Shown here one piece after another: positions 1-64,000 of a stretch of 64,000 nt of DNA (positions are counted from its first letter, which is position 1; each line of letters begins with the position of its first letter). The stretch spans positions 124,001 to 188,000 of the forward strand of contig NZ_BCNT01000007.1 of assembly GCF_001544075.1 (NCBI RefSeq). The letters are read 5' to 3'. The translations under genes were made by a program, and so were the position numbers. The notes below the pieces were generated by a model that worked only from the letters and a program-made list of their open reading frames with translations, did not search any database and was not told the origin of the DNA. Source of the stretch: Comamonas terrae (GTDB lineage Bacteria > Pseudomonadota > Gammaproteobacteria > Burkholderiales > Burkholderiaceae_C).

Positions 1-1482
1 TTGTGCGGGGCGCTGCGCCTGTTCGGTCCTGGCGCTGATCTCGCCCTGCAGCGGCGCGGCATCCAACGTGCTGTAGAGGTCGGCGGGGTTGAGCTGCGCG
101 ACCTGCGCCCGGCCCTCGAACAGCTGCGAAGCCGGCGTGTAGTCACCCTGCAGGCGGATGCTGCCCTTGCCGATCAGCAGCAGGGCTTCGGGCACTCGCC
201 ACTGCCGGCCGTCATAGTGCACCCGGGCGGAAAGAGCCTGCAGCGGCAGGCCCTGCCTGTCCCAGGGAGCAGGGCGGCTGTTGTCGAACCGGGCGGCAAG
301 CTTCCATGCGCCTGGCGCCGCCTGGTCCTGTTCTGTCCCTTCGGGGCCGGCCAGCAGTTCGCCGTTCAGCAGCGTGCGCGGCCCCTGGGGCCAGAAGGCG
401 GCCACGTCCAGGTTCTGCAACGCGGCTTTGGCCGAGAGCAGGGGCTGCTCGGCCCAGGGCATCACGCTGGCCTGCACATCGGCCTGCATGGGTGTCGGGT
501 CGGCGGCATCCTGCTTCTTTTTTTCTAGCTTCTTGCGCTTTGTCTGATTGGTTTTTGAATTGATTTTGCTGGAATCTGCAGAACTGGCAGGCGCTGCCTG
601 CTCCTCTTTTGGAGGCGTGGCGGTGGCGCTGGCATGGGCCGCGACCTCGAGCCGCGCGGCTGCGGTGGCCAGCGTGCCCCGGGCCCGGGCGCTGGCCTGC
701 ACGGCGATCATGGGCGCGGCGGGCGCACCGCCATCCGCAGCCTCGCCGGCCCTGGCTTCGGGCGTTGGCATGGGGCTGGGCACGCGCAGGTCGCCCTGCA
801 CCTGGGCGTCGAGCTGCATGGGCGCGGCGCCCTGCAGCTTGAGCTGGGCCTGATAGCTGCCGTCGGCAAAGCGCAGGCTGGATACCTGCAGCGCGTGCTC
901 GTTGCCGTCGTACCGGTAGTGGCCCTTGAGGTCTTCGGCCACGGCCTCGGGCGGGCCCTGCCAGACGATGCGGTCCACGGCGAACGGCAGGTCGATCTTG
1001 ACGGGCAGCGTCAGGCCCTGCAGCGGCTCGGCGGGCTTTTTCTCGGGGTCGGGCGTGCTGGCGATCCGCACCTCCGCCACATGCATCTCGCCGAGCTGGA
1101 GCGCGCGCGACAGCAGCGGGCGCAGCTGCCAGCCGATCTGCGCGTCCCGGACCTCGACCTTGGTGGTCTGGTTCTGCCATTGCAGCCAGCCTATGCGCCC
1201 GCCCGCGCGCAGCGAACCCGTCACTTCCCGGGCCACCAGGCTCTGCCCCTCGGGCAGCCAGCGTGCAACACGCTGCAGCGTCTGGTTGAGCGAATCGTCG
1301 CGCCCGGACCACCACCACAGGCTGCCCAGCAGCAGCACGAGCAGGGCGACCAGTGCCGTGATCAGCCAGGCAGCGGCGCGCAGCCAGCGGCGCCGGCGCC
1401 CGGGCGGTGGCGCCTTGGCACCGCTGGAAGAGGGAGCCGCATCAGGCAGGGGCGCCGCGCGGCTGGAGTCGGAATCCGCCAT
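1..1482 (-). CDS. tamB: TamB, translocation and assembly module inner-membrane protein (partial, C-terminus outside window)
   Basis: This is the N-terminal 494 residues of a large AsmA/DUF490-type protein. After a short Pro/Arg-rich cytoplasmic stretch there is one membrane anchor at about residues 30-50 ending in three tryptophans, followed by long beta-rich periplasmic sequence with repeated short strands. TamB spans the periplasm and works with the outer-membrane partner TamA in outer-membrane protein insertion and probably phospholipid transport. The start codon lies two bases after the tamA stop, so the two are translationally coupled. A Lys-rich, Ala/Thr/Pro-rich low-complexity patch near residues 300-330 looks like a lineage-specific insertion. 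The C-terminal DUF490 domain lies off the left edge. Identification rests on position behind tamA and on the architecture. Confidence 0.85.
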   Translation of the reverse strand, partial: MADSDSSRAAPLPDAAPSSSGAKAPPPGRRRRWLRAAAWLITALVALLVLLLGSLWWWSGRDDSLNQTLQRVARWLPEGQSLVAREVTGSLRAGGRIGWLQWQNQTTKVEVRDAQIGWQLRPLLSRALQLGEMHVAEVRIASTPDPEKKPAEPLQGLTLPVKIDLPFAVDRIVWQGPPEAVAEDLKGHYRYDGNEHALQVSSLRFADGSYQAQLKLQGAAPMQLDAQVQGDLRVPSPMPTPEARAGEAADGGAPAAPMIAVQASARARGTLATAAARLEVAAHASATATPPKEEQAAPASSADSSKINSKTNQTKRKKLEKKKQDAADPTPMQADVQASVMPWAEQPLLSAKAALQNLDVAAFWPQGPRTLLNGELLAGPEGTEQDQAAPGAWKLAARFDNSRPAPWDRQGLPLQALSARVHYDGRQWRVPEALLLIGKGSIRLQGDYTPASQLFEGRAQVAQLNPADLYSTLDAAPLQGEISARTEQAQRPAQ

Positions 1483-1484
1483 GT

Positions 1485-3398
1485 TCAAAATGTGAAGCCG
1501 AGGCGCAGGTGCAAGCGCAGCTGATGCTCTTGCGCACCCCAGGCGATATCTGCCTGTATCGGGCCGACGGGGCTTTTCCAGCGGATGCCGGTACCCACGC
1601 CGACGCGCATGTACATATGGTTGATGTCATCACCCACGGTGCCCGCGTCGACGAACACGGCGTGCTCGAAATCCTGCGTGTTGCCCTTGATGGTGATGGG
1701 GCGCTGCCACTCGGCACTGCCCGTGGCCAAGTATCGGCCACCGATGACGCGGCCGTTGTCGGTGCGCGCGCCGATCGTCTGGTAACCGTAGCCGCGCACG
1801 GTGTTGTCGCCGCCGGTGAGGAACATCAGCGTCATGGGCAGGTCGATGCCGCTCTTGGCCAGGATGGCGCCGCCCGAGGCGCGCAGCGCCAGGCGGCTGC
1901 GGCGGCGGGTGACCTCGTCGCGTTCGCCCATGGGAATGATGCCCAGCCAGCGCGCCGTCAGCCGCCCGAACGGCGAGCGCTGGGGCGTGAGCGTGGTGCC
2001 GGCGCCGGCCTCGAAGGCAAAGCCGAAGCCCGAGGTGGGCGAGAGATTGTTGTCGAAGTAGCGGGCCGTCCAGCCGTAGTTGGCCAGCAGCGAGGAGGCA
2101 CCGGGCGGGGCGCCGTCGCCCTGGGTCTTGGCGTAGTCGTACTGCAGGTAGTAGTTGCGCTCGATGCGGTCCTCGGCCTTGGCGCGGCCGGCGCGCATCT
2201 GCACGCTGTTGGTGTAGAAGTCGCCCGTGGGCGCGCGCTCGATCTTGGCGCCGGCAAACCAGCGCCACAGGTCCTCGCCGGGCAGGCCCGTGAGCTGGGT
2301 GGACAGCAGCGGGTTCTTGCGGTCCAGCTGCAGCTTGCTGACCGCGCGCCAGCCCAGGCCCGGCACCTTGTTGTAGACATGGTCCACCGACAGGCGCGGC
2401 CCGGTGTCGGTGCTGGCGCCGATGCCGAACACCCATTTCTGCAGCTTGGCTTCGCGCACCTTGGCGATCACGGGCGAGGTGACGGCCGTGCCCTGGGCAT
2501 CGCGCCGGGCCTCGTTGCCGGCTTCGCTTTCGGCCTGCTGCGGCGCATCGGCCAGCGTCAGGAACACCGAGTCGTAATAACCGCTGCTGACCAGCCGCTG
2601 CTGGGCATCCAGCATGGCCTGCAAGTCGTATTCCCGGCCCTCGGGCAGCCGCGCGATGCGCGCCGTGCCCACGGGGTCGTAGCGCTCGGCGCCCTCGATC
2701 TTCAGCGGGCCGAAGGTATAGGCGGGGCCGGGTTCGTAGCTCACGCTGACCCGGGCCTGGTGGGTATCCGCGTCCACATCGGCCAGGCTGGTGTCTATGC
2801 GCGCCAGCGGATAGCGCCGCTTTTGCAGCACCTTGAGGCCGCCGCTCTTGGCGCCGCTCCAGGCGGCCTGCGAGAACTTCTCGCCGGGCTTGAGCGGCCA
2901 GTTGTCCTGTATCTGCAGGCGCTGCGAAGTGCCCAGCTCGTCCTCGGCATTGGTGCCGGCAAAGCGCACTTCGGACTGGGCGATGACCGTGGCCGGGCCG
3001 GGGTCCACCTTGACCACCACCTTGCGCGGCGCATCTTCGTCGGGCGTCTCGCTCAGCTCCACGGTCACGGTGGGGCTGAAGTAGCCCAGCGTGCCGATGA
3101 GGTCGCGCACGTTGGCATCGGTGGCGCCGAGCAGGCGCGTGAGCTCGCGGCGCTGCAGATCGGGCTGGTAGCGGTAGCGGCGCAGTTCCAGATGCTTTTC
3201 CAGCAGTTCGCGCACTTCCTTGGGGGCATCGACTTCCAGCGAAAACGCCGGATCGCCGCCGGCGGTGGCAATGGACGGATCGCCCCCCTTGTCCTTGGAA
3301 GGCAGAAGGCTGCAGCCGCTCAGCAACAGGGCTACTCCTAGCGGAAAGAGAAACGCCGACCGCAAGGTCGGCGTCTTCGTAGGCAAAGTCTTGTGCAT
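1485..3398 (-). CDS. tamA: TamA, Omp85-family outer membrane assembly protein
   Basis: The product is a 637-residue Omp85-superfamily protein: N-terminal export signal, POTRA-type periplasmic domains over roughly residues 60-300, then a beta-barrel (surface antigen domain) ending in Gly-Phe-Thr-Phe, the terminal aromatic expected for BAM recognition. With TamB it forms the TAM complex that helps insert certain outer-membrane proteins. The start at 3398 was chosen because it begins the hydrophobic signal; an upstream in-frame extension would overlap the VWA gene. The signal ends in Leu-Ser-Gly-Cys, which reads as a lipobox, so the mature protein may be N-terminally lipidated; this is unusual for an Omp85 protein. 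It sits 4 bases after the VWA gene and directly ahead of tamB. Confidence 0.9.
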   Translation of the reverse strand: MHKTLPTKTPTLRSAFLFPLGVALLLSGCSLLPSKDKGGDPSIATAGGDPAFSLEVDAPKEVRELLEKHLELRRYRYQPDLQRRELTRLLGATDANVRDLIGTLGYFSPTVTVELSETPDEDAPRKVVVKVDPGPATVIAQSEVRFAGTNAEDELGTSQRLQIQDNWPLKPGEKFSQAAWSGAKSGGLKVLQKRRYPLARIDTSLADVDADTHQARVSVSYEPGPAYTFGPLKIEGAERYDPVGTARIARLPEGREYDLQAMLDAQQRLVSSGYYDSVFLTLADAPQQAESEAGNEARRDAQGTAVTSPVIAKVREAKLQKWVFGIGASTDTGPRLSVDHVYNKVPGLGWRAVSKLQLDRKNPLLSTQLTGLPGEDLWRWFAGAKIERAPTGDFYTNSVQMRAGRAKAEDRIERNYYLQYDYAKTQGDGAPPGASSLLANYGWTARYFDNNLSPTSGFGFAFEAGAGTTLTPQRSPFGRLTARWLGIIPMGERDEVTRRRSRLALRASGGAILAKSGIDLPMTLMFLTGGDNTVRGYGYQTIGARTDNGRVIGGRYLATGSAEWQRPITIKGNTQDFEHAVFVDAGTVGDDINHMYMRVGVGTGIRWKSPVGPIQADIAWGAQEHQLRLHLRLGFTF

Positions 3399-3402
3399 GC
3401 CC

Positions 3403-4587
3403 CTATTTTGACAGCATGCGCATGGCGTCCTCCAGGCCTTTGAGTGACAGCGGGTACATGCGCCCGCCCATGAGCTGGTCGATGATGCTGATGCTCTGGC
3501 GGTACTGCCACACGCCCTGGGGTTCGGGGTTGATCCAGGCGAACTTGGGAAAGGCGTGCGTGAGGCGCTGCAGCCATTCGGCACCCGGCTCCTCGTTCAT
3601 GTATTCGACGCTGCCGCCGGGCTGCAGGATCTCGTAGGGGCTCATGGTCGCGTCGCCCACGAAGATCAGCTTGTAGTCCTTGTTGTACTTGCGGATGATG
3701 TCCCAGGTCGGGAACTTCTCGGCAAAGCGGCGGCGGTTGTTCTTCCACATGAAGTCGTAGACGCAGTTGTGGAAGTAGTAGAACTCCAGGTGCTTGAACT
3801 CGCTCTTGACGGCCGAGAACAGCTCCTCCACGCGCTGCACGTGCTCGTCCATGGTGCCGCCCACGTCCATGAGCAGCAGCACCTTCACGTTGTTGTGGCG
3901 CTCCGGAATCATCTTGATGTCCAGGTAGCCGGCATTGGCGGCCGTGGAGCGGATGGTGTCGGGCAGGTCCAGCTCCAGCTCGCCGCCCTGGCGCGCGAAC
4001 TTGCGCAGTCGCCGCAGCGCCACCTTGATGTTGCGCGTGCCCAGCTCCTGCGAGTCGTCGTAGTCGCGGTAGGCGCGCTGTTCCCAGACCTTGACGGCGC
4101 TCTTGTTGCGGCCCGGCCCGCCGATGCGTATGCCTGCCGGGTTGTAGCCGCCGTGGCCGAACGGGCTGGTGCCGCCCGTGCCTATCCACTTGCTGCCGCC
4201 CTGGTGGCGCTCCTTCTGCTCTTCCAGGCGCTTCTTGAGCGTCTCCATGAGTTCGTCCCAGCCCATGGCCTCGATGGCCGCCTTCTCCTCGGGGCTGAGT
4301 TCGCGCTCGAGCAGCTTGCGCAGCCAGTCCTGGGGGATTTCCTTGGTCAGGTCGGTCAGCATCTCCACGCCCTTGAAATAGGCGGCGAAGGCGCGGTCGT
4401 ACTTGTCGTAGTGCTTCTCGTCCTTGACCAGGACGGTGCGGCCCAGGTGATAGAAATCGTCCAGGCTCAGGTTGTCGCCCTTGGGGCCGACCACGCCGGC
4501 CTGCAGCGCCTCGAGCAGGGTCAGGAATTCCTTGACCGAAACCGGCAGCTTGGCTGCGCGCAAGGTGTAGAAGAAGTCGATCAGCAT
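3403..4587 (-). CDS. VWA domain protein, CoxE-like (MoxR partner)
   Basis: A 394-residue protein of the VWA/CoxE-like family. The C-terminal half contains a von Willebrand A fold whose metal-ion site is visible as Asp-Val-Gly-Gly-Thr-Met, a variant of the canonical DxSxS. The N-terminal half is helical and charged with a Gly-rich, Arg-containing stretch near residues 150-180. These proteins usually act with a MoxR AAA+ ATPase as a chaperone pair that matures or inserts a metal into a client complex. The moxR-type gene is two genes upstream in the same direction, with an acetyltransferase gene between. The start has a GGAGG ribosome binding site 8 bases upstream. The client is not identifiable here; the nearest plausible candidates are respiratory proteins, which is only inference. 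Confidence 0.85.
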   Translation of the reverse strand: MLIDFFYTLRAAKLPVSVKEFLTLLEALQAGVVGPKGDNLSLDDFYHLGRTVLVKDEKHYDKYDRAFAAYFKGVEMLTDLTKEIPQDWLRKLLERELSPEEKAAIEAMGWDELMETLKKRLEEQKERHQGGSKWIGTGGTSPFGHGGYNPAGIRIGGPGRNKSAVKVWEQRAYRDYDDSQELGTRNIKVALRRLRKFARQGGELELDLPDTIRSTAANAGYLDIKMIPERHNNVKVLLLMDVGGTMDEHVQRVEELFSAVKSEFKHLEFYYFHNCVYDFMWKNNRRRFAEKFPTWDIIRKYNKDYKLIFVGDATMSPYEILQPGGSVEYMNEEPGAEWLQRLTHAFPKFAWINPEPQGVWQYRQSISIIDQLMGGRMYPLSLKGLEDAMRMLSK

Positions 4588-4605
4588 CGGATATGCCTCC
4601 AGCGC

Positions 4606-5208
4606 TTATGTGGCGGGCGCATGCTGCTCCAGAAGATAGAGCAGCTGGGCGCGTGCCTCGGGCCACTCGCCGCTGCGCATGCTGTACATCACGGTATCGC
4701 GGATCGTGCCGTCGCGGCGCAGCGCGTGGCCGCGGATCACGCCATCCTTTTTCGCGCCCAGGCGCTCGATGGCGCGCTGGCTCGCGAAGTTGAAGTTGTC
4801 CGTGCGCCAGCCCACCACATGGCAGCCCAGCGTGCCGAAGGCATGGGCCAGCAGCAGCAGCTTGGCCGAGGTGTTCACATGCGTGCGCTGCACGCTCCTG
4901 GCGTACCAGGTGTAGCCGATCTCCACGCGGCGCACGGCGGGCAGGATATCGTGGTAGCTGGTGGTGCCCAGCACCTTGCCGCTCTCGTCGTCGAGCACGG
5001 CAAAGGCGAAGCGGTGGCCCTGCTCGCGGCCCAGCAGGGCCGCCTCGATATAGGAGCGCGTCTCGTGCGGCTCGGGCACCGAGGTGACGCGGATCTTCCA
5101 CAGCTCGCCGTCGGCCGCGGCGGCGGCCAGGCCGGCTTTATGCTCCAGTGCCAGGGGCTCCAGGCGCACGCCCCGGTCGCGCAGCGTGACAGGTTCAACA
5201 AAGCTCAT
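4606..5208 (-). CDS. GNAT family N-acetyltransferase (RimJ/RimL type)
   Basis: A 200-residue GNAT acetyltransferase of the RimJ/RimL group, which transfers acetyl from acetyl-CoA to an amine, often a protein N-terminus or small molecule. The sequence shows the typical order: an N-terminal strand of the form VxLRPL-like, central strands containing the family-typical Arg-Arg-Val-Glu-Ile-Gly-Tyr-Thr-Trp, and a C-terminal Arg-Asp-Thr-Val-Met-Tyr-Ser-like strand. The start at 5208 gives Met-Ser-Phe-Val-Glu-Pro; an in-frame Met nine residues upstream is possible but less likely. It lies between the MoxR and VWA genes, an insertion into a normally adjacent pair. Substrate unknown. Confidence 0.85.
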   Translation of the reverse strand: MSFVEPVTLRDRGVRLEPLALEHKAGLAAAAADGELWKIRVTSVPEPHETRSYIEAALLGREQGHRFAFAVLDDESGKVLGTTSYHDILPAVRRVEIGYTWYARSVQRTHVNTSAKLLLLAHAFGTLGCHVVGWRTDNFNFASQRAIERLGAKKDGVIRGHALRRDGTIRDTVMYSMRSGEWPEARAQLLYLLEQHAPAT

Positions 5209-5274
5209 ATCAGTTATCCATGGCGCATAAAACAAGCATGGCTCGGGTCAGCAGACGCCGCGCAAGAGCCGCCT

Positions 5275-5356
5275 CGCCGCGCCGGCGTCGTCCCCCTTCC
5301 CACGCAGCGCAGCGAAGTGAGAGAAGGGGGAAGGAGCGGAGCGACACAGAGGGATG
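5275..5356. repeat. Dispersed intergenic repeat, family A, copy 1
   Basis: An intergenic block between the acetyltransferase start and the MoxR stop. It holds an inverted repeat CCCCCTTC (5292-5299) and GAAGGGGG (5323-5330) with AGCGAAG in the loop, followed by further AGCG-type repeats. Related blocks lie at 53375-53434 and 60827-60890, each with C-rich and G-rich arms around GCGAAGC or GGCGAA elements. Such blocks form strong hairpins in either orientation. This copy sits between two co-directional genes and might reduce read-through; that is inference. Confidence 0.55.
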
Positions 5357-6199
<843 letters not shown>

Positions 6200-6316
6200 G
6201 GGCGGTATCAGCGTAAGTATTGATAAGCGTGCCGGGCACGGGCTGCCATAATCCGTTTGCACTGCAGCAAGGCATTTGAGCACCCGTCTGAACTCTTGAA
6301 GGATTGTGCGCGCAAA

Positions 6317-6985
6317 ATGATAAAAACTTGGACCACGGTATTGGCAGTAGCTGTCGCGTCAGTGACCGGTATGGCACATGCCCAGCAAGCGGCTGGCGAC
6401 GCGAAGGCAGGTGAGGGAAAAATCGCCATGTGCATTGGCTGCCATGGCATCCAGGGTTATCAGGCCAGTTTCCCCGAGGTATACAAAGTTCCCAAGATAG
6501 GCGGCCAGAGCGCGGCCTATATCGTCTCGGCCCTGCAGGCCTACAAGAAGGGCGAGCGCAAGCACCCCACCATGCGCGGCATTGCCGACTCGCTGAGCGA
6601 CCAGGACATGGCCGACGTCGCTGCGTATTACGCGGGGCACGGCATTGGCGATGCCAGGCAGGTCAAGGCCGTGCAGGCCAATGCCAGCGTGGCTCCGTTG
6701 CTGCAAAAGGGCGCCTGCTTCTCCTGCCACGGCGAAGGCTTTGCCAAGCCCATCGACCCCAGCTACCCCAAGGTCGCCGGCCAGTATGCGGACTATGTCT
6801 ATGCGGCCCTGCAGTCCTACAAGACCCAGAACAATCCCCTGATCGGACGCAGCAACGGCATCATGGGCGGCATCGCCAAGCAGTTCAGCAACGACGAGCT
6901 GCGCCAGCTGTCGCGCTACATCGGCAGCCTGGATGGCGACATGCAGACCGTGGTGCAGCCGCATTTCAAATTCGGCCAGAAATGA
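6317..6985 (+). CDS. Diheme cytochrome c4
   Basis: A 222-residue periplasmic protein with a Sec signal peptide cut after Ala-His-Ala-Gln, then two c-type heme domains. The heme attachment motifs are Cys-Ile-Gly-Cys-His in the first half and Cys-Phe-Ser-Cys-His in the second, each followed by a distal Met region. Cytochrome c4 carries electrons from the bc1 complex to terminal oxidases, so it may feed the cox oxidase encoded 8 kb away or a cbb3 enzyme elsewhere. The start at 6317 is the Met just before Ile-Lys-Thr-Trp; 20 upstream in-frame residues look non-coding. A clear bidirectional terminator follows. Confidence in the family is high. Confidence 0.92.
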   Translation: MIKTWTTVLAVAVASVTGMAHAQQAAGDAKAGEGKIAMCIGCHGIQGYQASFPEVYKVPKIGGQSAAYIVSALQAYKKGERKHPTMRGIADSLSDQDMADVAAYYAGHGIGDARQVKAVQANASVAPLLQKGACFSCHGEGFAKPIDPSYPKVAGQYADYVYAALQSYKTQNNPLIGRSNGIMGGIAKQFSNDELRQLSRYIGSLDGDMQTVVQPHFKFGQK

Positions 6986-7004
6986 TCCATCGTCGCCGCC
7001 CATG

Positions 7005-7037
7005 AAAAAAGCCTGCATCAATGCAGGCTTTGTTTTT
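7005..7037. terminator. Bidirectional intrinsic terminator
   Basis: A perfect stem AAAGCCTGCAT / ATGCAGGCTTT with a 2-base loop, flanked by A-rich and T-rich tracts. It can stop transcription of cytochrome c4 from the left and of the DUF1841 gene from the right. Confidence 0.85.
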
Positions 7038-7065
7038 TGCTGGCACCGGCCCGGGCGACCTGCGT

Positions 7066-7530
7066 TCAGGCGGCCGGATTGCGGCGCACATGGCTGCCAT
7101 CGCTGGTGGCGCGGCGCTGCACGCTGGCCACATAGGCATCGCCGTCGGGCGGACGGCCCGAGCGCTGGCTGTCCCACAGCATCTGGCCCAGGCTTTCCAT
7201 GGCGGCATGGTGGGCATCGTGCAGCGAGTCCAGGCGCTTGCTCAGCAATTCCACGGCCTGGCGTATGCCGCGCGGCTGGTCGATGCTGCACTGCTCGCTG
7301 ATCGACAGGTGCATGGACAGGTGCAGGAACGGGTTGGTGCGGCCGGGCTCGGCATCGTAGTTGCGCAACAGGGCTGCGTCCACGTCGGACAGGTCGTCAA
7401 AGTATTCGGGATGCTCGGCAATCCACAGGCTGGCCAGCGTTTCTATGGCCTCCATCGGCGCATTGCTGAGCATCTTGGCGCGTACGCTGCAAAAAAATCG
7501 CCGGACATCGGCTTGGCTGGGGTTGAACAT
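7066..7530 (-). CDS. DUF1841 family protein
   Basis: A 154-residue, soluble, helical protein that starts Met-Phe-Asn-Pro-Ser-Gln-Ala-Asp-Val-Arg and contains His-rich middle elements (HLSMHLSI and HDAHHAAME) typical of the DUF1841 family of beta- and gammaproteobacteria. Its biochemical role is unknown. The conserved His and Glu residues in helical spacing suggest a metal- or cofactor-binding bundle, but this is inference. It follows the antiporter gene by 16 bp on the same strand and is probably co-transcribed with it. It ends at the terminator shared with cytochrome c4. Confidence 0.85.
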   Translation of the reverse strand: MFNPSQADVRRFFCSVRAKMLSNAPMEAIETLASLWIAEHPEYFDDLSDVDAALLRNYDAEPGRTNPFLHLSMHLSISEQCSIDQPRGIRQAVELLSKRLDSLHDAHHAAMESLGQMLWDSQRSGRPPDGDAYVASVQRRATSDGSHVRRNPAA

Positions 7531-7546
7531 GATGGGCGGCAGCGTA

Positions 7547-9406
7547 TCACGGCTGCCCGGCCTGCGAGGGACTGTGGTCTTGCCGCCGTTCGGCCAGTGC
7601 CTGGGCGCGCTCGTTGGCCATCTGCTCCACCAGCTGCTGGCGGCCCTGCTTGGCCACGGCGATGAGCTGGGTCTGGTCCTTGTAGTGCGGGTACATGCGC
7701 TCGGCCAGCTCATGGTTGTGCTGCCTGAAGCGTGCCGTGATGCGCTGTGCCTCTTCGGGGCTTTCGCCGACCAGCTCCAGCACGGATTGCGCGGAAACCA
7801 GGCTGGACTCGAAGACCTCGCGCTCGGCGTGCTGGACCTTCAGGTCGCGCAGCCGGAACCAGTGGTTGAGGTCCCGTGCGCGCGCCACGATCTGGAGGTC
7901 GGGAAAATGCTTGCGCGCCTGGGTCGCGATCTTCATGGACTGCTCGGGCGAGTCCACGGCGATCACCAGCACCCGGGCCTGCGCGGCGCCGGCGATGCGC
8001 AGCAGGTCCATGCGCGTGGCATCGCCGTAGAACACGCGGTAGCCAAAGGTGCGGGCCACCTCCAGCATTTCCACGCTGTGGTCGAGGATGGTGGGTGTCA
8101 TGCCCTGGGAAAGCAGCACGCGGGCCACGATCTGCCCGTAGCGGCCGAAGCCGGCAATGATGATGGGGGATTCCTGCGGCTCCGAGATTTCCTCGGTCCG
8201 GGGCAGGTCATCGCAATCCTTGATGGCCGCGAAGCGGCGCAGCAGCAGCCTGTCCAGGGCCACCAGCAGCAGCGGGCCCAGCAGCATGGACAGGGCCACG
8301 GCGGCCACCAGCATGGACGAGACGCTGTGGCGGAAGACCTTGTATTGCGCAGCCGTCTGGAACACGACAAAGGCGAATTCGCCGCCCTGGGCCAGCATGA
8401 GCGTGAAGACCGGCCGCTCGCGCCAGGGCAGCTTCATGACCCTGGCCAGCCCGTAGATCATGACGGCCTTGAGCGCCACGAAGCCCAGCACCATGGCTGC
8501 CATGACCCAGGGGCTTTGCAGGATGACGCCGAAATCGATGCTCATGCCCACGGCCATGAAGAACAGGCCCAGCAACAGCCCCTTGAACGGCTCGATATTG
8601 GTTTCCAGCTCGCTGCGGTACTCGCTGTCGGCCAGCAGCACGCCGGCCAGAAAAGCACCCAGGGCCATGGACAGGCCGACCTGTGTCATCAGCATCGCGA
8701 TGCCGACCACCAGCAGCAGCGAAGTGGCGGTGAAGATCTCCGGCGTCCTGCTGCGCGCGATCCAGCGCAGCAGCGGCTGCAGCAGCAGGCGGCCGCCGAT
8801 GATGACGGCCGCGATCGTGCCCAAGGTCTTGGCCACCTGCAGCCAGATATGGCTGTCGGCATGAGCGGCGTGGGCGGCCTTGTAGGCACCCAGGATGGGA
8901 ATCAGCGCCAGGATGGGAATGGCCGCCACGTCCTGGAACAGCAAAATGGAGAAGGCCGCCTGGCCGCTGGGCGTGCGCAGCAGATTGCGCTCGGACATGA
9001 TCTGCAGGCAGACGGCCGTCGAGGACAGGGCCAGCCCCAGGCCGGCAATCAGGCTGACGCGCCAGGAAAAACCGAAGCCCCAGGCGGCGGCGAACAGAAT
9101 GCCGGTGCAGGCCAGCATCTGGGCCATGCCCCAGCCGAAGATGGGCCGGCGCAGCTCCCACAGGCGCTTGGGCTGCAGCTCCAGCCCGATCACGAACAGC
9201 ATGAGCACCACGCCGAATTCGGCGAAGTGCAGAATGTCCTCCACATTGCTCACCAGCCGCAGGCCCCACGGTCCCATGGCGATGCCGGCCCCCAGGTAGC
9301 CGATGATGGCGCCCAGGCCAAGTGCGCGGGCCAGGGGCACGGCCAGTACGGCGGCGGTGAGATAGATGAAGCCGTATGTGAGCCAGATGGGCGCGCTGTG
9401 TTCCAT
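7547..9406 (-). CDS. CPA2-family K+/H+ antiporter, KefB/KefC-like, with TrkA-N domain
   Basis: A 619-residue membrane protein with about twelve transmembrane segments in residues 1-390 and a cytosolic RCK (TrkA-N) domain from about residue 413. The transporter half shows the conserved LLFQDVAAIP segment of the ion path and the AQGGEFAF segment. The RCK half opens with an Ala-Gly-Phe-Gly-Arg-Tyr-Gly nucleotide-binding loop. Such proteins exchange potassium for protons and are gated by NAD(H) or glutathione adducts on the RCK domain. The start at 9406 precedes the first membrane helix closely. No KefF/KefG-type ancillary oxidoreductase is adjacent, so the regulatory ligand cannot be inferred. 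KefC versus YbaL-type is not settled. Confidence 0.88.
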   Translation of the reverse strand: MEHSAPIWLTYGFIYLTAAVLAVPLARALGLGAIIGYLGAGIAMGPWGLRLVSNVEDILHFAEFGVVLMLFVIGLELQPKRLWELRRPIFGWGMAQMLACTGILFAAAWGFGFSWRVSLIAGLGLALSSTAVCLQIMSERNLLRTPSGQAAFSILLFQDVAAIPILALIPILGAYKAAHAAHADSHIWLQVAKTLGTIAAVIIGGRLLLQPLLRWIARSRTPEIFTATSLLLVVGIAMLMTQVGLSMALGAFLAGVLLADSEYRSELETNIEPFKGLLLGLFFMAVGMSIDFGVILQSPWVMAAMVLGFVALKAVMIYGLARVMKLPWRERPVFTLMLAQGGEFAFVVFQTAAQYKVFRHSVSSMLVAAVALSMLLGPLLLVALDRLLLRRFAAIKDCDDLPRTEEISEPQESPIIIAGFGRYGQIVARVLLSQGMTPTILDHSVEMLEVARTFGYRVFYGDATRMDLLRIAGAAQARVLVIAVDSPEQSMKIATQARKHFPDLQIVARARDLNHWFRLRDLKVQHAEREVFESSLVSAQSVLELVGESPEEAQRITARFRQHNHELAERMYPHYKDQTQLIAVAKQGRQQLVEQMANERAQALAERRQDHSPSQAGQP

Positions 9407-9593
9407 GGAATTCGGTGTTAACCCTGAGTTGCCGCCAATTGTGGCACCCTGCAATGGCCGCCGGCCTTGCGGCATGTGAAAAAGCGGCCGTTCAAAGCCT
9501 GCTGCCGATGGGTCTGTCGCTCGGGCGCATGCAGCAATGCCGGACAACTTCTAAGATGTCGTCCTCGGCTTTGCAGGCATTTTGGGGCTTTTC

Positions 9594-10226
9594 ATGGATT
9601 GGCATACGTGGCTCGCGTTTTTTGTGGCTTCCTGGATCATTGCGGTGTCCCCGGGTTCGGGGGCCGTGCTCTCCATGAGCCATGGGCTGTCCTATGGCGT
9701 GCGCAAGACCAGCGCCACGATCTTGGGGTTGCAGCTGGGACTGCTGCTGATCCTGCTGATTGCCGGCGCGGGCGTAGGCTCGCTGCTCATGGCTTCGGAG
9801 TGGGCCTTCAATGCCGTCAAGATCGCGGGCGCCTGCTACCTCATCTATCTGGGCATCAGCCAGTGGCGGGCCGGCGGCTCGTCCCTGATCGCCCAGGAAG
9901 TGGTTCCCGAGATCAGCTTCAGGCGGCGCGTGCTCACGGGTTTCCTGACCAATGCCACCAATCCCAAGGGCATCATCTTCATGGTGGCCGTGCTGCCGCA
10001 GTTCATGACCAGCAGCCGCCCGCTGGCGCCCCAGCTGGCCATTCTGGCCGTCACCATGCTGGCCGTGGACACGACCGTCATGCACGGCTATGCGGCGGGC
10101 GCCAGCGCCTTGCGCGGCCTCATGCGCAGCGCACGCGCCATGCGCAACCAGAATCGCGTCTTCGGCAGCCTGCTGATGGCCGTCGGCTCCGGCCTGTTCT
10201 TCGTGCAGCGCGCCGCGTCATCTTGA
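9594..10226 (+). CDS. LysE family amino acid exporter
   Basis: A 210-residue integral membrane protein with six predicted helices and the LysE/RhtB signature SPGSGAVLSMSHG near the N-terminus. Members export amino acids or related small molecules across the inner membrane. The start at 9594 gives Met-Asp-Trp-His-Thr-Trp-Leu, usual for the family; four upstream in-frame residues could be included. The gene stands alone, divergent from the KefC-like antiporter across a 187-bp gap. The 190 bp downstream contain only GC-rich sequence and a short AAGCGGCGGCGCCGCTT palindrome near 10235. Substrate not predictable. Confidence 0.88.
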   Translation: MDWHTWLAFFVASWIIAVSPGSGAVLSMSHGLSYGVRKTSATILGLQLGLLLILLIAGAGVGSLLMASEWAFNAVKIAGACYLIYLGISQWRAGGSSLIAQEVVPEISFRRRVLTGFLTNATNPKGIIFMVAVLPQFMTSSRPLAPQLAILAVTMLAVDTTVMHGYAAGASALRGLMRSARAMRNQNRVFGSLLMAVGSGLFFVQRAASS

Positions 10227-10416
10227 TTTCCCTTAAGCGGCGGCGCCGCTTTCCCATGAGGGAGGCGACATCTTCGTTGCGGGGTGGCCCTTGCTCGATG
10301 TCCTTGAGTTGAGCCGTGCCTTCATGGCCCGCAAGCGATGCGCGGGTTGTGGGTATAGGGATCGTGTTGTCGCATGGCAGACAAAGCCGGCGCGCAGGCG
10401 CCCCTACATTGGGGGC

Positions 10417-10881
10417 ATGAAAACCTTCCATTCCTACTCAGAAGTGCTGTCCTGCATCGGGCAGGAAGTCGCGGTCAGCGACTGGATCACCATCACGCAG
10501 GCGCAGGTCCAGCTGTTTGCAGATGCCACCGGCGATCAGCAATGGATTCACACCGATCCCGAGCGCGCAGCCAAGGGGCCGTTCGGCGCGCCCATCGCTC
10601 ACGGCTTTCTCACGCTTTCGCTGCTGCCCCAGTTCTTTGCCCGCAGCTTTGCGATCGAGGGCTCGCGCATGGGCGTGAACTATGGCCTCAATCGCGTGCG
10701 CTTTACCTCGCCGGTGCCCGTCGGCAGCCGCTTGCGCGCCCGCATGACGCTGCAGGCCGCCGAGCGCGTGGAGCCCGACGGCCTGCAGATGACCTGGCTG
10801 GTGACAGTGGAGCGCGAGGGCAGCGACAAGCCCGTATGTGTGGCCGAATCCCTGGCCCGCAACTACGGCGCTGCCGCCTGA
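10417..10881 (+). CDS. MaoC-type (R)-specific enoyl-CoA hydratase
   Basis: A 154-residue single hot-dog domain of the MaoC family. The hydratase motif is visible as Asp-Ala-Thr-Gly-Asp-Gln-Gln-Trp-Ile-His followed by Ala-His-Gly-Phe-Leu-Thr-Leu-Ser, which carries the catalytic Asp and His. These enzymes hydrate trans-2-enoyl-CoA to (R)-3-hydroxyacyl-CoA and link beta-oxidation to polyhydroxyalkanoate synthesis. The start at 10417 (Met-Lys-Thr-Phe-His-Ser) is chosen over an upstream Met because the extra sequence is Arg/Cys-rich and unlike the family. It is followed by a terminator. A second, different MaoC gene lies at 59861-60310. Confidence 0.88.
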   Translation: MKTFHSYSEVLSCIGQEVAVSDWITITQAQVQLFADATGDQQWIHTDPERAAKGPFGAPIAHGFLTLSLLPQFFARSFAIEGSRMGVNYGLNRVRFTSPVPVGSRLRARMTLQAAERVEPDGLQMTWLVTVEREGSDKPVCVAESLARNYGAAA

Positions 10882-10904
10882 GCCGCCTGGCGAACGAATC
10901 CGTT

Positions 10905-10938
10905 CAAAAAGCCCCGAGCCTTGAAACCTGGGGCTTTC
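10905..10938. terminator. Intrinsic terminator between MaoC and DUF4148 genes
   Basis: An A-tract, then a stem AAAGCCCC / GGGGCTTT with a loop that extends the pairing imperfectly. The two flanking genes converge, so it can serve both. Confidence 0.7.
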
Positions 10939-10961
10939 CTGCCTGGTGAAGGCGGACGGGC

Positions 10962-11270
10962 TTAGCCGCCGAAGTTGTCCAGCTGGCCGGCCTGGTTGGC
11001 TGCAACCGCTTCCTGGCGCACCTGCTCGCGGGAAACGGTGGACCGGGTGCCGGGCGCCTGGGAGAAGTGATAGCCTTCCTCGATGGCGCGGAATTCGCCG
11101 CTGGCCTGGGCGGCCTTGAGTTCGGCCAGCACCTGGGCGCGTGTCAGCGTGGAGTGGCTTTGCTCCTGGGGAGGGTAGTGGCCATCGGCGAAATCGAGGC
11201 CTGCGGCCTGGGCTGCAACGGCGGACATTGCAATGGCAGCAACAATGGCAAAACGGCTGGCGTTTTTCAT
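10962..11270 (-). CDS. DUF4148 small secreted protein
   Basis: A 102-residue protein with a Sec signal peptide (Met-Lys-Asn-Ala-Ser, hydrophobic core, Ala-Gln-Ala-Ala cleavage area). The mature part contains two copies of the family element Thr/Ser-Arg-x-Gln-Val-x-x-Glu, separated by a Tyr-Pro-rich linker. DUF4148 proteins are abundant in Burkholderiales, are predicted periplasmic, and have no assigned function. It is monocistronic, with its own upstream region of 164 bp to the trmL gene. A second protein with a similar mature N-terminus begins at 63780. Confidence 0.85.
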   Translation of the reverse strand: MKNASRFAIVAAIAMSAVAAQAAGLDFADGHYPPQEQSHSTLTRAQVLAELKAAQASGEFRAIEEGYHFSQAPGTRSTVSREQVRQEAVAANQAGQLDNFGG

Positions 11271-11434
11271 GGTTCTTCCTTTTATCGCAGGGCTCGTTGT
11301 TCCTTGCGGATATCGCTGGATGGCGCGAGCCCATGACCAGTAATTTAGGACGAAGCGATATGGGGAAAAACCCCTGAAACAGCAACTTATCGTTCCAGAA
11401 ACGGCAACAATCGGCCTGCGGGCCGGCCACAAGC

Positions 11435-11929
11435 CTAAGGCGCAGGAGTCGGCTCTGCAAGCGCTGCGCCGGGAAAGCCGAGCTGGCGCCAGGCCTCGAA
11501 TACCGTCACGGCCACGGCGTTGGAAAGATTGAGGCTGCGTTGCGACGCCCGCATGGGCAGCCGCAGGCGCTGCGCATCCGGGAACTGGGCCCGGATTTCC
11601 TGCGGCAGTCCCTTGCTTTCGGAACCGAACACCAGCCAGTCGCCGTCCTGGAATGCGATGGCATGTGCGGGGCTGCTGCTGTGGGTCGTCATGGCGAACA
11701 TGCGCTCGCGCCGGGGCTGGCAGCTGGCCAGGAATGCCTCCCAGCTGGCATGGCGGGCCACGGCGGCATATTCGTGATAGTCCAGGCCCGCGCGGCGCAT
11801 ATGCCGGTCTTCCATGGAAAAGCCCAGGGGCTCGATCAAATGCAGGCTGCAGCCCGTGTTGGCCGCCAGGCGGATGACATTGCCCGTATTCGGCGGAATC
11901 TCGGGAGCGACAAGAACGATATGGAACAT
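11435..11929 (-). CDS. trmL: tRNA (cytidine/uridine-34-2'-O)-methyltransferase TrmL
   Basis: A 164-residue SPOUT-class methyltransferase that modifies the wobble base of leucine tRNAs with S-adenosylmethionine. It has the compact length and motifs of the TrmL group: Pro-Glu-Ile-Pro-Pro-Asn-Thr-Gly-Asn near the N-terminus, Phe-Gly-Ser-Glu-Ser-Lys-Gly-Leu in the middle, and the knot-forming Arg-Ser-Leu-Asn-Leu-Ser-Asn-Ala near the C-terminus. The first Met gives the canonical Met-Phe-His-Ile-Val-Leu. It lies just downstream of comF on the same strand, with an 83-bp gap. Confidence 0.93.
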
Positions 11930-12012
11930 GGCCGGTATTGTGCAGTTGCGGGAGCCATGGCGTGGCTCGGCCGGGAAGTTCCAGACTGGCGCGGCGTGAT
12001 GCCATCTCCTTT

Positions 12013-12741
12013 TCAGGGCGTGCGGCAGAGCACCAGCGCCGAGACGCCGGCGGCGCCCGACTGCAGTAGGCAGCCTGCGAGCGCATCGAGCGTGGCGCCC
12101 GTGGTCATGACGTCGTCCAGCAAGGCAATGTGTCGGCCTCGGATGCGGCTGCTGAAATCCGGAGCAACGGCAAAGACCTTCTGCAGATGGCGCAGGCGCT
12201 GGGCGCGGCCCAGCTCATGCTGGGACTGCAGTGTGTGCCGGCGTTCCACCGCCCGGTGCCAGACGGGAATGGGCGGATGCAGGGCGCGGGCCAGCAGCAG
12301 CGTATGGTCAAAGCCGCGCTCGCGCAGGCGCTGGTCCGACGCAGGTACAGGCAGCAGCAGATCGCTGCCGTCCAACACCTGTTCCACCTGGGGGTGGCTG
12401 GACATGAGCCGGCCCAGACCATGCGCCAGGCCGGTGTCGCCGTGGAATTTGTAGCGCGCAATCACGTTCTGCCACGGATAGGCATAGTCCAGCACTGCAA
12501 TGCAGTGCTTCAGCCGGGGTGGCTGCTTCAGGCAGGCGCCGCAGACCGCCGCACCTCCTTCCAGATGGCGTGCGCAAAGACTGCACCGCGGGACGGGCTG
12601 ACTCCACCTGGCAAGGCAATCGGCGCAGAAGCGGGCCGCGGGCCAGCGCCTGCAGATGGCACACTGGCTGGGCAGGGCATCGAGCACTGCATTCCAGGGC
12701 CGGCTCCGCCGTGAAAGCCATGTCGCATGAAGGTCGGGCAT
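12013..12741 (-). CDS. ComF family protein
   Basis: A 242-residue ComF-type protein with an N-terminal zinc-ribbon-like region (Cys-Ala-Ile-Cys and further CxxC pairs in residues 20-70) and a C-terminal phosphoribosyltransferase fold ending in the PRPP-loop motif [11 protein letters not shown]. ComF/GntX proteins are linked to DNA uptake during transformation and to use of DNA as a nutrient; the enzymatic activity is unproven. The start at 12741 (Met-Pro-Asp-Leu-His) avoids overlap with the divergent methyltransferase; an alternative Met lies at 12765. Confidence 0.88.
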
Positions 12742-12838
12742 GGAATCAATATACTCGCGCCGCATCGCCTTCCTCTTTGGTGTGCCAGCTGCCGGCCGCG
12801 TCTGTGGCCGTTGGTGCACGCCCCTGTTTCCCTTCGCC

Positions 12839-13747
12839 ATGCCCCATCAACTGCCTCCCACGATCGACCCTGTTGCCGCCCAGCGCTGGCATGCTGCCGC
12901 GCCCGCGGAGTCGCCGTGGCTGCATGAAGAGGTGGCCAGGCGCATGCAGGAGCGGCTCGATTGGATCGTCAAGCCGCCGCAGCACTGGTGCCATTGGGAG
13001 CCGGTGCGCGGTGGCATGCAGGCCCATGCCCTGCTGCGCGAACGCTATCCGCAGGCCTCCTGTACGGTCTACGAAGCCGTGGCTTCGCACCGGGACGTTG
13101 CCGAGGAAAGACTGGGCCACCGCTGGTGGCAGCCGGCGCGCTGGAAAAGCGCGGGCGTGCAGATCGCCGAACCCGGGCAGGCGAGTGCGGACATGCTGTG
13201 GGCCAACATGCAGCTGCACATGGCAGCCGACCCGCAGGCCCTGATCGAGCGCTGGCACGGCACGCTCAAGGTGGACGGCTATGTCATGTTCTCCTGCCTG
13301 GGGCCTGACACCGTGCGCCAGCTGCACCGCCTGTATGCCGAACTGGGCTGGGCGCCGGCCGGCCATGCCTTTACCGACATGCACGACTGGGGCGACATGC
13401 TGGTGCATGCGGGCTTTGCCGAGCCGGTGATGGACATGGAGCACATCACGCTGACCTTTGCCACGCCCGAGCGCCTGCTCAAAGAGCTGCGCGAGCTGGG
13501 CCGCAATCTGCATCCGGACCGTTTTGCCGGCCTGCGGGGGCGAGGCTGGAAGCAGGGTCTGGAGCAGGCCATTGCCGAGCGCTGGAGCGACAGGCAGGCC
13601 GACGGGCAGTTCGCGCTGACCTTCGAGATCGTCTATGGCCATGCCTACAAGCCGCAGCCCAAGGTGCGACTGGAATCCAGCAGCTCGGTGTCGCTGCAGG
13701 ACATGCGGGCCATGTTGCGCCAGCCGCGCAACACGGGTTTGCGATAG
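12839..13747 (+). CDS. SAM-dependent methyltransferase, BioC-like
   Basis: A 302-residue protein that resembles the BioC group (malonyl-ACP O-methyltransferase of biotin synthesis). It contains Asp-Met-Leu-Trp-Ala-Asn-Met-Gln-Leu-His, close to the BioC motif after the nucleotide-binding fold, and Met-His-Asp-Trp-Gly-Asp-Met-Leu, a BioC-like C-terminal element. The glycine-rich SAM-binding loop is poorly conserved: where a GxGxG would be expected the sequence reads Glu-Ala-Val-Ala-Ser-His-Arg-Asp. It may therefore be a degenerate paralog with a different role. The start at 12839 gives Met-Pro-His-Gln-Leu; a longer reading from 12740 is possible but overlaps comF. Divergent from comF. Confidence 0.7.
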   Translation: MPHQLPPTIDPVAAQRWHAAAPAESPWLHEEVARRMQERLDWIVKPPQHWCHWEPVRGGMQAHALLRERYPQASCTVYEAVASHRDVAEERLGHRWWQPARWKSAGVQIAEPGQASADMLWANMQLHMAADPQALIERWHGTLKVDGYVMFSCLGPDTVRQLHRLYAELGWAPAGHAFTDMHDWGDMLVHAGFAEPVMDMEHITLTFATPERLLKELRELGRNLHPDRFAGLRGRGWKQGLEQAIAERWSDRQADGQFALTFEIVYGHAYKPQPKVRLESSSSVSLQDMRAMLRQPRNTGLR

Positions 13748-14391
13748 CCCAAACGTCGTTTTCCTGTCATTGATTCAACACAAAGCTGCCTACAATTTCC
13801 GTTCGGTTCCTAGATAACAGCGTTTCTTGTGGGCCTGTCTCTCCTGCCCGCAAAGACAGCGCCAGCCGGCAGGCTGCAAGGAGAGAAGTCGGGTGTTTCG
13901 CTTTGCCATGGAGACTGGCCAGCGGGTGCAGATGCCGCCGGGCCATGTGTTGGGTCATTACCGAAAGCCAGAGAAGCCTTCCGCGCGGCGAGGCGCTGCT
14001 TGGCGCGCTTCCAGTTTCTGTTGGCAGGATGGCGGCCGCCGCTTTGGCGCCACTTTACCGTCGCTGCAGTTGAAGCTGTTTTTCCCCTCCCATTTTTTCC
14101 GTGAGCCGCATGCGCCTGCTGCCTGCAGGGGCGGTGCTGCCGGGCCTTGCGTTGCAAGCGAAGTTGGCACTTGCAAAGGCCGGCTCAGGCCGGTTGCCGC
14201 TGCCGCTCCTGGCGCCCGGCTGCCGGTGTTGCGACCGCAGGTATTAGTGAATGCGCGCAGACAGTGCTATCAAACTTTAAGGCATGCTGCACGCTAGCCT
14301 GCAGCTGCGGCAGTCGGCCGCCTGTGTTCGGCGAGGGCGCAGAAGGCTGTGAATGAGTGGACAACCTGAGGCTTAGAGGTAAGTGAAAACG
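13748..14391 (+). promoter_or_regulatory. Long structured leader upstream of the cox operon
   Basis: A 644-bp gap without a convincing gene. A promoter-like pair is seen near 13783-13809 (TTGATT, then TACAAT at shorter-than-ideal 15-bp spacing). Just after it, 13831-13885 can form several mutually exclusive helices: CTGTCT (13835) with AGACAG (13854), and CTCTCCT (13839) with AGGAGAG (13879) supported by CCTGCC/GGCAGG inside. The remaining sequence up to coxB is GC-rich. Small frames (for example 13827-14297) have no recognizable family. Transcription from the proposed promoter would give a leader of nearly 600 nt. Confidence 0.4.
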
Positions 14392-15591
14392 ATGAAAAAC
14401 ATTTCCACCAAGCTGATTCCCTGGGGTTTGACATTGGCGATGACGGGATCCTTGGCTCATGCCGTTCAGGATCTGCCTGGCGGGCCGGCGGTCAATCAGC
14501 TCAACCTGGCACCGCCCGTGACGCGCATTGCCGTGGAGCAGCATTTCCTGCACTGGATGATGCTGATCATCTGCACGGTGATTTTTGTGGGCGTCTTTGG
14601 CGTGATGTTCTATGCCATCTGGAAGCACCGTAAATCCAAGGGCGCCCAGGCAGCCAATTTCCACGAATCCGTCACGGTGGAGATCGCCTGGACCGTGGTG
14701 CCGTTCATCATCGTGGTGCTGATGGCGCTGCCGGCCACCAAGGTGCTGGTGGCGCAGAAGGACACGACCAATGCCGACCTCACGATCAAGGTCACGGGAT
14801 ACCAGTGGAAATGGGGCTATGACTATCTCAACGGAGAGGGCGAGGGCCTGAGCTACGTCTCCACGCTGGACAGCAGCCACCGCGTCCTGTCCGACAGCGG
14901 CAACGTGGCCAATGCTCCCGTCGACTACCTGCTCAAGGTGGACAACCCGCTGGTGGTGCCGATCAACAAGAAGGTGCGCGTGATCACCACGGCCAACGAC
15001 GTGATCCACTCGTTCATGGTGCCGGCCTTCGGTATCAAGCAGGACGCCATTCCTGGCTTTGTGCGCGATACCTGGTTCAAGGCGGAGAAGGCCGGCGACT
15101 ACTACGGCCAGTGCGCCGAGCTGTGCGGCAAGGAGCATGCCTACATGCCCATCCATGTGAAGGTGCTGTCCGCAGCCGATTACACGGCCTGGGTCGACGG
15201 TGAAAAGAAGAAGGCTGCGGCCAAGCAGGACGACCCCAACAAGGTCTGGTCGCTGCAGGACCTCGTGGCCCGCGGCGAGAAGGTCTATGCGGCCAATTGC
15301 GCGGCCTGCCACCAGGCCAACGGCAAGGGCGCCGGCCCGATCAAGCCGCTGGACGGCAGCGCTGTCGTGCAGGGCGCGCCTGCCGAGATGATGCATGCCG
15401 TGCTCGAGGGCCGGGCCAATGGCGCCATGCCTTCGTGGAAGCAGCTGAGCGATACCGACCTGGCGGCCGTGGTGACCTTTGCCAAGAATCACTGGAGCAA
15501 CAAGACAGGGCAGGTCGTCCAGCCCGCGCAGTTCGTTGCCGCGCGCGGCGGCAAGTTCCCCGAAGGGGGCGGCGCTGCCGCTTCGCAATAA
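14392..15591 (+). CDS. coxB: Cytochrome c oxidase subunit II with fused cytochrome c domain
   Basis: A 399-residue subunit II of a heme-copper oxidase. It has a signal peptide, two transmembrane helices (about residues 55-80 and 100-120), a cupredoxin domain with the CuA ligands Cys241, Cys245, His249 and Met252, and a C-terminal cytochrome c domain with Cys-Ala-Ala-Cys-His at 303-307. It accepts electrons from cytochrome c and passes them to subunit I; the fused heme domain makes this a caa3-like subunit II. The ATG at 14392 is preferred; a GTG at 14383 sits closer to the AGAGG-like ribosome site and would add three residues. First gene of the oxidase operon. Confidence 0.93.
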   Translation: MKNISTKLIPWGLTLAMTGSLAHAVQDLPGGPAVNQLNLAPPVTRIAVEQHFLHWMMLIICTVIFVGVFGVMFYAIWKHRKSKGAQAANFHESVTVEIAWTVVPFIIVVLMALPATKVLVAQKDTTNADLTIKVTGYQWKWGYDYLNGEGEGLSYVSTLDSSHRVLSDSGNVANAPVDYLLKVDNPLVVPINKKVRVITTANDVIHSFMVPAFGIKQDAIPGFVRDTWFKAEKAGDYYGQCAELCGKEHAYMPIHVKVLSAADYTAWVDGEKKKAAAKQDDPNKVWSLQDLVARGEKVYAANCAACHQANGKGAGPIKPLDGSAVVQGAPAEMMHAVLEGRANGAMPSWKQLSDTDLAAVVTFAKNHWSNKTGQVVQPAQFVAARGGKFPEGGGAAASQ

Positions 15592-15626
15592 GTGCCTGGA
15601 ACCGATGATCGACTGGAGTTAAGAAT

Positions 15627-17270
15627 ATGAGCGCCGTACATCCTCCCATCCAGACGCCTGCGGATCATGGGCATGCGCATGGGCATGACGACCATCACCA
15701 TGCGGCGCCCTCGGGCTGGCGTCGCTGGCTGTTCGCGACCAATCACAAGGACATCGGCACGATGTACCTGCTGTTCTCCTTCACCATGCTGATGGTGGGA
15801 GGCATACTGGCCATGCTGATCCGCGCCGAGCTGTTCCAGCCCGGCCTGCAGATCGTCAACCCCGAGCTGTTCAACCAGCTGACCACCATGCACGGGCTGA
15901 TCATGGTGTTCGGCGCCATCATGCCGGCCTTCGTGGGCTTTGCGAACTGGATGCTGCCGCTGCAGATCGGCGCCTCCGACATGGCGTTCGCGCGCATGAA
16001 CAACTTCAGCTTCTGGCTGCTGATTCCCGCGGGCATCATGCTGGTGGGCTCGTTCTTCATGCCCGGCGGCGCCCCTGCTGCCGGCTGGACGCTGTATGCG
16101 CCGCTGACGCTGCAGATGGGCCCCTCGATGGATACCAGCATCTTCGCGATGCACATCATGGGCGCGAGTTCCATCATGGGCGCGATCAACATCATCGTGA
16201 CCATTCTGAACATGCGTGCTCCCGGCATGACGCTGATGAAGATGCCGCTGTTCGCCTGGACCTGGCTGATCACGGCCTATCTGCTGATCGCGGTGATGCC
16301 CGTGCTGGCCGGCGCCATAACGATGACGCTGACCGACCGCCACTTCGGCACCAGCTTCTTCAATCCCGCAGGCGGCGGCGATCCGGTGATGTACCAGCAC
16401 ATCTTCTGGTTCTTCGGCCACCCCGAGGTCTACATCATGATCCTGCCGGCCTTCGGCATCGTGAGCCAGATCGTGCCGGCCTTCAGCCGCAAGAAGCTGT
16501 TCGGCTACACCTCCATGGTGTACGCGGTGGCGGCGATCGCCATCCTGTCGTTCATCGTTTGGGCGCACCACATGTTCACCACCGGCATGCCGGTCACGGG
16601 CCAGCTGTTCTTCATGTACGCGACCATGCTGATCTCGGTGCCGACGGCCGTGAAGGTGTTCAACTGGACGGCCACCATGTGGCGCGGCTCCATGACCTTC
16701 GAGACACCCATGCTGTTCGCCGTGGGCTTCATCTTCGTGTTCACCATGGGCGGCTTCACGGGCCTGATCCTGTCGATGGCGCCCATCGACATCCAGCTGC
16801 AGGACACCTACTACGTGGTGGCGCACTTCCACTACGTGCTGGTGGCCGGCTCGCTGTTTTCCATGTTCGCGGGCTACTACTACTGGTCGCCCAAGTGGAT
16901 GGGCGTGATGTATTCCGAGACGCGCGGCCGCATCCACTTCTGGGGCTCGCTGATCACCTTCAACATCACCTTCTTCCCGATGCACTTCCTGGGGCTGGCC
17001 GGCATGCCGCGCCGCTATGCGGACTACCCCATGCAGTTTGCCGATTTCAACATGATTGCCTCCATCGGAGCCTTCGGCTTCGGCCTGATGCAGGTGTACT
17101 TCTTCCTGTTCGTGGTGTGGCCCGCGATGCGCGGCCATGGCGAGAAGGCGCCGCAGAAACCCTGGGAAGCCGCCGAGGGCCTGGAGTGGGAAGTGCCTTC
17201 GCCCGCGCCGTTCCATACCTATGTCACGCCGCCCAAGCTCGACGAGAGCGCCACGCGCGTGATCGGCTGA
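15627..17270 (+). CDS. coxA: Cytochrome c oxidase subunit I
   Basis: A 547-residue, twelve-helix catalytic subunit that reduces oxygen to water and pumps protons. The conserved Gly-His-Pro-Glu-Val-Tyr motif supplies a CuB histidine, its cross-linked tyrosine and the D-channel glutamate of A1-type oxidases; the His-His CuB pair is in Trp-Ala-His-His-Met-Phe. The heme ligand histidines are in Phe-His-Tyr. The N-terminus has a His/Gly/Asp-rich stretch (residues 13-27) before the first helix, a common Burkholderiales feature. It lies 35 bp after coxB and is followed by a 35-residue gene and ctaG. Confidence 0.96.
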
Positions 17271-17291
17271 GCAGGATCGGGAGAAGCGCAC

Positions 17292-17399
17292 ATGCAGACA
17301 CCCGAGCAGCGCAAGGCCAATCTGCGGCTGGCACTGATTCTGGCATCCACGGCCGTGGCCTTCATGGTGGGCTTCATGGTCAAGATGGCCTGGATGTAG
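17292..17399 (+). CDS. 35-residue single-helix membrane protein (cytochrome oxidase small assembly protein-like)
   Basis: A short frame read directly from the sequence: Met-Gln-Thr-Pro-Glu-Gln-Arg-Lys, then a hydrophobic helix and the end Lys-Met-Ala-Trp-Met. A GGAGA ribosome site lies 9 bases upstream of the ATG. It has the form of the tiny one-helix proteins found between subunit I and ctaG in beta-proteobacterial oxidase operons. It probably sits in the inner membrane and helps assembly or stability; this is inference from size and position. It is shorter than usual gene-finder cutoffs. The following 98 bp to ctaG are non-coding. Confidence 0.75.
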   Translation: MQTPEQRKANLRLALILASTAVAFMVGFMVKMAWM

Positions 17400-17497
17400 C
17401 AGGGCATGCGCAAAAGGCGCTGCGGTCCCGGATGCCGGGCCTGCAGCTTGGAATTCGGCAGCCGGACCGTGTGCCCGGCGGCCCATGCAGTCAGGAG

Positions 17498-18118
17498 ATG
17501 GCGGTGAACGTGCACAAGGAAAACGCGAAAATGGTCGGCAAGCTGCTGTCGGTGGCGCTGGGCATGTTTGCGTTTGGCTATGTGCTGATACCGATCTACA
17601 AGCACATCTGCGAGGTGACGGGCATCAACATCCTGTCGCTGTCGGAGCGCGAGGTGCCGGGCGCCGGCGCGGCCGGGCGCAACGTGAAGCTGCCCAGCAA
17701 CTCGCAGGTCGACACCAGCCGCACCATCACCGTGGAGTTCGATGCCAATGCGCGCGGCCCCTGGCAGTTCAAGCCGGCTGTGCATTCGCTCCAGGTGCAT
17801 CCGGGCGAAATGGCCACGGTGATGTACGAGTTCCAGAACGTGCAGGATCGCACCATGTCGGCGCAGGCCATTCCCAGCTATGCACCGCGCCAGGCGACGG
17901 CCTTCTTCAACAAGATCGAGTGCTTCTGCTTTTCTCAGTACACGCTCCAGCCCGGCGAAAAGCGCGAGTGGCCTGTGGTCTTCGTGATCGATCCGCGGCT
18001 GTCCAAGGATGTCAAGACCATCACCCTGTCGTACACGTTTTTCGAAGTCGGCGGCAAGACGCCTGCCGTGCCGCAGGGCACGGCCCAGGTGCGCAATGCT
18101 GAAGCGGAGGCGTCATGA
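17498..18118 (+). CDS. ctaG: Cytochrome c oxidase assembly protein CtaG (Cox11)
   Basis: A 206-residue copper chaperone that delivers copper to the CuB site of subunit I. It has one N-terminal transmembrane helix (about residues 13-33) and a periplasmic beta domain. The copper-binding motif is Cys-Phe-Cys-Phe in the segment Ile-Glu-Cys-Phe-Cys-Phe-Ser-Gln. The ATG at 17498 directly abuts an AGGAG, leaving no spacer, so translation may really begin at the GTG at 17504, six bases from that site. The gene overlaps the DUF2970 gene by four bases (ATGA). Confidence 0.94.
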   Translation: MAVNVHKENAKMVGKLLSVALGMFAFGYVLIPIYKHICEVTGINILSLSEREVPGAGAAGRNVKLPSNSQVDTSRTITVEFDANARGPWQFKPAVHSLQVHPGEMATVMYEFQNVQDRTMSAQAIPSYAPRQATAFFNKIECFCFSQYTLQPGEKREWPVVFVIDPRLSKDVKTITLSYTFFEVGGKTPAVPQGTAQVRNAEAEAS

Positions 18119-18351
18119 ACGGCCAGGTGCCCGGACCCGAGGACGATGCAGGCAGGCAGCCGGGGCCGCCCGGCCATAGCCTGCTGCGCACCCTGCTGGC
18201 CGTGGCCTGGGCCATCCTGGGCGTGCGCAAGGGCTCGGAATATGCAAAGGATTTTGCGCACATCACGCCGCTGCACGTGATCATCGTGGGGCTGGTGGCG
18301 ATCGTGGGCTTGGTATTGGCGTTGATATTGCTGGTGCAACTGGTGGTTTAG
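18115..18351 (+). CDS. DUF2970 small membrane protein
   Basis: A 78-residue protein with a Pro/Gly-rich N-terminus and a C-terminal hydrophobic hairpin or single long helix. The element Trp-Ala-Ile-Leu-Gly-Val-Arg-Lys-Gly before the membrane segment is typical of DUF2970. This family occurs almost always beside ctaG and coxC in beta-proteobacteria, so a role in oxidase biogenesis is likely but unproven. Its ATG overlaps the ctaG stop, which indicates translational coupling. A 109-bp gap precedes coxC. Confidence 0.88.
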   Translation: MNGQVPGPEDDAGRQPGPPGHSLLRTLLAVAWAILGVRKGSEYAKDFAHITPLHVIIVGLVAIVGLVLALILLVQLVV

Positions 18352-18460
18352 CCTGCGGGCATGCGGCAAGAGAATCGGTTTGGGCAGTTGAATGTGAAGG
18401 GTGCGGTTCTTTGACAGGCCGCGGTGAATAACAACGATCTACAGTCTCAGGAGCTGAGCG

Positions 18461-19342
18461 ATGAGTGCATCCCCCCAGGGCGCAACCCCTTATTACTATG
18501 TACCCGCTGAATCCAGTCACCCCGTCATGGCGGCGATTGGCCTGTTCTTTGTCATCCTGGGTGCCGGCACTTGGATCAATGGCTACGAGTGGGGCATGTA
18601 TTCCCTGTTCGCAGGCCTGGTCTGGTGGCTGGCGGTCCTCTTCGTCTGGTTCCGGGATGCGGCGCGCGAGAGCGAGGCCGGGCTCAACAGCCACAAGATC
18701 GACCTGTCCTACCGCTGGAGCATGAGCTGGTTCATCTTCTCGGAGGTCATGTTCTTCGGCGCCTTCTTCACGGCCCTGTGGTGGGCGCGCGCGCACTCCG
18801 TGCCTGCGCTGGGCAGTCTGGCCAACGAGGTGCTGTGGCCCAATTTCCAGGCTGTCTGGCCCAGCGTGAGCGCGGGTGCCACGGCATCGCCGGCCGATAT
18901 CGTGGAGCCGTTCAAGACGGTGGGCCCGTTCTGGCTGCCCACGATCAACACGGCCTTGCTGCTGTCCTCCGGCGTGACGCTGACCATTGCCCACCATGCG
19001 CTGCAGGCCAACCACCGTGCGCGCTGCATTGCCTTCATGTGGGTGACGGTGGTGCTGGGCTTTGTCTTCCTGTGCGTGCAGGGCTATGAGTACCACCACC
19101 TCTATACCGAATACAACCTCAAGCTGTCCTCGGGCGTCTACGGTTCGACCTTCTTCATGCTCACGGGCTTTCACGGCTTCCACGTGCTGGTGGGCATGCT
19201 GATGCTGTTTTTCATCACCCTGCGCCTGATGCGCGGCGACTTCACGGACAAGCACCATTTCGGTTTCGAAGGCGCGGCCTGGTACTGGCACTTCGTGGAC
19301 GTGGTCTGGCTGTTCCTGTACGTGCTGGTCTATTGGATGTGA
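18461..19342 (+). CDS. coxC: Cytochrome c oxidase subunit III
   Basis: A 293-residue, seven-helix subunit III. It supports proton uptake and stability of the catalytic subunit. Recognizable family segments are Phe-Ile-Phe-Ser-Glu-Val-Met-Phe-Phe, Thr-Gly-Phe-His-Gly-Phe-His-Val and the C-terminal Ala-Trp-Tyr-Trp-His-Phe-Val-Asp-Val-Val-Trp-Leu. An extended loop between helices 3 and 4 (about residues 110-150) carries the usual beta-proteobacterial insertion. An AGGAG ribosome site precedes the start. It is the last structural gene; the next gene is on the opposite strand. Confidence 0.95.
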   Translation: MSASPQGATPYYYVPAESSHPVMAAIGLFFVILGAGTWINGYEWGMYSLFAGLVWWLAVLFVWFRDAARESEAGLNSHKIDLSYRWSMSWFIFSEVMFFGAFFTALWWARAHSVPALGSLANEVLWPNFQAVWPSVSAGATASPADIVEPFKTVGPFWLPTINTALLLSSGVTLTIAHHALQANHRARCIAFMWVTVVLGFVFLCVQGYEYHHLYTEYNLKLSSGVYGSTFFMLTGFHGFHVLVGMLMLFFITLRLMRGDFTDKHHFGFEGAAWYWHFVDVVWLFLYVLVYWM

Positions 19343-19490
19343 GTTGCTCGCGGCGGCCCGGTTGCTGCAAAAATGGAAGTGCCTTGCGCTTGCTGGTCAA
19401 TGCTTTCAGTGCTTCATCGGCCTGAAGACATTGACTGGATGGCGTAAGGTGCTTTGTTTTTGGTAGCAGGAGATGGCATTGCCGGCAGGC

Positions 19491-19721
19491 CTATTGCTGC
19501 GGGCTCCAGCCTGTGGGATGCAGATAGCCGAGCTTGGCGGCCACCAGGATGCAGAGGAACAGCACGATGGAAATCCCCACGCGCAGGGCCAGCGAGCGGA
19601 GCATGGCCCGGCTGCGCTGCTGGTCGTCACGCTGATCGCCGCCCCTGCGCATCATGAAGAACAGCGCGCTGCCCAGGCTTGCAAGAATGGCCAGCAAGGC
19701 GAGGATGATCAGGAATTTCAT
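19491..19721 (-). CDS. DUF2909 twin-transmembrane protein
   Basis: A 76-residue protein with two hydrophobic helices (about residues 2-20 and 47-67) separated by a basic linker with Arg-Arg-Gly-Gly-Asp-Gln-Arg. This matches the twin transmembrane proteins (DUF2909) that accompany cox loci. Function unknown. It is the only minus-strand gene in the oxidase locus. Its start lies 14 bp from the divergent SURF1 start, so each promoter must lie inside the neighbor's coding region or SURF1 must depend on read-through from coxC. Confidence 0.8.
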   Translation of the reverse strand: MKFLIILALLAILASLGSALFFMMRRGGDQRDDQQRSRAMLRSLALRVGISIVLFLCILVAAKLGYLHPTGWSPQQ

Positions 19722-19735
19722 GGACGGATTATCTG

Positions 19736-20563
19736 GTGCAAACATCACGAACGCGAGCATCGCGCATCCCGCCGGCATGGCGATTGGCCCTGATCACCCT
19801 GGCGGCTGCGGCAGTGGCCGCGGTCACGGCTTCGCTGGGCTTCTGGCAGCTGGACCGTGCCGCGCAGAAACAGCGGCTGTTCGATGCCATTGCCAAGCAG
19901 CAGGCGCTGGCGCCCTGGCACAACGCCGATGTGGCTGCGCAGGTGCCGGCGGCAGGGCAAGCGCTTTCCGAGCCGGCCAGCCAGGCACTGCTGCACCGGC
20001 CGGTGCAGCTGCAGGGCCGGTGGCTGGCCGATGAAACCCTGTACCTGGACAACCGGCAGATGCAGGGCAGGGTGGGCTTTTATGTGCTCACGCCGCTGCA
20101 GCTGGCGCCGCCGCACGAGGGAAAAGTGATCGTCGTGCAGCGCGGCTGGGCACCACGCAACTTCCTGGACCGCACGGCCTTGCCGCCGGTGCAGACACCC
20201 GAAGGCCTGGTGAGCCTGCAGGGGCGGCTGGAAGCGCCGCCCACGAGGCTCATGGAGCTGGAGCCCGGCGCAGCGGCCAGTGCAGACCCTGATGGGCAAC
20301 AGTCGCGTATCCGACAAAATGCCGATATCGCGGCCTGGACCCGGCAGAGCCGGCTGCCGCTGCTGAGCCTGACGGTGCTGCAGACCGGTGCAGCCGGCGA
20401 AGGCTTGCAGCGCGACTGGCCCGCGATCAATGCCGGAGTGGAAAAACACTACGGCTATGCGTTTCAATGGTTCGGGCTTTGTGTCCTGGTGGTATTGCTG
20501 TATGTCTGGTTCCAACTCGTCCGACCTCGTCTCCCCGTCCGCCGCCGCAGTGCCGCGCAGTGA
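19736..20563 (+). CDS. SURF1-family oxidase assembly protein
   Basis: A 275-residue protein with two transmembrane helices, one near residues 17-35 and one at about residues 243-262, flanking a periplasmic domain. The N-terminal family signature Leu-Gly-Phe-Trp-Gln-Leu-Asp-Arg-Ala and the element Gly-Trp-Ala-Pro-Arg are present. SURF1 helps insert heme A into subunit I. The start is a GTG at 19736, since no ATG is available before the first helix. The 3' end overlaps the next frame by 62 bases. Confidence 0.88.
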   Translation: MQTSRTRASRIPPAWRLALITLAAAAVAAVTASLGFWQLDRAAQKQRLFDAIAKQQALAPWHNADVAAQVPAAGQALSEPASQALLHRPVQLQGRWLADETLYLDNRQMQGRVGFYVLTPLQLAPPHEGKVIVVQRGWAPRNFLDRTALPPVQTPEGLVSLQGRLEAPPTRLMELEPGAAASADPDGQQSRIRQNADIAAWTRQSRLPLLSLTVLQTGAAGEGLQRDWPAINAGVEKHYGYAFQWFGLCVLVVLLYVWFQLVRPRLPVRRRSAAQ

Positions 20564-21263
20564 ACGGTATCCGGCGCCGCCGGCCGATGAAATGCTGGGG
20601 TTGACCGTGCACAGCCTGCCCAGCCCAGAGCAGGGCCTTGCCCGGCACCAGCGGCGCGGGCGCTGGAAGATGCTGGCGGTGCTGGCCGTCTGCGCGGCTC
20701 CCGTGGTGGCTTCCTATTTCACCTATTACGTGATCCGGCCCACGCAGCAGCGCAGCTTCGGCGAGCTGATGGCCGAGCAGGCCGCGCTGCCCGCTGTGCA
20801 GGCCAGGACCCTGGACGGAAGAACGGTCGCGCTGGACACGCTCAAAGGCCAGTGGCTGTTGGTCAGTGCAGGCAGCGGCCGTTGCGCGCAGCAGTGTGAA
20901 AACAATCTCTATCTGCAGCGGCAGCTGCGCGAATCGCTGGGCAAGGACAAGGAGCGGCTGGACTGGGTCTGGCTCATTGACGACGAGCAGCCCGTGGATG
21001 CCAGATTGCTGCCTGCACTGGCCCAGGCCACGGTGCTGAGAATGCCGCCTGGGGTCGTCGCGCAATGGCTCAAGCCCGCGGCCGGCCATTCGCTGCAGGA
21101 GCATCTGTATGTGGTGGATCCGCTGGGCCACTGGATGATGCGCTTTCCCGCCGATCTGGACAAAGCCAGCGCAGGCAAGGCCAGGCGCGACCTGGAGCGG
21201 CTGCTGCGCGCCTCGTCTTCCTGGGACGAGGCCGGCAGAGGCAGCCCGTCCGCCGGACGCTGA
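20502..21263 (+). CDS. Single-pass membrane protein of oxidase locus, thioredoxin-like fold suspected
   Basis: A 253-residue protein with a cytoplasmic N-terminus, one transmembrane helix near residues 55-80 (Leu-Ala-Val-Leu-Ala-Val-Cys-Ala-Ala) and a periplasmic remainder. The periplasmic part reads like a thioredoxin/Sco-type fold ([11 protein letters not shown], then Cys-Ala-Gln-Gln-Cys, then Leu-Tyr-Val-Val-Asp-Pro-Leu-Gly). The Cys-x-x-x-Cys spacing equals that of Sco copper chaperones (CxxxC). I infer a copper or redox role in oxidase assembly. The start at 20502 overlaps SURF1; a later Met at 20592 is possible. Confidence 0.65.
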
Positions 21264-21303
21264 ACAGCCATCGTGGCGAGGCCATGCGACAAGGAGGATC
21301 TCT

Positions 21304-22263
21304 ATGAATGCTCGGGTCACTGCGCAGGCCGATGCTTCGGCCCAGCCCTTGCGGTCCGCCGATGCGGCAGCGTCTGAAGGCGCGGCAACCCTGTCCTCGC
21401 GCTGGGCGCAATACCATGCGCTGACCAAGCCGCGCGTGGTGCAGCTCATCGTCTTCTGCGCCTTGATCGGCATGGTGCTGGCCACGCCGGGCGTGCCCAC
21501 GCTGGCGCAGCTGGGGCACATGGCGGTGGCTTGCGCCGGCATCTGGCTGGTGGCCGCAGCGGCTGCGGCCTTCAACTGCCTGGTGGAGAGAAGCATCGAC
21601 GCGCGCATGAAGCGCACGGCCTGGCGCCCCACGGCCCGCGGCGAGCTCACGCACCGCCAGGCGCTGCTGTTTTCCGCGCTGCTGTGCGCGGCCGGGGCGT
21701 CCATTTTGCTGCTGGCCGTCAATGCCCTGACGCTGTGGCTGACGCTGGGCACCTTCATCGGCTATGCCGTTGTCTACACGCTGGTGCTCAAGCCGCTGAC
21801 GCCGCAGAACATCGTGATCGGCGGCGCCTCGGGCGCCATGCCGCCGGTGCTGGGCTGGGCCGCGATGACCGGGCAGGTCGGCCACGAGGCCCTGCTGCTG
21901 TTCCTCATCATCTTCCTGTGGACGCCGCCGCATTTCTGGGCGCTGGCCCTGTACCGCGTGGAGGACTACCGCCGCGCCGGCCTGCCGATGCTGCCCGTCA
22001 CGCACGGCAATGCCTTCACGCGGCTGCAGGTATTCCTCTACACGGTGGTGCTGCTTGCCGCCACGCTGCTGCCCTATGTGGTGGGCATGTGCGGCCTGTT
22101 ATATCTCTTGGCCGCAGTGGTCCTGGGGTTGGGCTTTTGCGGTTATGGTTGGGCCTTGTTGCGCAGCTATTCGGATGCGCTGGCGCGAAAGACATTTCGC
22201 TTTTCCCTGATCCACCTGAGCCTGCTGTTCGCAGCCTTGCTGGTGGACCACTACCTAGCCTGA
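21304..22263 (+). CDS. ctaB: Protoheme IX farnesyltransferase (heme O synthase)
   Basis: A 319-residue UbiA-superfamily prenyltransferase with about nine helices. It attaches a farnesyl group to protoheme to give heme O. The prenyl-diphosphate motif is [12 protein letters not shown] and the second conserved region is [10 protein letters not shown]. An AAGGAGG ribosome site lies 8 bases upstream. In related genomes a heme A synthase gene usually precedes ctaB; here only 40 bp separate ctaB from the previous gene. Six bases separate it from sco. Confidence 0.95.
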
Positions 22264-22269
22264 GAGACC

Positions 22270-22875
22270 ATGGACAAACGAGGCGTGCTGCGCGCACTGG
22301 GCGCGGCAACACTGGCCGGCACGGCCGCGCTGGCATTGACTGCCTGCAACAAGAACGACAAGCCCCGATTCCAGGGCGTGGATGTGACGGGCGCCGAATA
22401 CGCCAGGGACATTCCGCTGGCCGACGTGAACGGCCAGCGCCGCAGCCTCAAGGATTTCTCGGGCAAGGTGGTGGCCGTGTTCTTCGGCTATACGCAGTGT
22501 CCCGATGTCTGTCCCACCACGCTGCAGGAGCTGGTGGAGGTCAAGCAGCAGCTGGGTCCGCAGGGCGACAGGCTGCAGGCCGTCTTTGTCTCGCTGGACC
22601 CCGAGCGCGACACGCCTGCGGTGCTCAAGGCCTATCTGGCCAATTTCGACGACAGCTTCGTGGGTCTGCATGGCACGCCCGAGGAGATTGCCGCCGTGGC
22701 CAAGGATTTCAAGATCTTCTTCAAGAAGGTGCCTGGCAAGACCGAAGGTACCTACACGCTGGACCATTCGGCCGGGACCTATCTGTACGATACCCAGGGC
22801 CGCCTGCGCGTGTACGAGCGCTATGGCGCTGGGCCGCAGGTGCTGGCCCAGGATGTGAAGGCGCTGCTCGGCTGA
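22270..22875 (+). CDS. SCO1/SenC copper chaperone lipoprotein
   Basis: A 201-residue Sco-family protein that carries copper to the CuA center of subunit II. The signal sequence ends in Leu-Thr-Ala-Cys, a lipobox, so it is probably membrane-anchored by lipid. The copper-binding motif is Cys-Pro-Asp-Val-Cys-Pro, and the distal histidine is in Thr-Leu-Asp-His-Ser-Ala-Gly. It is the last gene of the oxidase cluster. The next 187 bp contain no gene and lead to the GGDEF-EAL gene. Confidence 0.93.
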   Translation: MDKRGVLRALGAATLAGTAALALTACNKNDKPRFQGVDVTGAEYARDIPLADVNGQRRSLKDFSGKVVAVFFGYTQCPDVCPTTLQELVEVKQQLGPQGDRLQAVFVSLDPERDTPAVLKAYLANFDDSFVGLHGTPEEIAAVAKDFKIFFKKVPGKTEGTYTLDHSAGTYLYDTQGRLRVYERYGAGPQVLAQDVKALLG

Positions 22876-23062
22876 GCGGGCTCCGCCCCATCGCTGCGGA
22901 TGGTGGAAACCCCTGGTTACATATTGTCCTTTGACATAGCGCAACCGGGTTGCCCGGCGTGCTGCGCATAGTGGGCGGCTTAACTCACTCGGCACGAGGG
23001 CTGCCCGCTTCCTGGAGCCGCCGCAGCAAGACCTTGATGCGGCAGAGGAGCCGCAAGCAGGA

Positions 23063-24868
23063 ATGCCGGTGTGGATGCTGGGAGCACGCATGGCAGACTG
23101 CCCTTTTTCCTCAATCACGCCGCCTGCAGCGACGGCGCAGGCCGAAGAACGTACGCGGCAGGCGCAAGCCTGTGCTGCCGGGCCTCGCGCTCCGGCCGGC
23201 ATTGAGCGTTGGCGGTTGAACCCACGCGAGCGGGACGCCCTGGATGCCGCACCGGACGGCATTTTGCTGGTCCGGCACGATGGCTGCATCGTCGCCGTCA
23301 ACGCTGCCATGCTGGCGATTTCCGGCTATCAGCGCAGCGAGCTGGAGGGGCGGGGGCTGGAAATCCTGCTGCCGCCGGATACGCGCGCCGCGCATGGCCA
23401 CTATCTGCGCAGCTATTTCGCCCAGCCGTCACGCCGTCCCATGGGCCTGGGCGGAGTGCTCTGGCTGCAGCGCAAGCAAGGCGGCGCGATTCCGGTGGAC
23501 ATTGCCCTGGGGCATTTCGGCGCCGAGCACGAGGGCGTGGCAGTGGCCTTTGTGCGTGACGTGACCGAACTGCACCAGATGCAGCAGCGGCTCAAGTACC
23601 AGGCCACGCGCGACACGCTCACGGGCTTGAACAACCGCTGGCAGTTCGGCCAGGAGCTGCTGGAGCAGATCAAGATCGCCCAGGCCAATGGCGACATGCT
23701 GGCCCTGCTGCAACTGGATCTGGACAATTTCAAGGCCATCAACGACGGCTACGGGCATGAGGCGGGCGACCAGCTGCTGCGGGAGGTGGCACGGCGCCTG
23801 AAGGCGCAGCTGCGCAGCGAAGGAATTCTGGCGCGTCTGGGGGGCGATGAATTCGTGGTGCTGCTCATGGGCGAAGGTGCGGCCCGCGCCAGGTTCTGGA
23901 GCGAACAGATCCTCGCGGCGCTGGCCATGCCTTTCAAGCATGACGGCCTGGCGCTGGACTTCGGTGCCAGCATCGGCATTGCGCTATACCCCGACAACGC
24001 GCAGGCCGGCGACGACCTGATGCGCTTTGCCGATATGGCCATGTACAGCGCCAAGGCGCAGGGTCGTGGCAATGCCGTGTTCTTCGAGCCCTCCATGGGC
24101 CAGGAGATGGCCGAACGGGTTCTGCTGGCCGAGCGCTTGCGCATGGCGCTCGGCTATGGCGGTCTGCAGCTGCACTATCAGCCCCAGGTGGACGTGAAAA
24201 CGGCCAGGGTCGTGGGCGTTGAGGCCCTGCTGCGCTGGAGCGACCCGGTACTGGGCAATGTGAGCCCGGGGCGCTTCATCCCCGTGGCCGAGGCTTCGGG
24301 CCAGATCGTCGCCCTGGGCAACTATGTGCTCGATGCCGCCTGCAGGCAGATTGCCGCATGGTTCCAGGCCGGTACGCCGCTGCGCGTGGCGGTGAATCTT
24401 TCCGCCCATCAGCTGCGCCAAGTGAATCTGGTCGAGCAGGTCAGGAGCTGCCTGCAGCAGCACGAGGTGCCGCCGCAGTGGCTGGAGCTGGAAGTGACGG
24501 AGTCCCAGGCCATGATCGACCCGGACCAGGGCCGGCAGGTGCTGGCCGATCTGGCCGCACTGGGGGTGACGATTGCCCTGGACGATTTCGGCACCGGCCA
24601 TTCGTCGCTGGCCTATCTGCAATACCTGCCGCTGCAGCGCGTCAAGCTGGGGCGCGAGTTCCTGCTGCCCTCGCCGAGCCGCGACCGGCTGGTGGAGGGC
24701 ATCGTGCACATGGTCCATGCGCTGGACCTGGACGTGGTCGCCGAGGGCGTGGAGCAGCCCGATCAGCTGCAGCTACTGCGTGACGTCGATTGCGAATGCT
24801 TCCAGGGCTGGCTGCACTCGCGGGCCATGTCCGCCGACCAGATACAGGCCTGGCTGGTGGCGGCTTGA
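23063..24868 (+). CDS. PAS-GGDEF-EAL cyclic-di-GMP signaling protein
   Basis: A 601-residue cytosolic protein with a PAS sensor (about residues 57-180), a diguanylate cyclase domain (about 185-345; signature Leu-Gly-Gly-Asp-Glu-Phe intact) and a phosphodiesterase EAL domain (about 360-598). In the EAL domain, Glu-Ala-Leu-Leu-Arg-Trp, Val-Asn-Leu-Ser, Glu-Val-Thr-Glu, Asp-Asp-Phe-Gly-Thr-Gly and Ala-Glu-Gly-Val-Glu are present. The usual Lys-Ile-Asp element reads Lys-Leu-Gly, so one conserved acidic residue is lost. It may make cyclic-di-GMP, degrade it weakly, or both. Its stop is one base from the stop of the convergent gene at 24870. No membrane segment is seen. Confidence 0.88.
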   Translation: MPVWMLGARMADCPFSSITPPAATAQAEERTRQAQACAAGPRAPAGIERWRLNPRERDALDAAPDGILLVRHDGCIVAVNAAMLAISGYQRSELEGRGLEILLPPDTRAAHGHYLRSYFAQPSRRPMGLGGVLWLQRKQGGAIPVDIALGHFGAEHEGVAVAFVRDVTELHQMQQRLKYQATRDTLTGLNNRWQFGQELLEQIKIAQANGDMLALLQLDLDNFKAINDGYGHEAGDQLLREVARRLKAQLRSEGILARLGGDEFVVLLMGEGAARARFWSEQILAALAMPFKHDGLALDFGASIGIALYPDNAQAGDDLMRFADMAMYSAKAQGRGNAVFFEPSMGQEMAERVLLAERLRMALGYGGLQLHYQPQVDVKTARVVGVEALLRWSDPVLGNVSPGRFIPVAEASGQIVALGNYVLDAACRQIAAWFQAGTPLRVAVNLSAHQLRQVNLVEQVRSCLQQHEVPPQWLELEVTESQAMIDPDQGRQVLADLAALGVTIALDDFGTGHSSLAYLQYLPLQRVKLGREFLLPSPSRDRLVEGIVHMVHALDLDVVAEGVEQPDQLQLLRDVDCECFQGWLHSRAMSADQIQAWLVAA

Positions 24869-24869
24869 A

Positions 24870-25814
24870 TCAGGCCCCGGCCGTGGGCGCGCAAGCGCTG
24901 TCGGCCATCTCGGCTGCCTGGCGCATTCTGGCCAGTTCGCGCGCGGGCAGCGGAATCTGGCCGCTGCCCATGCGCATCAGCAGGCAGTGCAGCATTTCGG
25001 TGGACAGGCCGTGCAGCACCAGGCGATGGCCGGCCCGCAGCGTGGACAGCGGCACCAGCGGATGCTTGTTGTTGAGCATCACCAGATGCTCGGGCGAGGC
25101 CAGGATCTTGGCGCAGTAGATGGCCACGGTTTCGTCGAGCTGCAGCGAGTTGCTGGCGCGCCAGAAATCGTTGTCCGTCAGCAGCAGCTGGTAGACCGGG
25201 GTGTAGATCTCGATGGCGCTTTGCAGGTCCAGCCGGTTGAGCCTGCCGCGCGGCATGTCCTCTAGCTTCAGCTCCGGTTCGCGCACCATGGAAAAGTCGG
25301 GCTCGGGCACGGGCCGCAGTTCCTCGCCTGCGGCGCGCAGGGCCTTGTTGAGGCGGATCACGAAATTGAAGAGATTGAGGTCGTGCTTGAGGAACAGCTC
25401 GTCCTTGATGTCGTCCACGCTGGTCGGCTCGAGCGGCGTGGTCTGGACCGGCGTGGGCGCGTTGGCCGCCACGAAGGAGAGCACCTGCGAGCCCAGGTGG
25501 AAATGCCGCATGATGAGCCAGTTGGCCTCGGGCGAGACAAAGGTGTTCATGCTGAAGGCCAGCAGCCGGTGCAGCAGCCTGGAATGGGCCCAGCGGCGTG
25601 GCAGAAAGACCTTGAGCACCTGGATGAGGATGATGCTGGTGCGCGCCAGCGGCCGCAGGAACGGCAGCAGGTACTGGCGCGAGCCGCTGCTGCAGTCGCG
25701 CAGCCAGGCGGCCTTCACCGCGTCGGGCAGCGGCGTGCTCTGGTCCAGGTACAGGGCCAGCCAGGGACTGGGGTCGCGCTCGTCCCAGGGCTGCGCGGAG
25801 AAATCCTCTTTCAT
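24870..25814 (-). CDS. Protein of unknown family, last gene of lipid cluster
   Basis: A 314-residue protein that I cannot assign to a named family. It begins with an acidic, Trp/Pro-rich segment, has a hydrophobic stretch near residues 55-75 (Leu-Ala-Arg-Thr-Ser-Ile-Ile-Leu-Ile-Gln-Val) that could bind a membrane surface, then a His/Asn-containing helix (Trp-Leu-Ile-Met-Arg-His-Phe-His-Leu-Gly) and a helical C-terminal half. No nucleotide-binding or metal-binding signature is obvious. It lies 15 bp after the synthase/oxidase fusion on the same strand; a start at 25826 is also possible and would leave only 3 bp. By position it belongs to the same pathway. It might be a membrane-associated accessory or acyl-transfer protein; this is a guess. 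Confidence 0.75.
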   Translation of the reverse strand: MKEDFSAQPWDERDPSPWLALYLDQSTPLPDAVKAAWLRDCSSGSRQYLLPFLRPLARTSIILIQVLKVFLPRRWAHSRLLHRLLAFSMNTFVSPEANWLIMRHFHLGSQVLSFVAANAPTPVQTTPLEPTSVDDIKDELFLKHDLNLFNFVIRLNKALRAAGEELRPVPEPDFSMVREPELKLEDMPRGRLNRLDLQSAIEIYTPVYQLLLTDNDFWRASNSLQLDETVAIYCAKILASPEHLVMLNNKHPLVPLSTLRAGHRLVLHGLSTEMLHCLLMRMGSGQIPLPARELARMRQAAEMADSACAPTAGA

Positions 25815-25829
25815 GTCTGCTCCCATGGC

Positions 25830-27770
25830 TTAGTGCATCGCATCCGGCAGCACATGCTGGAACTGCATCAGGTACATGGCCGCCGTATTGCGTGCCGTCT
25901 GCAGGATGGCCTGCTGGGCCGTGCCTTCACTGTCCAGTTCCAGGGCCATCTGTACGGCCAGCAGCCAGCGCTCCAGATGGTTTTCGTCGTTGGCGCCGTG
26001 GTATTCGAGGAAGCGGAAGGCGTCGGGTGGCAGGGGCAGGGTGGCGCGCAGCAGCGGCAGCAGGCTGGGCACGATGCGCTGGCCCGTGCCTTCGATGATG
26101 TAGATGGCGCCCAGCAGGCCTATGGGGTTGGGGGTGGCAGCCAGGCCGTGCAGATAGGCATTGAGGGCTTCGCCGCCCGGATTGCGGCGCAGCCTGGAAA
26201 TGTCGGTCTCGGTACCGCCGGCCTTGAGGTAGTCGCTGTGCAGGATCTTGAAGTCGTTCTGCTCGTCGCTGGCATGCAGGTCGATCAGCGCGGCCAGCGC
26301 TGCATGGTCGCCGGTCAGCGAGGCCGCGCCTTCGCGCATCCACAGGCTGCCTTCGCGTACCTGGGGAATCCAGTGGCTCATCCAGCGCACGTAGTCGCCG
26401 GTCTGCAGCTGGCGCGTGCGGATGCGCTGCAGCAGCGGCGTGCGCCAGACGCGCGAGCGGTAGTCCTGCCAGATGCTGGCCAGCTCGGTCAGCAGCGGTG
26501 CCAGTGCACTGGGTGCCGTGGCCGGATCGTGCGGCGGGGCGATGGTCGAGACATCGGGCAGAGTGTCGCCAGCGATGGTTCCGGTGGCTTCGATCTTGTG
26601 AGGGAAAACGGCCTGTCTCTCCGGTGCATCGGACGTGTCAAGCTCCACTTCCCATAGCATGTAGCCGGCCGTGAAGCGGCCCGACTCGGGAATGAAGCAC
26701 AGCACCGTGTCGCCGGCCTTGAGCCGCGTGCCTTCCTTTTCCAGGAATTCGGACAGCATGATGAAGATGGATGCCGCCCCGGTGTTGCCGCGCCAGGCCA
26801 GGTTGCTCCACCAGCGCTCACGCGGGATGGCCAGCTGTGCCTTGTTGAGAAGGTCGTCCACCACGGGGATGAAGCGCTCCGAAGAGTAGTGGCACAGGAA
26901 ATGGTCGATGCCGCGCCCGGGCACCCAGCCCTTGTGGGCCAGATCCGCATATTCGTGGATGCAGACGTCGAACAGGTGTGGCAGCAGGCGGATGTCCTGG
27001 CGCAGCGCCAGCGCGCCGGCGGCTTCGGCATCGCTCCAGGCAGGAAAGTCCAGATGGCTCTTGGAACGGTCGGGCGTCATGCCCAGCTGCATGCACACCG
27101 GGTAGTCGCCCGCAAAGCTGCGCATGTGTGTCCAGCGCAGTTTCAGGCGCAGGCCACCGGCCTGGGGCAGGGCCCTGGGGCCGCCCAGCAGCAGGGCGCC
27201 CGCACCGTCGGAAAGCATCCAGCGCAGGAAATGGGCGTCGAAATCGGTGTCGTAGCCTTGTGCCGCGAAGCGCGAGCGCTTGAACAGCCGCGAAGGCATC
27301 TCGCTGGCCACCGACAGTGCCAGGCGGTGGGCGCCGCTTTCCACGGCCATGGCGGCGGCCTGCATGGCGCCCACGCTGGCGGCGCAGACGCCGTGCACGG
27401 ACAGGGTTTCCATGGGCGGAGCCGCCATCTCGCCCTGGATCATGCTGGCAAAGCCCGGCATGAGCGCATCGCCGCCCGAGGAGCCGCTGGAGAGAAAGCC
27501 GATGTCGGCCAGGGTCTTGCCTGCGCCGTCCAGCGCGGCCTGGATGGCGCTGGCGGCCATCTGCGCATTGCTGTACACGGTGTGGCCCTCGCCGTCGATG
27601 GCGTAGTGCCGGGTCTGTATGCCGTTTTCCGCAAGAATGCGGCGCTTGATGCGCTCGGAGATGCGGTTGAGCGGCGCGACGAACGCATCCATGCCGGCGT
27701 TGTCCACCGGAGCACCGGGCAGGAACATCCCGGCAGATTGCAGATACACGTTCGAATAGGCGACAGGCAT
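25830..27770 (-). CDS. Fusion: ketoacyl-ACP synthase III-like domain plus heme-oxygenase-like metal domain
   Basis: A 646-residue two-domain protein. Residues 1-380 form a thiolase-fold synthase of the FabH/OleA type with the Cys-His-Asn triad visible as Cys129 (His-Gly-Val-Cys-Ala-Ala-Ser), His294 (Leu-Cys-His-Tyr-Ser-Ser) and Asn329 (Gly-Asn-Thr-Gly-Ala-Ala-Ser). After a Pro/Thr-rich linker (about 400-425), residues 430-646 are all-helical and carry ligands expected of heme-oxygenase-like di-iron oxidases: Glu503 and His511, Glu560, and the motif His591-x3-Asp595-x2-His598. Enzymes with that fold (UndA, CADD, SznF) perform oxygen-dependent oxidations, including decarboxylation of fatty acids to alkenes. 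The fusion suggests condensation of an acyl chain followed by oxidation. The gene is 17 bp behind the desaturase gene. Confidence 0.85.
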   Translation of the reverse strand: MPVAYSNVYLQSAGMFLPGAPVDNAGMDAFVAPLNRISERIKRRILAENGIQTRHYAIDGEGHTVYSNAQMAASAIQAALDGAGKTLADIGFLSSGSSGGDALMPGFASMIQGEMAAPPMETLSVHGVCAASVGAMQAAAMAVESGAHRLALSVASEMPSRLFKRSRFAAQGYDTDFDAHFLRWMLSDGAGALLLGGPRALPQAGGLRLKLRWTHMRSFAGDYPVCMQLGMTPDRSKSHLDFPAWSDAEAAGALALRQDIRLLPHLFDVCIHEYADLAHKGWVPGRGIDHFLCHYSSERFIPVVDDLLNKAQLAIPRERWWSNLAWRGNTGAASIFIMLSEFLEKEGTRLKAGDTVLCFIPESGRFTAGYMLWEVELDTSDAPERQAVFPHKIEATGTIAGDTLPDVSTIAPPHDPATAPSALAPLLTELASIWQDYRSRVWRTPLLQRIRTRQLQTGDYVRWMSHWIPQVREGSLWMREGAASLTGDHAALAALIDLHASDEQNDFKILHSDYLKAGGTETDISRLRRNPGGEALNAYLHGLAATPNPIGLLGAIYIIEGTGQRIVPSLLPLLRATLPLPPDAFRFLEYHGANDENHLERWLLAVQMALELDSEGTAQQAILQTARNTAAMYLMQFQHVLPDAMH

Positions 27771-27787
27771 AGGCTTTCAGTTGGTTG

Positions 27788-28732
27788 TCATCGGACAGCG
27801 TCCGCAGGCATCTGCGGCCGGGTTCTGGCCGCAGGCGATATCAGACCCCATACAAACACGCGTCCCATGTAGGGCAGCAGACCTTTTTCGTTCAGGGCCG
27901 GATCCACCCGCTGGCGATACTGCTCGGCATGCAGCCGGGTCAGCTCCGACCAGTGGGCATGCGGGCATTCATGGTGCGCGGTATGCAGGCCAATATTAAA
28001 GAGCAGCGGATTGACCCAGCCTTCGAAATTGCGCGCGTAGTTCAACGCGGTACCGGGGGTATTGCGCTGTGCCCTGGTCAGCGGGCGGCCGTCGGCATGG
28101 GCGTGCTGCAGGTAATTGGTGGCCAGCAGCCAATGCAGGCCGTGCAGCTGGGGCAGGATCACGAACAGCAGGGCCTTGCGCCAGTCCAGCGCCAGAAGGA
28201 CGCCCCAGCTGCCCAGCCACAGCAGGTATTGCCCCATGCAATAGCGGAAGGCTCCGGGCCAGTGGATGCGCAGGTTGTTCAGCCAGCGCACGAACAGCGG
28301 GTACAGCACGCAGGCTGCCTGAAACGGATGGACCAGGTAGCCCCACAGGTGGTTGGTGTCGCCGCCGAACTCCGGCCGGTAGGTGCGCGCAATGTCCCGT
28401 GGGCCATGGCGGTAGCGGTGGTGATTGGCCACATGGGCGGGCCAGAACACGAAAGTCGGGTGGCCTTGCAGCAGGGTGAGCCAGTAGTCGGTGAAACGGT
28501 TGGTCCAGCGTCCCTGCCACATGCGCACATGGGTATGGTTGTGGTGGATGACGCCCACGCCCAGCGTCAGAAACAGCTCCATGCCGTACAGCAGCCAGTT
28601 GAAGCCATGCGTCCATTGCCACCACACGATGTACGGCAGCACGGCCATGTAGGCCAGGGATTGCCAGTCGCGCCAGTGGCGCAGTCGGGGCAGCAGGCGG
28701 CGGGCGGGCAAGTGGTTCGGGCGGATTGCCAT
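27788..28732 (-). CDS. Membrane fatty acid desaturase
   Basis: A 314-residue membrane-bound di-iron desaturase. Three histidine clusters of the family are seen: His-His-Asn-His-Thr-His, His-Val-Ala-Asn-His-His, and His-Thr-Ala-His-His-Glu. Hydrophobic helices surround them. The reaction is oxygen-dependent insertion of a double bond, or a related hydroxylation, in an acyl chain or lipid. The ATG follows the TGA of the preceding sterol-desaturase-type gene without any gap, which implies translational coupling. Electron donors (ferredoxin or flavodoxin) are not encoded nearby. Confidence 0.88.
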   Translation of the reverse strand: MAIRPNHLPARRLLPRLRHWRDWQSLAYMAVLPYIVWWQWTHGFNWLLYGMELFLTLGVGVIHHNHTHVRMWQGRWTNRFTDYWLTLLQGHPTFVFWPAHVANHHRYRHGPRDIARTYRPEFGGDTNHLWGYLVHPFQAACVLYPLFVRWLNNLRIHWPGAFRYCMGQYLLWLGSWGVLLALDWRKALLFVILPQLHGLHWLLATNYLQHAHADGRPLTRAQRNTPGTALNYARNFEGWVNPLLFNIGLHTAHHECPHAHWSELTRLHAEQYRQRVDPALNEKGLLPYMGRVFVWGLISPAARTRPQMPADAVR

Positions 28733-29482
28733 TCAGCGTGCGGAGCGGGCTGCCGGTACGGTGTCGGTCGTCACCTGGGTGCGCATGATCCGGTCCATGA
28801 AGGCCAGCGCAAAGCCGTAATTGCCTGCGGGGCGGGCGTGGTGCAGGTGGTGCCGGCGGCTGGCCGCGAGCGCATGGGTGTTCGAGACGTGCGGGAAGAA
28901 GTCGTAGTTGGAATGGCCGATGACGTTGAGCAGCAGGCTCAGCACGGGAACGGCAGCCAGCGACCAGAAACAGAAGTCATGCACGACCATGGGCAGCAGG
29001 ATGACGTTGCCCAGCATCAGCGCCTCGATGGGGTGGAAGCTGTAGGTGGACCAGGGCGTGGTCACCACGGAGCGGTGGTGGTCGCCGTGAAAGCGCACCA
29101 GGCTGCGCGTATGCAGCAGGCGGTGGTTGATCCAGAAATGCACGTCGTTCCAGATCATCAGCGCCACGATCTCCAGGGCGATGCGGCCGGCGCTGGCCGT
29201 GGGCGCCAGATGGGCCCAGCCCAGCTGCAGAAAGCCCCAGGGCACGATCATGCCGGTGCCGAAGATGAGCACGGAATGCAGGGATTGGCGCCATTCGCGC
29301 CGCAACTGGACCGGCTTCAGCGGCCGCGTGTCCAGTGGCCGGCCCATGCCGCGGCGGCTCAGTGCGCGCGTCAACCACGTCATTCCCAGTCCGCCGAGCA
29401 GATACAGCGCCCCGAAGAAGGCCAGGCCCAGGGCCATGACCTGCCAGGCGTTGAGTTGGACGAACCAGGTTCCGGCGTTCAT
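28733..29482 (-). CDS. Sterol desaturase/fatty acid hydroxylase superfamily protein
   Basis: A 249-residue membrane di-iron enzyme of the fatty acid hydroxylase superfamily. The histidine motifs are His-Arg-Leu-Leu-His, His-Gly-Asp-His-His and His-His-Leu-His-His, followed by Asn-Tyr-Gly-Phe-Ala and Met-Asp-Arg-Ile, near the usual C-terminal position. Several transmembrane helices flank these. It would hydroxylate or desaturate a lipid at the inner membrane. It is the first gene of the four-gene minus-strand cluster; the 129 bp upstream, to the Bug receptor stop, should contain the promoter, but no convincing -35/-10 pair was identified. Confidence 0.88.
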   Translation of the reverse strand: MNAGTWFVQLNAWQVMALGLAFFGALYLLGGLGMTWLTRALSRRGMGRPLDTRPLKPVQLRREWRQSLHSVLIFGTGMIVPWGFLQLGWAHLAPTASAGRIALEIVALMIWNDVHFWINHRLLHTRSLVRFHGDHHRSVVTTPWSTYSFHPIEALMLGNVILLPMVVHDFCFWSLAAVPVLSLLLNVIGHSNYDFFPHVSNTHALAASRRHHLHHARPAGNYGFALAFMDRIMRTQVTTDTVPAARSAR

Positions 29483-29611
29483 AAAAGCTCCGCGAATAGA
29501 GGCGGCGCCGGAAGGAAGGCGGCGCGCCCGATGTCATTGCCGTGATGCAGCAGCACCGGGCGCATGATAGCGGAGCGGCCGGGGAGGACCGCCATCGGCC
29601 GCGCAGGCCGC

Positions 29612-30604
29612 TTACTGGGCCGTGATGTGCTGCTCGCGGATGATGGTGCCCAGGGCCTTCACGTCCTGCTGGATGCGATTTTCCAGGCCTTCGGGCGAGC
29701 TGCCCACGGCCTGCCAGCCCTGGATGGCCAGCTTCTGGCGCATTTCGGGCGTGCGCACGATCTCGCTGACGGCGGCCGAGAGCTTTTCCACATGGGCCTT
29801 GGGCATGGCCTTGGGCGCGGCTACCGCATTCCAGATTTCGAGGTCGAAATTGGCGATGCCCAGGTCCTTGAGGCTGGGCAGGCCGGGGGCCAGCGGGCTG
29901 CGTGCGGCAGAGGTCACACCGATGCCATGCAGCTTGCCGGCCTGGATCTGGGCCATGGCCAGGGCCGGGGGCAGCATGGACAGCTGCAGATCGCCGCCCT
30001 GGATGCCGTTGAACACCTGCGGATAGCCGGCGTAGGGAACGTGCACGGCCTTGATGGCCGAGCGGCTCTTGAGCAGCTCCATGCCCAGGTGGCCGACGGT
30101 GCCCACGCCGGGGGAGCCATAGCTCCACTTGCTGCCGGCCTGGGCTGCGGCCTCCAGGAAAGCCTTGCCCTGCGGGGCGGAGGACGGTGCGACAAGGACC
30201 AGCGGTGCCACGCCGATCAGGCTCACGGGCTGCAAATCCTTGACAGGGTCGTAGCGCACCGTGGGATTGAGCAGCTTGGCAATGGTCATGTTGCCGTTGA
30301 TCATCACGCTGAAGGTGTAGCCGTCGGTGGCCTTGGCCACATAGTCGCCCGCGATGTTGCCGCCCGCGCCCACGCGGTTTTCCACGATGATGGTCTGGCC
30401 CAGCTTCTTTTCCAGGGGCTCGGCCAGGGCTCGGGCCGTGAGGTCGGGGGAGGAGCCGGCGGGAAAGCCGACGATCAGGTGCAGGGGCTTGTCGGGCCAG
30501 TTGTCTGCTGCCATGGCTGCAGGTGCAAGTGCACCGGTGGCCAGGGCCACGCCTGCTGCAATCAGGCCGCGGCGGAACAGGAACTGGGAGGCGGAAGAAG
30601 ACAT
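29612..30604 (-). CDS. Bug-family tripartite tricarboxylate transporter receptor
   Basis: A 330-residue periplasmic solute-binding protein of the Bug/TctC family, which is greatly expanded in Burkholderiales. It has a twin-Arg-containing signal (Phe-Arg-Arg-Gly-Leu) ending near Ala-Met-Ala-Ala, then the family motifs Trp-Pro-Asp-Lys-Pro, Val-Gly-Phe-Pro-Ala-Gly-Ser-Ser-Pro-Asp and Val-Glu-Asn-Arg-Val-Gly-Ala-Gly-Gly-Asn. Typical ligands are small carboxylates. It stands alone, without TctA/TctB membrane subunits, as is common for orphan Bug receptors. The start at 30604 begins the signal peptide; the ORF upstream of it is not credible. Confidence 0.9.
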   Translation of the reverse strand: MSSSASQFLFRRGLIAAGVALATGALAPAAMAADNWPDKPLHLIVGFPAGSSPDLTARALAEPLEKKLGQTIIVENRVGAGGNIAGDYVAKATDGYTFSVMINGNMTIAKLLNPTVRYDPVKDLQPVSLIGVAPLVLVAPSSAPQGKAFLEAAAQAGSKWSYGSPGVGTVGHLGMELLKSRSAIKAVHVPYAGYPQVFNGIQGGDLQLSMLPPALAMAQIQAGKLHGIGVTSAARSPLAPGLPSLKDLGIANFDLEIWNAVAAPKAMPKAHVEKLSAAVSEIVRTPEMRQKLAIQGWQAVGSSPEGLENRIQQDVKALGTIIREQHITAQ

Positions 30605-30668
30605 GGCGACTCTATCGGGATGCACAGAACGCCGGCCATGGATGGCGCAGCGGTCCGCAGGGGACAAT

Positions 30669-30698
30669 AAAAAACCCGGAGATTATCCGGGTTTGGGT
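30669..30698 (-). terminator. rpoH intrinsic terminator
   Basis: The stem AAACCCGGA / TCCGGGTTT with a 5-base loop is followed, in minus-strand direction, by a run of T. It lies 45-75 bases after the rpoH stop. Confidence 0.85.
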
Positions 30699-30742
30699 TT
30701 CAGCATTTCAGCCTTTTTGATCGCATATGCGCAAGATGCGGT

Positions 30743-31687
30743 TTACGCGAACTCGGCCAACGCTTTTTTCATCTTTTTCATGGCCGCGACTTCGATCTGG
30801 CGGATGCGCTCGGCGCTGACGCCGTATTCCGCAGCCAGCTCATGCAGCGTCATGCCGCCCGAGCCGTCGTCGTTGACCTTGAGCCAGCGCTCCTCCACGA
30901 TGCGGCGGCTGCGCTCGTCCAGGCCTTCCAGGGCCATGGCGATGCCGTCGGTCGCCAGATGGTCGCGCTGGCGCGATTCGATCATGGCCGTGGGCTCATG
31001 GCTGGCATCGGCCAGGTAGGCGATCGGACCATAGGTCTGCTCGCCGTCGTCGCTGGGAGAAGGGTCGAGCAGGATATCGCCGCCTGCCAGGCGGGTTTCC
31101 ATCTCGATCACTTCCTCGGGTTTGACGTTGAGCTTGGCCGCCACCGTGTCGATTTCGTGGGCGGTCAGCGTTTCGCGGGCAGCCAAGTCGCCTTCGGCCA
31201 GGGCGGCGTCGGACTTGAGGTCGTGCTTCATCGAACGCAGATTGAAGAACAGCTTGCGCTGGGCCTTGGTCGTGGCGACCTTGACCATGCGCCAGTTCTT
31301 CAGAATGTATTCGTGGATCTCGGCCTTGATCCAGTGCATGGCATAGCTCACCAGGCGCACGCCCTGGTCGGGGTCGAAGCGCTTGACGGCCTTCATCAGC
31401 CCTACATTGCCTTCCTGGATCAGGTCGCCGTGCGGCAGGCCGTAGCCCAGGTACTGGCGGGAAATCGACACCACCAGGCGCAGATGGGACATCACCAGAC
31501 GCCCGGCGGCATCCAGATCGTTGTGTTCTTTGAGTTTGCGTGCGTAATCCTGCTCTTCTTCCTGTGTGAGCATGGGCAGGCGGTTCACGGCCGAAATATA
31601 GGCATCCAGGTTGCCCAGCGGCGGCACCAGAGCCCAGGGGTTCGTGGGTGCCAGGGCGGTAGCAATGGAGCCGGAGGCAGTTTTCAT
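30743..31687 (-). CDS. rpoH: RNA polymerase sigma factor RpoH (sigma-32)
   Basis: A 314-residue heat-shock sigma factor. Region 2 is present (Gly-Leu-Pro-His-Gly-Asp-Leu-Ile-Gln-Glu-Gly-Asn and the following core-binding and -10 recognition helices), the RpoH box is visible as Gln-Arg-Lys-Leu-Phe-Phe-Asn-Leu-Arg, and region 4 ends in a helix-turn-helix (Tyr-Gly-Val-Ser-Ala-Glu-Arg-Ile-Arg-Gln-Ile-Glu). It directs transcription of chaperone and protease genes. The ATG at 31687 has an AAAGGA site 8 bases upstream, so it is preferred to an in-frame Met at 31717. A perfect CIRCE element lies 32 bp upstream of the start, which predicts repression by HrcA. Confidence 0.95.
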   Translation of the reverse strand: MKTASGSIATALAPTNPWALVPPLGNLDAYISAVNRLPMLTQEEEQDYARKLKEHNDLDAAGRLVMSHLRLVVSISRQYLGYGLPHGDLIQEGNVGLMKAVKRFDPDQGVRLVSYAMHWIKAEIHEYILKNWRMVKVATTKAQRKLFFNLRSMKHDLKSDAALAEGDLAARETLTAHEIDTVAAKLNVKPEEVIEMETRLAGGDILLDPSPSDDGEQTYGPIAYLADASHEPTAMIESRQRDHLATDGIAMALEGLDERSRRIVEERWLKVNDDGSGGMTLHELAAEYGVSAERIRQIEVAAMKKMKKALAEFA

Positions 31688-31718
31688 TGCGGGTATCCTT
31701 TCTTCCATGGTCTTCATA

Positions 31719-31745
31719 TTAGCACTCCGTTAGAGGGAGTGCTAA
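31719..31745. promoter_or_regulatory. CIRCE operator (HrcA site) upstream of rpoH
   Basis: The sequence reads TTAGCACTC, nine bases, GAGTGCTAA, an exact match to the CIRCE inverted repeat bound by the heat-shock repressor HrcA. It lies in the leader of rpoH. CIRCE is normally found before groESL or dnaK. Confidence 0.93.
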
Positions 31746-32163
31746 AGCCAAAGTTCCCCGGGGTTTTGTCATCTGTGCCTGCGGCTTGCTGTAGGTGGAA
31801 ACCCGCGCGGCGGACGAGAGCCGTTCCCTCTTGGATTTTGTACTTTCTCTCCAAGCGCTTTACTGGTTCTCGGACCATTTTTGTATTGACGATCCCGCAC
31901 CTGAGAGGCTGCAAGGTCAAAACGCTGCATGCATTCAACGGCGCTTGGCCTTTAGGAGCCAGCCGTTCGGTAGCTGGTTCGCCGCATAGCGAAGTGGACG
32001 ACTGTCATTGTTCTCGGCAGAGTCATTTCACTCTGTCAGCCTGACGGCGGGTGTCAGTTGAAAGGTGGATAGAGGCGAGCTGCAGCACCTAGCCCCTACG
32101 AATTCCATGAACTCGCTCGATGGACAGGTGCTGCCTGGGTTCATCGGTGCCCCAATGCGTGGA
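31746..32163. other. Intergenic stretch without a supported gene
   Basis: This 418-bp gap separates the rpoH control region from the anion transporter stop. The rpoH promoter should be at its left end. It looks less GC-rich than flanking coding DNA. Near the right end, GCAGCACCT (32082) and AGGTGCTGC (32126) form a 9-bp inverted repeat around a 35-base loop, possibly a weak terminator for the transporter. No other structure was recognized. Confidence 0.5.
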
Positions 32164-33396
32164 TCAGCCGTGCATCCGCCACCACAAATACAGCACGGTG
32201 ACGCCCATGGTGGCGAGCGTTACGGGCACGCCGATTCGAGCGTGCTGTCTCCAGTCGATCGCAACCCCGCGGCGCGCAGCTGCGTCGATGACGATGATGT
32301 TGGCTATGCTGCCCACGATTAGCAGATTGCCGGCAAAGGTACTTGCCAGAGCCAGCAAGGTGCCCGCCATCGGATGGTGCGCAACGGGCAGGAGCAGCAT
32401 CACTGCGGGGACATTGGAGACCAGGTTGGACAGCACGAAGGCTGCTCCGAACAGGGGGGCAGGGTGATCCAGGTGTAGGCCCAGCGCTGCTGCATCCGAC
32501 ACAAGCTGTGCCGGCATGCCTGTGCGTTGCAACGCATCGTTGACCACAAAGAGGCCCATGAAGAGAACGAGCAGTTCCCAATCGACCAGGCCCAGCATCC
32601 GGCTCGAGCTCAGCCGGCGGCTCATCAGCAGCACACCTGCAGCAGTCAGTGCGACAACCTCCCTCGGCCACGGTGCAAATAGAAAAGACAGGAGGATCAC
32701 GAGCGCGATCACCAGCCCTTTCCCGGTCTGCCAACGATTCAAAGCCCGCATCTCCATTTCTGGCCGGGCTCCGGATGCTTTTTCGCCCGGCAGCTGCCAT
32801 TGCCTTCGGACGGACTTCACGATCACCATCCATGTCAGCACCAGTCCGGCAAGCACTGGTGCGGCTGCCTCGACGGCATAGGCTCCAAAGGACAAATGCA
32901 GTGTCTGCCCGATGAGCATGTTCTGAGGATTGCCGATCAGGGTCGCCGCCGACCCGATGTTGGCGGCACAGGCAAGACCGAGCAAGAACGGAATCGGATC
33001 GAGGTTGCGACGCATGCAGGCGTCCACCAGCACGGGGGCAATGGCCAGGCAGACAATATCGTTGCTGAATACGGCGGACAGCAACGCGACGACGGCGATC
33101 AACACAGCCAGCAATGCTGCAGGAGTGACCGGCAATGCCGATAGGCGGACCGTGATCCAGTCATAGAAGCCGCCAAGGCGCATCTGTGCCGACACGACCA
33201 TGAAGGCAAACAGCAGCAGTACCGTCGGCAGATCAATGGAACGTGCTGCCTGCTCGACCGTGACAGCTTCGGTTGCCATCATGGCGATTGCGCCGAGAAG
33301 TGCCACACCCGTGCGGTCGAGCTGCAAAAAAGGCAGTCCGCCGAGGATCATGCCGAGATACACCAAGCCAAAAATCACCAGGACGGTTGCGGTCAT
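32164..33396 (-). CDS. SLC13/ArsB-like anion transporter
   Basis: A 410-residue membrane protein with about eleven helices, of the ion-transporter superfamily that includes ArsB, CitMHS and SLC13. Characteristic parts are Val-Phe-Ser-Asn-Asp-Ile-Val-Cys-Leu in the first re-entrant region, Asn-Ile-Gly-Ser-Ala-Ala-Thr-Leu-Ile-Gly-Asn-Pro-Gln-Asn in the center, and Leu-Ser-Asn-Leu-Val-Ser-Asn-Val-Pro in the second repeat. It probably moves an anion such as a dicarboxylate, sulfate or arsenite. The start at 33396 begins just before the first helix. It lies between two gene-poor stretches, so it may be an acquired single gene. Confidence 0.82.
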   Translation of the reverse strand: MTATVLVIFGLVYLGMILGGLPFLQLDRTGVALLGAIAMMATEAVTVEQAARSIDLPTVLLLFAFMVVSAQMRLGGFYDWITVRLSALPVTPAALLAVLIAVVALLSAVFSNDIVCLAIAPVLVDACMRRNLDPIPFLLGLACAANIGSAATLIGNPQNMLIGQTLHLSFGAYAVEAAAPVLAGLVLTWMVIVKSVRRQWQLPGEKASGARPEMEMRALNRWQTGKGLVIALVILLSFLFAPWPREVVALTAAGVLLMSRRLSSSRMLGLVDWELLVLFMGLFVVNDALQRTGMPAQLVSDAAALGLHLDHPAPLFGAAFVLSNLVSNVPAVMLLLPVAHHPMAGTLLALASTFAGNLLIVGSIANIIVIDAAARRGVAIDWRQHARIGVPVTLATMGVTVLYLWWRMHG

Positions 33397-33994
33397 GGTC
33401 GCATTATCGGCGAGGCCTTGGCGATGAAAGCTCGCCACTACGGAGCTTTGGTGCGTTCACCCGTCCCCCGAAGCGGTGGGTGTTCTGCAACCGGGATGCA
33501 TGGGGTCCAGAACCTGGCGGTGGAGATCCTGGATGGCAGGGGTGCACGCTGTAGCGTGCCAGAACGGAATTTTTAGAATGGGCTGCCTGGCCAGCGCCGG
33601 ATCTGCAACTGCAGACTGCCAGTCGTTTCATGAGATATCGGTGTCCGAATATTGCGCAGGCTTTGCGTCTAAATGGAACCGTGTGGCCTGACAGGCAGGT
33701 GTCGCAAGGGCGCTTTTGCGGTGTGTTCGAGTTCACTGGCCCGCTGATAAGCAGAATGTACATATACGTCGATCCAGACTTCCCGAGCAGCGACGCGCAG
33801 AGAATTTCGGTTCTTGACCGGCCCGCCGGGAAGGCATAGCGCTTCATTCAGGGCGATACAGCGCTGGTCGGGACGCACGCCCGTGGCACTGCCGGCCCAA
33901 TACCGGGATCCTGCCGGATAGCGCTGCTTCCAATGCCTCGAGAGTCCCGAGTGACGGAATAGGCGGGAATGATTCCGTGCAAGACGCAGGCGGC
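33397..33994. other. Gene-poor stretch of about 600 bp
   Basis: Between the transporter start and the TetR stop I see no gene that I can support. The only noteworthy frame is on the minus strand at 33669-33878 (69 codons, containing Arg-Glu-Val-Trp-Ile-Asp-Val-Tyr-Val), which may be a gene remnant but matches no family that I recognize. The base composition is more AT-rich than the surroundings, with TATACG- and TTTTAG-type segments. It could be a scar of past insertion. Confidence 0.45.
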
Positions 33995-34609
33995 CTACTG
34001 TTCATCCGGTTGTTGTGCAGCATCCGGGGCCAGATGCGCCCGCAAGGTCTCCAGTATTTCCTCCGAAAGTGCCGGGTTGCCTGCGGCGGTGGCGCGGGCC
34101 AGTACCAAGGCACCCACCATGCTGCTGAGGGTCACGATGGTCCGGGTACGCCTGGCAGCCTCTTCGCCTTCAAGCACATGCATGAAGCGCTGAATGTTGC
34201 GTTCCACGCCCTGGGCAAAAACTTCCGACATTTCCGGTCCGGCCCGTGCGGCATCTGCGGCCAATGCCGCGGCAGGGCAGCCTTCTCCGGGATGATCGCG
34301 GTGGTTCGCGGAAAGATAGGCATGCACCAGCGCGCGAAGTCTTTGAGTACCTGGCGCAGAGGTTTCGGCCTGTGAAGATTCCAGCCTGTCCAGCGGCGTG
34401 ATCGTCCAGTCGAATGCGCGCAAGCAGGCCTCGCGTGCCAGGGCATCCTTGGACTCGAAATGCCGGTACAGCCCTCCATGCGTCAGGCCCGCATCGCGAG
34501 TGATCTCTGCCACCCCCACGCCGTCCAGCCCCTTTTCTCGATAAAGGCGCGCAGCGGCCTCCACGATGCCTTCGCGATTTTCGGCAGCCTGTACTTTGCT
34601 CACTTTCAT
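33995..34609 (-). CDS. TetR/AcrR family transcriptional regulator
   Basis: A 204-residue TetR regulator. The N-terminal helix-turn-helix (residues 10-55) shows the typical Leu-Tyr-Arg-Glu-Lys-Gly, Asp-Ala-Gly-Leu-Thr-His-Gly-Gly-Leu-Tyr-Arg-His-Phe pattern; the C-terminal ligand domain (residues 75-190) contains the Gly-Cys-Pro-Ala-Ala-Ala-Leu-Ala segment common in a subgroup that senses reactive or acyl compounds. It is divergent from a FabF-like gene. Two palindromic sites in the 106-bp gap are the likely operators, so it probably represses itself and the synthase. The inducer is unknown. Confidence 0.9.
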   Translation of the reverse strand: MKVSKVQAAENREGIVEAAARLYREKGLDGVGVAEITRDAGLTHGGLYRHFESKDALAREACLRAFDWTITPLDRLESSQAETSAPGTQRLRALVHAYLSANHRDHPGEGCPAAALAADAARAGPEMSEVFAQGVERNIQRFMHVLEGEEAARRTRTIVTLSSMVGALVLARATAAGNPALSEEILETLRAHLAPDAAQQPDEQ

Positions 34610-34614
34610 TTTTT

Positions 34615-34661
34615 AGATGATACCCATCATCAAAACTCATTTATGATGATGGTCATCATCA
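34615..34661. promoter_or_regulatory. Tandem palindromic operators between tetR and fabF-like gene
   Basis: Two sites lie 29 bp apart, centre to centre. The right one (34644-34661) is a perfect palindrome, TGATGATG-GT-CATCATCA. The left one (34615-34632) is AGATGATA-CC-CATCATCA, sharing the right half exactly. The 29-bp spacing is close to three helical turns. The left site begins 6 bases upstream of the tetR start codon. Confidence 0.85.
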
Positions 34662-34715
34662 ATAATGCCGGATCCGCCTTCAACAAGGCTGGGACTGGCA
34701 AGCGAAAGGTGCAGC

Positions 34716-35987
34716 ATGGGTCGTCGGGTCGTCATCACCGGCTTGGGTTTGGTATCCCCTCTCGGATGCAATGTGGAACTGGCTTGGCAACGCCTGCTGG
34801 CTGGCCAGTCAGGAGTGCGCGCCCTGGATGCCTCGGTGTCCGAAGGCACGGGCGTGGGCATCGCCGGGCGGGTGCCGGATCTGCAAGAGGACCCGCAGGC
34901 CGGCTGGAGCGCCGAGGACGCCATTTCAGCAAAGGAGCTGCGCCGCATGGACCGCTTCATTGCGTTCGCCCTGGGGGCGGCCGATGCGGCCCTGGCGCAT
35001 GCGCGGTGGGCCCATGCTAGCGTTGAGCAGCAAGAGCGTGCGGCAACCGTCATCGGCTCCGGCGTGGGCGGCTTCGGCACCATTGCGCAAGCCGTGCGCA
35101 CGACGGACGGAAAAGGGCCGCAGCGCCTGTCGCCGTTCACCGTCCCGGCTTTCCTGGCCAATCTGGCCGCAGGGCAGGTGTCGATCCGGCACCAGCTCAA
35201 GGGCCCGATCGGGGCTCCAGTCACCGCCTGCGCTGCCAGCATCCAGGCCATCGGCGATGCGGCACGCCTGATCTGCAACGACGAGGCGGATATGGCCCTC
35301 TGCGGGGGCAGCGAAGCCACCATTGACCGGGTGGCCCTGGGCAGCTTTGCGGCGGCCAAGGCCGTGGCAACTCACTGCGACGGCGATCCCGCCCGGGTTT
35401 CCCGGCCCTTCGATAGGACGCGCAATGGCTTTGTCATGGCCGAAGGGGCCGGCCTGCTGGTGCTGGAGTCCCTGGACCATGCCTTGGCGCGTGGGGCCAG
35501 GCCGTTGGCCGAGGTGGTGGGCTACGGTACCTCTGCCGATGCCTACCATGTCACTTCAGGCCCGGAGGATGGAGCCGGCGCCGTGCGCTCCATGCGCATG
35601 GCATTGCGCCATGCCCGTTTGCAACCCGGCGCTATCCAGCACCTGAATGCCCACGCCACTTCCACCCCGGTGGGCGATAGCGGCGAGCTGGCAGCCATTC
35701 GCCAGGTATTCGGAACAGGCTCCGGCCCTTCGATTACCGCCACGAAATCCGCTCTGGGCCACATGCTGGGCGCTGCCGGCGGGGCTGCCGCCATCTTCAC
35801 CGTATTGGCCCTGCGCGACCAGATCGCACCGCCCATACTCAATCTGGAAACCCCGGACCCGCTGGCAGACGGCCTGGACCTGATCGCTGGAAATGCGCGT
35901 GCGCATGCCATGGAGCACGCCATGCTCAATGGGTTCGGCTTCGGCGGCGTGAATGCGTCCTTGGTCCTGAAGAGATTCACAGGCTGA
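34716..35987 (+). CDS. Beta-ketoacyl-ACP synthase II (FabF-like), TetR-controlled
   Basis: A 423-residue condensing enzyme of the FabF type. The Cys-His-His triad is intact: Cys172 (Thr-Ala-Cys-Ala-Ala-Ser), His313 (Asn-Ala-His-Ala-Thr-Ser-Thr) and His349 (Lys-Ser-Ala-Leu-Gly-His-Met-Leu-Gly). It would elongate acyl-ACP with malonyl-ACP. It is not in a fab operon with acpP and fabG; instead it pairs with a divergent TetR gene, so it is probably a paralog under separate control. The ATG at 34716 starts Met-Gly-Arg-Arg-Val-Val-Ile-Thr-Gly, the standard N-terminus; an upstream Met at 34665 lies too close to the operators. Confidence 0.9.
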   Translation: MGRRVVITGLGLVSPLGCNVELAWQRLLAGQSGVRALDASVSEGTGVGIAGRVPDLQEDPQAGWSAEDAISAKELRRMDRFIAFALGAADAALAHARWAHASVEQQERAATVIGSGVGGFGTIAQAVRTTDGKGPQRLSPFTVPAFLANLAAGQVSIRHQLKGPIGAPVTACAASIQAIGDAARLICNDEADMALCGGSEATIDRVALGSFAAAKAVATHCDGDPARVSRPFDRTRNGFVMAEGAGLLVLESLDHALARGARPLAEVVGYGTSADAYHVTSGPEDGAGAVRSMRMALRHARLQPGAIQHLNAHATSTPVGDSGELAAIRQVFGTGSGPSITATKSALGHMLGAAGGAAAIFTVLALRDQIAPPILNLETPDPLADGLDLIAGNARAHAMEHAMLNGFGFGGVNASLVLKRFTG

Positions 35988-36163
35988 GCTCCACCTTCCG
36001 CGGAAGCCGAGACGAGCCAGAGACCCTCGCTGCTGCCCCGGTGGCTGCTCGGTCCGGGGCAGGAAGCGATCACGTCCGGTTCTTTGGCGGTTTTGCCCCT
36101 TGGCGTCCCAGCCGGACAAAAAGCGTTGTCCGCCACAGGCCAGTGGCTCTAGACTGCGGGTCC

Positions 36164-36538
36164 ATGAGCTCTTTCACCTCTTCCGGCCCGCAGCCTGCGG
36201 GCGCCGATTCCGCCCATCTCCGATGGGCGACCCTGTGCGTGGTGGCGACGACGGTGGCCAGCGCCGAGGAAGCCGAGGACATGGCGCGCGCGCTGGTGGC
36301 CGCCAAGGCGGCGGCCTGTGTGCAGTGCGAGCGCATTGTTTCCTATTACGAATGGGATGGCGTGCTGCAGTCCACGCCCGAATGGCGGCTGATCTGCAAG
36401 ACACTGCCCGAGGTGCTGAACCGGCTGACGGCGCTGATACGCGAGCACCACAGCTACGAGGTACCGCAGATCACCATGCGCACGGAGCGCTGCCTGCCCG
36501 ACTACGCGCAGTGGCTGCATGCCCAGGTCAGGGCCTGA
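36164..36538 (+). CDS. cutA: Divalent cation tolerance protein CutA
   Basis: A 124-residue CutA protein, a small trimeric protein linked to copper and divalent cation tolerance. The family elements Ala-Lys-Ala-Ala-Ala-Cys-Val-Gln-Cys, Tyr-Tyr-Glu-Trp-Asp-Gly and Glu-His-His-Ser-Tyr-Glu-Val-Pro-Gln-Ile are present. The N-terminus has an extra 20-residue Ser/Pro-rich tail beyond the usual start; the Met at 36164 was taken because the longer frame has no family features. A terminator follows within 20 bases. The 176 bp between the fabF-like gene and cutA hold no gene. Confidence 0.9.
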   Translation: MSSFTSSGPQPAGADSAHLRWATLCVVATTVASAEEAEDMARALVAAKAAACVQCERIVSYYEWDGVLQSTPEWRLICKTLPEVLNRLTALIREHHSYEVPQITMRTERCLPDYAQWLHAQVRA

Positions 36539-36557
36539 AAGCGCTTGCACTATGAAA

Positions 36558-36590
36558 AAAGGAGTGCGTTGCGCACTCCTTTCAAGGTTT
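36558..36590 (+). terminator. cutA intrinsic terminator
   Basis: The stem AAAGGAGTGCG / CGCACTCCTTT has a 3-base loop and A- and T-flanks. It is perfect over 11 base pairs and lies directly after cutA. Confidence 0.88.
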
Positions 36591-36620
36591 TTGTGGCTTC
36601 ATAAGCCTGAAATGCAGACA

Positions 36621-36648
36621 TGTCAAGCGCTGGCAGCTATCGATTTAG
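36621..36648. repeat. Dispersed intergenic repeat, family B, copy 1
   Basis: This block lies just downstream of ftsY (minus strand). It includes AAGCGCTGGCAGCTATCGA, which is identical over 19 bases to a segment of copy 3 at 54404-54424. Related copies lie at 41411-41458 and 58300-58345. Confidence 0.6.
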
Positions 36649-36661
36649 TTTGCACGCGGGA

Positions 36662-37816
<1,155 letters not shown>

Positions 37817-37844
37817 TGGCGGGTTCTTAGAATCGCATCATTCT

Positions 37845-39317
37845 ATGAAACATGTACGTGCACTCCCTGTACTGGGCTTAATGGCCTGTTTGAGCGCTGG
37901 GGCAGCCTTGGCTGCGCCGGGCGCATCGTCCCCAACCACGCCCGCCGCGGCAGCTGCGGCGGCTGCGCCCGCCGTGCAGCAATTCACGCTGAAGAACGGC
38001 ATGCAGCTCATCGTGCAGCCCGACCGGCGCGCGCCCACGGCCGTGCACATGGTGTGGGTGCGCGTGGGCTCCATGGACGAGGTGGACGGTACCTCGGGCG
38101 TGGCCCATGCGCTGGAGCACATGATGTTCAAGGGCTCCAGGAAGCTGGCGCCCGGCGAGTTCTCGCGCCGCGTCGCAGCCCTGGGCGGACAGGAGAATGC
38201 CTTCACCACGCGTGACTACACGGGCTATTACCAGCAGATTCCGGCCAACCGGCTGGAGGAGGTCATGCGGCTCGAATCCGACCGCTTTGCCAACAACCAG
38301 TGGCCCGACGAGGAGTTCAAGAAGGAGATCGAAGTCGTCAAGGAAGAGCGCCGCATGCGCACCGAGGACCAGCCGCGCTCCGTGCTCATGGAGCAACTGA
38401 TGGCCTCGACCTTCATGGTCTCGCCCTACCACCGCCCCGTGGTGGGCTGGATGACGGACCTGGATGCCATGACGCCTGCCGATGTGCGCGATTTCCACAA
38501 GCGCTGGTATGTGCCGGCCAATGCCGCCGTCGTGGTGGCGGGCGATGTGGACGTGGCCCAGGTGCGCGCCTGGGCCGAAAAATACTACGGCAGCATTCCG
38601 GCCCGCGCCCTGCCCGAGCGCAAGCCGCGCACCGAGCCGGCGCAGGTCGGCGTGCGCCGCATCGAGGTCAAGCAGCCCGCGCAGCAGGCTTTCATCGCCA
38701 TGGCTTACCGCGTGCCCACGCTCAGGGCCGTGGAGAACCTGCAGCCGACCGACAAGGACGCACTGGCGCTGCTGGTGCTCTCGGCCGTGCTCGACGGCTA
38801 TGACGGCGCCCGCCTGGAGCGCGCCCTGGTGCAGGGTGAGGGAAGCCCGAATGGCCGCGTGGCCGACAGCGCGGGCAGTTCGGCCTCGGTCATGGGCCGC
38901 GGCCCCAGCCTGTTCATACTGAGCGGCGTGCCCGCGGCCGGCAAGGCGCCGGCCGATGTCGAGGCCGGCCTGCGTGCGCAGATCCGCAAGATCGCCGCCG
39001 AAGGCGTGCAGGCCGACGAGCTGGCGCGCGTGAAGACGCAGTGGATGGCCTCCAACGTCTACGAGCGCGATTCCGTCATGGGCCAGGCCCAGAACCTGGG
39101 CAGCTACTGGATCCAGGGCATGCCGCTGGATGCGGAAGACAGGCTGCTGGCCGAACTCCGCAAGATCACCTCGGACGACATCAAGGCCGTGGCCGCCAAA
39201 TACTTTGGCGACGACCAGCTGACCGTGGGCACGCTGGTGCCCCAGCCGCTGCCTGCGGGCGGCAAGCCGCAGCAGCCCATGTCCGGCAAGACCGATACCG
39301 GCGGCGCCGTGCACTGA
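37845..39317 (+). CDS. M16 family zinc metallopeptidase, catalytic subunit
   Basis: A 490-residue pitrilysin-family (M16) protease with a signal peptide ending near Ala-Ala-Leu-Ala-Ala. The inverted zinc motif His-Ala-Leu-Glu-His is at about residue 90, and the distal Glu is in the following acidic helix (Lys-Glu-Ile-Glu-Val-Val-Lys-Glu-Glu). It degrades peptides in the periplasm. An Ala-rich stretch (about residues 30-45) links the signal to the mature domain. It is followed, 18 bp later, by a homologue that lacks the zinc motif; the two probably form a catalytic/non-catalytic heterodimer. Confidence 0.92.
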   Translation: MKHVRALPVLGLMACLSAGAALAAPGASSPTTPAAAAAAAAPAVQQFTLKNGMQLIVQPDRRAPTAVHMVWVRVGSMDEVDGTSGVAHALEHMMFKGSRKLAPGEFSRRVAALGGQENAFTTRDYTGYYQQIPANRLEEVMRLESDRFANNQWPDEEFKKEIEVVKEERRMRTEDQPRSVLMEQLMASTFMVSPYHRPVVGWMTDLDAMTPADVRDFHKRWYVPANAAVVVAGDVDVAQVRAWAEKYYGSIPARALPERKPRTEPAQVGVRRIEVKQPAQQAFIAMAYRVPTLRAVENLQPTDKDALALLVLSAVLDGYDGARLERALVQGEGSPNGRVADSAGSSASVMGRGPSLFILSGVPAAGKAPADVEAGLRAQIRKIAAEGVQADELARVKTQWMASNVYERDSVMGQAQNLGSYWIQGMPLDAEDRLLAELRKITSDDIKAVAAKYFGDDQLTVGTLVPQPLPAGGKPQQPMSGKTDTGGAVH

Positions 39318-39335
39318 AAGCCGACGGAGAAACCG

Positions 39336-40691
39336 ATGAAGAGTATGAAAAAGTTAGTGGCCGGCGCGGCATTCGTGGCCGCCAGCATGGGATTCATGAC
39401 CCAGTCCGCCTGGGCCCTGCTGCCGATCGAGCACTGGAAGCAGTCCAGCGGCGCAGAAGTCTGGCTGGTGCAAAGCCCGGGCATCCCCATGGTGGACATA
39501 CAGCTGGCCTTCGACGCCGGCAGCCGCCGCGACCCGCAGGCGCAGGCAGGCCTGGCCACGGCCGTGGCCATGATGGCATCCAAGGGCGTGCGCGCTGCCG
39601 GAGATGCCCCCGCGCTCGACGAAAACGGCCTGGGCCAGGCCTGGGCCGACCTGGGGGCCAGCTTTGGCGCCAGCGCCGCGCGCGACAGCTTCACCTATGG
39701 CCTGCGCTCGCTGACCGAACCCGACCTGCTGCAGCGCTCCATTGCACTGGCCGCGCGCCAGGTGGCCACGCCCAGCTGGCCCGAGGCCGTGTGGCAGCGC
39801 GACCGCGAGCGCTGGGCCGCCGCCCTCAAGGAGGCCGATACGCGTCCGGGCACGGTGGTGTCCAAGGCCTTCCGCAAGGACGTGTACGGCAGCCATCCCT
39901 ACGGCTACCAGGCCACGGGCGAGACGCTGGCGCAGATCGACATCCCGGCCATGAAGACCTTCCATCGTGACCTGATCGCGGCCTGCCGCGCCAAGGTCAG
40001 CGTGGTCGGGGCCGTGAGCCGCGAGCAGGCCGATGCCCTGGTCAAACAGCTGCTGGCACCGCTGCAGACCGTCAACGGCGACAACGCGTGCGATCCGCTG
40101 CCGCCGGTGGCCGAAGTGGCGGCGTTGGACAAGCCTGTCACGCAGAACATTCCGTTCCAGTCGGCCCAGGCCCATGTGCTCATCGGCCAGCCCGGCATTG
40201 CGCGCAACAATCCCGATTTCCTGGCCGTGCTGGTGGGCAACCACATCCTGGGCGGCGGCGGCTTCACTTCGCGCCTGACCGAACAGGTGCGCGAAAAGCG
40301 CGGCCTGAGCTATAGCGTGTACAGCGATTTCTCGCCGGGCCTGGACCGCGGCGCCTTCATCGTGGCGTTGCAGACGCGGCCCGACCAGGCCGCCGAGGCC
40401 GTCAAGGTCTCGCAGGAGGTCATCCGCCGGTTCGTGGCCGAAGGGCCGACCGAGAAGGAACTGCAGGCCGCCAAGGACAACCTCATCGGCGGCTTTGCGC
40501 TGCGCATCGACAGCAACAGCAAGCTGCTGGCCAATGTGGCCAATATCGCCTGGAACGGCCTGCCGCTCGACTATCTCGAGCATTGGACGGACAGGGTGCG
40601 GGCGCTGACCGTGAAGGATGTGAAGGCCGCCATGCAGCGCATGCTGCAGCCCGAGCGCATGGTGACGGTGACCGTGGGAGCCCAGCCATGA
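39336..40691 (+). CDS. M16 family peptidase homologue, non-catalytic subunit
   Basis: A 451-residue M16 protein with a signal peptide (Met-Lys-Ser-Met-Lys-Lys-Leu, cleavage near Ala-Trp-Ala). The region aligned with the zinc motif reads Leu-Ala-Thr-Ala-Val-Ala-Met-Met, so it cannot bind zinc in the usual way. The second half has the substrate-gripping Arg/Tyr pair typical of partner subunits (Arg-Glu-Lys-Arg-Gly-Leu-Ser-Tyr-Ser-Val-Tyr). It most likely pairs with the preceding subunit. The stop overlaps the rsmD start (ATGA). Confidence 0.92.
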   Translation: MKSMKKLVAGAAFVAASMGFMTQSAWALLPIEHWKQSSGAEVWLVQSPGIPMVDIQLAFDAGSRRDPQAQAGLATAVAMMASKGVRAAGDAPALDENGLGQAWADLGASFGASAARDSFTYGLRSLTEPDLLQRSIALAARQVATPSWPEAVWQRDRERWAAALKEADTRPGTVVSKAFRKDVYGSHPYGYQATGETLAQIDIPAMKTFHRDLIAACRAKVSVVGAVSREQADALVKQLLAPLQTVNGDNACDPLPPVAEVAALDKPVTQNIPFQSAQAHVLIGQPGIARNNPDFLAVLVGNHILGGGGFTSRLTEQVREKRGLSYSVYSDFSPGLDRGAFIVALQTRPDQAAEAVKVSQEVIRRFVAEGPTEKELQAAKDNLIGGFALRIDSNSKLLANVANIAWNGLPLDYLEHWTDRVRALTVKDVKAAMQRMLQPERMVTVTVGAQP

Positions 40692-41404
40692 GCCGCAGCG
40701 CCCTGAAATTGCACACCCCGGCCGGCCGCAAGGCGCTGGACAAGCTGATGCATGAAGCCCAGCGCAAGGCCGAGGCCCTTGCGGAAACCAGGACCGCGAA
40801 GCCGGGCAAGAGCCCTGCGGCCAGGCCGGTCGCGGCCAAGGCCGCTGCGGGCAGCGGGGAAATCCGTATCATCGGCGGCCAGTGGCGCCGCAAGCGCCTG
40901 CCCGTGGCCCAGCGCCCCGGCCTGCGGCCCACGCCGGACCGGGTGCGCGAAACCCTGTTCAACTGGCTGGGTCAGGACCTGGCCGGCTGGAAATGCGTGG
41001 ATGCATTTGCCGGCACCGGTGCCCTGGGCTTCGAGGCTGCTTCGCGCGGCGCGGCCAGCGTGCTCATGAACGAGCTGGATGCCGGACTGCAGCAGCAGCT
41101 GCAGCGCCTGCAGCAGCAACTGCAGGCCGGCATGGTCAAGCTGCAGCGCGGCGATGCGCTCAGCTGCCTGAAGTCATGCAGCGGGCAGGATTTGGTGCTG
41201 CTGGATCCGCCGTTCGGCCAGGCCGAGCTGTTCGATCCGGCGCTGAAGGCGGCCGCCGAGGCCATCAACGAGGACGGCTATATCTATCTGGAAGCACCCG
41301 AGGCCTGGGACGACGGACGCCTGCAGGCCTTCGGACTTGCGGTATACCGCTATCTCAAGGCTGGCGCCGTGCATGCGCATCTGCTGCGCCGCCAAAAGAA
41401 CTGA
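40688..41404 (+). CDS. rsmD: 16S rRNA (guanine-966-N2)-methyltransferase RsmD
   Basis: A 238-residue rRNA methyltransferase that modifies G966 of 16S rRNA in the 30S subunit. The SAM site is Asp-Ala-Phe-Ala-Gly-Thr-Gly-Ala-Leu-Gly and the catalytic motif is Asp-Pro-Pro-Phe. The family element Arg-Pro-Thr-Pro-Asp-Arg-Val-Arg-Glu-Thr-Leu-Phe-Asn-Trp-Leu is complete. The first ~55 residues are an extra Lys/Ala-rich tail, longer than in most RsmD proteins. It is coupled to the M16 gene upstream and followed by coaD after a family B repeat. Confidence 0.93.
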   Translation: MSRSALKLHTPAGRKALDKLMHEAQRKAEALAETRTAKPGKSPAARPVAAKAAAGSGEIRIIGGQWRRKRLPVAQRPGLRPTPDRVRETLFNWLGQDLAGWKCVDAFAGTGALGFEAASRGAASVLMNELDAGLQQQLQRLQQQLQAGMVKLQRGDALSCLKSCSGQDLVLLDPPFGQAELFDPALKAAAEAINEDGYIYLEAPEAWDDGRLQAFGLAVYRYLKAGAVHAHLLRRQKN

Positions 41405-41410
41405 TGCTCT

Positions 41411-41458
41411 GAATTGAATAGCTTTCGGCGCTTGATGGATCAGCGTTGCAGGCTTTTT
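41411..41458. repeat. Dispersed intergenic repeat, family B, copy 2
   Basis: This lies between rsmD and coaD. It reads GAATAGCTTTCGGCGCTTGA, then AGCGTTGCAGGCTTTTTT, a diverged copy of the TAGCTGCCAGCGCTT block that ends in a T run. The T run with the preceding GC segment might act as a weak terminator. Confidence 0.5.
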
Positions 41459-41478
41459 TACAGATAAAGGGAATTCCA

Positions 41479-41988
41479 ATGCAGCAAGCAGCGCAGACGG
41501 TCCAGGTGCGGGCCGTATACCCGGGCACCTTCGATCCCATCACCCTGGGGCATGAGGACATGGTGCGCCGTGCCAGCCGCATGTTCAGCCATGTCGTCGT
41601 GGCCGTGGCGGCGGGCCACCACAAGAAGACCATGTTCACGCTGGAGGAGCGCCTAGCCATCGTGCGCGGGGCGCTGGCGGATCTGCCCAATGTCTCGGTG
41701 GTCAGTTTCGAAGGTCTGGTGATCGAATGCGTGGCGGCACAGAATGCCCAGGTCATGGTGCGTGGGCTGCGCTCCGGCACGGATTTCGATTACGAATTCC
41801 AGCTGGCCGGCATGAACCGCCATCTCCAGCCCGAAGTGGAGACCTTGTTTCTCACGCCCAATCCGCAGCTGCAGTTCATCAGCAGCACGCTGGTGCGCGA
41901 GATCGCCACGCTGGGCGGTGAAGTGGGCCAGTTTGTCTCGGCCAGCGTGCACGAGCGCTTGCGTGAGAAACTCGGGGCGAAAGCCTGA
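41479..41988 (+). CDS. coaD: Phosphopantetheine adenylyltransferase
   Basis: A 169-residue nucleotidyltransferase that converts 4'-phosphopantetheine and ATP to dephospho-CoA, the fourth step of CoA synthesis. The signature Tyr-Pro-Gly-Thr-Phe-Asp-Pro-Ile-Thr-Leu-Gly-His and the distal Ile-Ser-Ser-Thr-Leu-Val-Arg-Glu motif are intact. The start at 41479 has an AAAGGGAA ribosome site; the upstream Met at 41446 would lie inside the repeat. panB and panC, which act earlier in the pathway, are at the right end of the window. Confidence 0.95.
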   Translation: MQQAAQTVQVRAVYPGTFDPITLGHEDMVRRASRMFSHVVVAVAAGHHKKTMFTLEERLAIVRGALADLPNVSVVSFEGLVIECVAAQNAQVMVRGLRSGTDFDYEFQLAGMNRHLQPEVETLFLTPNPQLQFISSTLVREIATLGGEVGQFVSASVHERLREKLGAKA

Positions 41989-42088
41989 TTCTTGATTGCC
42001 TGCCGCCGTGCCGCTCCAGGCAACCGAGTTTCCCCTCGAAGGCCGCGGCTATACCAAGTGAGCAGCGCGGAGGCCTTTTTAACCGGCC

Positions 42089-43210
42089 TTACAAGGCCAT
42101 GCTGCCCGCGCGTTCCCGGACCACATCGTGAACGAAGCGCAGCTTGCGCCGCGCGCCGGGCGAGATGGTGAACGGGTAGGCGTCCACATGACCCAGGCTG
42201 CGCGTCATGCTGTTGAGCAGCAGGGTCAGCGGCACCCATTGGGCCAGCATGGTGTCGAAATCGGGCCCCGGCCTGGCAAACGGGTCGCGCATGCCCACGG
42301 GCTGTACCATGCCGTCGGGCAGGCGGATGTGCGTGTCGTAGCTGGCTGCGGTTTCCAGCAGGTCCACCATGTGCAGGTAGTGGGCCCAGGTTTCGGCCCA
42401 GTCTTCCCAGGGATGGGCCGTGGCATAGGCGCTGATGTAATCCTCCTGCCAGTGCAAGGTCAGCGGATCCTTGCCGTAATGCACCTTCAGTGCCTGGGCG
42501 TAGTCCTGGCGCTCGTCGCCGAACAGCGCACGAAACGGCTCCAGCCAGTGCGAGCCGGCGATCAGCCTGTCCCAGTAGAAATGGCCCGATTCATGGCGCA
42601 GATGGCCGATCAGGGTACGGTAGGGCTCGTGCAGCGCGAGCCTGCGGCGCACGCGTTCCTCGTCGTCGGCCTCCACCACATTGAGCGTGATCATTCCGTG
42701 GGCATGGCCCGTCAGTACGGGTGCCGCGTCCGGCATGTCGGCCAGCAGCGAAAAGCGCGGATGCTGGTCCGGGTCCGCCTTGCCGTCGGTGCGCATCAGG
42801 CCAAGCTTGGCCGAGGTGTAGAACAGCAGGCGCTTGGCTGCTTCGATCTTGGCCCAGCGCATTTGATTGGCCGGATTGCTGGCGTCGGGCAGCCACAGCG
42901 TTTGCCGGCACGACAGGCACAGATCCTGGTTGTCGTCCTCGGCAATCGCGAAATTGCACAGGCTGATGTCGTGCCGATGGGCGCACAGGCGGTAGCGCAG
43001 CGGCTGGCCGCTGTCGGCGCTAGTGCCTTGCGGCGCCGGCTTGGCGCTGTGCCACCCATGTGGCGGTGAGGGTTCGGGAGCGGATTCAGGTCTCACGCTG
43101 GCCATGCGCAGGCTGTCGGGCAAAAAGGCCAGGGCAGCCCCGCAGTGCACGCATTGCAGGCTTTCGAAAAAAACCAGGTGCCCGCAGGCATCGCAGTTGA
43201 AAACTCGCAT
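42089..43210 (-). CDS. Putative zinc-dependent peptidase with N-terminal zinc ribbon
   Basis: A 373-residue protein with an N-terminal zinc-ribbon-like motif (Cys-Asp-Ala-Cys and Cys-Val-His-Cys, residues 6-24), a second Cys set (about residues 75-100) and a metallopeptidase-like core carrying His-Glu-Ser-Gly-His (HExxH). The segments Phe-Tyr-Trp-Asp-Arg-Leu-Ile and Trp-Glu-Asp-Trp-Ala-Glu-Thr-Trp-Ala-His-Tyr are conserved in this uncharacterized family. It appears cytosolic, as no signal peptide is seen. Substrate unknown. Confidence 0.85.
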   Translation of the reverse strand: MRVFNCDACGHLVFFESLQCVHCGAALAFLPDSLRMASVRPESAPEPSPPHGWHSAKPAPQGTSADSGQPLRYRLCAHRHDISLCNFAIAEDDNQDLCLSCRQTLWLPDASNPANQMRWAKIEAAKRLLFYTSAKLGLMRTDGKADPDQHPRFSLLADMPDAAPVLTGHAHGMITLNVVEADDEERVRRRLALHEPYRTLIGHLRHESGHFYWDRLIAGSHWLEPFRALFGDERQDYAQALKVHYGKDPLTLHWQEDYISAYATAHPWEDWAETWAHYLHMVDLLETAASYDTHIRLPDGMVQPVGMRDPFARPGPDFDTMLAQWVPLTLLLNSMTRSLGHVDAYPFTISPGARRKLRFVHDVVRERAGSMAL

Positions 43211-43295
43211 GGCTCGACTGTAAGGCAGCCTGTGCATCCCCTGAAACAGCAAAACCGGCAGGAGCGCCGGTTCTGCTGCATGTGCGTGGGGATGC

Positions 43296-43616
43296 TCAGG
43301 GGCGCACGACAATGCTGTTGCGCACTTCCCGCACGTTCTTGGTGGTGCGCGCAATTTCGGCGGCGCGTGCCTTCTCGGCTTCCGATTTGGCGAAACCGGA
43401 CAGCTGCACCGTACCGTTGAGCGTCTCCACGCTGATGGCCGTGGCCGAAACGCTCTTGTCCTCGGCCATCTTGGCCTTGACGGCCGCGGTGATGCTGGCG
43501 TCGTCCACATAGGAGCCTACGGTCTGCTGTTCGCGGACCACGGAGCAGGCCGTGGTGCCGAAGACCACGGCGCCGGCCATGGCGGCGATGGCCAGAGCAT
43601 GCATTGCTTTTTTCAT
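43296..43616 (-). CDS. BON domain lipoprotein
   Basis: A 106-residue protein with a lipoprotein signal (Lys-Lys start, Gly-Thr-Thr-Ala-Cys lipobox) and one BON domain (about residues 40-106; Ile-Thr-Ala-Ala-Val-Lys-Ala-Lys, Gly-Thr-Val-Gln-Leu-Ser-Gly). BON domains bind phospholipid surfaces and occur in osmotic-shock proteins such as OsmY. The ATG at 43616 is preferred over a GTG directly before it because of the AAAGGAAA spacing. It is probably transcribed with the two small genes upstream. Confidence 0.88.
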   Translation of the reverse strand: MKKAMHALAIAAMAGAVVFGTTACSVVREQQTVGSYVDDASITAAVKAKMAEDKSVSATAISVETLNGTVQLSGFAKSEAEKARAAEIARTTKNVREVRNSIVVRP

Positions 43617-43687
43617 CACTTTCCTTTCTTCGAGGGTGGGTGGAGGTATGGCGGACAGAGCGACGGGCTGCCGCGAGCGCTTGTTGC

Positions 43688-44182
43688 TTATTTCTTGCGG
43701 GACCTGGAGCCCAGGAAGAACGCGGTTGCAAGCGCGGCGCCGGTCGCTGCGGCGATCAGTACGGAGCGGCCGGGCTGCTCCGTGACATAGCGGGTTGTGG
43801 CGTCTGCGGCAGTCTGGAACTGGCGGCGTGCGCGATGCGAGCTGTCGGCCCAGAAGTTGATGCTGCGCTCGGCCAGGTCCTGGGCGCGGCGCGCCAGATC
43901 GTCGATCAGCTGGCGGTTGTATTCGTTCTCGGCATCGCGCAGGTGGCGGCCGGTCTCGTCGATGGCTTCGGATGCGGTGCGGCGCACACGCTGGTAGGTA
44001 TCCGAAACGGTGTCCTGGATCTCCTCACCCGCATCCTTGGCGGCATGTGCCGCTTTCTTGGCTGCATGCTTGGCGGTGTCGAGCACGTCCTCGGCTGCTT
44101 CCTGCGCATGATCTGCAACATCTTTTGCAGAGTTCTTGATGTTTTCCACCACTTCCTTGGCCTCTTTCTCGTGCTGACTCAT
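43688..44182 (-). CDS. ElaB/YqjD/DUF883-like tail-anchored membrane protein
   Basis: A 164-residue, mostly helical protein: residues 1-60 are an Ala/Lys/Glu-rich amphipathic helix with heptad-like spacing, and a single transmembrane helix at the C-terminus (about residues 140-158) precedes a basic tail. This layout is that of ElaB/YqjD-type inner-membrane proteins, some of which bind ribosomes in stationary phase. The Ala-rich repeat also resembles late-embryogenesis-like stress proteins. The start at 44182 gives Met-Ser-Gln-His-Glu-Lys. It belongs with the BON and DUF1328 genes. Confidence 0.75.
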   Translation of the reverse strand: MSQHEKEAKEVVENIKNSAKDVADHAQEAAEDVLDTAKHAAKKAAHAAKDAGEEIQDTVSDTYQRVRRTASEAIDETGRHLRDAENEYNRQLIDDLARRAQDLAERSINFWADSSHRARRQFQTAADATTRYVTEQPGRSVLIAAATGAALATAFFLGSRSRKK

Positions 44183-44335
44183 AAGTTTTAGCTCCCTGAT
44201 AAGCGAGTGTTTCGGGGAAGGTCCAGTAAACACGACCCCATTTCCAAAGCAGAAAGCCCATCATGGCGAATGAATGCGCTTTGCGCAATGCAAGCGCCGC
44301 TCAACTGCATGGCGAGGTCGAGATATGGATTTGCC

Positions 44336-44497
44336 CTATCTCTTTATCAGGCTCACGGCAAACGAAATCACCGCCATGATGATGAAGACAAAGAACAGAA
44401 TCTTGGCAATGCCGACGGCACCTGCCGCAATGCCGCCAAAGCCGAACACGGCGGCCACCAGGGCAATCACCAGAAATACCAGGGCGTAATGCAACAT
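44336..44497 (-). CDS. DUF1328 small membrane protein
   Basis: A 53-residue protein read from the minus strand: Met-Leu-His-Tyr-Ala-Leu-Val-Phe, a Gly/Ala-rich first helix with Phe-Gly-Phe-Gly-Gly-Ile-Ala, a second helix, and Ser-Leu-Ile-Lys-Arg. This is the DUF1328/YtjA family of two-helix stress-related inner-membrane proteins. A GGAGAT ribosome site precedes the start. It begins a set of three small envelope genes that reads toward the BON lipoprotein. Confidence 0.88.
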
Positions 44498-44682
44498 CTT
44501 GATCTCCTTGATAGAGCCGGGGCGAACGGATGATCGCCTCGCTTGCTACCAGACTGTAGAGTGCAATCTGCGGGTGCTCTGACGGAGCCCGGCGTGCCGC
44601 AGCGTCGGGGTTGCGGCCCACGGCAATGTAGGAGCGGCTCGAGTTGTAACCTTGCGCAAGCCCCGTTTTGGGCCCGTGGCCT

Positions 44683-46035
44683 TCAGGCCGCAGCCGTCGT
44701 ATTCAAGGGGATGACGGCGGAGATGGTGGTGCCTTTGCCCACCTGCGAAGCCACCGTCAGGCGGCCGCCCGCTGCTTCGACGCGATGGCGCATGCCTGCC
44801 AGTCCATGGGAGTTGGGGCGCGTGGATGTGACCTCGAAACCCCGTCCGTCGTCCTGGATCTGTACCGCCACATAGGTAGGGTAGTTGTGCACGGTCACGA
44901 TGACATGGCTGGCCTGGGCATACTTGCCGATATTGGTCAGCGACTCCTGCACGATGCGGTACACGGTCAGCTGGGTGGACTCCGGCAGGTCCACCTGCTC
45001 GAGATTGGATTCCACCTCGAGGCCGCTGCGCTCGGCGAATTCGCGTGTCAGGATTTCCAGCGCCGTGGTGAGGCCCAGGTTGGACAGGGAGGAGGGGCGC
45101 AGGTCCTCGATGATGCGCCGCTTGAGCGCGATACCGCTGTTGAGCGTCTCGACCAGGTGGGCGATGCGTTCGGAGACCTCGGGGGAGGACACGTCGATCT
45201 TGGACTTGAGGCGCGCCACATCGAGCTTGGCGGCGGTGAGCAATGAGCCGAGCTCGTCGTGCAGTTCGCGCGCCAGATGGCCGCGCTCGTCTTCGCGCAC
45301 CTGCTGCAGGTGGGTCGCCAGTTCGGTCAGCGAGGTGGTGCGCTCGCGCACCAGCTCTTCCAGCCGGTTGCGTTCGTCGCGCTGTATTTCCTGCTCGCGC
45401 TGGCTGGCCTGCTGCAGCGCATAAGCCTGGCGCAGATACATGAAGAAGCCCAGGATGCCCAGCACCGTCACCGTGGCAATGCCGATGCGCGACAGGGACA
45501 GCGTGTGCTCGATATCGCGCATGTTCTGGCCGGCCTGCTTGTTCACACTCTCGAGCAGCGTCCTGCCATAGCCGCGGATGGCATCCATGTTCTCCATGCC
45601 CAGGTCGGTGAACATGACGAAGCGCCACGCCTCGTTGTTTCCCTGCTGGTACAGGCGCAGGCTCAGCTCCATCTCGTTCATCTTGCGCTCGACCTGGCGC
45701 GCCAGCGGCGTGAAGGTGGCCAGCTCGTCCGGATTGAGCAGGAAGATCTTGCGCAGCTCATCCATGGTGCTATTGATGGAGGACATCGCGCTGGTGTAAG
45801 GAGCAAGATAGCGCTCCTCTCCCGTGAGCAGGTAGCCGCGCAGCCCGGTCTCGGCATCCAGCATCTGCTGTATCAGCTGGTTGATACGGGCGCGCGTGTT
45901 CTGGGTTTTGGCCAGCGTCTCCAGCGCATTCATGGAACGCACATATCCGGCTTCGTTAATGCTCGCCATCAGTACCGCCGCAATAATGGCGACCGTCAGG
46001 CTGATCGCAATTTTGCGAAATTGTGTCCAGCGCAT
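44683..46035 (-). CDS. CHASE3-domain sensor histidine kinase (NarL-type partner)
   Basis: A 450-residue membrane histidine kinase. It has a transmembrane helix near residues 8-27, a periplasmic CHASE3 sensor (about 35-180), a second helix (about 185-202), a coiled coil, a HisKA_3 dimerization domain with the phosphoacceptor His259 in Arg-Glu-Leu-His-Asp-Glu-Leu-Gly, and a C-terminal ATPase domain ending with Asp-Asp-Gly-Arg-Gly-Phe. The start at 46035 has a GAAGGA site. It is divergent from its probable partner, a LuxR-type regulator at 46172. The signal is unknown; the neighboring envelope-stress genes hint at osmotic or envelope stress. Confidence 0.9.
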   Translation of the reverse strand: MRWTQFRKIAISLTVAIIAAVLMASINEAGYVRSMNALETLAKTQNTRARINQLIQQMLDAETGLRGYLLTGEERYLAPYTSAMSSINSTMDELRKIFLLNPDELATFTPLARQVERKMNEMELSLRLYQQGNNEAWRFVMFTDLGMENMDAIRGYGRTLLESVNKQAGQNMRDIEHTLSLSRIGIATVTVLGILGFFMYLRQAYALQQASQREQEIQRDERNRLEELVRERTTSLTELATHLQQVREDERGHLARELHDELGSLLTAAKLDVARLKSKIDVSSPEVSERIAHLVETLNSGIALKRRIIEDLRPSSLSNLGLTTALEILTREFAERSGLEVESNLEQVDLPESTQLTVYRIVQESLTNIGKYAQASHVIVTVHNYPTYVAVQIQDDGRGFEVTSTRPNSHGLAGMRHRVEAAGGRLTVASQVGKGTTISAVIPLNTTAAA

Positions 46036-46171
46036 CTGCGTTCCTTCACCTACAAGCTGTTTCCCTGATATTCTGCGTGATCGTATCGCCAGTGGCTGAC
46101 GCATCGATGTCGGCCGTATCCTGTTGTTGGATCGAGAGGAGCTGGCAGGGCTTCGTCAAAAAGAGGTGTTC

Positions 46172-46804
46172 ATGATTAAAGTCGGCATTGTGGATGATCA
46201 TGCAATTGTTCGTTCGGGCTTGCGTCAGTTCTTATCCGAGCATGTGGATCTGCGCGTGGTGGGCGAGGCAGCCAATGGCCGGGAGGCCATCGATCTGGTC
46301 CGGGAGCATGAAATCGACGTGTTGCTGATGGATCTTTCCATGCCGGGCCAAAGCGGCATCGATGCCCTGGCCATGCTCAGGGCCAAGGCTCCGGACATGG
46401 GCATCCTGATTCTCAGTGGCTATCCTGAAGAGCATTACGCGATCAACCTGATCCGCCAGGGAGCCAGCGGCTATCTGAACAAGGAGTGCGATCCCCAGGA
46501 AATTGCGGAAGCCATCCGCACCGTGGCGCTGGGGCGCCGCTATCTCACGCCTGCAGTGGCCGATCTGCTGGCCCAGCAACTCAACCGCAAGGACGATGCG
46601 CCGGCCCATGAGCAACTGTCCGAGCGCGAGTTCCAGGTGTTCCTGAAACTGGCGCGCGGCGAAACGGCGGGTGATATAGCGAAATCTTTGTCGCTGAGTG
46701 TAAAAACGGTGAGCACCTACAGGACGCGCCTGATGGAAAAGATGGGGCTTTCGTCCAACAGCGATTTGACCTATTACGCACTCAAAAACCGACTGATCGA
46801 CTGA
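46172..46804 (+). CDS. LuxR/NarL-type response regulator
   Basis: A 210-residue response regulator with a receiver domain (phosphoacceptor Asp54 in Leu-Met-Asp-Leu-Ser-Met-Pro-Gly) and a C-terminal LuxR-type helix-turn-helix (Leu-Ser-Glu-Arg-Glu-Phe-Gln, Val-Lys-Thr-Val-Ser-Thr-Tyr). It is divergent from the CHASE3 kinase, with a 136-bp intergenic region in between, and should be phosphorylated by it. A strong terminator follows. The start at 46172 gives [10 protein letters not shown]. Confidence 0.93.
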
Positions 46805-46836
46805 AAAAAAGGCCCGGGGAAACCGGGCCTTTTTAT
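46805..46836. terminator. Terminator between two response regulator genes
   Basis: An A-tract, the stem GGCCCGG / CCGGGCC with a 5-base loop, and a T-tract. The flanking genes converge, so it is bidirectional. Confidence 0.9.
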
Positions 46837-46848
46837 TTCGCCAAAAAA

Positions 46849-47250
46849 TCAAGCATTCGTTGCGTTGAGCCCGATGCAATAATCGACAAGGGAATCGATT
46901 TCATTCGATTTGTCGAAAATCGCGTCGGCATTGAGCTGTTCGCAGCGCTTGCGAACGTCATTGGTGGCATAATTGCTGAGCACGATCAGTTTTTGCTGCT
47001 CCGCGCGCTTTTGGAATGCGCCCACTATTCCAAGGCCGCTGCCTTGGCGCAGAAACAGGTCGACAATGACGAGATCCCAGGAATCCTCGTTTTGAGACAG
47101 CCAGCGAGTTGCGTCGGCTTCTGTCTCGGCAATGCCAACGGGTTCGATATTGGCCAATTCCTGAAGGGTCTCGATCAAGTTTTCCCGAATGGTTGGATTA
47201 TCTTCAACAAAATAGGTACGCAGCTTCACAATAATATCCGGCGATGTCAC
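46849..47250 (-). CDS. Stand-alone receiver-domain response regulator
   Basis: A receiver domain with no output domain (133 residues from the GTG at 47250; a TTG at 47289 would add 13). The acidic pocket is in Phe-Val-Glu-Asp-Asn, the phosphoacceptor in Leu-Val-Ile-Val-Asp-Leu-Phe, and the signaling Lys in Phe-Asp-Lys-Ser. Neither start has a good ribosome site, so translation may be weak. It converges on the LuxR-type regulator, and a shared kinase is plausible. The gene looks more AT-rich than its neighbors, with ATT-, GAA- and AAT-type codons. It may act as a phosphate sink or by protein-protein contact. Confidence 0.8.
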   Translation of the reverse strand: MTSPDIIVKLRTYFVEDNPTIRENLIETLQELANIEPVGIAETEADATRWLSQNEDSWDLVIVDLFLRQGSGLGIVGAFQKRAEQQKLIVLSNYATNDVRKRCEQLNADAIFDKSNEIDSLVDYCIGLNATNA

Positions 47251-47351
47251 GATGCAAGATTGCAGCAATGGCGATCTTCTCTGATGCAATTGTCATGGTG
47301 ACAGGTGCGAGCTCCTGCCAGTGCGCAAACAGCGGTGATGTAGGTTCTTTC

Positions 47352-48104
47352 CTATGGTTGGTGGCCGCAGACCGGGCAGCCCGGGTTGCGCGAGGTGCTC
47401 ATGCTACTCCACTCCATGACCCGGCTGTCCAGCATTTGCAGCCGGCCTGTAGTGGGTTTCCCTAGGCCCGCGATGAGCTTCAGGGCTTCGGCTGCCTGCA
47501 TGGTGCCGATGAGGCCGACGACGGGCGCAAAGACACCCATGGTCGAGCACTGCACCTCTTCGAATTCTGCTTCCGGCGGGAAAATGCAGGCATAGCATGG
47601 GCTTTGGGCATCGCGCGGGTCGATGACCATCAGCTGCCCGTCAAGGCGTATGGCGGCGCCCTCGATCAGCGGCACCCGGTGGCGTACGCAGGCTGCATTG
47701 ATGCGGTGCCGGGTCTTGTAGTTGTCCGTGCAGTCGAGCACCACGGTGGCTTGCGGCACGAGTTCATCCAGCAGCTGGTCCGTGGCGCGCTGCTGAACGG
47801 CATGGACCAGCACCTGTGGATTGATGGCGAGCACGGCCTCGCGGATGGATTCGACCTTGGGCTGGCCGACGCGGCCGGTGGTGTGGGCGATCTGGCGCTG
47901 CAGATTGGTCATGTCCACCGTGTCATCGTCCACCAGCGTCATCTGCCCCACGCCGGCCGAACCCAGGTACAGCGCGGCCGGCGAGCCCAGCCCTCCGGCG
48001 CCGATGATGAGTACATGCGCGGCGAGAATGCGCTCCTGCCCTTCGATGCCGATTTCATCGAGCAGGATGTGGCGCGAATAGCGCAGGAGTTGGTCGTCAT
48101 TCAT
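47352..48104 (-). CDS. MoeB/ThiF/HesA-family adenylyltransferase
   Basis: A 250-residue E1-like enzyme that adenylates the C-terminus of a small sulfur carrier such as MoaD or ThiS. The nucleotide loop is Gly-Ala-Gly-Gly-Leu-Gly-Ser-Pro, the Asp/Asn-Arg region is Asn-Leu-Gln-Arg-Gln, and the zinc cysteines are Cys-Tyr-Ala-Cys and Cys-Pro-Val-Cys. No rhodanese domain is fused, so it is MoeB-like. No sulfur carrier gene is adjacent, so the molybdopterin or thiamine role cannot be settled here. The terminator upstream separates it from ctpA. Confidence 0.9.
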   Translation of the reverse strand: MNDDQLLRYSRHILLDEIGIEGQERILAAHVLIIGAGGLGSPAALYLGSAGVGQMTLVDDDTVDMTNLQRQIAHTTGRVGQPKVESIREAVLAINPQVLVHAVQQRATDQLLDELVPQATVVLDCTDNYKTRHRINAACVRHRVPLIEGAAIRLDGQLMVIDPRDAQSPCYACIFPPEAEFEEVQCSTMGVFAPVVGLIGTMQAAEALKLIAGLGKPTTGRLQMLDSRVMEWSSMSTSRNPGCPVCGHQP

Positions 48105-48132
48105 TGATCGGTTCCCATTCGTGGCCAAGCCA

Positions 48133-48160
48133 TGAAAAAGCCGGGCGCAAAGCCCGGCTT
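48133..48160 (-). terminator. ctpA intrinsic terminator
   Basis: The stem AAGCCGGGC / GCCCGGCTT has a 5-base loop and a T run on the minus strand. It lies 29-56 bases after the ctpA stop and before moeB. Confidence 0.88.
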
Positions 48161-48188
48161 GGTCGGTAGGTGCATGCCGATTTTAGGA

Positions 48189-49685
48189 TCAGTTGCCTTT
48201 TTTCTCCGGCTCGGCCTTGTTTGCCGGCTTTTTGTCGGCAGGCTTGCTGTCTTCGGGCTTCTTCTCGAGATCGCGGGCGGTCAGTGTCTTGCTGACCTTC
48301 ACGGGCTTGCCCTTGAGCTGGTTCAGTGCCTGCTGCAGCTGGAAGTCCTTGTCCGAGCCGAACTCGGGCAGGCGGCGCTCCGACAGCGGCTTCTTGGATT
48401 CTTCCTCGAGGCGCTTGCGCGCTTCCTCGCGGGCCTTCTCCAGCGCCTCGTTCTTCACCTCGGCGCCCTGGCCGCTCGACAGGTGCTTTTCCAGGTCTGC
48501 TTCGCGCATGCTCAGGGCTGCAAACAGGTCGCCTTCCGGCGTCTCGTCCACCATCACGTCGGGAACAATGCCCTTGGCCTGGATGGATTTTCCGCTGGGG
48601 GTGTAGTAGCGGGCCGTGGTGAGCTTGAGTGCGGTGTCCGGACCCAGGGGGCGCACGGTCTGCACCGAACCCTTGCCGAAGGTCTGGCTGCCCATGATGG
48701 TGGCGCGCTTGTGGTCCTGCAGGGCGCCGGCCACGATCTCGCTGGCCGAAGCCGACCCTTCATTGACCAGCACCACCAGCGGCAGCTTCTTGAGTCCTGC
48801 AGGCAGGCGCTGCAGCGGATCGCCGAAGCCGCGCTGGGCGTAGAACTCGGGCGACGCCTTGTAGACGGCCTTGCTTTCCTCCAGCTGGCCGTTGGTCGAG
48901 ACCACGGTGGTGTTGGCAGGCAGGAAGGCCGCGGAGATGGCGACGGCGGCATCGAGCAGGCCGCCCGGATCGTTGCGCAGATCCAGCACCAGGCCCTTGA
49001 GATTGGGGTCCTGCTTGTAGAGCTCCTCCACCTTGCGCACGAAGTCGTCGACCGTGCGCTCCTGGAACTGGCTCAGGCGGATCCAGGCATAGCCGGGTTC
49101 GATGAGCTTGCCCTTGACCGACTGGGTCTTGATCTCTTCGCGAGTGATGGTGACGGGGAAGCTGCGGCTTTCGTCCTTGCGCAGAATGGTCAGGCGCACT
49201 TTGGTATTGGGCTCGCCGCGCATGCGTTTGACCGCGTCGTTGAGCGACAGTCCCTTGACGGCGGTGTCGTCGATCTTGGTGATCAGGTCGCCGGTCTTGA
49301 GGCCGGCACGGAAGGCCGGGGAGCCCTCGATGGGCGAGACGATCTTGATCAGGCCATCTTCCATGGTGATCTCGATGCCCACGCCCACGAACCTGCCCAT
49401 CGTGCCTTCGCGGAATTCCTTGTACGACTTCTTGTCGAAATACTGGGAGTGCGGGTCCAGGCTGGACACCATGCCCGAGATGGCATCGGTGATCAGCTTC
49501 TTGTCGCTGACGGGCTCGACATAGTCGGTCTTGATGAGGCCGAATACGGCCGACAGCTGTTGAATTTCTTCCAGCGGCAGGGGCGCCATGCCCCCTCGGG
49601 CCAGAGTCTGCAGCGATACCGTGGTCAGAGCGCCAGCCACCACGCCTACAGAGATCCAGCCTGCAATTTTGATTTTTTGACCCAT
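48189..49685 (-). CDS. ctpA: S41 family C-terminal processing peptidase
   Basis: A 498-residue periplasmic serine protease (tail-specific protease). It has an N-terminal signal or anchor (about residues 8-28), a PDZ domain (about 95-175; Gly-Val-Gly-Ile-Glu-Ile) and the S41 catalytic core with Ser in Glu-Gly-Ser-Ala-Ser-Ala-Ser-Glu and the catalytic Lys in Phe-Gly-Lys-Gly-Ser-Val-Gln. The C-terminus is a Lys/Glu/Ala-rich extension of about 80 residues. It trims C-termini of envelope proteins, including penicillin-binding proteins and hydrolases. It is downstream of gpmA on the same strand, with a 149-bp gap. Confidence 0.93.
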   Translation of the reverse strand: MGQKIKIAGWISVGVVAGALTTVSLQTLARGGMAPLPLEEIQQLSAVFGLIKTDYVEPVSDKKLITDAISGMVSSLDPHSQYFDKKSYKEFREGTMGRFVGVGIEITMEDGLIKIVSPIEGSPAFRAGLKTGDLITKIDDTAVKGLSLNDAVKRMRGEPNTKVRLTILRKDESRSFPVTITREEIKTQSVKGKLIEPGYAWIRLSQFQERTVDDFVRKVEELYKQDPNLKGLVLDLRNDPGGLLDAAVAISAAFLPANTTVVSTNGQLEESKAVYKASPEFYAQRGFGDPLQRLPAGLKKLPLVVLVNEGSASASEIVAGALQDHKRATIMGSQTFGKGSVQTVRPLGPDTALKLTTARYYTPSGKSIQAKGIVPDVMVDETPEGDLFAALSMREADLEKHLSSGQGAEVKNEALEKAREEARKRLEEESKKPLSERRLPEFGSDKDFQLQQALNQLKGKPVKVSKTLTARDLEKKPEDSKPADKKPANKAEPEKKGN

Positions 49686-49834
49686 AGCACCCCTTTAACC
49701 TTTGCAATATACACCTAGAGCGGTGCTTGACCCGCGAGGTTCCCCAGGGTTGCGGGCTTGCGGGTGCCGGGCATAAAGCGATGGCCAGCGCGTCTGCGGA
49801 GCCGGCAGCGGCTGCGCAGACGGTTTCACGCTTT

Positions 49835-50578
49835 TCAGGCCTTGCCCTGGGAGGCCACGGCTGCCGCGGCGCTGGCTGCAGCTGCGGCATCGCCCAGATA
49901 GTAGTGGCGAATGGGCTGGAGGTCGGCGTCCAGTTCGTAGACCAGAGGAATGCCGTTGGGAATGTTCAGGCTCACGATGTCCTGGTCGGAGATATGGTCC
50001 AGATACTTGACCAGTGCCCGGATGGAATTGCCATGGGCCGTGACGACCAGGCGCTTGCCGGCCTTGATGGCGGGGGCCATGGACTCTTCCCAGAACGGAA
50101 TCACGCGGGCCACGGTGTCCTTGAGGCATTCGGTCAGCGGGATCTGCTCGGGTTGCAGCTTGGCGTAGCGGACATCGCTGCGCTCGCTGCGCGGGTCGCT
50201 GGCTTCCAGGGCCGGCGGCGGCACGTCATAGCTGCGGCGCCACTGCAGCACCTGGGCTTCGCCGTACTGCTTGGCCATGTCGGCCTTGTTGAGGCCTTGC
50301 AGGCCGCCGTAATGGCGCTCGTTCAGACGCCAGCTGTGCACCACGGGCAGCCAGGTGCGGTCCATCTCGTCGAGCACATGCCACAGCGTACGCGTGGCGC
50401 GCTTGAGCATGCTGGTGTAGGCCACATCGAAATCGTAGCCTTCGGCCTTGAGCAGACGGCCGGCCTGCTTGGCCTGCTCTACGCCGGTGGCGGTCAGATC
50501 CACATCGGTCCAGCCGGTAAAGCGGTTTTCAAGGTTCCAGGTGGATTCGCCGTGGCGGATCAGAACGAGCTTGTACAT
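49835..50578 (-). CDS. gpmA: 2,3-bisphosphoglycerate-dependent phosphoglycerate mutase
   Basis: A 247-residue glycolytic enzyme that interconverts 3- and 2-phosphoglycerate. The catalytic phosphohistidine motif is Leu-Ile-Arg-His-Gly-Glu-Ser near the N-terminus, and the second His is in Val-Thr-Ala-His-Gly-Asn-Ser. The start at 50578 gives Met-Tyr-Lys-Leu-Val-Leu. The C-terminus has an Ala-rich tail (Ala-Ala-Ala-Ala-Ser-Ala-Ala) that is longer than in E. coli. It is divergent from the rhodanese gene, with about 274 bp in between. Confidence 0.95.
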
Positions 50579-50852
50579 GGATTCTCTCAAAGTAGCAAAG
50601 CAGTAATGACGCTAAGTCAAAACTGGCATTTTAGAGCTTTGGCCTTTCCTGGGCCCCGCACAGGGGTGCAGGGCTGTCGCGCGTGGCGGCCGCATCGGCG
50701 GGCCGGAGGACGGAAATCGCAGTACCCGCTTGCGCTGCAGGGCAGTGGCAGAGCGGCTATCTTCTTGACCTTGGGTCGGGCCGGGAATGCCGCCGTGCCC
50801 CGGGTTCGGGCCTGCCCCTAAAATCGGCCGGTTTGCCATCCCGAGGAATGAC

Positions 50853-51260
50853 GTGAAATTCATTATTGATAACTGGTACCTGATTCTGATCGCCGCGGCT
50901 TCGGGCGTCATGCTGGTGCTGCCCGTTGTACGTGGCGCTGCCGGCGGTTCGCTGTCGGCCGCTGCAGCCGTGCATCTGATCAACCGCGAAAAAGCCGTGG
51001 TGCTGGATGTATGCGAGCCCGAGGAGTTCGCTGCCGGCCATGTCAACGGTGCCAAGAATCTGCCGCTGGGCCAGTTCGAGGAAAAGCTGCCTTCCATGGT
51101 CAAGAACAAGCAGCTGCCGGTGGTGCTGGTGTGCGCCAAGGGCGCGCGAGCCGCGCGTGCCGAGGGCATCGCCCGGAAGCTGGGCTATGAGAAGGCCCAG
51201 GCGCTGGCTGGCGGCATGAAGGCCTGGCGCGATGCCGGCCTGCCGGTTGAGAAAGCGTAA
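50853..51260 (+). CDS. Membrane-anchored rhodanese-like protein
   Basis: A 135-residue protein with one N-terminal transmembrane helix (about residues 8-25) and a rhodanese domain with the active-site Cys in Val-Cys-Ala-Lys-Gly-Ala-Arg. The start is the GTG at 50853, preceded by GAGGAA; no ATG is nearby in frame. Rhodaneses transfer sulfane sulfur, but the exact substrate is unknown. This type of gene, before grxC and secB, is a common beta-proteobacterial order. Confidence 0.9.
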   Translation: MKFIIDNWYLILIAAASGVMLVLPVVRGAAGGSLSAAAAVHLINREKAVVLDVCEPEEFAAGHVNGAKNLPLGQFEEKLPSMVKNKQLPVVLVCAKGARAARAEGIARKLGYEKAQALAGGMKAWRDAGLPVEKA

Positions 51261-51365
51261 ACCGCCCCCAGCTGGTTTTCATCGGGCCTGCCCGATGCCG
51301 TGTTTTGAATCGCTGTCCGGGCGCCACGCGCGGGCCGCTGCTATGAAGTCGAGGAAGTTGCCCCC

Positions 51366-51623
51366 ATGCAAGCCGTGAAGATGTACACCACCGCTGTCTG
51401 CCCCTATTGCATCCGTGCCAAGCAGATCCTGAAATCCAAGGGTGTGGAGCAGATCGAGGAAATCCGCATCGATGCCGATCCTGCCGCGCGCAGCCACATG
51501 ATGGAGGTCACGGGCCGCCGTACGGTGCCGCAGATCTTCATCGGCGAAACCCATGTGGGCGGCTGCGACGACCTGATGGCGCTGGACGCCAAGGGCGGCC
51601 TGGTGCCCCTGCTGCAGTCCTGA
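51366..51623 (+). CDS. grxC: Glutaredoxin 3
   Basis: An 85-residue glutaredoxin with the dithiol active site Cys-Pro-Tyr-Cys and the glutathione-binding Thr-Val-Pro-Gln-Ile-Phe and Gly-Gly-Cys-Asp-Asp elements. It reduces protein disulfides and mixed glutathione disulfides. It lies between the rhodanese gene and secB, the usual order in many proteobacteria. A terminator follows at 51707. Confidence 0.95.
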   Translation: MQAVKMYTTAVCPYCIRAKQILKSKGVEQIEEIRIDADPAARSHMMEVTGRRTVPQIFIGETHVGGCDDLMALDAKGGLVPLLQS

Positions 51624-51706
51624 TGCCCGAATGCCGCGGCGCCTGCGAGATCTGCCGACGCCCGCCGGTGCACACTGCATAATGCAAGCTGCTATTTCCC
51701 ATGGAA

Positions 51707-51743
51707 GAGCCCGCTGCGACAGCGCGTTGCAGCGGGCCTTTTC
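51707..51743 (+). terminator. Terminator between grxC and secB
   Basis: The stem GCCCGCTGC / GCAGCGGGC with an 11-base loop is followed by CTTTT. It lies 83 bases past grxC. Because the loop is long, it may only attenuate transcription into secB. Confidence 0.7.
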
Positions 51744-51782
51744 ATTGCATTGAATCCCTATTCCTGAAAGACCGACCCCATC

Positions 51783-52238
51783 ATGGCCGAACAAGAAACC
51801 CCCGTTTTCCAGATCCAGCGCGTGTACCTGAAGGACGTGTCGCTCGAGCAGCCCAATTCGCCCGCCATCCTGCTCGAGCAGGAGCAGCCCAATGTGGACA
51901 TCCAGCTGGGCGTGGAAGCCACTCCCGTGGCCGAAGGCGTCTTTGAAGTGGCCGTGACCGCGACCGTGCAGACCAAGATCCAGGACAAGACCGTGTTCCT
52001 GGTGGAAGCCAAGCAGGCCGGCATCTTCGAGATCCGCAACGTGCCCGAAGACCAGATGGGCGCCGTGATCGGCATCGCCTGCCCGCAGATCATCTATCCC
52101 TACCTGCGCGGCAACGTGGCCGACATCGTGACCCGTGCGGGCTTCCCTCCCGTGCACCTGGCCGAAATCAATTTCCAGGCCATGTACGAGCAGCAGCAGG
52201 CCGCAGCGGCACAGGCCGAAGGCCAGCTGCCCCAGTAA
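51783..52238 (+). CDS. secB: Protein export chaperone SecB
   Basis: A 151-residue SecB chaperone that keeps preproteins unfolded and delivers them to SecA. The N-terminal [12 protein letters not shown], the central Ala-Ile-Leu-Leu-Glu-Gln-Glu-Gln-Pro and the C-terminal [13 protein letters not shown] are full family matches. A short Gln/Ala tail follows. A strong terminator separates it from gpsA. Confidence 0.96.
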
Positions 52239-52259
52239 GCCATCCCGGGCTTGCGACAA

Positions 52260-52286
52260 GAAAAAGAGGCCCCAGCGGCCTCTTTT
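52260..52286 (+). terminator. secB intrinsic terminator
   Basis: The stem AAAAGAGGCC / GGCCTCTTTT has a 5-base loop. It lies 22 bases after the secB stop, and gpsA begins 30 bases later. Confidence 0.88.
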
Positions 52287-52315
52287 GCATTTCGGGCGGG
52301 TTAATCTCGGCGGCT

Positions 52316-53329
52316 ATGAAAATTGTTGTCATTGGTGCTGGCGCCTGGGGTACGGCGCTGGCCATCAGCGCGGCGGCGCATGGCGAAGATCGTTCCGTGG
52401 TGCTCTGGGCGCGCGACGCGGCCCAGGCACAGGCCATGCAGGCCGAACGGGCCAACAGCCGCTATCTCCAGGGCGTGCGGTTCCCGGCGGCGCTGGCCGT
52501 GGTGCATGGCGATGTCATGGGCCATGTCCACGCGGCCGATCTGGTCGTTCTCGGCACGCCCATGGCGGCACTGCGCGAATGGCTGGGCCGGCTCAAGGAT
52601 TGCGCGGTTCCCGTGGCCTGGCTTTGCAAGGGCTTCGAGGCCGTGCCGCCCGGCGCACCGGCGGGCGCCTACGGGCTGATGGCGCATGAAATCTGCCAGC
52701 AGGTGGCGCCCGGACTGCGCAGCGGCGTGCTCAGCGGCCCCAGCTTTGCGGCCGAGGTGGCGCGCCAGCAGCCCACGGCCCTGGTGGCGGCCAGCCAGCA
52801 CGCGCAGGTGACCGAGCAGCTGGTGACCGCCTTCCATGGCGGCGCCCTGCGCGTCTATGCCAACAGCGACATCGTGGGCGTGGAAGTGGGCGGCGCCGTG
52901 AAGAACGTGCTGGCCATTGCCACCGGGCTTTGCGACGGCCTGCAGCTGGGGCTCAATGCGCGGGCGGCGCTGGTGACGCGCGGCCTGGCGGAAATGACGC
53001 GCCTGGGCGTGGCCCTCGGCGCACGCACGGAAACCTTCATGGGACTGTCCGGCCTGGGCGATCTGGTGCTGACCGCCACCGGTGACCTGTCGCGCAACCG
53101 CAAAGTCGGCCTGCTGCTGGCCCAAGGCCGGACGCTGGAGCAGGCCGTGGCCTCCCTGGGCCATGTGGCCGAAGGCGTCTACAGCGCACGCACCGTGCTG
53201 GCGCGCGCGCGTTTGCTGCAGGTGGAGATGCCGATCGCCGAAACCGTGGTGGACCTGCTCGACGGCCGCATCACGGCAGCCCAGGCCGTGGAGCACCTGA
53301 TGGGCCGCGACCCGAAGCCGGAGAGCTGA
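52316..53329 (+). CDS. gpsA: NAD(P)-dependent glycerol-3-phosphate dehydrogenase
   Basis: A 337-residue enzyme that makes sn-glycerol-3-phosphate from dihydroxyacetone phosphate for phospholipid synthesis. The nucleotide motif is Gly-Ala-Gly-Ala-Trp-Gly-Thr-Ala, the catalytic Lys is in Gly-Gly-Ala-Val-Lys-Asn-Val, and the substrate Arg region is Asp-Leu-Ser-Arg-Asn-Arg. The secB-gpsA order is widely conserved. The start is only 30 bp after the secB terminator. It ends next to a family A repeat. Confidence 0.96.
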
Positions 53330-53374
53330 CCTTGAAACTGGCGTGTTTCAGGTGCGAGACGGCCAGCATGGGCC

Positions 53375-53434
53375 GCCCCGCAGCAAAGGCCATCGCCCCC
53401 CTTTCAAGGGGAAGCGGCGAATCCGCTCAGGGGG
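53375..53434. repeat. Dispersed intergenic repeat, family A, copy 2
   Basis: Between the convergent gpsA and EamA genes. It reads GCCGCCCCGC, then AAGGC, CGCCCCCCTTTC, GGGGAAGCGGCGAA and CTCAGGGGG. The order of blocks matches the copy at 60827-60890. The C-rich and G-rich arms can pair to a strong hairpin, so it may work as a bidirectional terminator. Confidence 0.6.
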
Positions 53435-54322
53435 TCAACGTAACTCCCTCATGCTGAGCCAGGCGCTGGCCGCGCCGCAGGCCGCGACCATGGCCATGCC
53501 GATCACGGCCCATTGGTCGGGGATGTGGCCGTAGACCAGCCAGCCGGCCAGCAATGCGCAGGGGATCTGGCTGTACAGGAACGGCGTGATGGTGGCGGGC
53601 TGGGCTTTTTCGTAGGCCTTGAGCAGCATCAGGTGCCCGACCGCGCTGCCCACGCCCATGGCGATGCCGGCCAGCCACAGCGCTGCCGTGTCCGGTAGCT
53701 GCCAGGTCCAGGGCAGGGTGGCGCAGGTCAGGGCCAGCGCCAGCAGGCTGGTGTAGATCTGCGTGGTCAGCGGCCGTTCCTTGCCTGCCATGCGGCTGCT
53801 GAGCACCTGGTAGGCCGTGTTGGCCGCCAGTTGCAGCACGGGCCAGAACAGTGCCCAGCCGCTGAAATTGGCGCCGGGCCGGATGATGACCAGCGTGCCG
53901 GCAAAGCCCAGCCCCACCAGCACCCAGCGCAGCGGGCTGACGCGCTGGCGCAGCCACAGCGCGGCCACCAGGGTCAGCGCCAGCGGCGTGAGGGCCACCA
54001 CGGCGGTGAATTCGGCCAGCGGCAGGTAGCGCAGGCTCAGCATGGCCAGTGCATTGCTCAGGCAAAACAGCACGGCGCGCAGGCACTGGAAGCCGGGGCG
54101 CTGCGTGCGAAAGATATCCAGCCCGTGTCTGGCAACGCCGAAACCCACGGTCAATGCCGATTGCAGCACATAGCGCAGCCACAGCGCCATCAGCAGCGGC
54201 AGCAGGGCGCCCGCGTATTTGGAGCCGGTGTCCAGTACCGAAAAGCAGGCGCAGGCCAGCACCGTGAAGGCAATGCCCGTCAGCGTGTGCCGGTGGGCCG
54301 ATGAAGCGGAGTGCTGTGGCAT
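53435..54322 (-). CDS. EamA/DMT-family transporter
   Basis: A 295-residue membrane protein with ten helices in two EamA repeats (about residues 10-140 and 150-290). Typical repeat elements are Leu-Arg-Ala-Val-Leu-Phe-Cys-Leu-Ser-Asn at the first repeat and Ala-Thr-Ile-Thr-Pro-Phe-Leu-Tyr-Ser-Gln-Ile at the second. Members export metabolites or amino acids. The start at 54322 gives Met-Pro-Gln-His-Ser; the longer frame from 54379 crosses a repeat-like region. It stands between gpsA and lysA; substrate unknown. Confidence 0.88.
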   Translation of the reverse strand: MPQHSASSAHRHTLTGIAFTVLACACFSVLDTGSKYAGALLPLLMALWLRYVLQSALTVGFGVARHGLDIFRTQRPGFQCLRAVLFCLSNALAMLSLRYLPLAEFTAVVALTPLALTLVAALWLRQRVSPLRWVLVGLGFAGTLVIIRPGANFSGWALFWPVLQLAANTAYQVLSSRMAGKERPLTTQIYTSLLALALTCATLPWTWQLPDTAALWLAGIAMGVGSAVGHLMLLKAYEKAQPATITPFLYSQIPCALLAGWLVYGHIPDQWAVIGMAMVAACGAASAWLSMRELR

Positions 54323-54370
54323 GGAAAAAGCGCGCAGGGCACCCCTGCCGGTGCCCGATGGAGAATGGAT

Positions 54371-54424
54371 TTCAGGCATTTTTTGCCTGAAACCTTTGCC
54401 AGCAAAGCGCTGGCAGCTATCGAA
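54371..54424. repeat. Dispersed intergenic repeat, family B, copy 3
   Basis: It ends one base before the lysA stop and contains AAGCGCTGGCAGCTATCGA, identical over 19 bases to copy 1. The preceding TTTTTTGCCTGAAACC resembles the GCAGGCTTTTTT end of copy 2 in reverse orientation. Confidence 0.6.
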
Positions 54425-55672
54425 TCAGAGGCTCAGTTCCAGTGCCAGCAGTTCCTCCACGGTCTGGCGCCGGCGGATCAGCCGGGCGTCGGTGCCGTCC
54501 ACCAGCACTTCGGCGGCCAGCGGACGCGTGTTGTAGTTGCTGGACATGGAGCTGCCGTAGGCGCCCGTGTCATGGATCACGAGCAGGTCGCCCACGCTGG
54601 CGCCGGCCAGCGCGCGCGGCAGCACCACGCCGCCGTCGCCCTGGGTGAACACGTCGCCCGATTCGCACAGCGGGCCGGCCACCACGCTGTCGCGCGCGGG
54701 CAGGGCGGCGCCGTCGCGGCGCAGCACGTCCATGGCATGGAAGCTGCCGTACATGGCGGGGCGCATCAGCTCGTTGAAGCCGGTATCGACCAGCACGAAA
54801 TGATTGCTGCCGGCATTCTTGGTGGCGCGCACCGTGCCCAGCAGCACGCCCGATTCGGCCACCAGGAAGCGGCCGGGCTCCAGCTCCAGGCCCAGCTTGT
54901 GGCCCACGATGCTCTCGGCTTGCTTGCGCGCCGCATCCCACAGGCCGTGGTAGTGCGCGGTGTCGATGGTGGCGTCGCCCTTGCGGTAGGGAATGGACAG
55001 GCCTCCGCCGGCCGAGATGGCATGCAGGTCATGGCCTGCGGCCTTGGTGCGTTCCACTAGCTTGACCATGGCGCCGCAGACTTCCTGCAGGTGGCCGTAG
55101 TCCACGCCGGAGCCGATGTGCATGTGCAGGCCGGCCAGCACCAGGCCGCCGGTGCGGATGGCGGCCAGCGCCGCTTCCAGCTCGCTGTGCCAGATGCCGT
55201 GCTTGCTGTGCTCGCCGCCGGTATTGGTCTTGTTGCTGTGGCCGTGGCCGAAGCCAGGGTTGATGCGCAGCCACACGTGGTGGCCGGGGGAGGCCGCGGC
55301 CAGCTGGTGCAGCATGTCGATGGAGCCGGCGTTCACGGGCACCTTGTGCTCCACCACGGTGGCCAGCGTGGCCTCGTCCATCACGTCGGCGGTGTAGACG
55401 ATGTCGGCCGGCTCGCCAAAGCCCGGCGTGAAGCCTGCGGCCAGCGCGCGCAGGATCTCGCCGCGCGAGACGGCATCCACCTTCACGCCCTGTTCGCGCA
55501 TCAGCCGGAGGATGTGGATGTTGGAGCACGCCTTCTGGGCAAAGCGCACGGTGTCGAAGGCCTGCAGCTGGGCGATGCGCTCGCGGATGGTGGCTGCGTC
55601 ATACACCCACAGCGGGGTGCAGTATCGATCGGCCAGGGACCAGAGTTGGGCGGGAGTGAAGGGATTGGACAT
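54425..55672 (-). CDS. lysA: Diaminopimelate decarboxylase
   Basis: A 415-residue PLP enzyme that makes lysine from meso-diaminopimelate. Lys47 (Phe-Ala-Gln-Lys-Ala-Cys) is the probable PLP lysine; His-Ile-Gly-Ser-Gly-Val, Glu-Pro-Gly-Arg-Phe-Leu and Cys-Glu-Ser-Gly-Asp-Val-Phe are the remaining active-site elements. It is divergent from a LysR-family gene, as in E. coli, where LysR controls lysA. The intergenic region of 106 bp should carry the regulator site. Confidence 0.95.
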   Translation of the reverse strand: MSNPFTPAQLWSLADRYCTPLWVYDAATIRERIAQLQAFDTVRFAQKACSNIHILRLMREQGVKVDAVSRGEILRALAAGFTPGFGEPADIVYTADVMDEATLATVVEHKVPVNAGSIDMLHQLAAASPGHHVWLRINPGFGHGHSNKTNTGGEHSKHGIWHSELEAALAAIRTGGLVLAGLHMHIGSGVDYGHLQEVCGAMVKLVERTKAAGHDLHAISAGGGLSIPYRKGDATIDTAHYHGLWDAARKQAESIVGHKLGLELEPGRFLVAESGVLLGTVRATKNAGSNHFVLVDTGFNELMRPAMYGSFHAMDVLRRDGAALPARDSVVAGPLCESGDVFTQGDGGVVLPRALAGASVGDLLVIHDTGAYGSSMSSNYNTRPLAAEVLVDGTDARLIRRRQTVEELLALELSL

Positions 55673-55778
55673 GGCTGTTGGGGATTCCGTCTGATTCGCC
55701 GCCCATGGTGCCCATGTCGATGCATGCAGTCCAATGCTTGCTTTTGAGTAGTCTATTCATTATGGATATGCTCTGGGT

Positions 55779-56696
55779 ATGTCAGAACCGCTGCCCGTTC
55801 CAGTGCCCGAGCGCATCGCCCATCGCCATATCGAGGTTTTCAGAGCCCTCATGCTCGCCGGCACGGCCACGGGCGCGGCTTCCATGCTGTTCACCTCCCA
55901 GCCCACGGTAAGCCGCGAGCTTGCGCGGCTGGAACAGCTCCTGGGCTATGCGCTGTTCGACCGCTCCCAGGGACGTTTGCGGCCCAATGCCCGCGCCCTG
56001 CAGCTGTGGGACGAGGTGCAGCGCAGCTGGGCGGGGCTGGACCGGGTGGTGGAGCGCGCGCTGGAGCTGGGCCGGCCGCACCAGGCCAGCCTGCATGTAC
56101 TGTGCCTGCCGGCGCTGAGCCATGCGCTGCTGCCCCGGGCCCTGGCGCTGCTGCATGCCGGCCACGGTCCGGTTTCCGTCAGCGTGGCCACGCAGGAGGC
56201 GCCGCTGCTGCAGGAGTGGATGGCGGCCCAGCGCTACGACCTGGGCCTTTCCGAACTGGCCGATGCGCCGCCCGGCACGCGCAGCCTGCCGCTGCCGGCG
56301 CTGGATGAAGTGGCCGTGCTGCCTGCCGGTCACCCGCTGGCGCAGCACAGCGTGCTCGGGGCCGAGGACTTTGCGGGCGAATCCTTCATCAGCCTGGCGC
56401 GCGACGACCCCTACCGCCAGCAGATCGATGCCGTGTTCGCCAGGGCGCGCGTGGAGCGCCAGATGCGGCTGGAAACCCATAGCGCCGTGGCTGTCTGCGC
56501 CATGGTCCAGCAGGGGCTGGGCGTGGCCGTCGTCAACCCGCTCACGGCCCGCGCCTGCGCCGGGCCGCAGCTGGTGGTGCGGCCGCTGGCATTCTCGATA
56601 CCTTTCCAGGTGCACATGCTGCTGCCGCTGCACCGGCCCGCGGTGCCGGAAGTGGACTGGCTGGTCGCGGCCCTGCTGCAGTCCGTCCAGGCCTAG
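55779..56696 (+). CDS. LysR-family regulator, probable lysA activator
   Basis: A 305-residue LysR-type regulator with an N-terminal winged helix-turn-helix (about residues 15-75; Ala-Ser-Met-Leu-Phe-Thr-Ser-Gln-Pro-Thr-Val-Ser-Arg-Glu-Leu) and a two-part ligand domain. Its divergent position to lysA is the same as in E. coli, so LysR itself is a likely name, but no direct proof is available. The ligand would be diaminopimelate or lysine. The 3' end is 100 bp from the convergent ABC permease gene. Confidence 0.85.
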   Translation: MSEPLPVPVPERIAHRHIEVFRALMLAGTATGAASMLFTSQPTVSRELARLEQLLGYALFDRSQGRLRPNARALQLWDEVQRSWAGLDRVVERALELGRPHQASLHVLCLPALSHALLPRALALLHAGHGPVSVSVATQEAPLLQEWMAAQRYDLGLSELADAPPGTRSLPLPALDEVAVLPAGHPLAQHSVLGAEDFAGESFISLARDDPYRQQIDAVFARARVERQMRLETHSAVAVCAMVQQGLGVAVVNPLTARACAGPQLVVRPLAFSIPFQVHMLLPLHRPAVPEVDWLVAALLQSVQA

Positions 56697-56796
56697 TCTT
56701 CTGCATTGAGCCGGATGCCGGGCTCGGCCGGCTTGGCCCGGGGCGACCGGAAACGGCTGGGGACGGTATGCGAGTGGCTCCGGGCCCGGCGTGCGC

Positions 56797-57492
56797 TCAG
56801 AGATGCACGGGCCGCAGCCTGGCTGCCACGGCCCCGGCCAGAAGATGGAGCAGCGAGCACAGCAGCCAGTAGATGGCCCCCACGAAGAGAAACACCTCGG
56901 CCGGGTTGACCATCAGCCTTGCATTGACCTGGGTGGCGAGAAAGGACAGCTCGCCCACGCCCACGATATAGGCCAGCGAGCTGTCCTTGACCAGCGTGAC
57001 CCACTGGTTCACGAAAGAAGGCAGCATGACGGCCAGCGCCTGCGGCAGTATCACCATGCGCAGGACCTGCCAGCGCGTGAAGCCCAGCGCCGCGCCCGCA
57101 TCCCACTGCCCCTGCGCCACGGCGTGGATGCCGGCCGCCACGCCGTGGGCCAGATAGGCCGCGCCGATCAGCGACAGCGCGCAGACCACGGAGAACATGC
57201 CGGGCACATCGAGGCCGAACAGCACGGGCAGCAGAAAGTAGCTCCAGAAGATCAGCATCAGCACCGGTATGGCGCGCAGAAAGCCCAGCACGATGCGCAG
57301 CAGCCGCGCCGCGGGGCCGGCGCTGTCCTGGCCCAGGGCCAGGGCAATGCCCAGTACCAGTCCCAGCACGGCCGATACCACGCCCGAGAGGCCGCTCAGC
57401 ATCAGCGTGAGCAGCGCGCCGCCGGGCGGCCCGTCGGGAAACGTGCCCCACAGCAGGTACTGCCAGTCGTCGGCGAGGGCGGAGAAGTTCAT
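56797..57492 (-). CDS. Amino acid ABC transporter permease (second subunit)
   Basis: A 231-residue HisM/GlnP-type permease. It has about five helices and the EAA loop (Gly-Ala-Ala-Leu-Gly-Phe-Thr-Arg-Trp-Gln-Val-Leu-Arg-Met-Val-Ile-Leu-Pro-Gln-Ala). It forms the inner-membrane channel with the preceding permease. The start at 57492 overlaps the previous gene stop by 4 bases. No ATPase gene follows; the next gene on this side is the convergent lysR. Confidence 0.9.
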   Translation of the reverse strand: MNFSALADDWQYLLWGTFPDGPPGGALLTLMLSGLSGVVSAVLGLVLGIALALGQDSAGPAARLLRIVLGFLRAIPVLMLIFWSYFLLPVLFGLDVPGMFSVVCALSLIGAAYLAHGVAAGIHAVAQGQWDAGAALGFTRWQVLRMVILPQALAVMLPSFVNQWVTLVKDSSLAYIVGVGELSFLATQVNARLMVNPAEVFLFVGAIYWLLCSLLHLLAGAVAARLRPVHL

Positions 57493-58244
57493 GTGCGCTC
57501 CAGGCGGATGCGGCCCCAGGGGCGCCGGTTCTGGAGATGCCGGCCCAGCATTTCCAGGGCCGCGACCAGCGCGATGTAGAGCATGGTGGCAATGCCGTAG
57601 ACCTGGAAGGACTGGAAGGTCTCGGCCTCGGCCTGGCGCGCGCGGTACGACAGTTCCATCAGCCCTATGGCCATGCCCAGCGAGGTGTTCTTGACGATGT
57701 TCATGTACTGCCCGAAAAGCGGCGCCACGATCCGGGCCAGCGCCTGGGGCAGCACGATATGCCGCAGCACCTGCGCGCGCCGCATGCCCAGGGACAGGGC
57801 GGCCTGCGCCTGGCTGCGCGGCACGCTGCGCAGGCCGGCACGTATTTCCTCGCCCACGTAGGCGGTGGAATACAGCACCAGCCCCCACAGGGCAGCCACA
57901 AACTCGAACGACGGCCAGCCGATGCCGAAAGCCCCCAGCTCCAGCCGGTGCGGGTGGTTGAGCCACGCGGCCCACTCTTGCGGCAGCAGCCCCGGCACAC
58001 CGAAATACCAGAAGAACAGCTGCACCAGCAGCGGCGTGTTGCGAAAGGCGGAAAGGTAGAGGCCGGCCGCTTGGCGCACGGTCGCCAGCGGCGCGGTGCG
58101 CGCCACGGCGAACAGCATGCCCAGCAGCGTGGCGGCGGCAATGACCAGCAGCGAGGCCAGCAGGGTGGTGGCCGCGCCATCGAGCAGCCAGCCCCAGTAC
58201 CTGGCAGCCAGCAGTTGCCGGGGCCAGTCCGTGAAAGCAATCAT
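57489..58244 (-). CDS. Amino acid ABC transporter permease (first subunit)
   Basis: A 251-residue polar amino acid permease of the GlnP/HisQ class. The EAA-type loop (Ala-Ala-Leu-Ser-Leu-Gly-Met-Arg-Arg-Ala-Gln-Val-Leu-Arg) and the Phe-Arg-Asn-Thr-Pro-Leu-Leu-Val-Gln-Leu segment of the family are present. The start at 58244 gives Met-Ile-Ala-Phe; an alternative Met lies four residues upstream. It is downstream of the binding protein gene with a 232-bp gap that includes a repeat. Confidence 0.9.
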   Translation of the reverse strand: MIAFTDWPRQLLAARYWGWLLDGAATTLLASLLVIAAATLLGMLFAVARTAPLATVRQAAGLYLSAFRNTPLLVQLFFWYFGVPGLLPQEWAAWLNHPHRLELGAFGIGWPSFEFVAALWGLVLYSTAYVGEEIRAGLRSVPRSQAQAALSLGMRRAQVLRHIVLPQALARIVAPLFGQYMNIVKNTSLGMAIGLMELSYRARQAEAETFQSFQVYGIATMLYIALVAALEMLGRHLQNRRPWGRIRLERT

Positions 58245-58299
58245 GGGGAAGGGCAAGCGCCTGAAGATGCTTCAGGCGCTTGAAAAGAAGTCGGATATT

Positions 58300-58345
58300 C
58301 AAAAAACGTAGCTGCCACCGCTTATCCGGTAATGGTTGCAAGCCA
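58300..58345. repeat. Dispersed intergenic repeat, family B, copy 4
   Basis: In the gap between the binding protein gene and its permeases. It reads AAAAAACGTAGCTGCCACCGCTTATCC and then GGTTGCAAGCC, a diverged copy in the orientation opposite to copies 1 and 3. It may attenuate the operon. Confidence 0.5.
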
Positions 58346-58476
58346 TTCCCATATAAAAAATCTTTGGAGGCGGCGAATCCTGAGCCCGCAGGCACCGCGC
58401 CAGAGCCGCCTGGCGGCGAAGGTGCGTCCCTGCAGCAGCATGCCGCTTGGGAGGCAGGCGCGCAGCGCCTCGGGGA

Positions 58477-59301
58477 TCAGGCTTTGTCTCCGATCCTGAA
58501 GTTGCGCTGCAGCGGCGTATTGCTCTGGGGGCCGAACCAGGCGTCATAGATCCGGCCCGCCTGCCCCTTGGCTTCGAGGTCCTTGAGCGTGGCGTTGACC
58601 CAGTCGGTCAGCGCCGCCTCGCCCTTGGGCAGGCCCACGCCGATGAAGTCGCTGGAGATGGCAAAGGGCGGCACCTCCCATTTGGCGCGTTCCTGCGGAT
58701 TCTTGATGGTGGCCAGCAGGCCTACGAGCTTGGGGCCGTCCTGGGAGATCGCCTGCACATTGCCGTTGCGCAGCGCGGTGAACGCAAACGGCGTGTCGTC
58801 GTAGGCCACCAGCGTGGCCTGGGGGTATTTCTCGCGCAACACGATTTCGTTGGTCGTGCCCTTGTCCACGCCGATGCGCAGGCCGCTGAGCTGCTCGGGC
58901 GCACTGAGCTTGCCCTTGGGCACGAGGAACTGCGTGCCCGAGGCGAAGTAGGGAATGCTGAAATTCACCTGCTTGGCGCGCTCCTCGGTGATGGTGAAGT
59001 TGGCCAGCACCAGGTCCACCTTGCCCGACAGCAGCAGCGGCACGCGGTTGGCGGGGTTGGTGGGCACCAGCTGCAGCTTCACGCCCAGGCGCCTGGCGAA
59101 CTCGTGGGCATAGTCCACGTCCAGGCCCACGATCTGGCGCGTCTTGGGGTCGACAAAGCCGAAAGGAGGGTTGGAATCGAAGGCTGCCACACGCAGCACG
59201 CCCGCATTCCGGATGTCCTGCAGGCGGTCCGCCCAGGCCGCATCCGAGGCCAGCACCGCGGCGGCGGCAGCGGTTGCGGTGATCAATTTCTTCAGCGCCA
59301 T
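58477..59301 (-). CDS. Amino acid ABC transporter substrate-binding protein
   Basis: A 274-residue periplasmic protein of family 3 with a signal peptide ending near Asp-Ala-Ala-Trp-Ala-Asp. The amino-acid pocket motifs are Phe-Asp-Ser-Asn-Pro-Pro-Phe-Gly-Phe-Val-Asp, Gly-Leu-Asp-Val-Asp and Asn-Phe-Thr-Ile-Thr-Glu-Glu-Arg, which fit polar amino acids. It is first in the transporter operon. Ligand class is an inference from the family. Confidence 0.92.
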   Translation of the reverse strand: MALKKLITATAAAAAVLASDAAWADRLQDIRNAGVLRVAAFDSNPPFGFVDPKTRQIVGLDVDYAHEFARRLGVKLQLVPTNPANRVPLLLSGKVDLVLANFTITEERAKQVNFSIPYFASGTQFLVPKGKLSAPEQLSGLRIGVDKGTTNEIVLREKYPQATLVAYDDTPFAFTALRNGNVQAISQDGPKLVGLLATIKNPQERAKWEVPPFAISSDFIGVGLPKGEAALTDWVNATLKDLEAKGQAGRIYDAWFGPQSNTPLQRNFRIGDKA

Positions 59302-59464
59302 AAAACCCGATCTCCCTGATGGAAATGAAAGTCATTGAATCCGGCGCCCTGGTCCAAGCAGGCGTATTGCTGCAAAAACCGGAGCGTTGGAGCTGGCTGA
59401 ATTGTCGAAATGCAGGTTTAAAACAGAAAGGAATATTTTTCGACGGAGATATATGTTTTAGGTA

Positions 59465-59782
59465 TTAAGGCGGATATTCCGTGGGAATGAAGGCCGCATC
59501 GGCATGGCGCCGATCCCTGCGGGTGCGGGCGAGCCACAAGGCCAAAGGGCTTTCAGGCCTGCGCGGATTGCCCGCCGCAGGCGGCTCTGTCCGCGGTGGC
59601 CCCGAAGGGCCGCGAAGCCGGCGCGGCTCCCACGGCACCCAGCCGTCGCCCCACATTTCCGCAGGGTGCGGCGCGCGGTCCGAGCCGTTGCCGCAAGCCA
59701 TGGCGTCATGGGCGCCAGATCGGTCGCACCCCCAGCAGTTGCGCCCGGGATACGCAGGGTGGAGAGGAAACTTCCTGGCCAT
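59465..59782 (-). CDS. DUF3079 domain protein with extended C-terminus
   Basis: A 105-residue frame whose first ~50 residues match the DUF3079 family: Lys-Phe-Pro-Leu-His-Pro, Cys-Trp-Gly-Cys-Asp-Arg, Cys-Gly-Asn-Gly and His-Pro-Ala-Glu-Met-Trp-Gly-Asp-Gly-Trp. These small proteins have conserved cysteines suited to a metal site; function unknown. The family is usually about 65-75 residues. Here an Arg/Pro-rich extension follows, which may be real or may result from a frameshift near the original stop. The 163 bp upstream of the ABC binding protein are otherwise empty and locally AT-rich (59400-59460). Confidence 0.72.
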   Translation of the reverse strand: MARKFPLHPAYPGRNCWGCDRSGAHDAMACGNGSDRAPHPAEMWGDGWVPWEPRRLRGPSGPPRTEPPAAGNPRRPESPLALWLARTRRDRRHADAAFIPTEYPP

Positions 59783-59860
59783 GCCCGCGCTTGGCCGGCT
59801 GCCGCCGCCCTGGCTTTGCGCTGGCGCAACAGAGCGGCCCTTGAAGCCGTTTCCGAAGGC

Positions 59861-60310
59861 CTATGCGGGCCGCCTGAAGGCCAGAAGCTTGGGGCGGAAG
59901 CGCTGCAGCACTTCGCCGCGCTGGTTCTTGGTCTGGCACAGCAGGCGCACCATGGCGCGGTCCGGGCGCGAGCGCGAGGGAATGATCTCCACGATCTCGG
60001 ATTCCAGGTGCAGCACGTCGCCGGGGCGCGTGGGCTGGGGCCAGGCCAGCTCCTCCACGCCGCCGCCGATGATGCCGTCGGCCAGGGGAATGCTTTCGGT
60101 GACCAGGCGCATGCTGATGGAGGCCGTATGCCAGCCGCTGGCCGCCAGGCCCTGGAAGAAGGTGTTCTGCGCGGCATCGGCATCGAGGTGGAAGACCTGC
60201 GGGTCGAACTGCCTGGCGTAGGCCACGATCTGGGCTTCGTCGAGCGGATGGTCGCCGCTGACGAATTTCTGGCCTTCGTAGAGATCCTCGAGGTATAGCT
60301 TGTCGCTCAT
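59861..60310 (-). CDS. MaoC family dehydratase (second)
   Basis: A 149-residue hot-dog domain protein of the MaoC family. The hydratase region is Tyr-Ala-Arg-Gln-Phe-Asp-Pro-Gln-Val-Phe-His and the following Gly-Leu-Ala-Ala-Ser-Gly-Trp-His-Thr. The usual catalytic His of the HGF motif is replaced by Ser-Gly-Trp, a variant seen in a subgroup of stand-alone MaoC proteins. The start at 60310 gives Met-Ser-Asp-Lys-Leu-Tyr. It is divergent from a small unknown gene. The substrate is probably an enoyl-CoA or an acyl derivative. Confidence 0.85.
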   Translation of the reverse strand: MSDKLYLEDLYEGQKFVSGDHPLDEAQIVAYARQFDPQVFHLDADAAQNTFFQGLAASGWHTASISMRLVTESIPLADGIIGGGVEELAWPQPTRPGDVLHLESEIVEIIPSRSRPDRAMVRLLCQTKNQRGEVLQRFRPKLLAFRRPA

Positions 60311-60397
60311 CCATGTCTCCCGGATTGGATGCCCGAGTATGCATGGCCGGTCTGCAGGCCGCTGCAGCGCATGCGACTCGCGCTTATGCTCGCGTCC

Positions 60398-60760
60398 ATG
60401 GTGTTCGAATTTTCCGATTCCGAGGTTGCCGAGCTGCAACAGACTCCGCAGCAATTGAGCGTGCGCTTTGCCGCGGGCCGGGTGTCCGAGGGGGGCGAGG
60501 GCCGATGGATGCCGCTGCTGCTGATATGCGGGCAGCCGGGGCGGGTGGAGATGGAGTCCGGCTGCCTTGGCCGGCTGGCCGGCGGCACGGTGGTGCTGGA
60601 CGGCGAGCGCAGGACCGCGCTGCCCGTGCCGCTGCAGAGTACGGCATCTTTTGCGCTGGAGCTGGAGTTTGCCAGCGGCGCGCGCTGCCGTGTGCAGGGC
60701 AGGGGGCTGGAGCTGCGGGCACCGGCCAGCCGGTGCTCCGTGGATTCCTATCAGTGTTGA
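60398..60760 (+). CDS. Hypothetical small protein
   Basis: A 120-residue beta-rich protein of unknown family. It starts Met-Val-Phe-Glu-Phe-Ser-Asp-Ser-Glu-Val, and has alternating hydrophobic residues and several glycines. No signal peptide or catalytic motif is seen. Codon usage suits a real gene. An upstream Met at 60371 is possible. It is alone between a MaoC gene and panC. Confidence 0.55.
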   Translation: MVFEFSDSEVAELQQTPQQLSVRFAAGRVSEGGEGRWMPLLLICGQPGRVEMESGCLGRLAGGTVVLDGERRTALPVPLQSTASFALELEFASGARCRVQGRGLELRAPASRCSVDSYQC

Positions 60761-60826
60761 GCGAGGGAAAAACTATCCACTGCGCGTGAACTGGGCGCGT
60801 TTCCAGGCTGGAAACGCCGGGCAGGA

Positions 60827-60890
60827 GCCGCCCCGCCGAAGGCGCTGTCCCCTTCCGGGGGGAAGGCGCGAAGCGATCCAGGGGGCTTTA
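60827..60890. repeat. Dispersed intergenic repeat, family A, copy 3
   Basis: It lies between the convergent unknown gene and panC. It contains GCCGCCCCGCCGAAGGCGC, CCCCTTCCGGGGGGAAGGCG, GCGAAGCGAT and CAGGGGGCTT, with the same block order as copy 2. Self-complementary C-rich and G-rich arms make a strong hairpin, so it may terminate panC transcription. Confidence 0.6.
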
Positions 60891-60891
60891 T

Positions 60892-62683
<1,792 letters not shown>

Positions 62684-62913
62684 GGGGTCTCCTTTGTCTT
62701 GGTCGGCCAGGAAACGTGCAGGCGCCAGGCCGGGGGCGCTTGCACATTACAGGGCAAATTGCCCGCGAGTCTATGCGATGCGGGGTTGGCATAACAACCG
62801 TAAATAGACTGTGCATGGCTGATGCACCGATACTATGCTGTACCGGCGGCCCGGTCCGGCCGCACGGCGTCTGGCGTTATGCGTTCCGTCTTTTCCCGCT
62901 TGAGGTCATCGGT

Positions 62914-63648
62914 ATGCCCTTGGATGCGCAGGAGTTTCCGTCGGCCTTGCCGATTGCCGCGTCCGTGGCCTGGCAAGGCCTGCGCGGAGTGGGCTGGCTG
63001 CGGTCGCTGTCGGACGAAAAACTGGCCTTGCTGGCTGCGCAATGCCGGTGGCACCGGCTGCAGCCCGGGCAGATGCTGCATGGCCCTTATACGGACCGGC
63101 GCACGTATGTGCTGGTCGGTGGCCTGCTGAGCCTGGGCAGCTGCAGTGCCAGCGGCCGCACCATGATTCTGGGACACCTGGAGCCGGGGTTCTTCTTCGG
63201 TGCATTTGCGCCGCCACAGCCATCGCAGCATGTGCTGGTGCAGGTGCATGCGGTGCAGGAAAGCCTGGTGGCCTCGCTTTCGTCCGAGGAGATGGAGGCG
63301 CTGATCATGAGCGAGATTCTGGTCATGCGGGCCATGGTCCAGCATCTGGGCGAGATGACCGGCGTGCTCGCGCGGCGCCTGGTCCGCCAGGGCACGCTGT
63401 CGGTGCGCGGACGCCTGCATGCCCTGCTGCTGGAGCTGGCAGAGCATGCGGGCATCGCGGACGACCAGGCCCTGCTGGCGCCCGCGCCGCGCCAGAGCGA
63501 TCTGGCCCTGATGCTGGGCACCAGCCGCGAGGAAGTCGCGCGCGAGATGGCGCGGCTGGCGCGCCTGGGCCTGCTGCGGCGCGAGGGGCGCAACCTGCGC
63601 ATTTGCCGCGTCGACGGCCTGCGCCTGCTGCTGGATGAGGTGCGCTGA
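62914..63648 (+). CDS. Crp/Fnr-family transcriptional regulator
   Basis: A 244-residue regulator with a cyclic-nucleotide-binding-type N-terminal barrel (about residues 30-140) and a C-terminal winged helix (about 175-240; Ser-Asp-Leu-Ala-Leu-Met-Leu-Gly-Thr-Ser-Arg-Glu-Glu-Val). No Fnr-type Cys cluster is seen near the N-terminus. The start at 62914 has a GAGG-like site; a start at 62815 would add 33 residues that do not look like a domain. The effector is unknown. It may control the secreted protein gene that follows at 63780 or the divergent panBC; neither is proven. Confidence 0.85.
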   Translation: MPLDAQEFPSALPIAASVAWQGLRGVGWLRSLSDEKLALLAAQCRWHRLQPGQMLHGPYTDRRTYVLVGGLLSLGSCSASGRTMILGHLEPGFFFGAFAPPQPSQHVLVQVHAVQESLVASLSSEEMEALIMSEILVMRAMVQHLGEMTGVLARRLVRQGTLSVRGRLHALLLELAEHAGIADDQALLAPAPRQSDLALMLGTSREEVAREMARLARLGLLRREGRNLRICRVDGLRLLLDEVR

Positions 63649-63716
63649 CGGCCGGCACCGCGAAATTGCTTTTGGCGTGAGAAAACGTACAGACTATCGC
63701 CAGGAGCCGGCACATA

Positions 63717-63779
63717 GTTCAGTCCTTGCCGCGGCGAGGCAGATTTCCTGGACGCTTCGGCGAGCCGAAAGGACTGAAC
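63717..63779 (+). promoter_or_regulatory. Inverted repeat that encloses the ribosome binding site of the next gene
   Basis: An 11-base perfect inverted repeat GTTCAGTCCTT (63717-63727) and AAGGACTGAAC (63769-63779) ends at the base before the ATG at 63780. The AAGGA in the right arm is also the only ribosome site for that ATG. Between the arms is a small CGC-TTCG-GCG hairpin. Confidence 0.7.
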
Positions 63780-64000
63780 ATGCGCTCCCTCACCAGCTTG
63801 TTTGTTGCCGCTGCGGTGGCCGCCGTCTCCGCTGCCGCCATGGCCGAGAATGCCCCGGCATCTGCCGGCGAGGGCATGGCGGCCGCCTTCAGAAGCCGTG
63901 CCGAGGTGCTGGCCGATCTGGAAATGTTCCAGCGCTCGGGCCTGGGCTATCTGCCATCGCCCACCGGCTATGTGGAATCCGAGCAGAGCGCCGAATACCG
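63780..64000 (+). CDS. Secreted protein of DUF4148-like type (partial, C-terminus outside window)
   Basis: The first 73 residues of a small exported protein. A Sec signal (Met-Arg-Ser-Leu-Thr, hydrophobic Ala/Val core, Ala-Ala-Met-Ala-Glu cleavage) is followed by Arg-Ala-Glu-Val-Leu-Ala-Asp-Leu-Glu-Met, which resembles the Arg-x-Gln-Val-Leu-Ala-Glu-Leu element of the DUF4148 protein at 10962. The 3' end is beyond the window. Translation may be limited by the hairpin just upstream. Confidence 0.7.
   Translation, partial: MRSLTSLFVAAAVAAVSAAAMAENAPASAGEGMAAAFRSRAEVLADLEMFQRSGLGYLPSPTGYVESEQSAEY

Follow-up and report, generated by a model that had tools for sequence, protein, structure and literature searches.

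A compact operon of four genes lies on the minus strand at positions 24870-29482 of the window, the 64,000-nucleotide stretch of Comamonas terrae DNA analyzed here (Table 1). The open reading frames are separated by gaps of 0, 17, and 3 bp, the last widening to 15 bp when gene 4 is taken to begin at its second ATG, and gene 2 starts at the base directly after the end of gene 1. This packing, these gaps, and the conservation of gene order described below agree with the original prediction, which was made from the sequence of the window. With Pfam matches counted when above curated cut-offs, the family assignments also bear out the prediction that acyl condensation and several oxygen-dependent metal enzymes are combined in one unit, and that no acyl carrier protein (ACP) or reductase is encoded among the four genes. 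The GC content of the operon resembles that of its surroundings, and a scan for promoters and terminators returned sites at 30276-30711 and none inside or just before the operon. A check on phage origin found no match to the gene 3 fusion in a phage collection.

Table 1. Features of the four-gene operon, numbered from the first base of the window
Feature	Position	Strand	Description
Gene 1	28733-29482	-	249 aa; FA_hydroxylase/sterol-desaturase superfamily; PF04116; conserved His
Gene 2	27788-28732	-	314 aa; FA_desaturase/AlkB-like; PF00487; conserved His
Gene 3	25830-27770	-	646 aa; StlD/DarB-type ketosynthase fused to a heme-oxygenase-like metal oxidase (HDO)
Ketosynthase domain of gene 3	26646-27770	-	residues 1-375; triad Cys129-His294-Asn329
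HDO domain of gene 3	25857-26540	-	residues ~411-638; H499, E503, D506, E560, H591, D595, H598
Gene 4	24870-25826	-	318 aa; DUF6999 protein; PF22523

Genes 1 and 2 encode membrane-type enzymes. The gene 1 product matches FA_hydroxylase at 75.6 bits, above the cut-off, and its histidines 115, 120, 124, 132, 135, 136, 190, 211, 214, and 215 are invariant in an alignment of 13 sequences; the gene 2 product matches FA_desaturase at 64.7 bits, also above the cut-off, and histidines 64, 66, 68, 100, 104, 105, 210, and 254 do not vary among 12 aligned sequences. When a gene 2 profile was compared with the PDB up to an E-value of 1, only two alkane 1-monooxygenases were returned, with E-values of 6e-4 and 0.097. 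Gene 2 shares its His-rich conserved positions and family profile with AlkB alkane monooxygenase and the membrane fatty-acid desaturases, although even the better of the two matches is marginal and the operon has no dedicated redox partner. The possibility that genes 1 and 2 are one duplicated family was rejected by profile-profile comparison (probability 0.6%).

The gene 4 product, originally left unassigned, belongs to a named domain-of-unknown-function family, DUF6999 (430.4 bits against a gathering score of 27). Its structural model is all-helical (pLDDT 85) and found nothing confident in the PDB, with Foldseek E-values no better than 0.65 and a best VIA-align Z-score of 5.2 over 76 residues. 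Seven residues, H108, H148, D149, D200, D231, H272, and E277, are invariant in an alignment of 11 sequences that includes distant homologs. A hidden HDO was considered and rejected (profile-profile probability of 0.8% against the HDO domain). A search of an open-licence literature library found DUF6999 in no paper.

The first half of gene 3 is a ketosynthase that matches PF08541 (ACP_syn_III_C) at 32.7 bits, above the cut-off, and PF08545 (ACP_syn_III) at 18.1 bits, below it. The original prediction assigned this domain to the FabH/OleA synthases; judged by sequence, it is instead nearest to the StlD/DarB class, the members of which condense two acyl chains and close a cyclohexanedione ring. 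The best PDB match by profile is StlD of stilbene biosynthesis (5gk0, presumably from Photorhabdus) at 299 bits, followed among synthases by a FabH at 59.7 bits, with OleA at about 40. StlD also ranks first by fold match, at ~35% identity, with OleA and FabH among the fold matches too. As the closest solved structure, it aligns across the synthase domain of gene 3; however, StlD is a stand-alone enzyme that lacks an HDO, whereas the gene 3 synthase is fused to one. The best 50 of 1516 Foldseek matches to the model of the whole fusion are all synthases and hence uninformative on the HDO half. Across 32 StlD/DarB-type synthases, C129, H294, and N329 are invariant (32 of 32), a triad common to FabH, and a further 16 invariant positions are kept in gene 3, whereas the host's own FabH differs there.

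Gene 3 scores 311 bits with the NCBIfam StlD/DarB model (NF005293), below its cut-off of 450, as do two relatives (297 and 315 bits), whereas four DarA-partnered synthases from the same order score 562-614 bits; the substrates of the gene 3 synthase, or the outcome of its reaction, may therefore differ. Nevertheless, a Streptomyces synthase that adjoins a DarA-like gene also falls short, at 382 bits, and so the cut-off tracks the partner uncleanly. A tree of the synthases parts the 23 HDO-partnered rows from the 9 others by one change, with weak support (80/62). These comparisons bear on the linear route originally proposed, in which a plain OleA/FabH-like Claisen condensation would yield a β-keto acid that the HDO decarboxylates or desaturates to an unsaturated ketone or hydrocarbon. 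The triad common to FabH, the presence of OleA and FabH among the fold matches, and the score under the StlD/DarB cut-off would all be compatible with such a route, and UndA provides a precedent for fatty-acid decarboxylation as described in an HDO review (PMC13108848). We consider it unlikely, given that FabH and OleA reach at most 59.7 bits against the 299 of StlD, that the positions specific to the StlD/DarB type are retained, and that no OleB-, OleC-, or OleD-type family occurs among the four genes. Because cyclic 1,3-diones are what StlD/DarB enzymes produce, a dialkyl product bearing a ring is more likely than the hydrocarbon or trimmed fatty acid first suggested.

The second half of gene 3 matches Haem_oxygenas_2 (PF14518) at 34.2 bits against a gathering score of 28.9, comparable values being 41.2 and 33.7 bits for stand-alone relatives. 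By profile, its only PDB match with a good E-value is the heme-oxygenase-like fold 3dde (2e-10), and no characterized HDO was matched in that search. Seven residues (Table 1) do not vary across 21 sequences, of which 17 are fused and 4 stand alone. The HDO metal motif is E-H-E-H-(D/E)-H (PMC11363339). As in UndA and other PF14518 HDOs, a Glu (E560) and a His-Asp-His set (H591-D595-H598) occupy the helix-2 and helix-3 ligand places; in contrast to them, helix 1 carries H499, E503, and D506 in place of the canonical E and H, with the E and H of 3dde aligning to E503 and D506, and the domain is fused to a ketosynthase. An UndA-like diiron site is therefore not assured, and the metal-ligand sets originally read in the first three genes hold for the two membrane enzymes, while that of the HDO departs from the canonical motif in its helix-1 pair. 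A role in stress protection, with the HDO acting as a redox-protective factor and the other genes in support, is suggested by Acinetobacter DtpC, a predicted HDO that limits oxidative damage during drying according to one report (PMC13232832), but is very improbable here, since an HDO fused to or accompanied by a condensing enzyme points to biosynthesis.

The four genes are one conserved unit, beyond what chance would produce. DUF6999 relatives are encoded on 501 stretches in one collection, and among the 80 closest of these, 76 have all four genes in the same order, as they do in 10 of the 13 carriers among 300 Burkholderiales genomes. Unlinked genes in most relatives had been named beforehand as evidence against the original prediction, and this linkage is the opposite result. 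Even where the operon is split in two, in two Variovorax genomes, all four genes are retained. Carrier genera among the loci seen are Comamonas, Delftia, Variovorax, Achromobacter, and Bordetella. Genome-mining papers mention "resorcinol" regions in Delftia and Achromobacter, which are possibly this same locus; in the open-licence library, searched for the synthase with HDO, desaturase, or the host genera, we recognized no paper as describing the HDO fusion or the cluster.

Within the 300 Burkholderiales genomes, the partner of the synthase follows a strict division. StlD/DarB-type synthases occur in 19, of which 13 encode full-length HDO fusions, and DUF6999 is found in exactly these 13. A gene resembling darA, which encodes the DAR-aromatase and adjoins darB in Azoarcus (PMC3949708), is found in exactly the 6 genomes whose synthase lacks an HDO; none of the 6 has DUF6999, and none of the 13 fusion genomes has a DarA-like gene in a profile search that was positive in those 6. 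The label "DarA-like" rests on position and on a flavodoxin similarity that was weak (16.9 bits, below cut-off) and appeared in one of two proteins examined for it; the DarA-like proteins compared with NCBIfam matched no model, and a DarA-like profile matched no PDB chain. Because the whole-genome searches scored a short list of top candidates in each genome (no more than 7 in the 300-genome search), they could have overlooked a divergent DarA. Across 109 loci, DarA-like genes are confined to 6 with stand-alone synthases and absent from all 103 with the fusion, HDO, or DUF6999, the window included. One fusion genome from outside the 300 carries both systems at separate loci, its DarA-like gene adjoining another synthase of its own.

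The association of synthase, HDO, and DUF6999 extends further. DUF6999 also occurs in Caulobacter vibrioides, which served as a control genome. In the host genus, 40 of 53 genomes carry the fusion, and exactly those 40 have DUF6999. In six alpha- and gammaproteobacterial loci the synthase, HDO, and DUF6999 are three adjacent separate genes; five of those six genomes, searched whole, had no DarA-like gene. In a plasmid collection, the sole match to DUF6999 is on a Pseudoalteromonas megaplasmid, with a synthase and HDO alongside. The host genome likewise had no DarA-like gene by profile search, and a Streptomyces-protein query, run without a positive control, was also empty. At two Bacteroidota plasmid loci, however, StlD/DarB-type synthases have neither partner annotated nearby, and the absence of DarA thus does not prove replacement.

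The closest known systems are the dialkylresorcinol/cyclohexanedione clusters (DarA-DarB-DarC, and the dialkylresorcinol part of flexirubin and arcuflavin), with which the operon shares an StlD/DarB-type ketosynthase, its triad and class-specific residues, and its compactness. It differs from them in that no DarA-like gene or ACP was found alongside, in a synthase below the family cut-off, and in the addition of a fused HDO domain, DUF6999, and a membrane-type desaturase and hydroxylase. That it represents a variant of their pathway, with the HDO and DUF6999 in the place of DarA, is in our estimation about evenly balanced. Under this model, central fatty-acid metabolism would supply the ketosynthase with its two acyl chains, since no ACP is encoded, and the ketosynthase would condense and cyclize them to a 2,5-dialkylcyclohexane-1,3-dione, which probably keeps its 4-carboxyl group: DarB products are given as 4-carboxy-2,5-dialkylcyclohexane-1,3-diones in PMC5515871. 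The fused HDO, with DUF6999 as its partner, may then oxidize the ring product with O2, replacing DarA; the HDO probably acts there rather than in chain trimming. UndA, itself an HDO, carries out oxidative decarboxylation with olefin formation (PMC13108848). The most economical reaction would be a similar loss of CO2 with removal of a neighboring hydrogen, giving a 2,5-dialkylresorcinol in one step.

In its strongest form, the fused HDO and DUF6999 would constitute a new aromatase, a nonhomologous replacement for DarA with an altered metal site that performs O2-dependent decarboxylative desaturation of 4-carboxy-2,5-dialkylcyclohexane-1,3-dione to dialkylresorcinol within one protein, and that requires DUF6999 as a new catalytic or metal-binding protein; this proposal is tentative and leans toward the unlikely. 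Alternatively, as an overlapping subcase of the cyclic pathway, the HDO could hydroxylate, cleave, or rearrange the dione (to a quinol, a tropolone-like, or a ring-opened product, for example) and not aromatize it. The many reactions catalyzed by HDOs, as set out in the HDO review (PMC13108848), and the variant helix-1 residues are consistent with such an outcome, as are the six DarA-like genomes without DUF6999, which suggest that the second step with an HDO may be more complex. We regard it as doubtful, because the one-for-one exchange with DarA-like genes in the 300 genomes is most simply read as like for like.

Finally, the desaturase/AlkB-like enzyme and the hydroxylase would modify the alkyl chains of the dialkyl product, either before or after these steps. 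These two membrane-type oxygenase families also raise the idea of an envelope lipid, in which the core would make an unusual acyl chain or ring lipid for incorporation into membrane lipids and the products of genes 1 and 2 would act on chains bound to the membrane, a scenario compatible with the cyclic pathway and overlapping it in likelihood. A transporter-acyltransferase-AMP-ligase gene follows DUF6999 in one alphaproteobacterial genus (loci L059 and L151), but it adjoins DUF6999 in just 2 of 102 carrier loci, with a third match 2.5 kb off (L129), and an envelope lipid is quite improbable.

Known StlD/DarB synthases lead to antibiotics and pigment anchors, and members of the class also make signals. 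The products of the operon described here are probably ring-bearing lipids of an unknown family, and the operon gives DUF6999 a first functional context. If the proposed pathway is correct, the HDO family would gain carbocyclic diketones as a substrate class, one not listed in the sections consulted of the HDO review (PMC13108848), and the products of StlD/DarB synthases would have a second, O2-dependent finish that is built into the synthase itself. Common soil and host-associated bacteria would then make an undescribed lipid.

The four closely packed minus-strand genes singled out in the original prediction lie where it had placed them, with gaps of 0, 17, and 3 bp (see table), and their grouping proved correct and beyond chance. 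A DUF6999 scan of 84,980 species genomes gave 501 stretches encoding a relative. The best 80 of these, which are the closest relatives, come from Comamonas, Delftia, Acidovorax, Corticibacter, Variovorax, Achromobacter, Bordetella, and a small number of others; 76 of the 80 carry all four genes in identical order. Of the exceptions, L102 is a contig of only 3,307 bases, too short to show more, and the Corticibacter locus L082 has only the fusion and DUF6999 within the fetched stretch. The two Variovorax loci (L087 and L090) have only the hydroxylase and DUF6999, and in the same genomes the desaturase and fusion are paired at another site (L175 and L174). Thus, these two genomes have retained all four genes despite the splitting of the operon into two pairs, which is stronger evidence for joint function than adjacency would be. 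Among 300 Burkholderiales genomes sampled more broadly, 10 of the 13 DUF6999 carriers have all four genes; in the fetched stretches of the remaining three, the desaturase is absent in two and the hydroxylase in one. With script-chosen starts, intergenic gaps are mostly short or overlapping across loci (-4 bp at the fusion–DUF6999 junction in 8 of 16); one desaturase–fusion gap is 153 bp.

Genes of the operon and its flanks in the window
Feature	Position	Strand or orientation
Operon, four genes	24870-29482	minus
Gene 1 (first transcribed): FA_hydroxylase-superfamily protein		minus
Gene 2: FA_desaturase/AlkB-like protein		minus
Gene 3: ketosynthase and heme-oxygenase-like domain fusion, 646 aa		minus
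Gene 4 (last transcribed): DUF6999 protein		minus
TctC (tripartite-tricarboxylate receptor) gene	29612-30667, 129 bp upstream of operon	same strand as operon
PAS-GGDEF-EAL gene	downstream of operon	convergent

TctC receptors are numerous in Burkholderiales. A TctC-like gene lies within 2 kb of the synthase, at about its position in the window, in 22 of 102 carrier loci (a count that includes some genomes twice), which belong to Comamonas, Delftia, and near relatives as far as their genus is stated, and the upstream gene therefore looks like local synteny of Comamonas; the operon occurs elsewhere without it. The TctC gene may be a genus-level fifth operon member or mere synteny. For GGDEF-EAL, 2 of the 102 loci have a match no more than 50 bp from the operon, and 16 have one anywhere in the fetched stretch.

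Outside the Burkholderiales, the synthase, the heme-oxygenase-like metal oxidase (HDO), and DUF6999 are three separate adjacent genes in three alphaproteobacterial (L059, L150, and L151) and three gammaproteobacterial loci (L060, L144, and L152), tblastn placing the HDO between the other two in L150 and L151, and no desaturase or hydroxylase of the operon type was found beside them in these six loci. The core is thus synthase, HDO, and DUF6999; in the Burkholderiales form, synthase and HDO make up one protein, accompanied by two membrane-type oxygenases. In one alphaproteobacterial genus, the gene immediately after DUF6999 encodes a transporter-acyltransferase-AMP-ligase protein of ~1130 aa (L059:6196-9597 and L151:5677-9072). 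In two gammaproteobacteria (2 of 102 carrier loci), the synthase is preceded by what is apparently a membrane protein, of 185-186 aa and lacking a Pfam match (L060:12440-13000 and L144:11439-11996), which perhaps takes the place of the membrane oxygenases.

The synthase is closest to StlD: a profile of 14 fusions matches StlD at 299 bits and the linear condensing enzymes FabH and OleA at no more than 60, and StlD is also the top match in the fold search. The best NCBIfam match of the window synthase is the StlD/DarB model, at 311 bits (below the cut-off of 450). Against this model, four Burkholderiales synthases adjoining a DarA-like gene score 562 to 614 bits, a Streptomyces synthase beside such a gene 382, synthases with a stand-alone HDO partner 322 and 372, and a Prevotella synthase with neither partner 492. 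The fusion synthases thus constitute a subfamily of their own, although the StlD/DarB score by itself does not sort the partners. All 32 StlD/DarB-type rows share C129, H294, and N329, which FabH has too; 16 more positions are invariant in these rows and differ in the FabH of the window genome. In a tree of the 32, the 17 fusions fall on one side of a single branch (support 100/100), and the 23 HDO-partnered rows are set apart from the remaining 9 by one change, at weak support (80/62).

DarA-like denotes a flavodoxin-like 300-aa protein adjoining a StlD/DarB-type synthase. It immediately precedes the synthase in L162 to L165, is separated from it by about 0.3 to 0.9 kb in L160 and L161, and immediately follows it in a Streptomyces plasmid. 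Its resemblance to flavodoxin is weak (16.9 bits, in one of two proteins tested); beyond this match and its position, the identity of the protein is our presumption. The DarA-like proteins tested matched no NCBIfam model, and their profile no PDB chain. The name follows from position, since darA and darB are neighbors in Azoarcus, whose darA is listed as DAR-aromatase (PMC3949708). One Streptomyces plasmid cluster (L145:9703-19279) combines ACPs, a StlD/DarB-type synthase, a DarA-like protein, an FAD monooxygenase, a P450, and FabF/FabG.

The two kinds of partner seem to replace one another. A single 300-genome Burkholderiales sample, with coinciding genome handles, was searched for DUF6999, the synthase–HDO profile, and the DarA-like profile, only the best candidates per genome being scored. 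The synthase–HDO profile was found in 19 genomes, 13 with full-length fusions and 6 with the synthase only; the 13 are exactly the DUF6999 genomes, and the 6 exactly the DarA-like genomes, without overlap. The synthase is spread over 13 genera, DUF6999 over 9, and DarA-like over 4; because kin share genes by descent, these are fewer than 19 independent events. In the window genus, the fusion is present in 40 of 53 genomes, exactly those that have DUF6999. By tblastn at 109 loci, DarA-like occurs only at the six stand-alone-synthase loci. It was not found in six of seven further genomes, those six being from other orders or classes; in one of them, the alphaproteobacterium G858, DUF6999 is present only as a fragment interrupted by a stop (L148), perhaps a decaying copy. 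The seventh, G651, from the window's family, has DarA-like directly before a second, stand-alone synthase and the fusion operon on a different contig; the exclusion is therefore by locus, not by genome. On Prevotella and Bacteroides plasmids (L154 and L155), a StlD/DarB-type synthase adjoins a regulator gene, and no DarA-like or HDO gene is annotated in the vicinity. These Bacteroidota synthases count against a simple partner-exchange picture, as does the occurrence of DarA-like on only three plasmids, all from Streptomyces.

AntiSMASH-based work reports a "resorcinol" region in Delftia tsuruhatensis TR1180 (PMC8248536) and another, with a DarB core gene, in Achromobacter mucicolens IA (PMC9045304). 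Because other strains of both species carry the four-gene operon (L064 and L138), and DarA-like was not found in the sampled D. tsuruhatensis genome (G133), these regions may be the HDO-fusion locus. Among the papers listed by our literature searches, we recognized none on the HDO fusion, on DUF6999, or on the unit of four genes.

In the HDO, E560 and H591-D595-H598 agree with the published motif E-H-E-H-(D/E)-H (PMC11363339). The metal site calls for caution, however: the invariant residues before E560 are H499, E503, and D506, the last aligning to a His of 3dde, and E473, present in 20 of 21 HDO sequences, might be an added metal ligand. DUF6999 has H108, H148, D149, D200, D231, H272, and E277 invariant in an alignment of 11 that includes distant homologs, and its model is helical and confident. 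Fold searches, a PDB profile search, and comparison with the HDO profile found no relative beyond its own family; it may be an enzyme, a metal protein, or a membrane dock.

DarB products are 4-carboxy-2,5-dialkylcyclohexane-1,3-diones (PMC5515871). The substrates of characterized HDOs are mainly fatty and amino acids, and in UndA, CO2 loss is coupled to olefin formation (PMC13108848). From this chemistry and the gene exchange we infer an UndA-like route in which the 4-carboxyl of a DarB-type product would be lost together with the C5 hydrogen, and the decarboxylated, dehydrogenated compound would tautomerize to a 2,5-dialkylresorcinol. The pathway first proposed holds in outline, as condensation combined with oxygen chemistry, but the evidence shifts its likely product away from a hydrocarbon or trimmed chain and in favor of a dialkyl lipid that bears a ring and would be completed by a metal oxidase.
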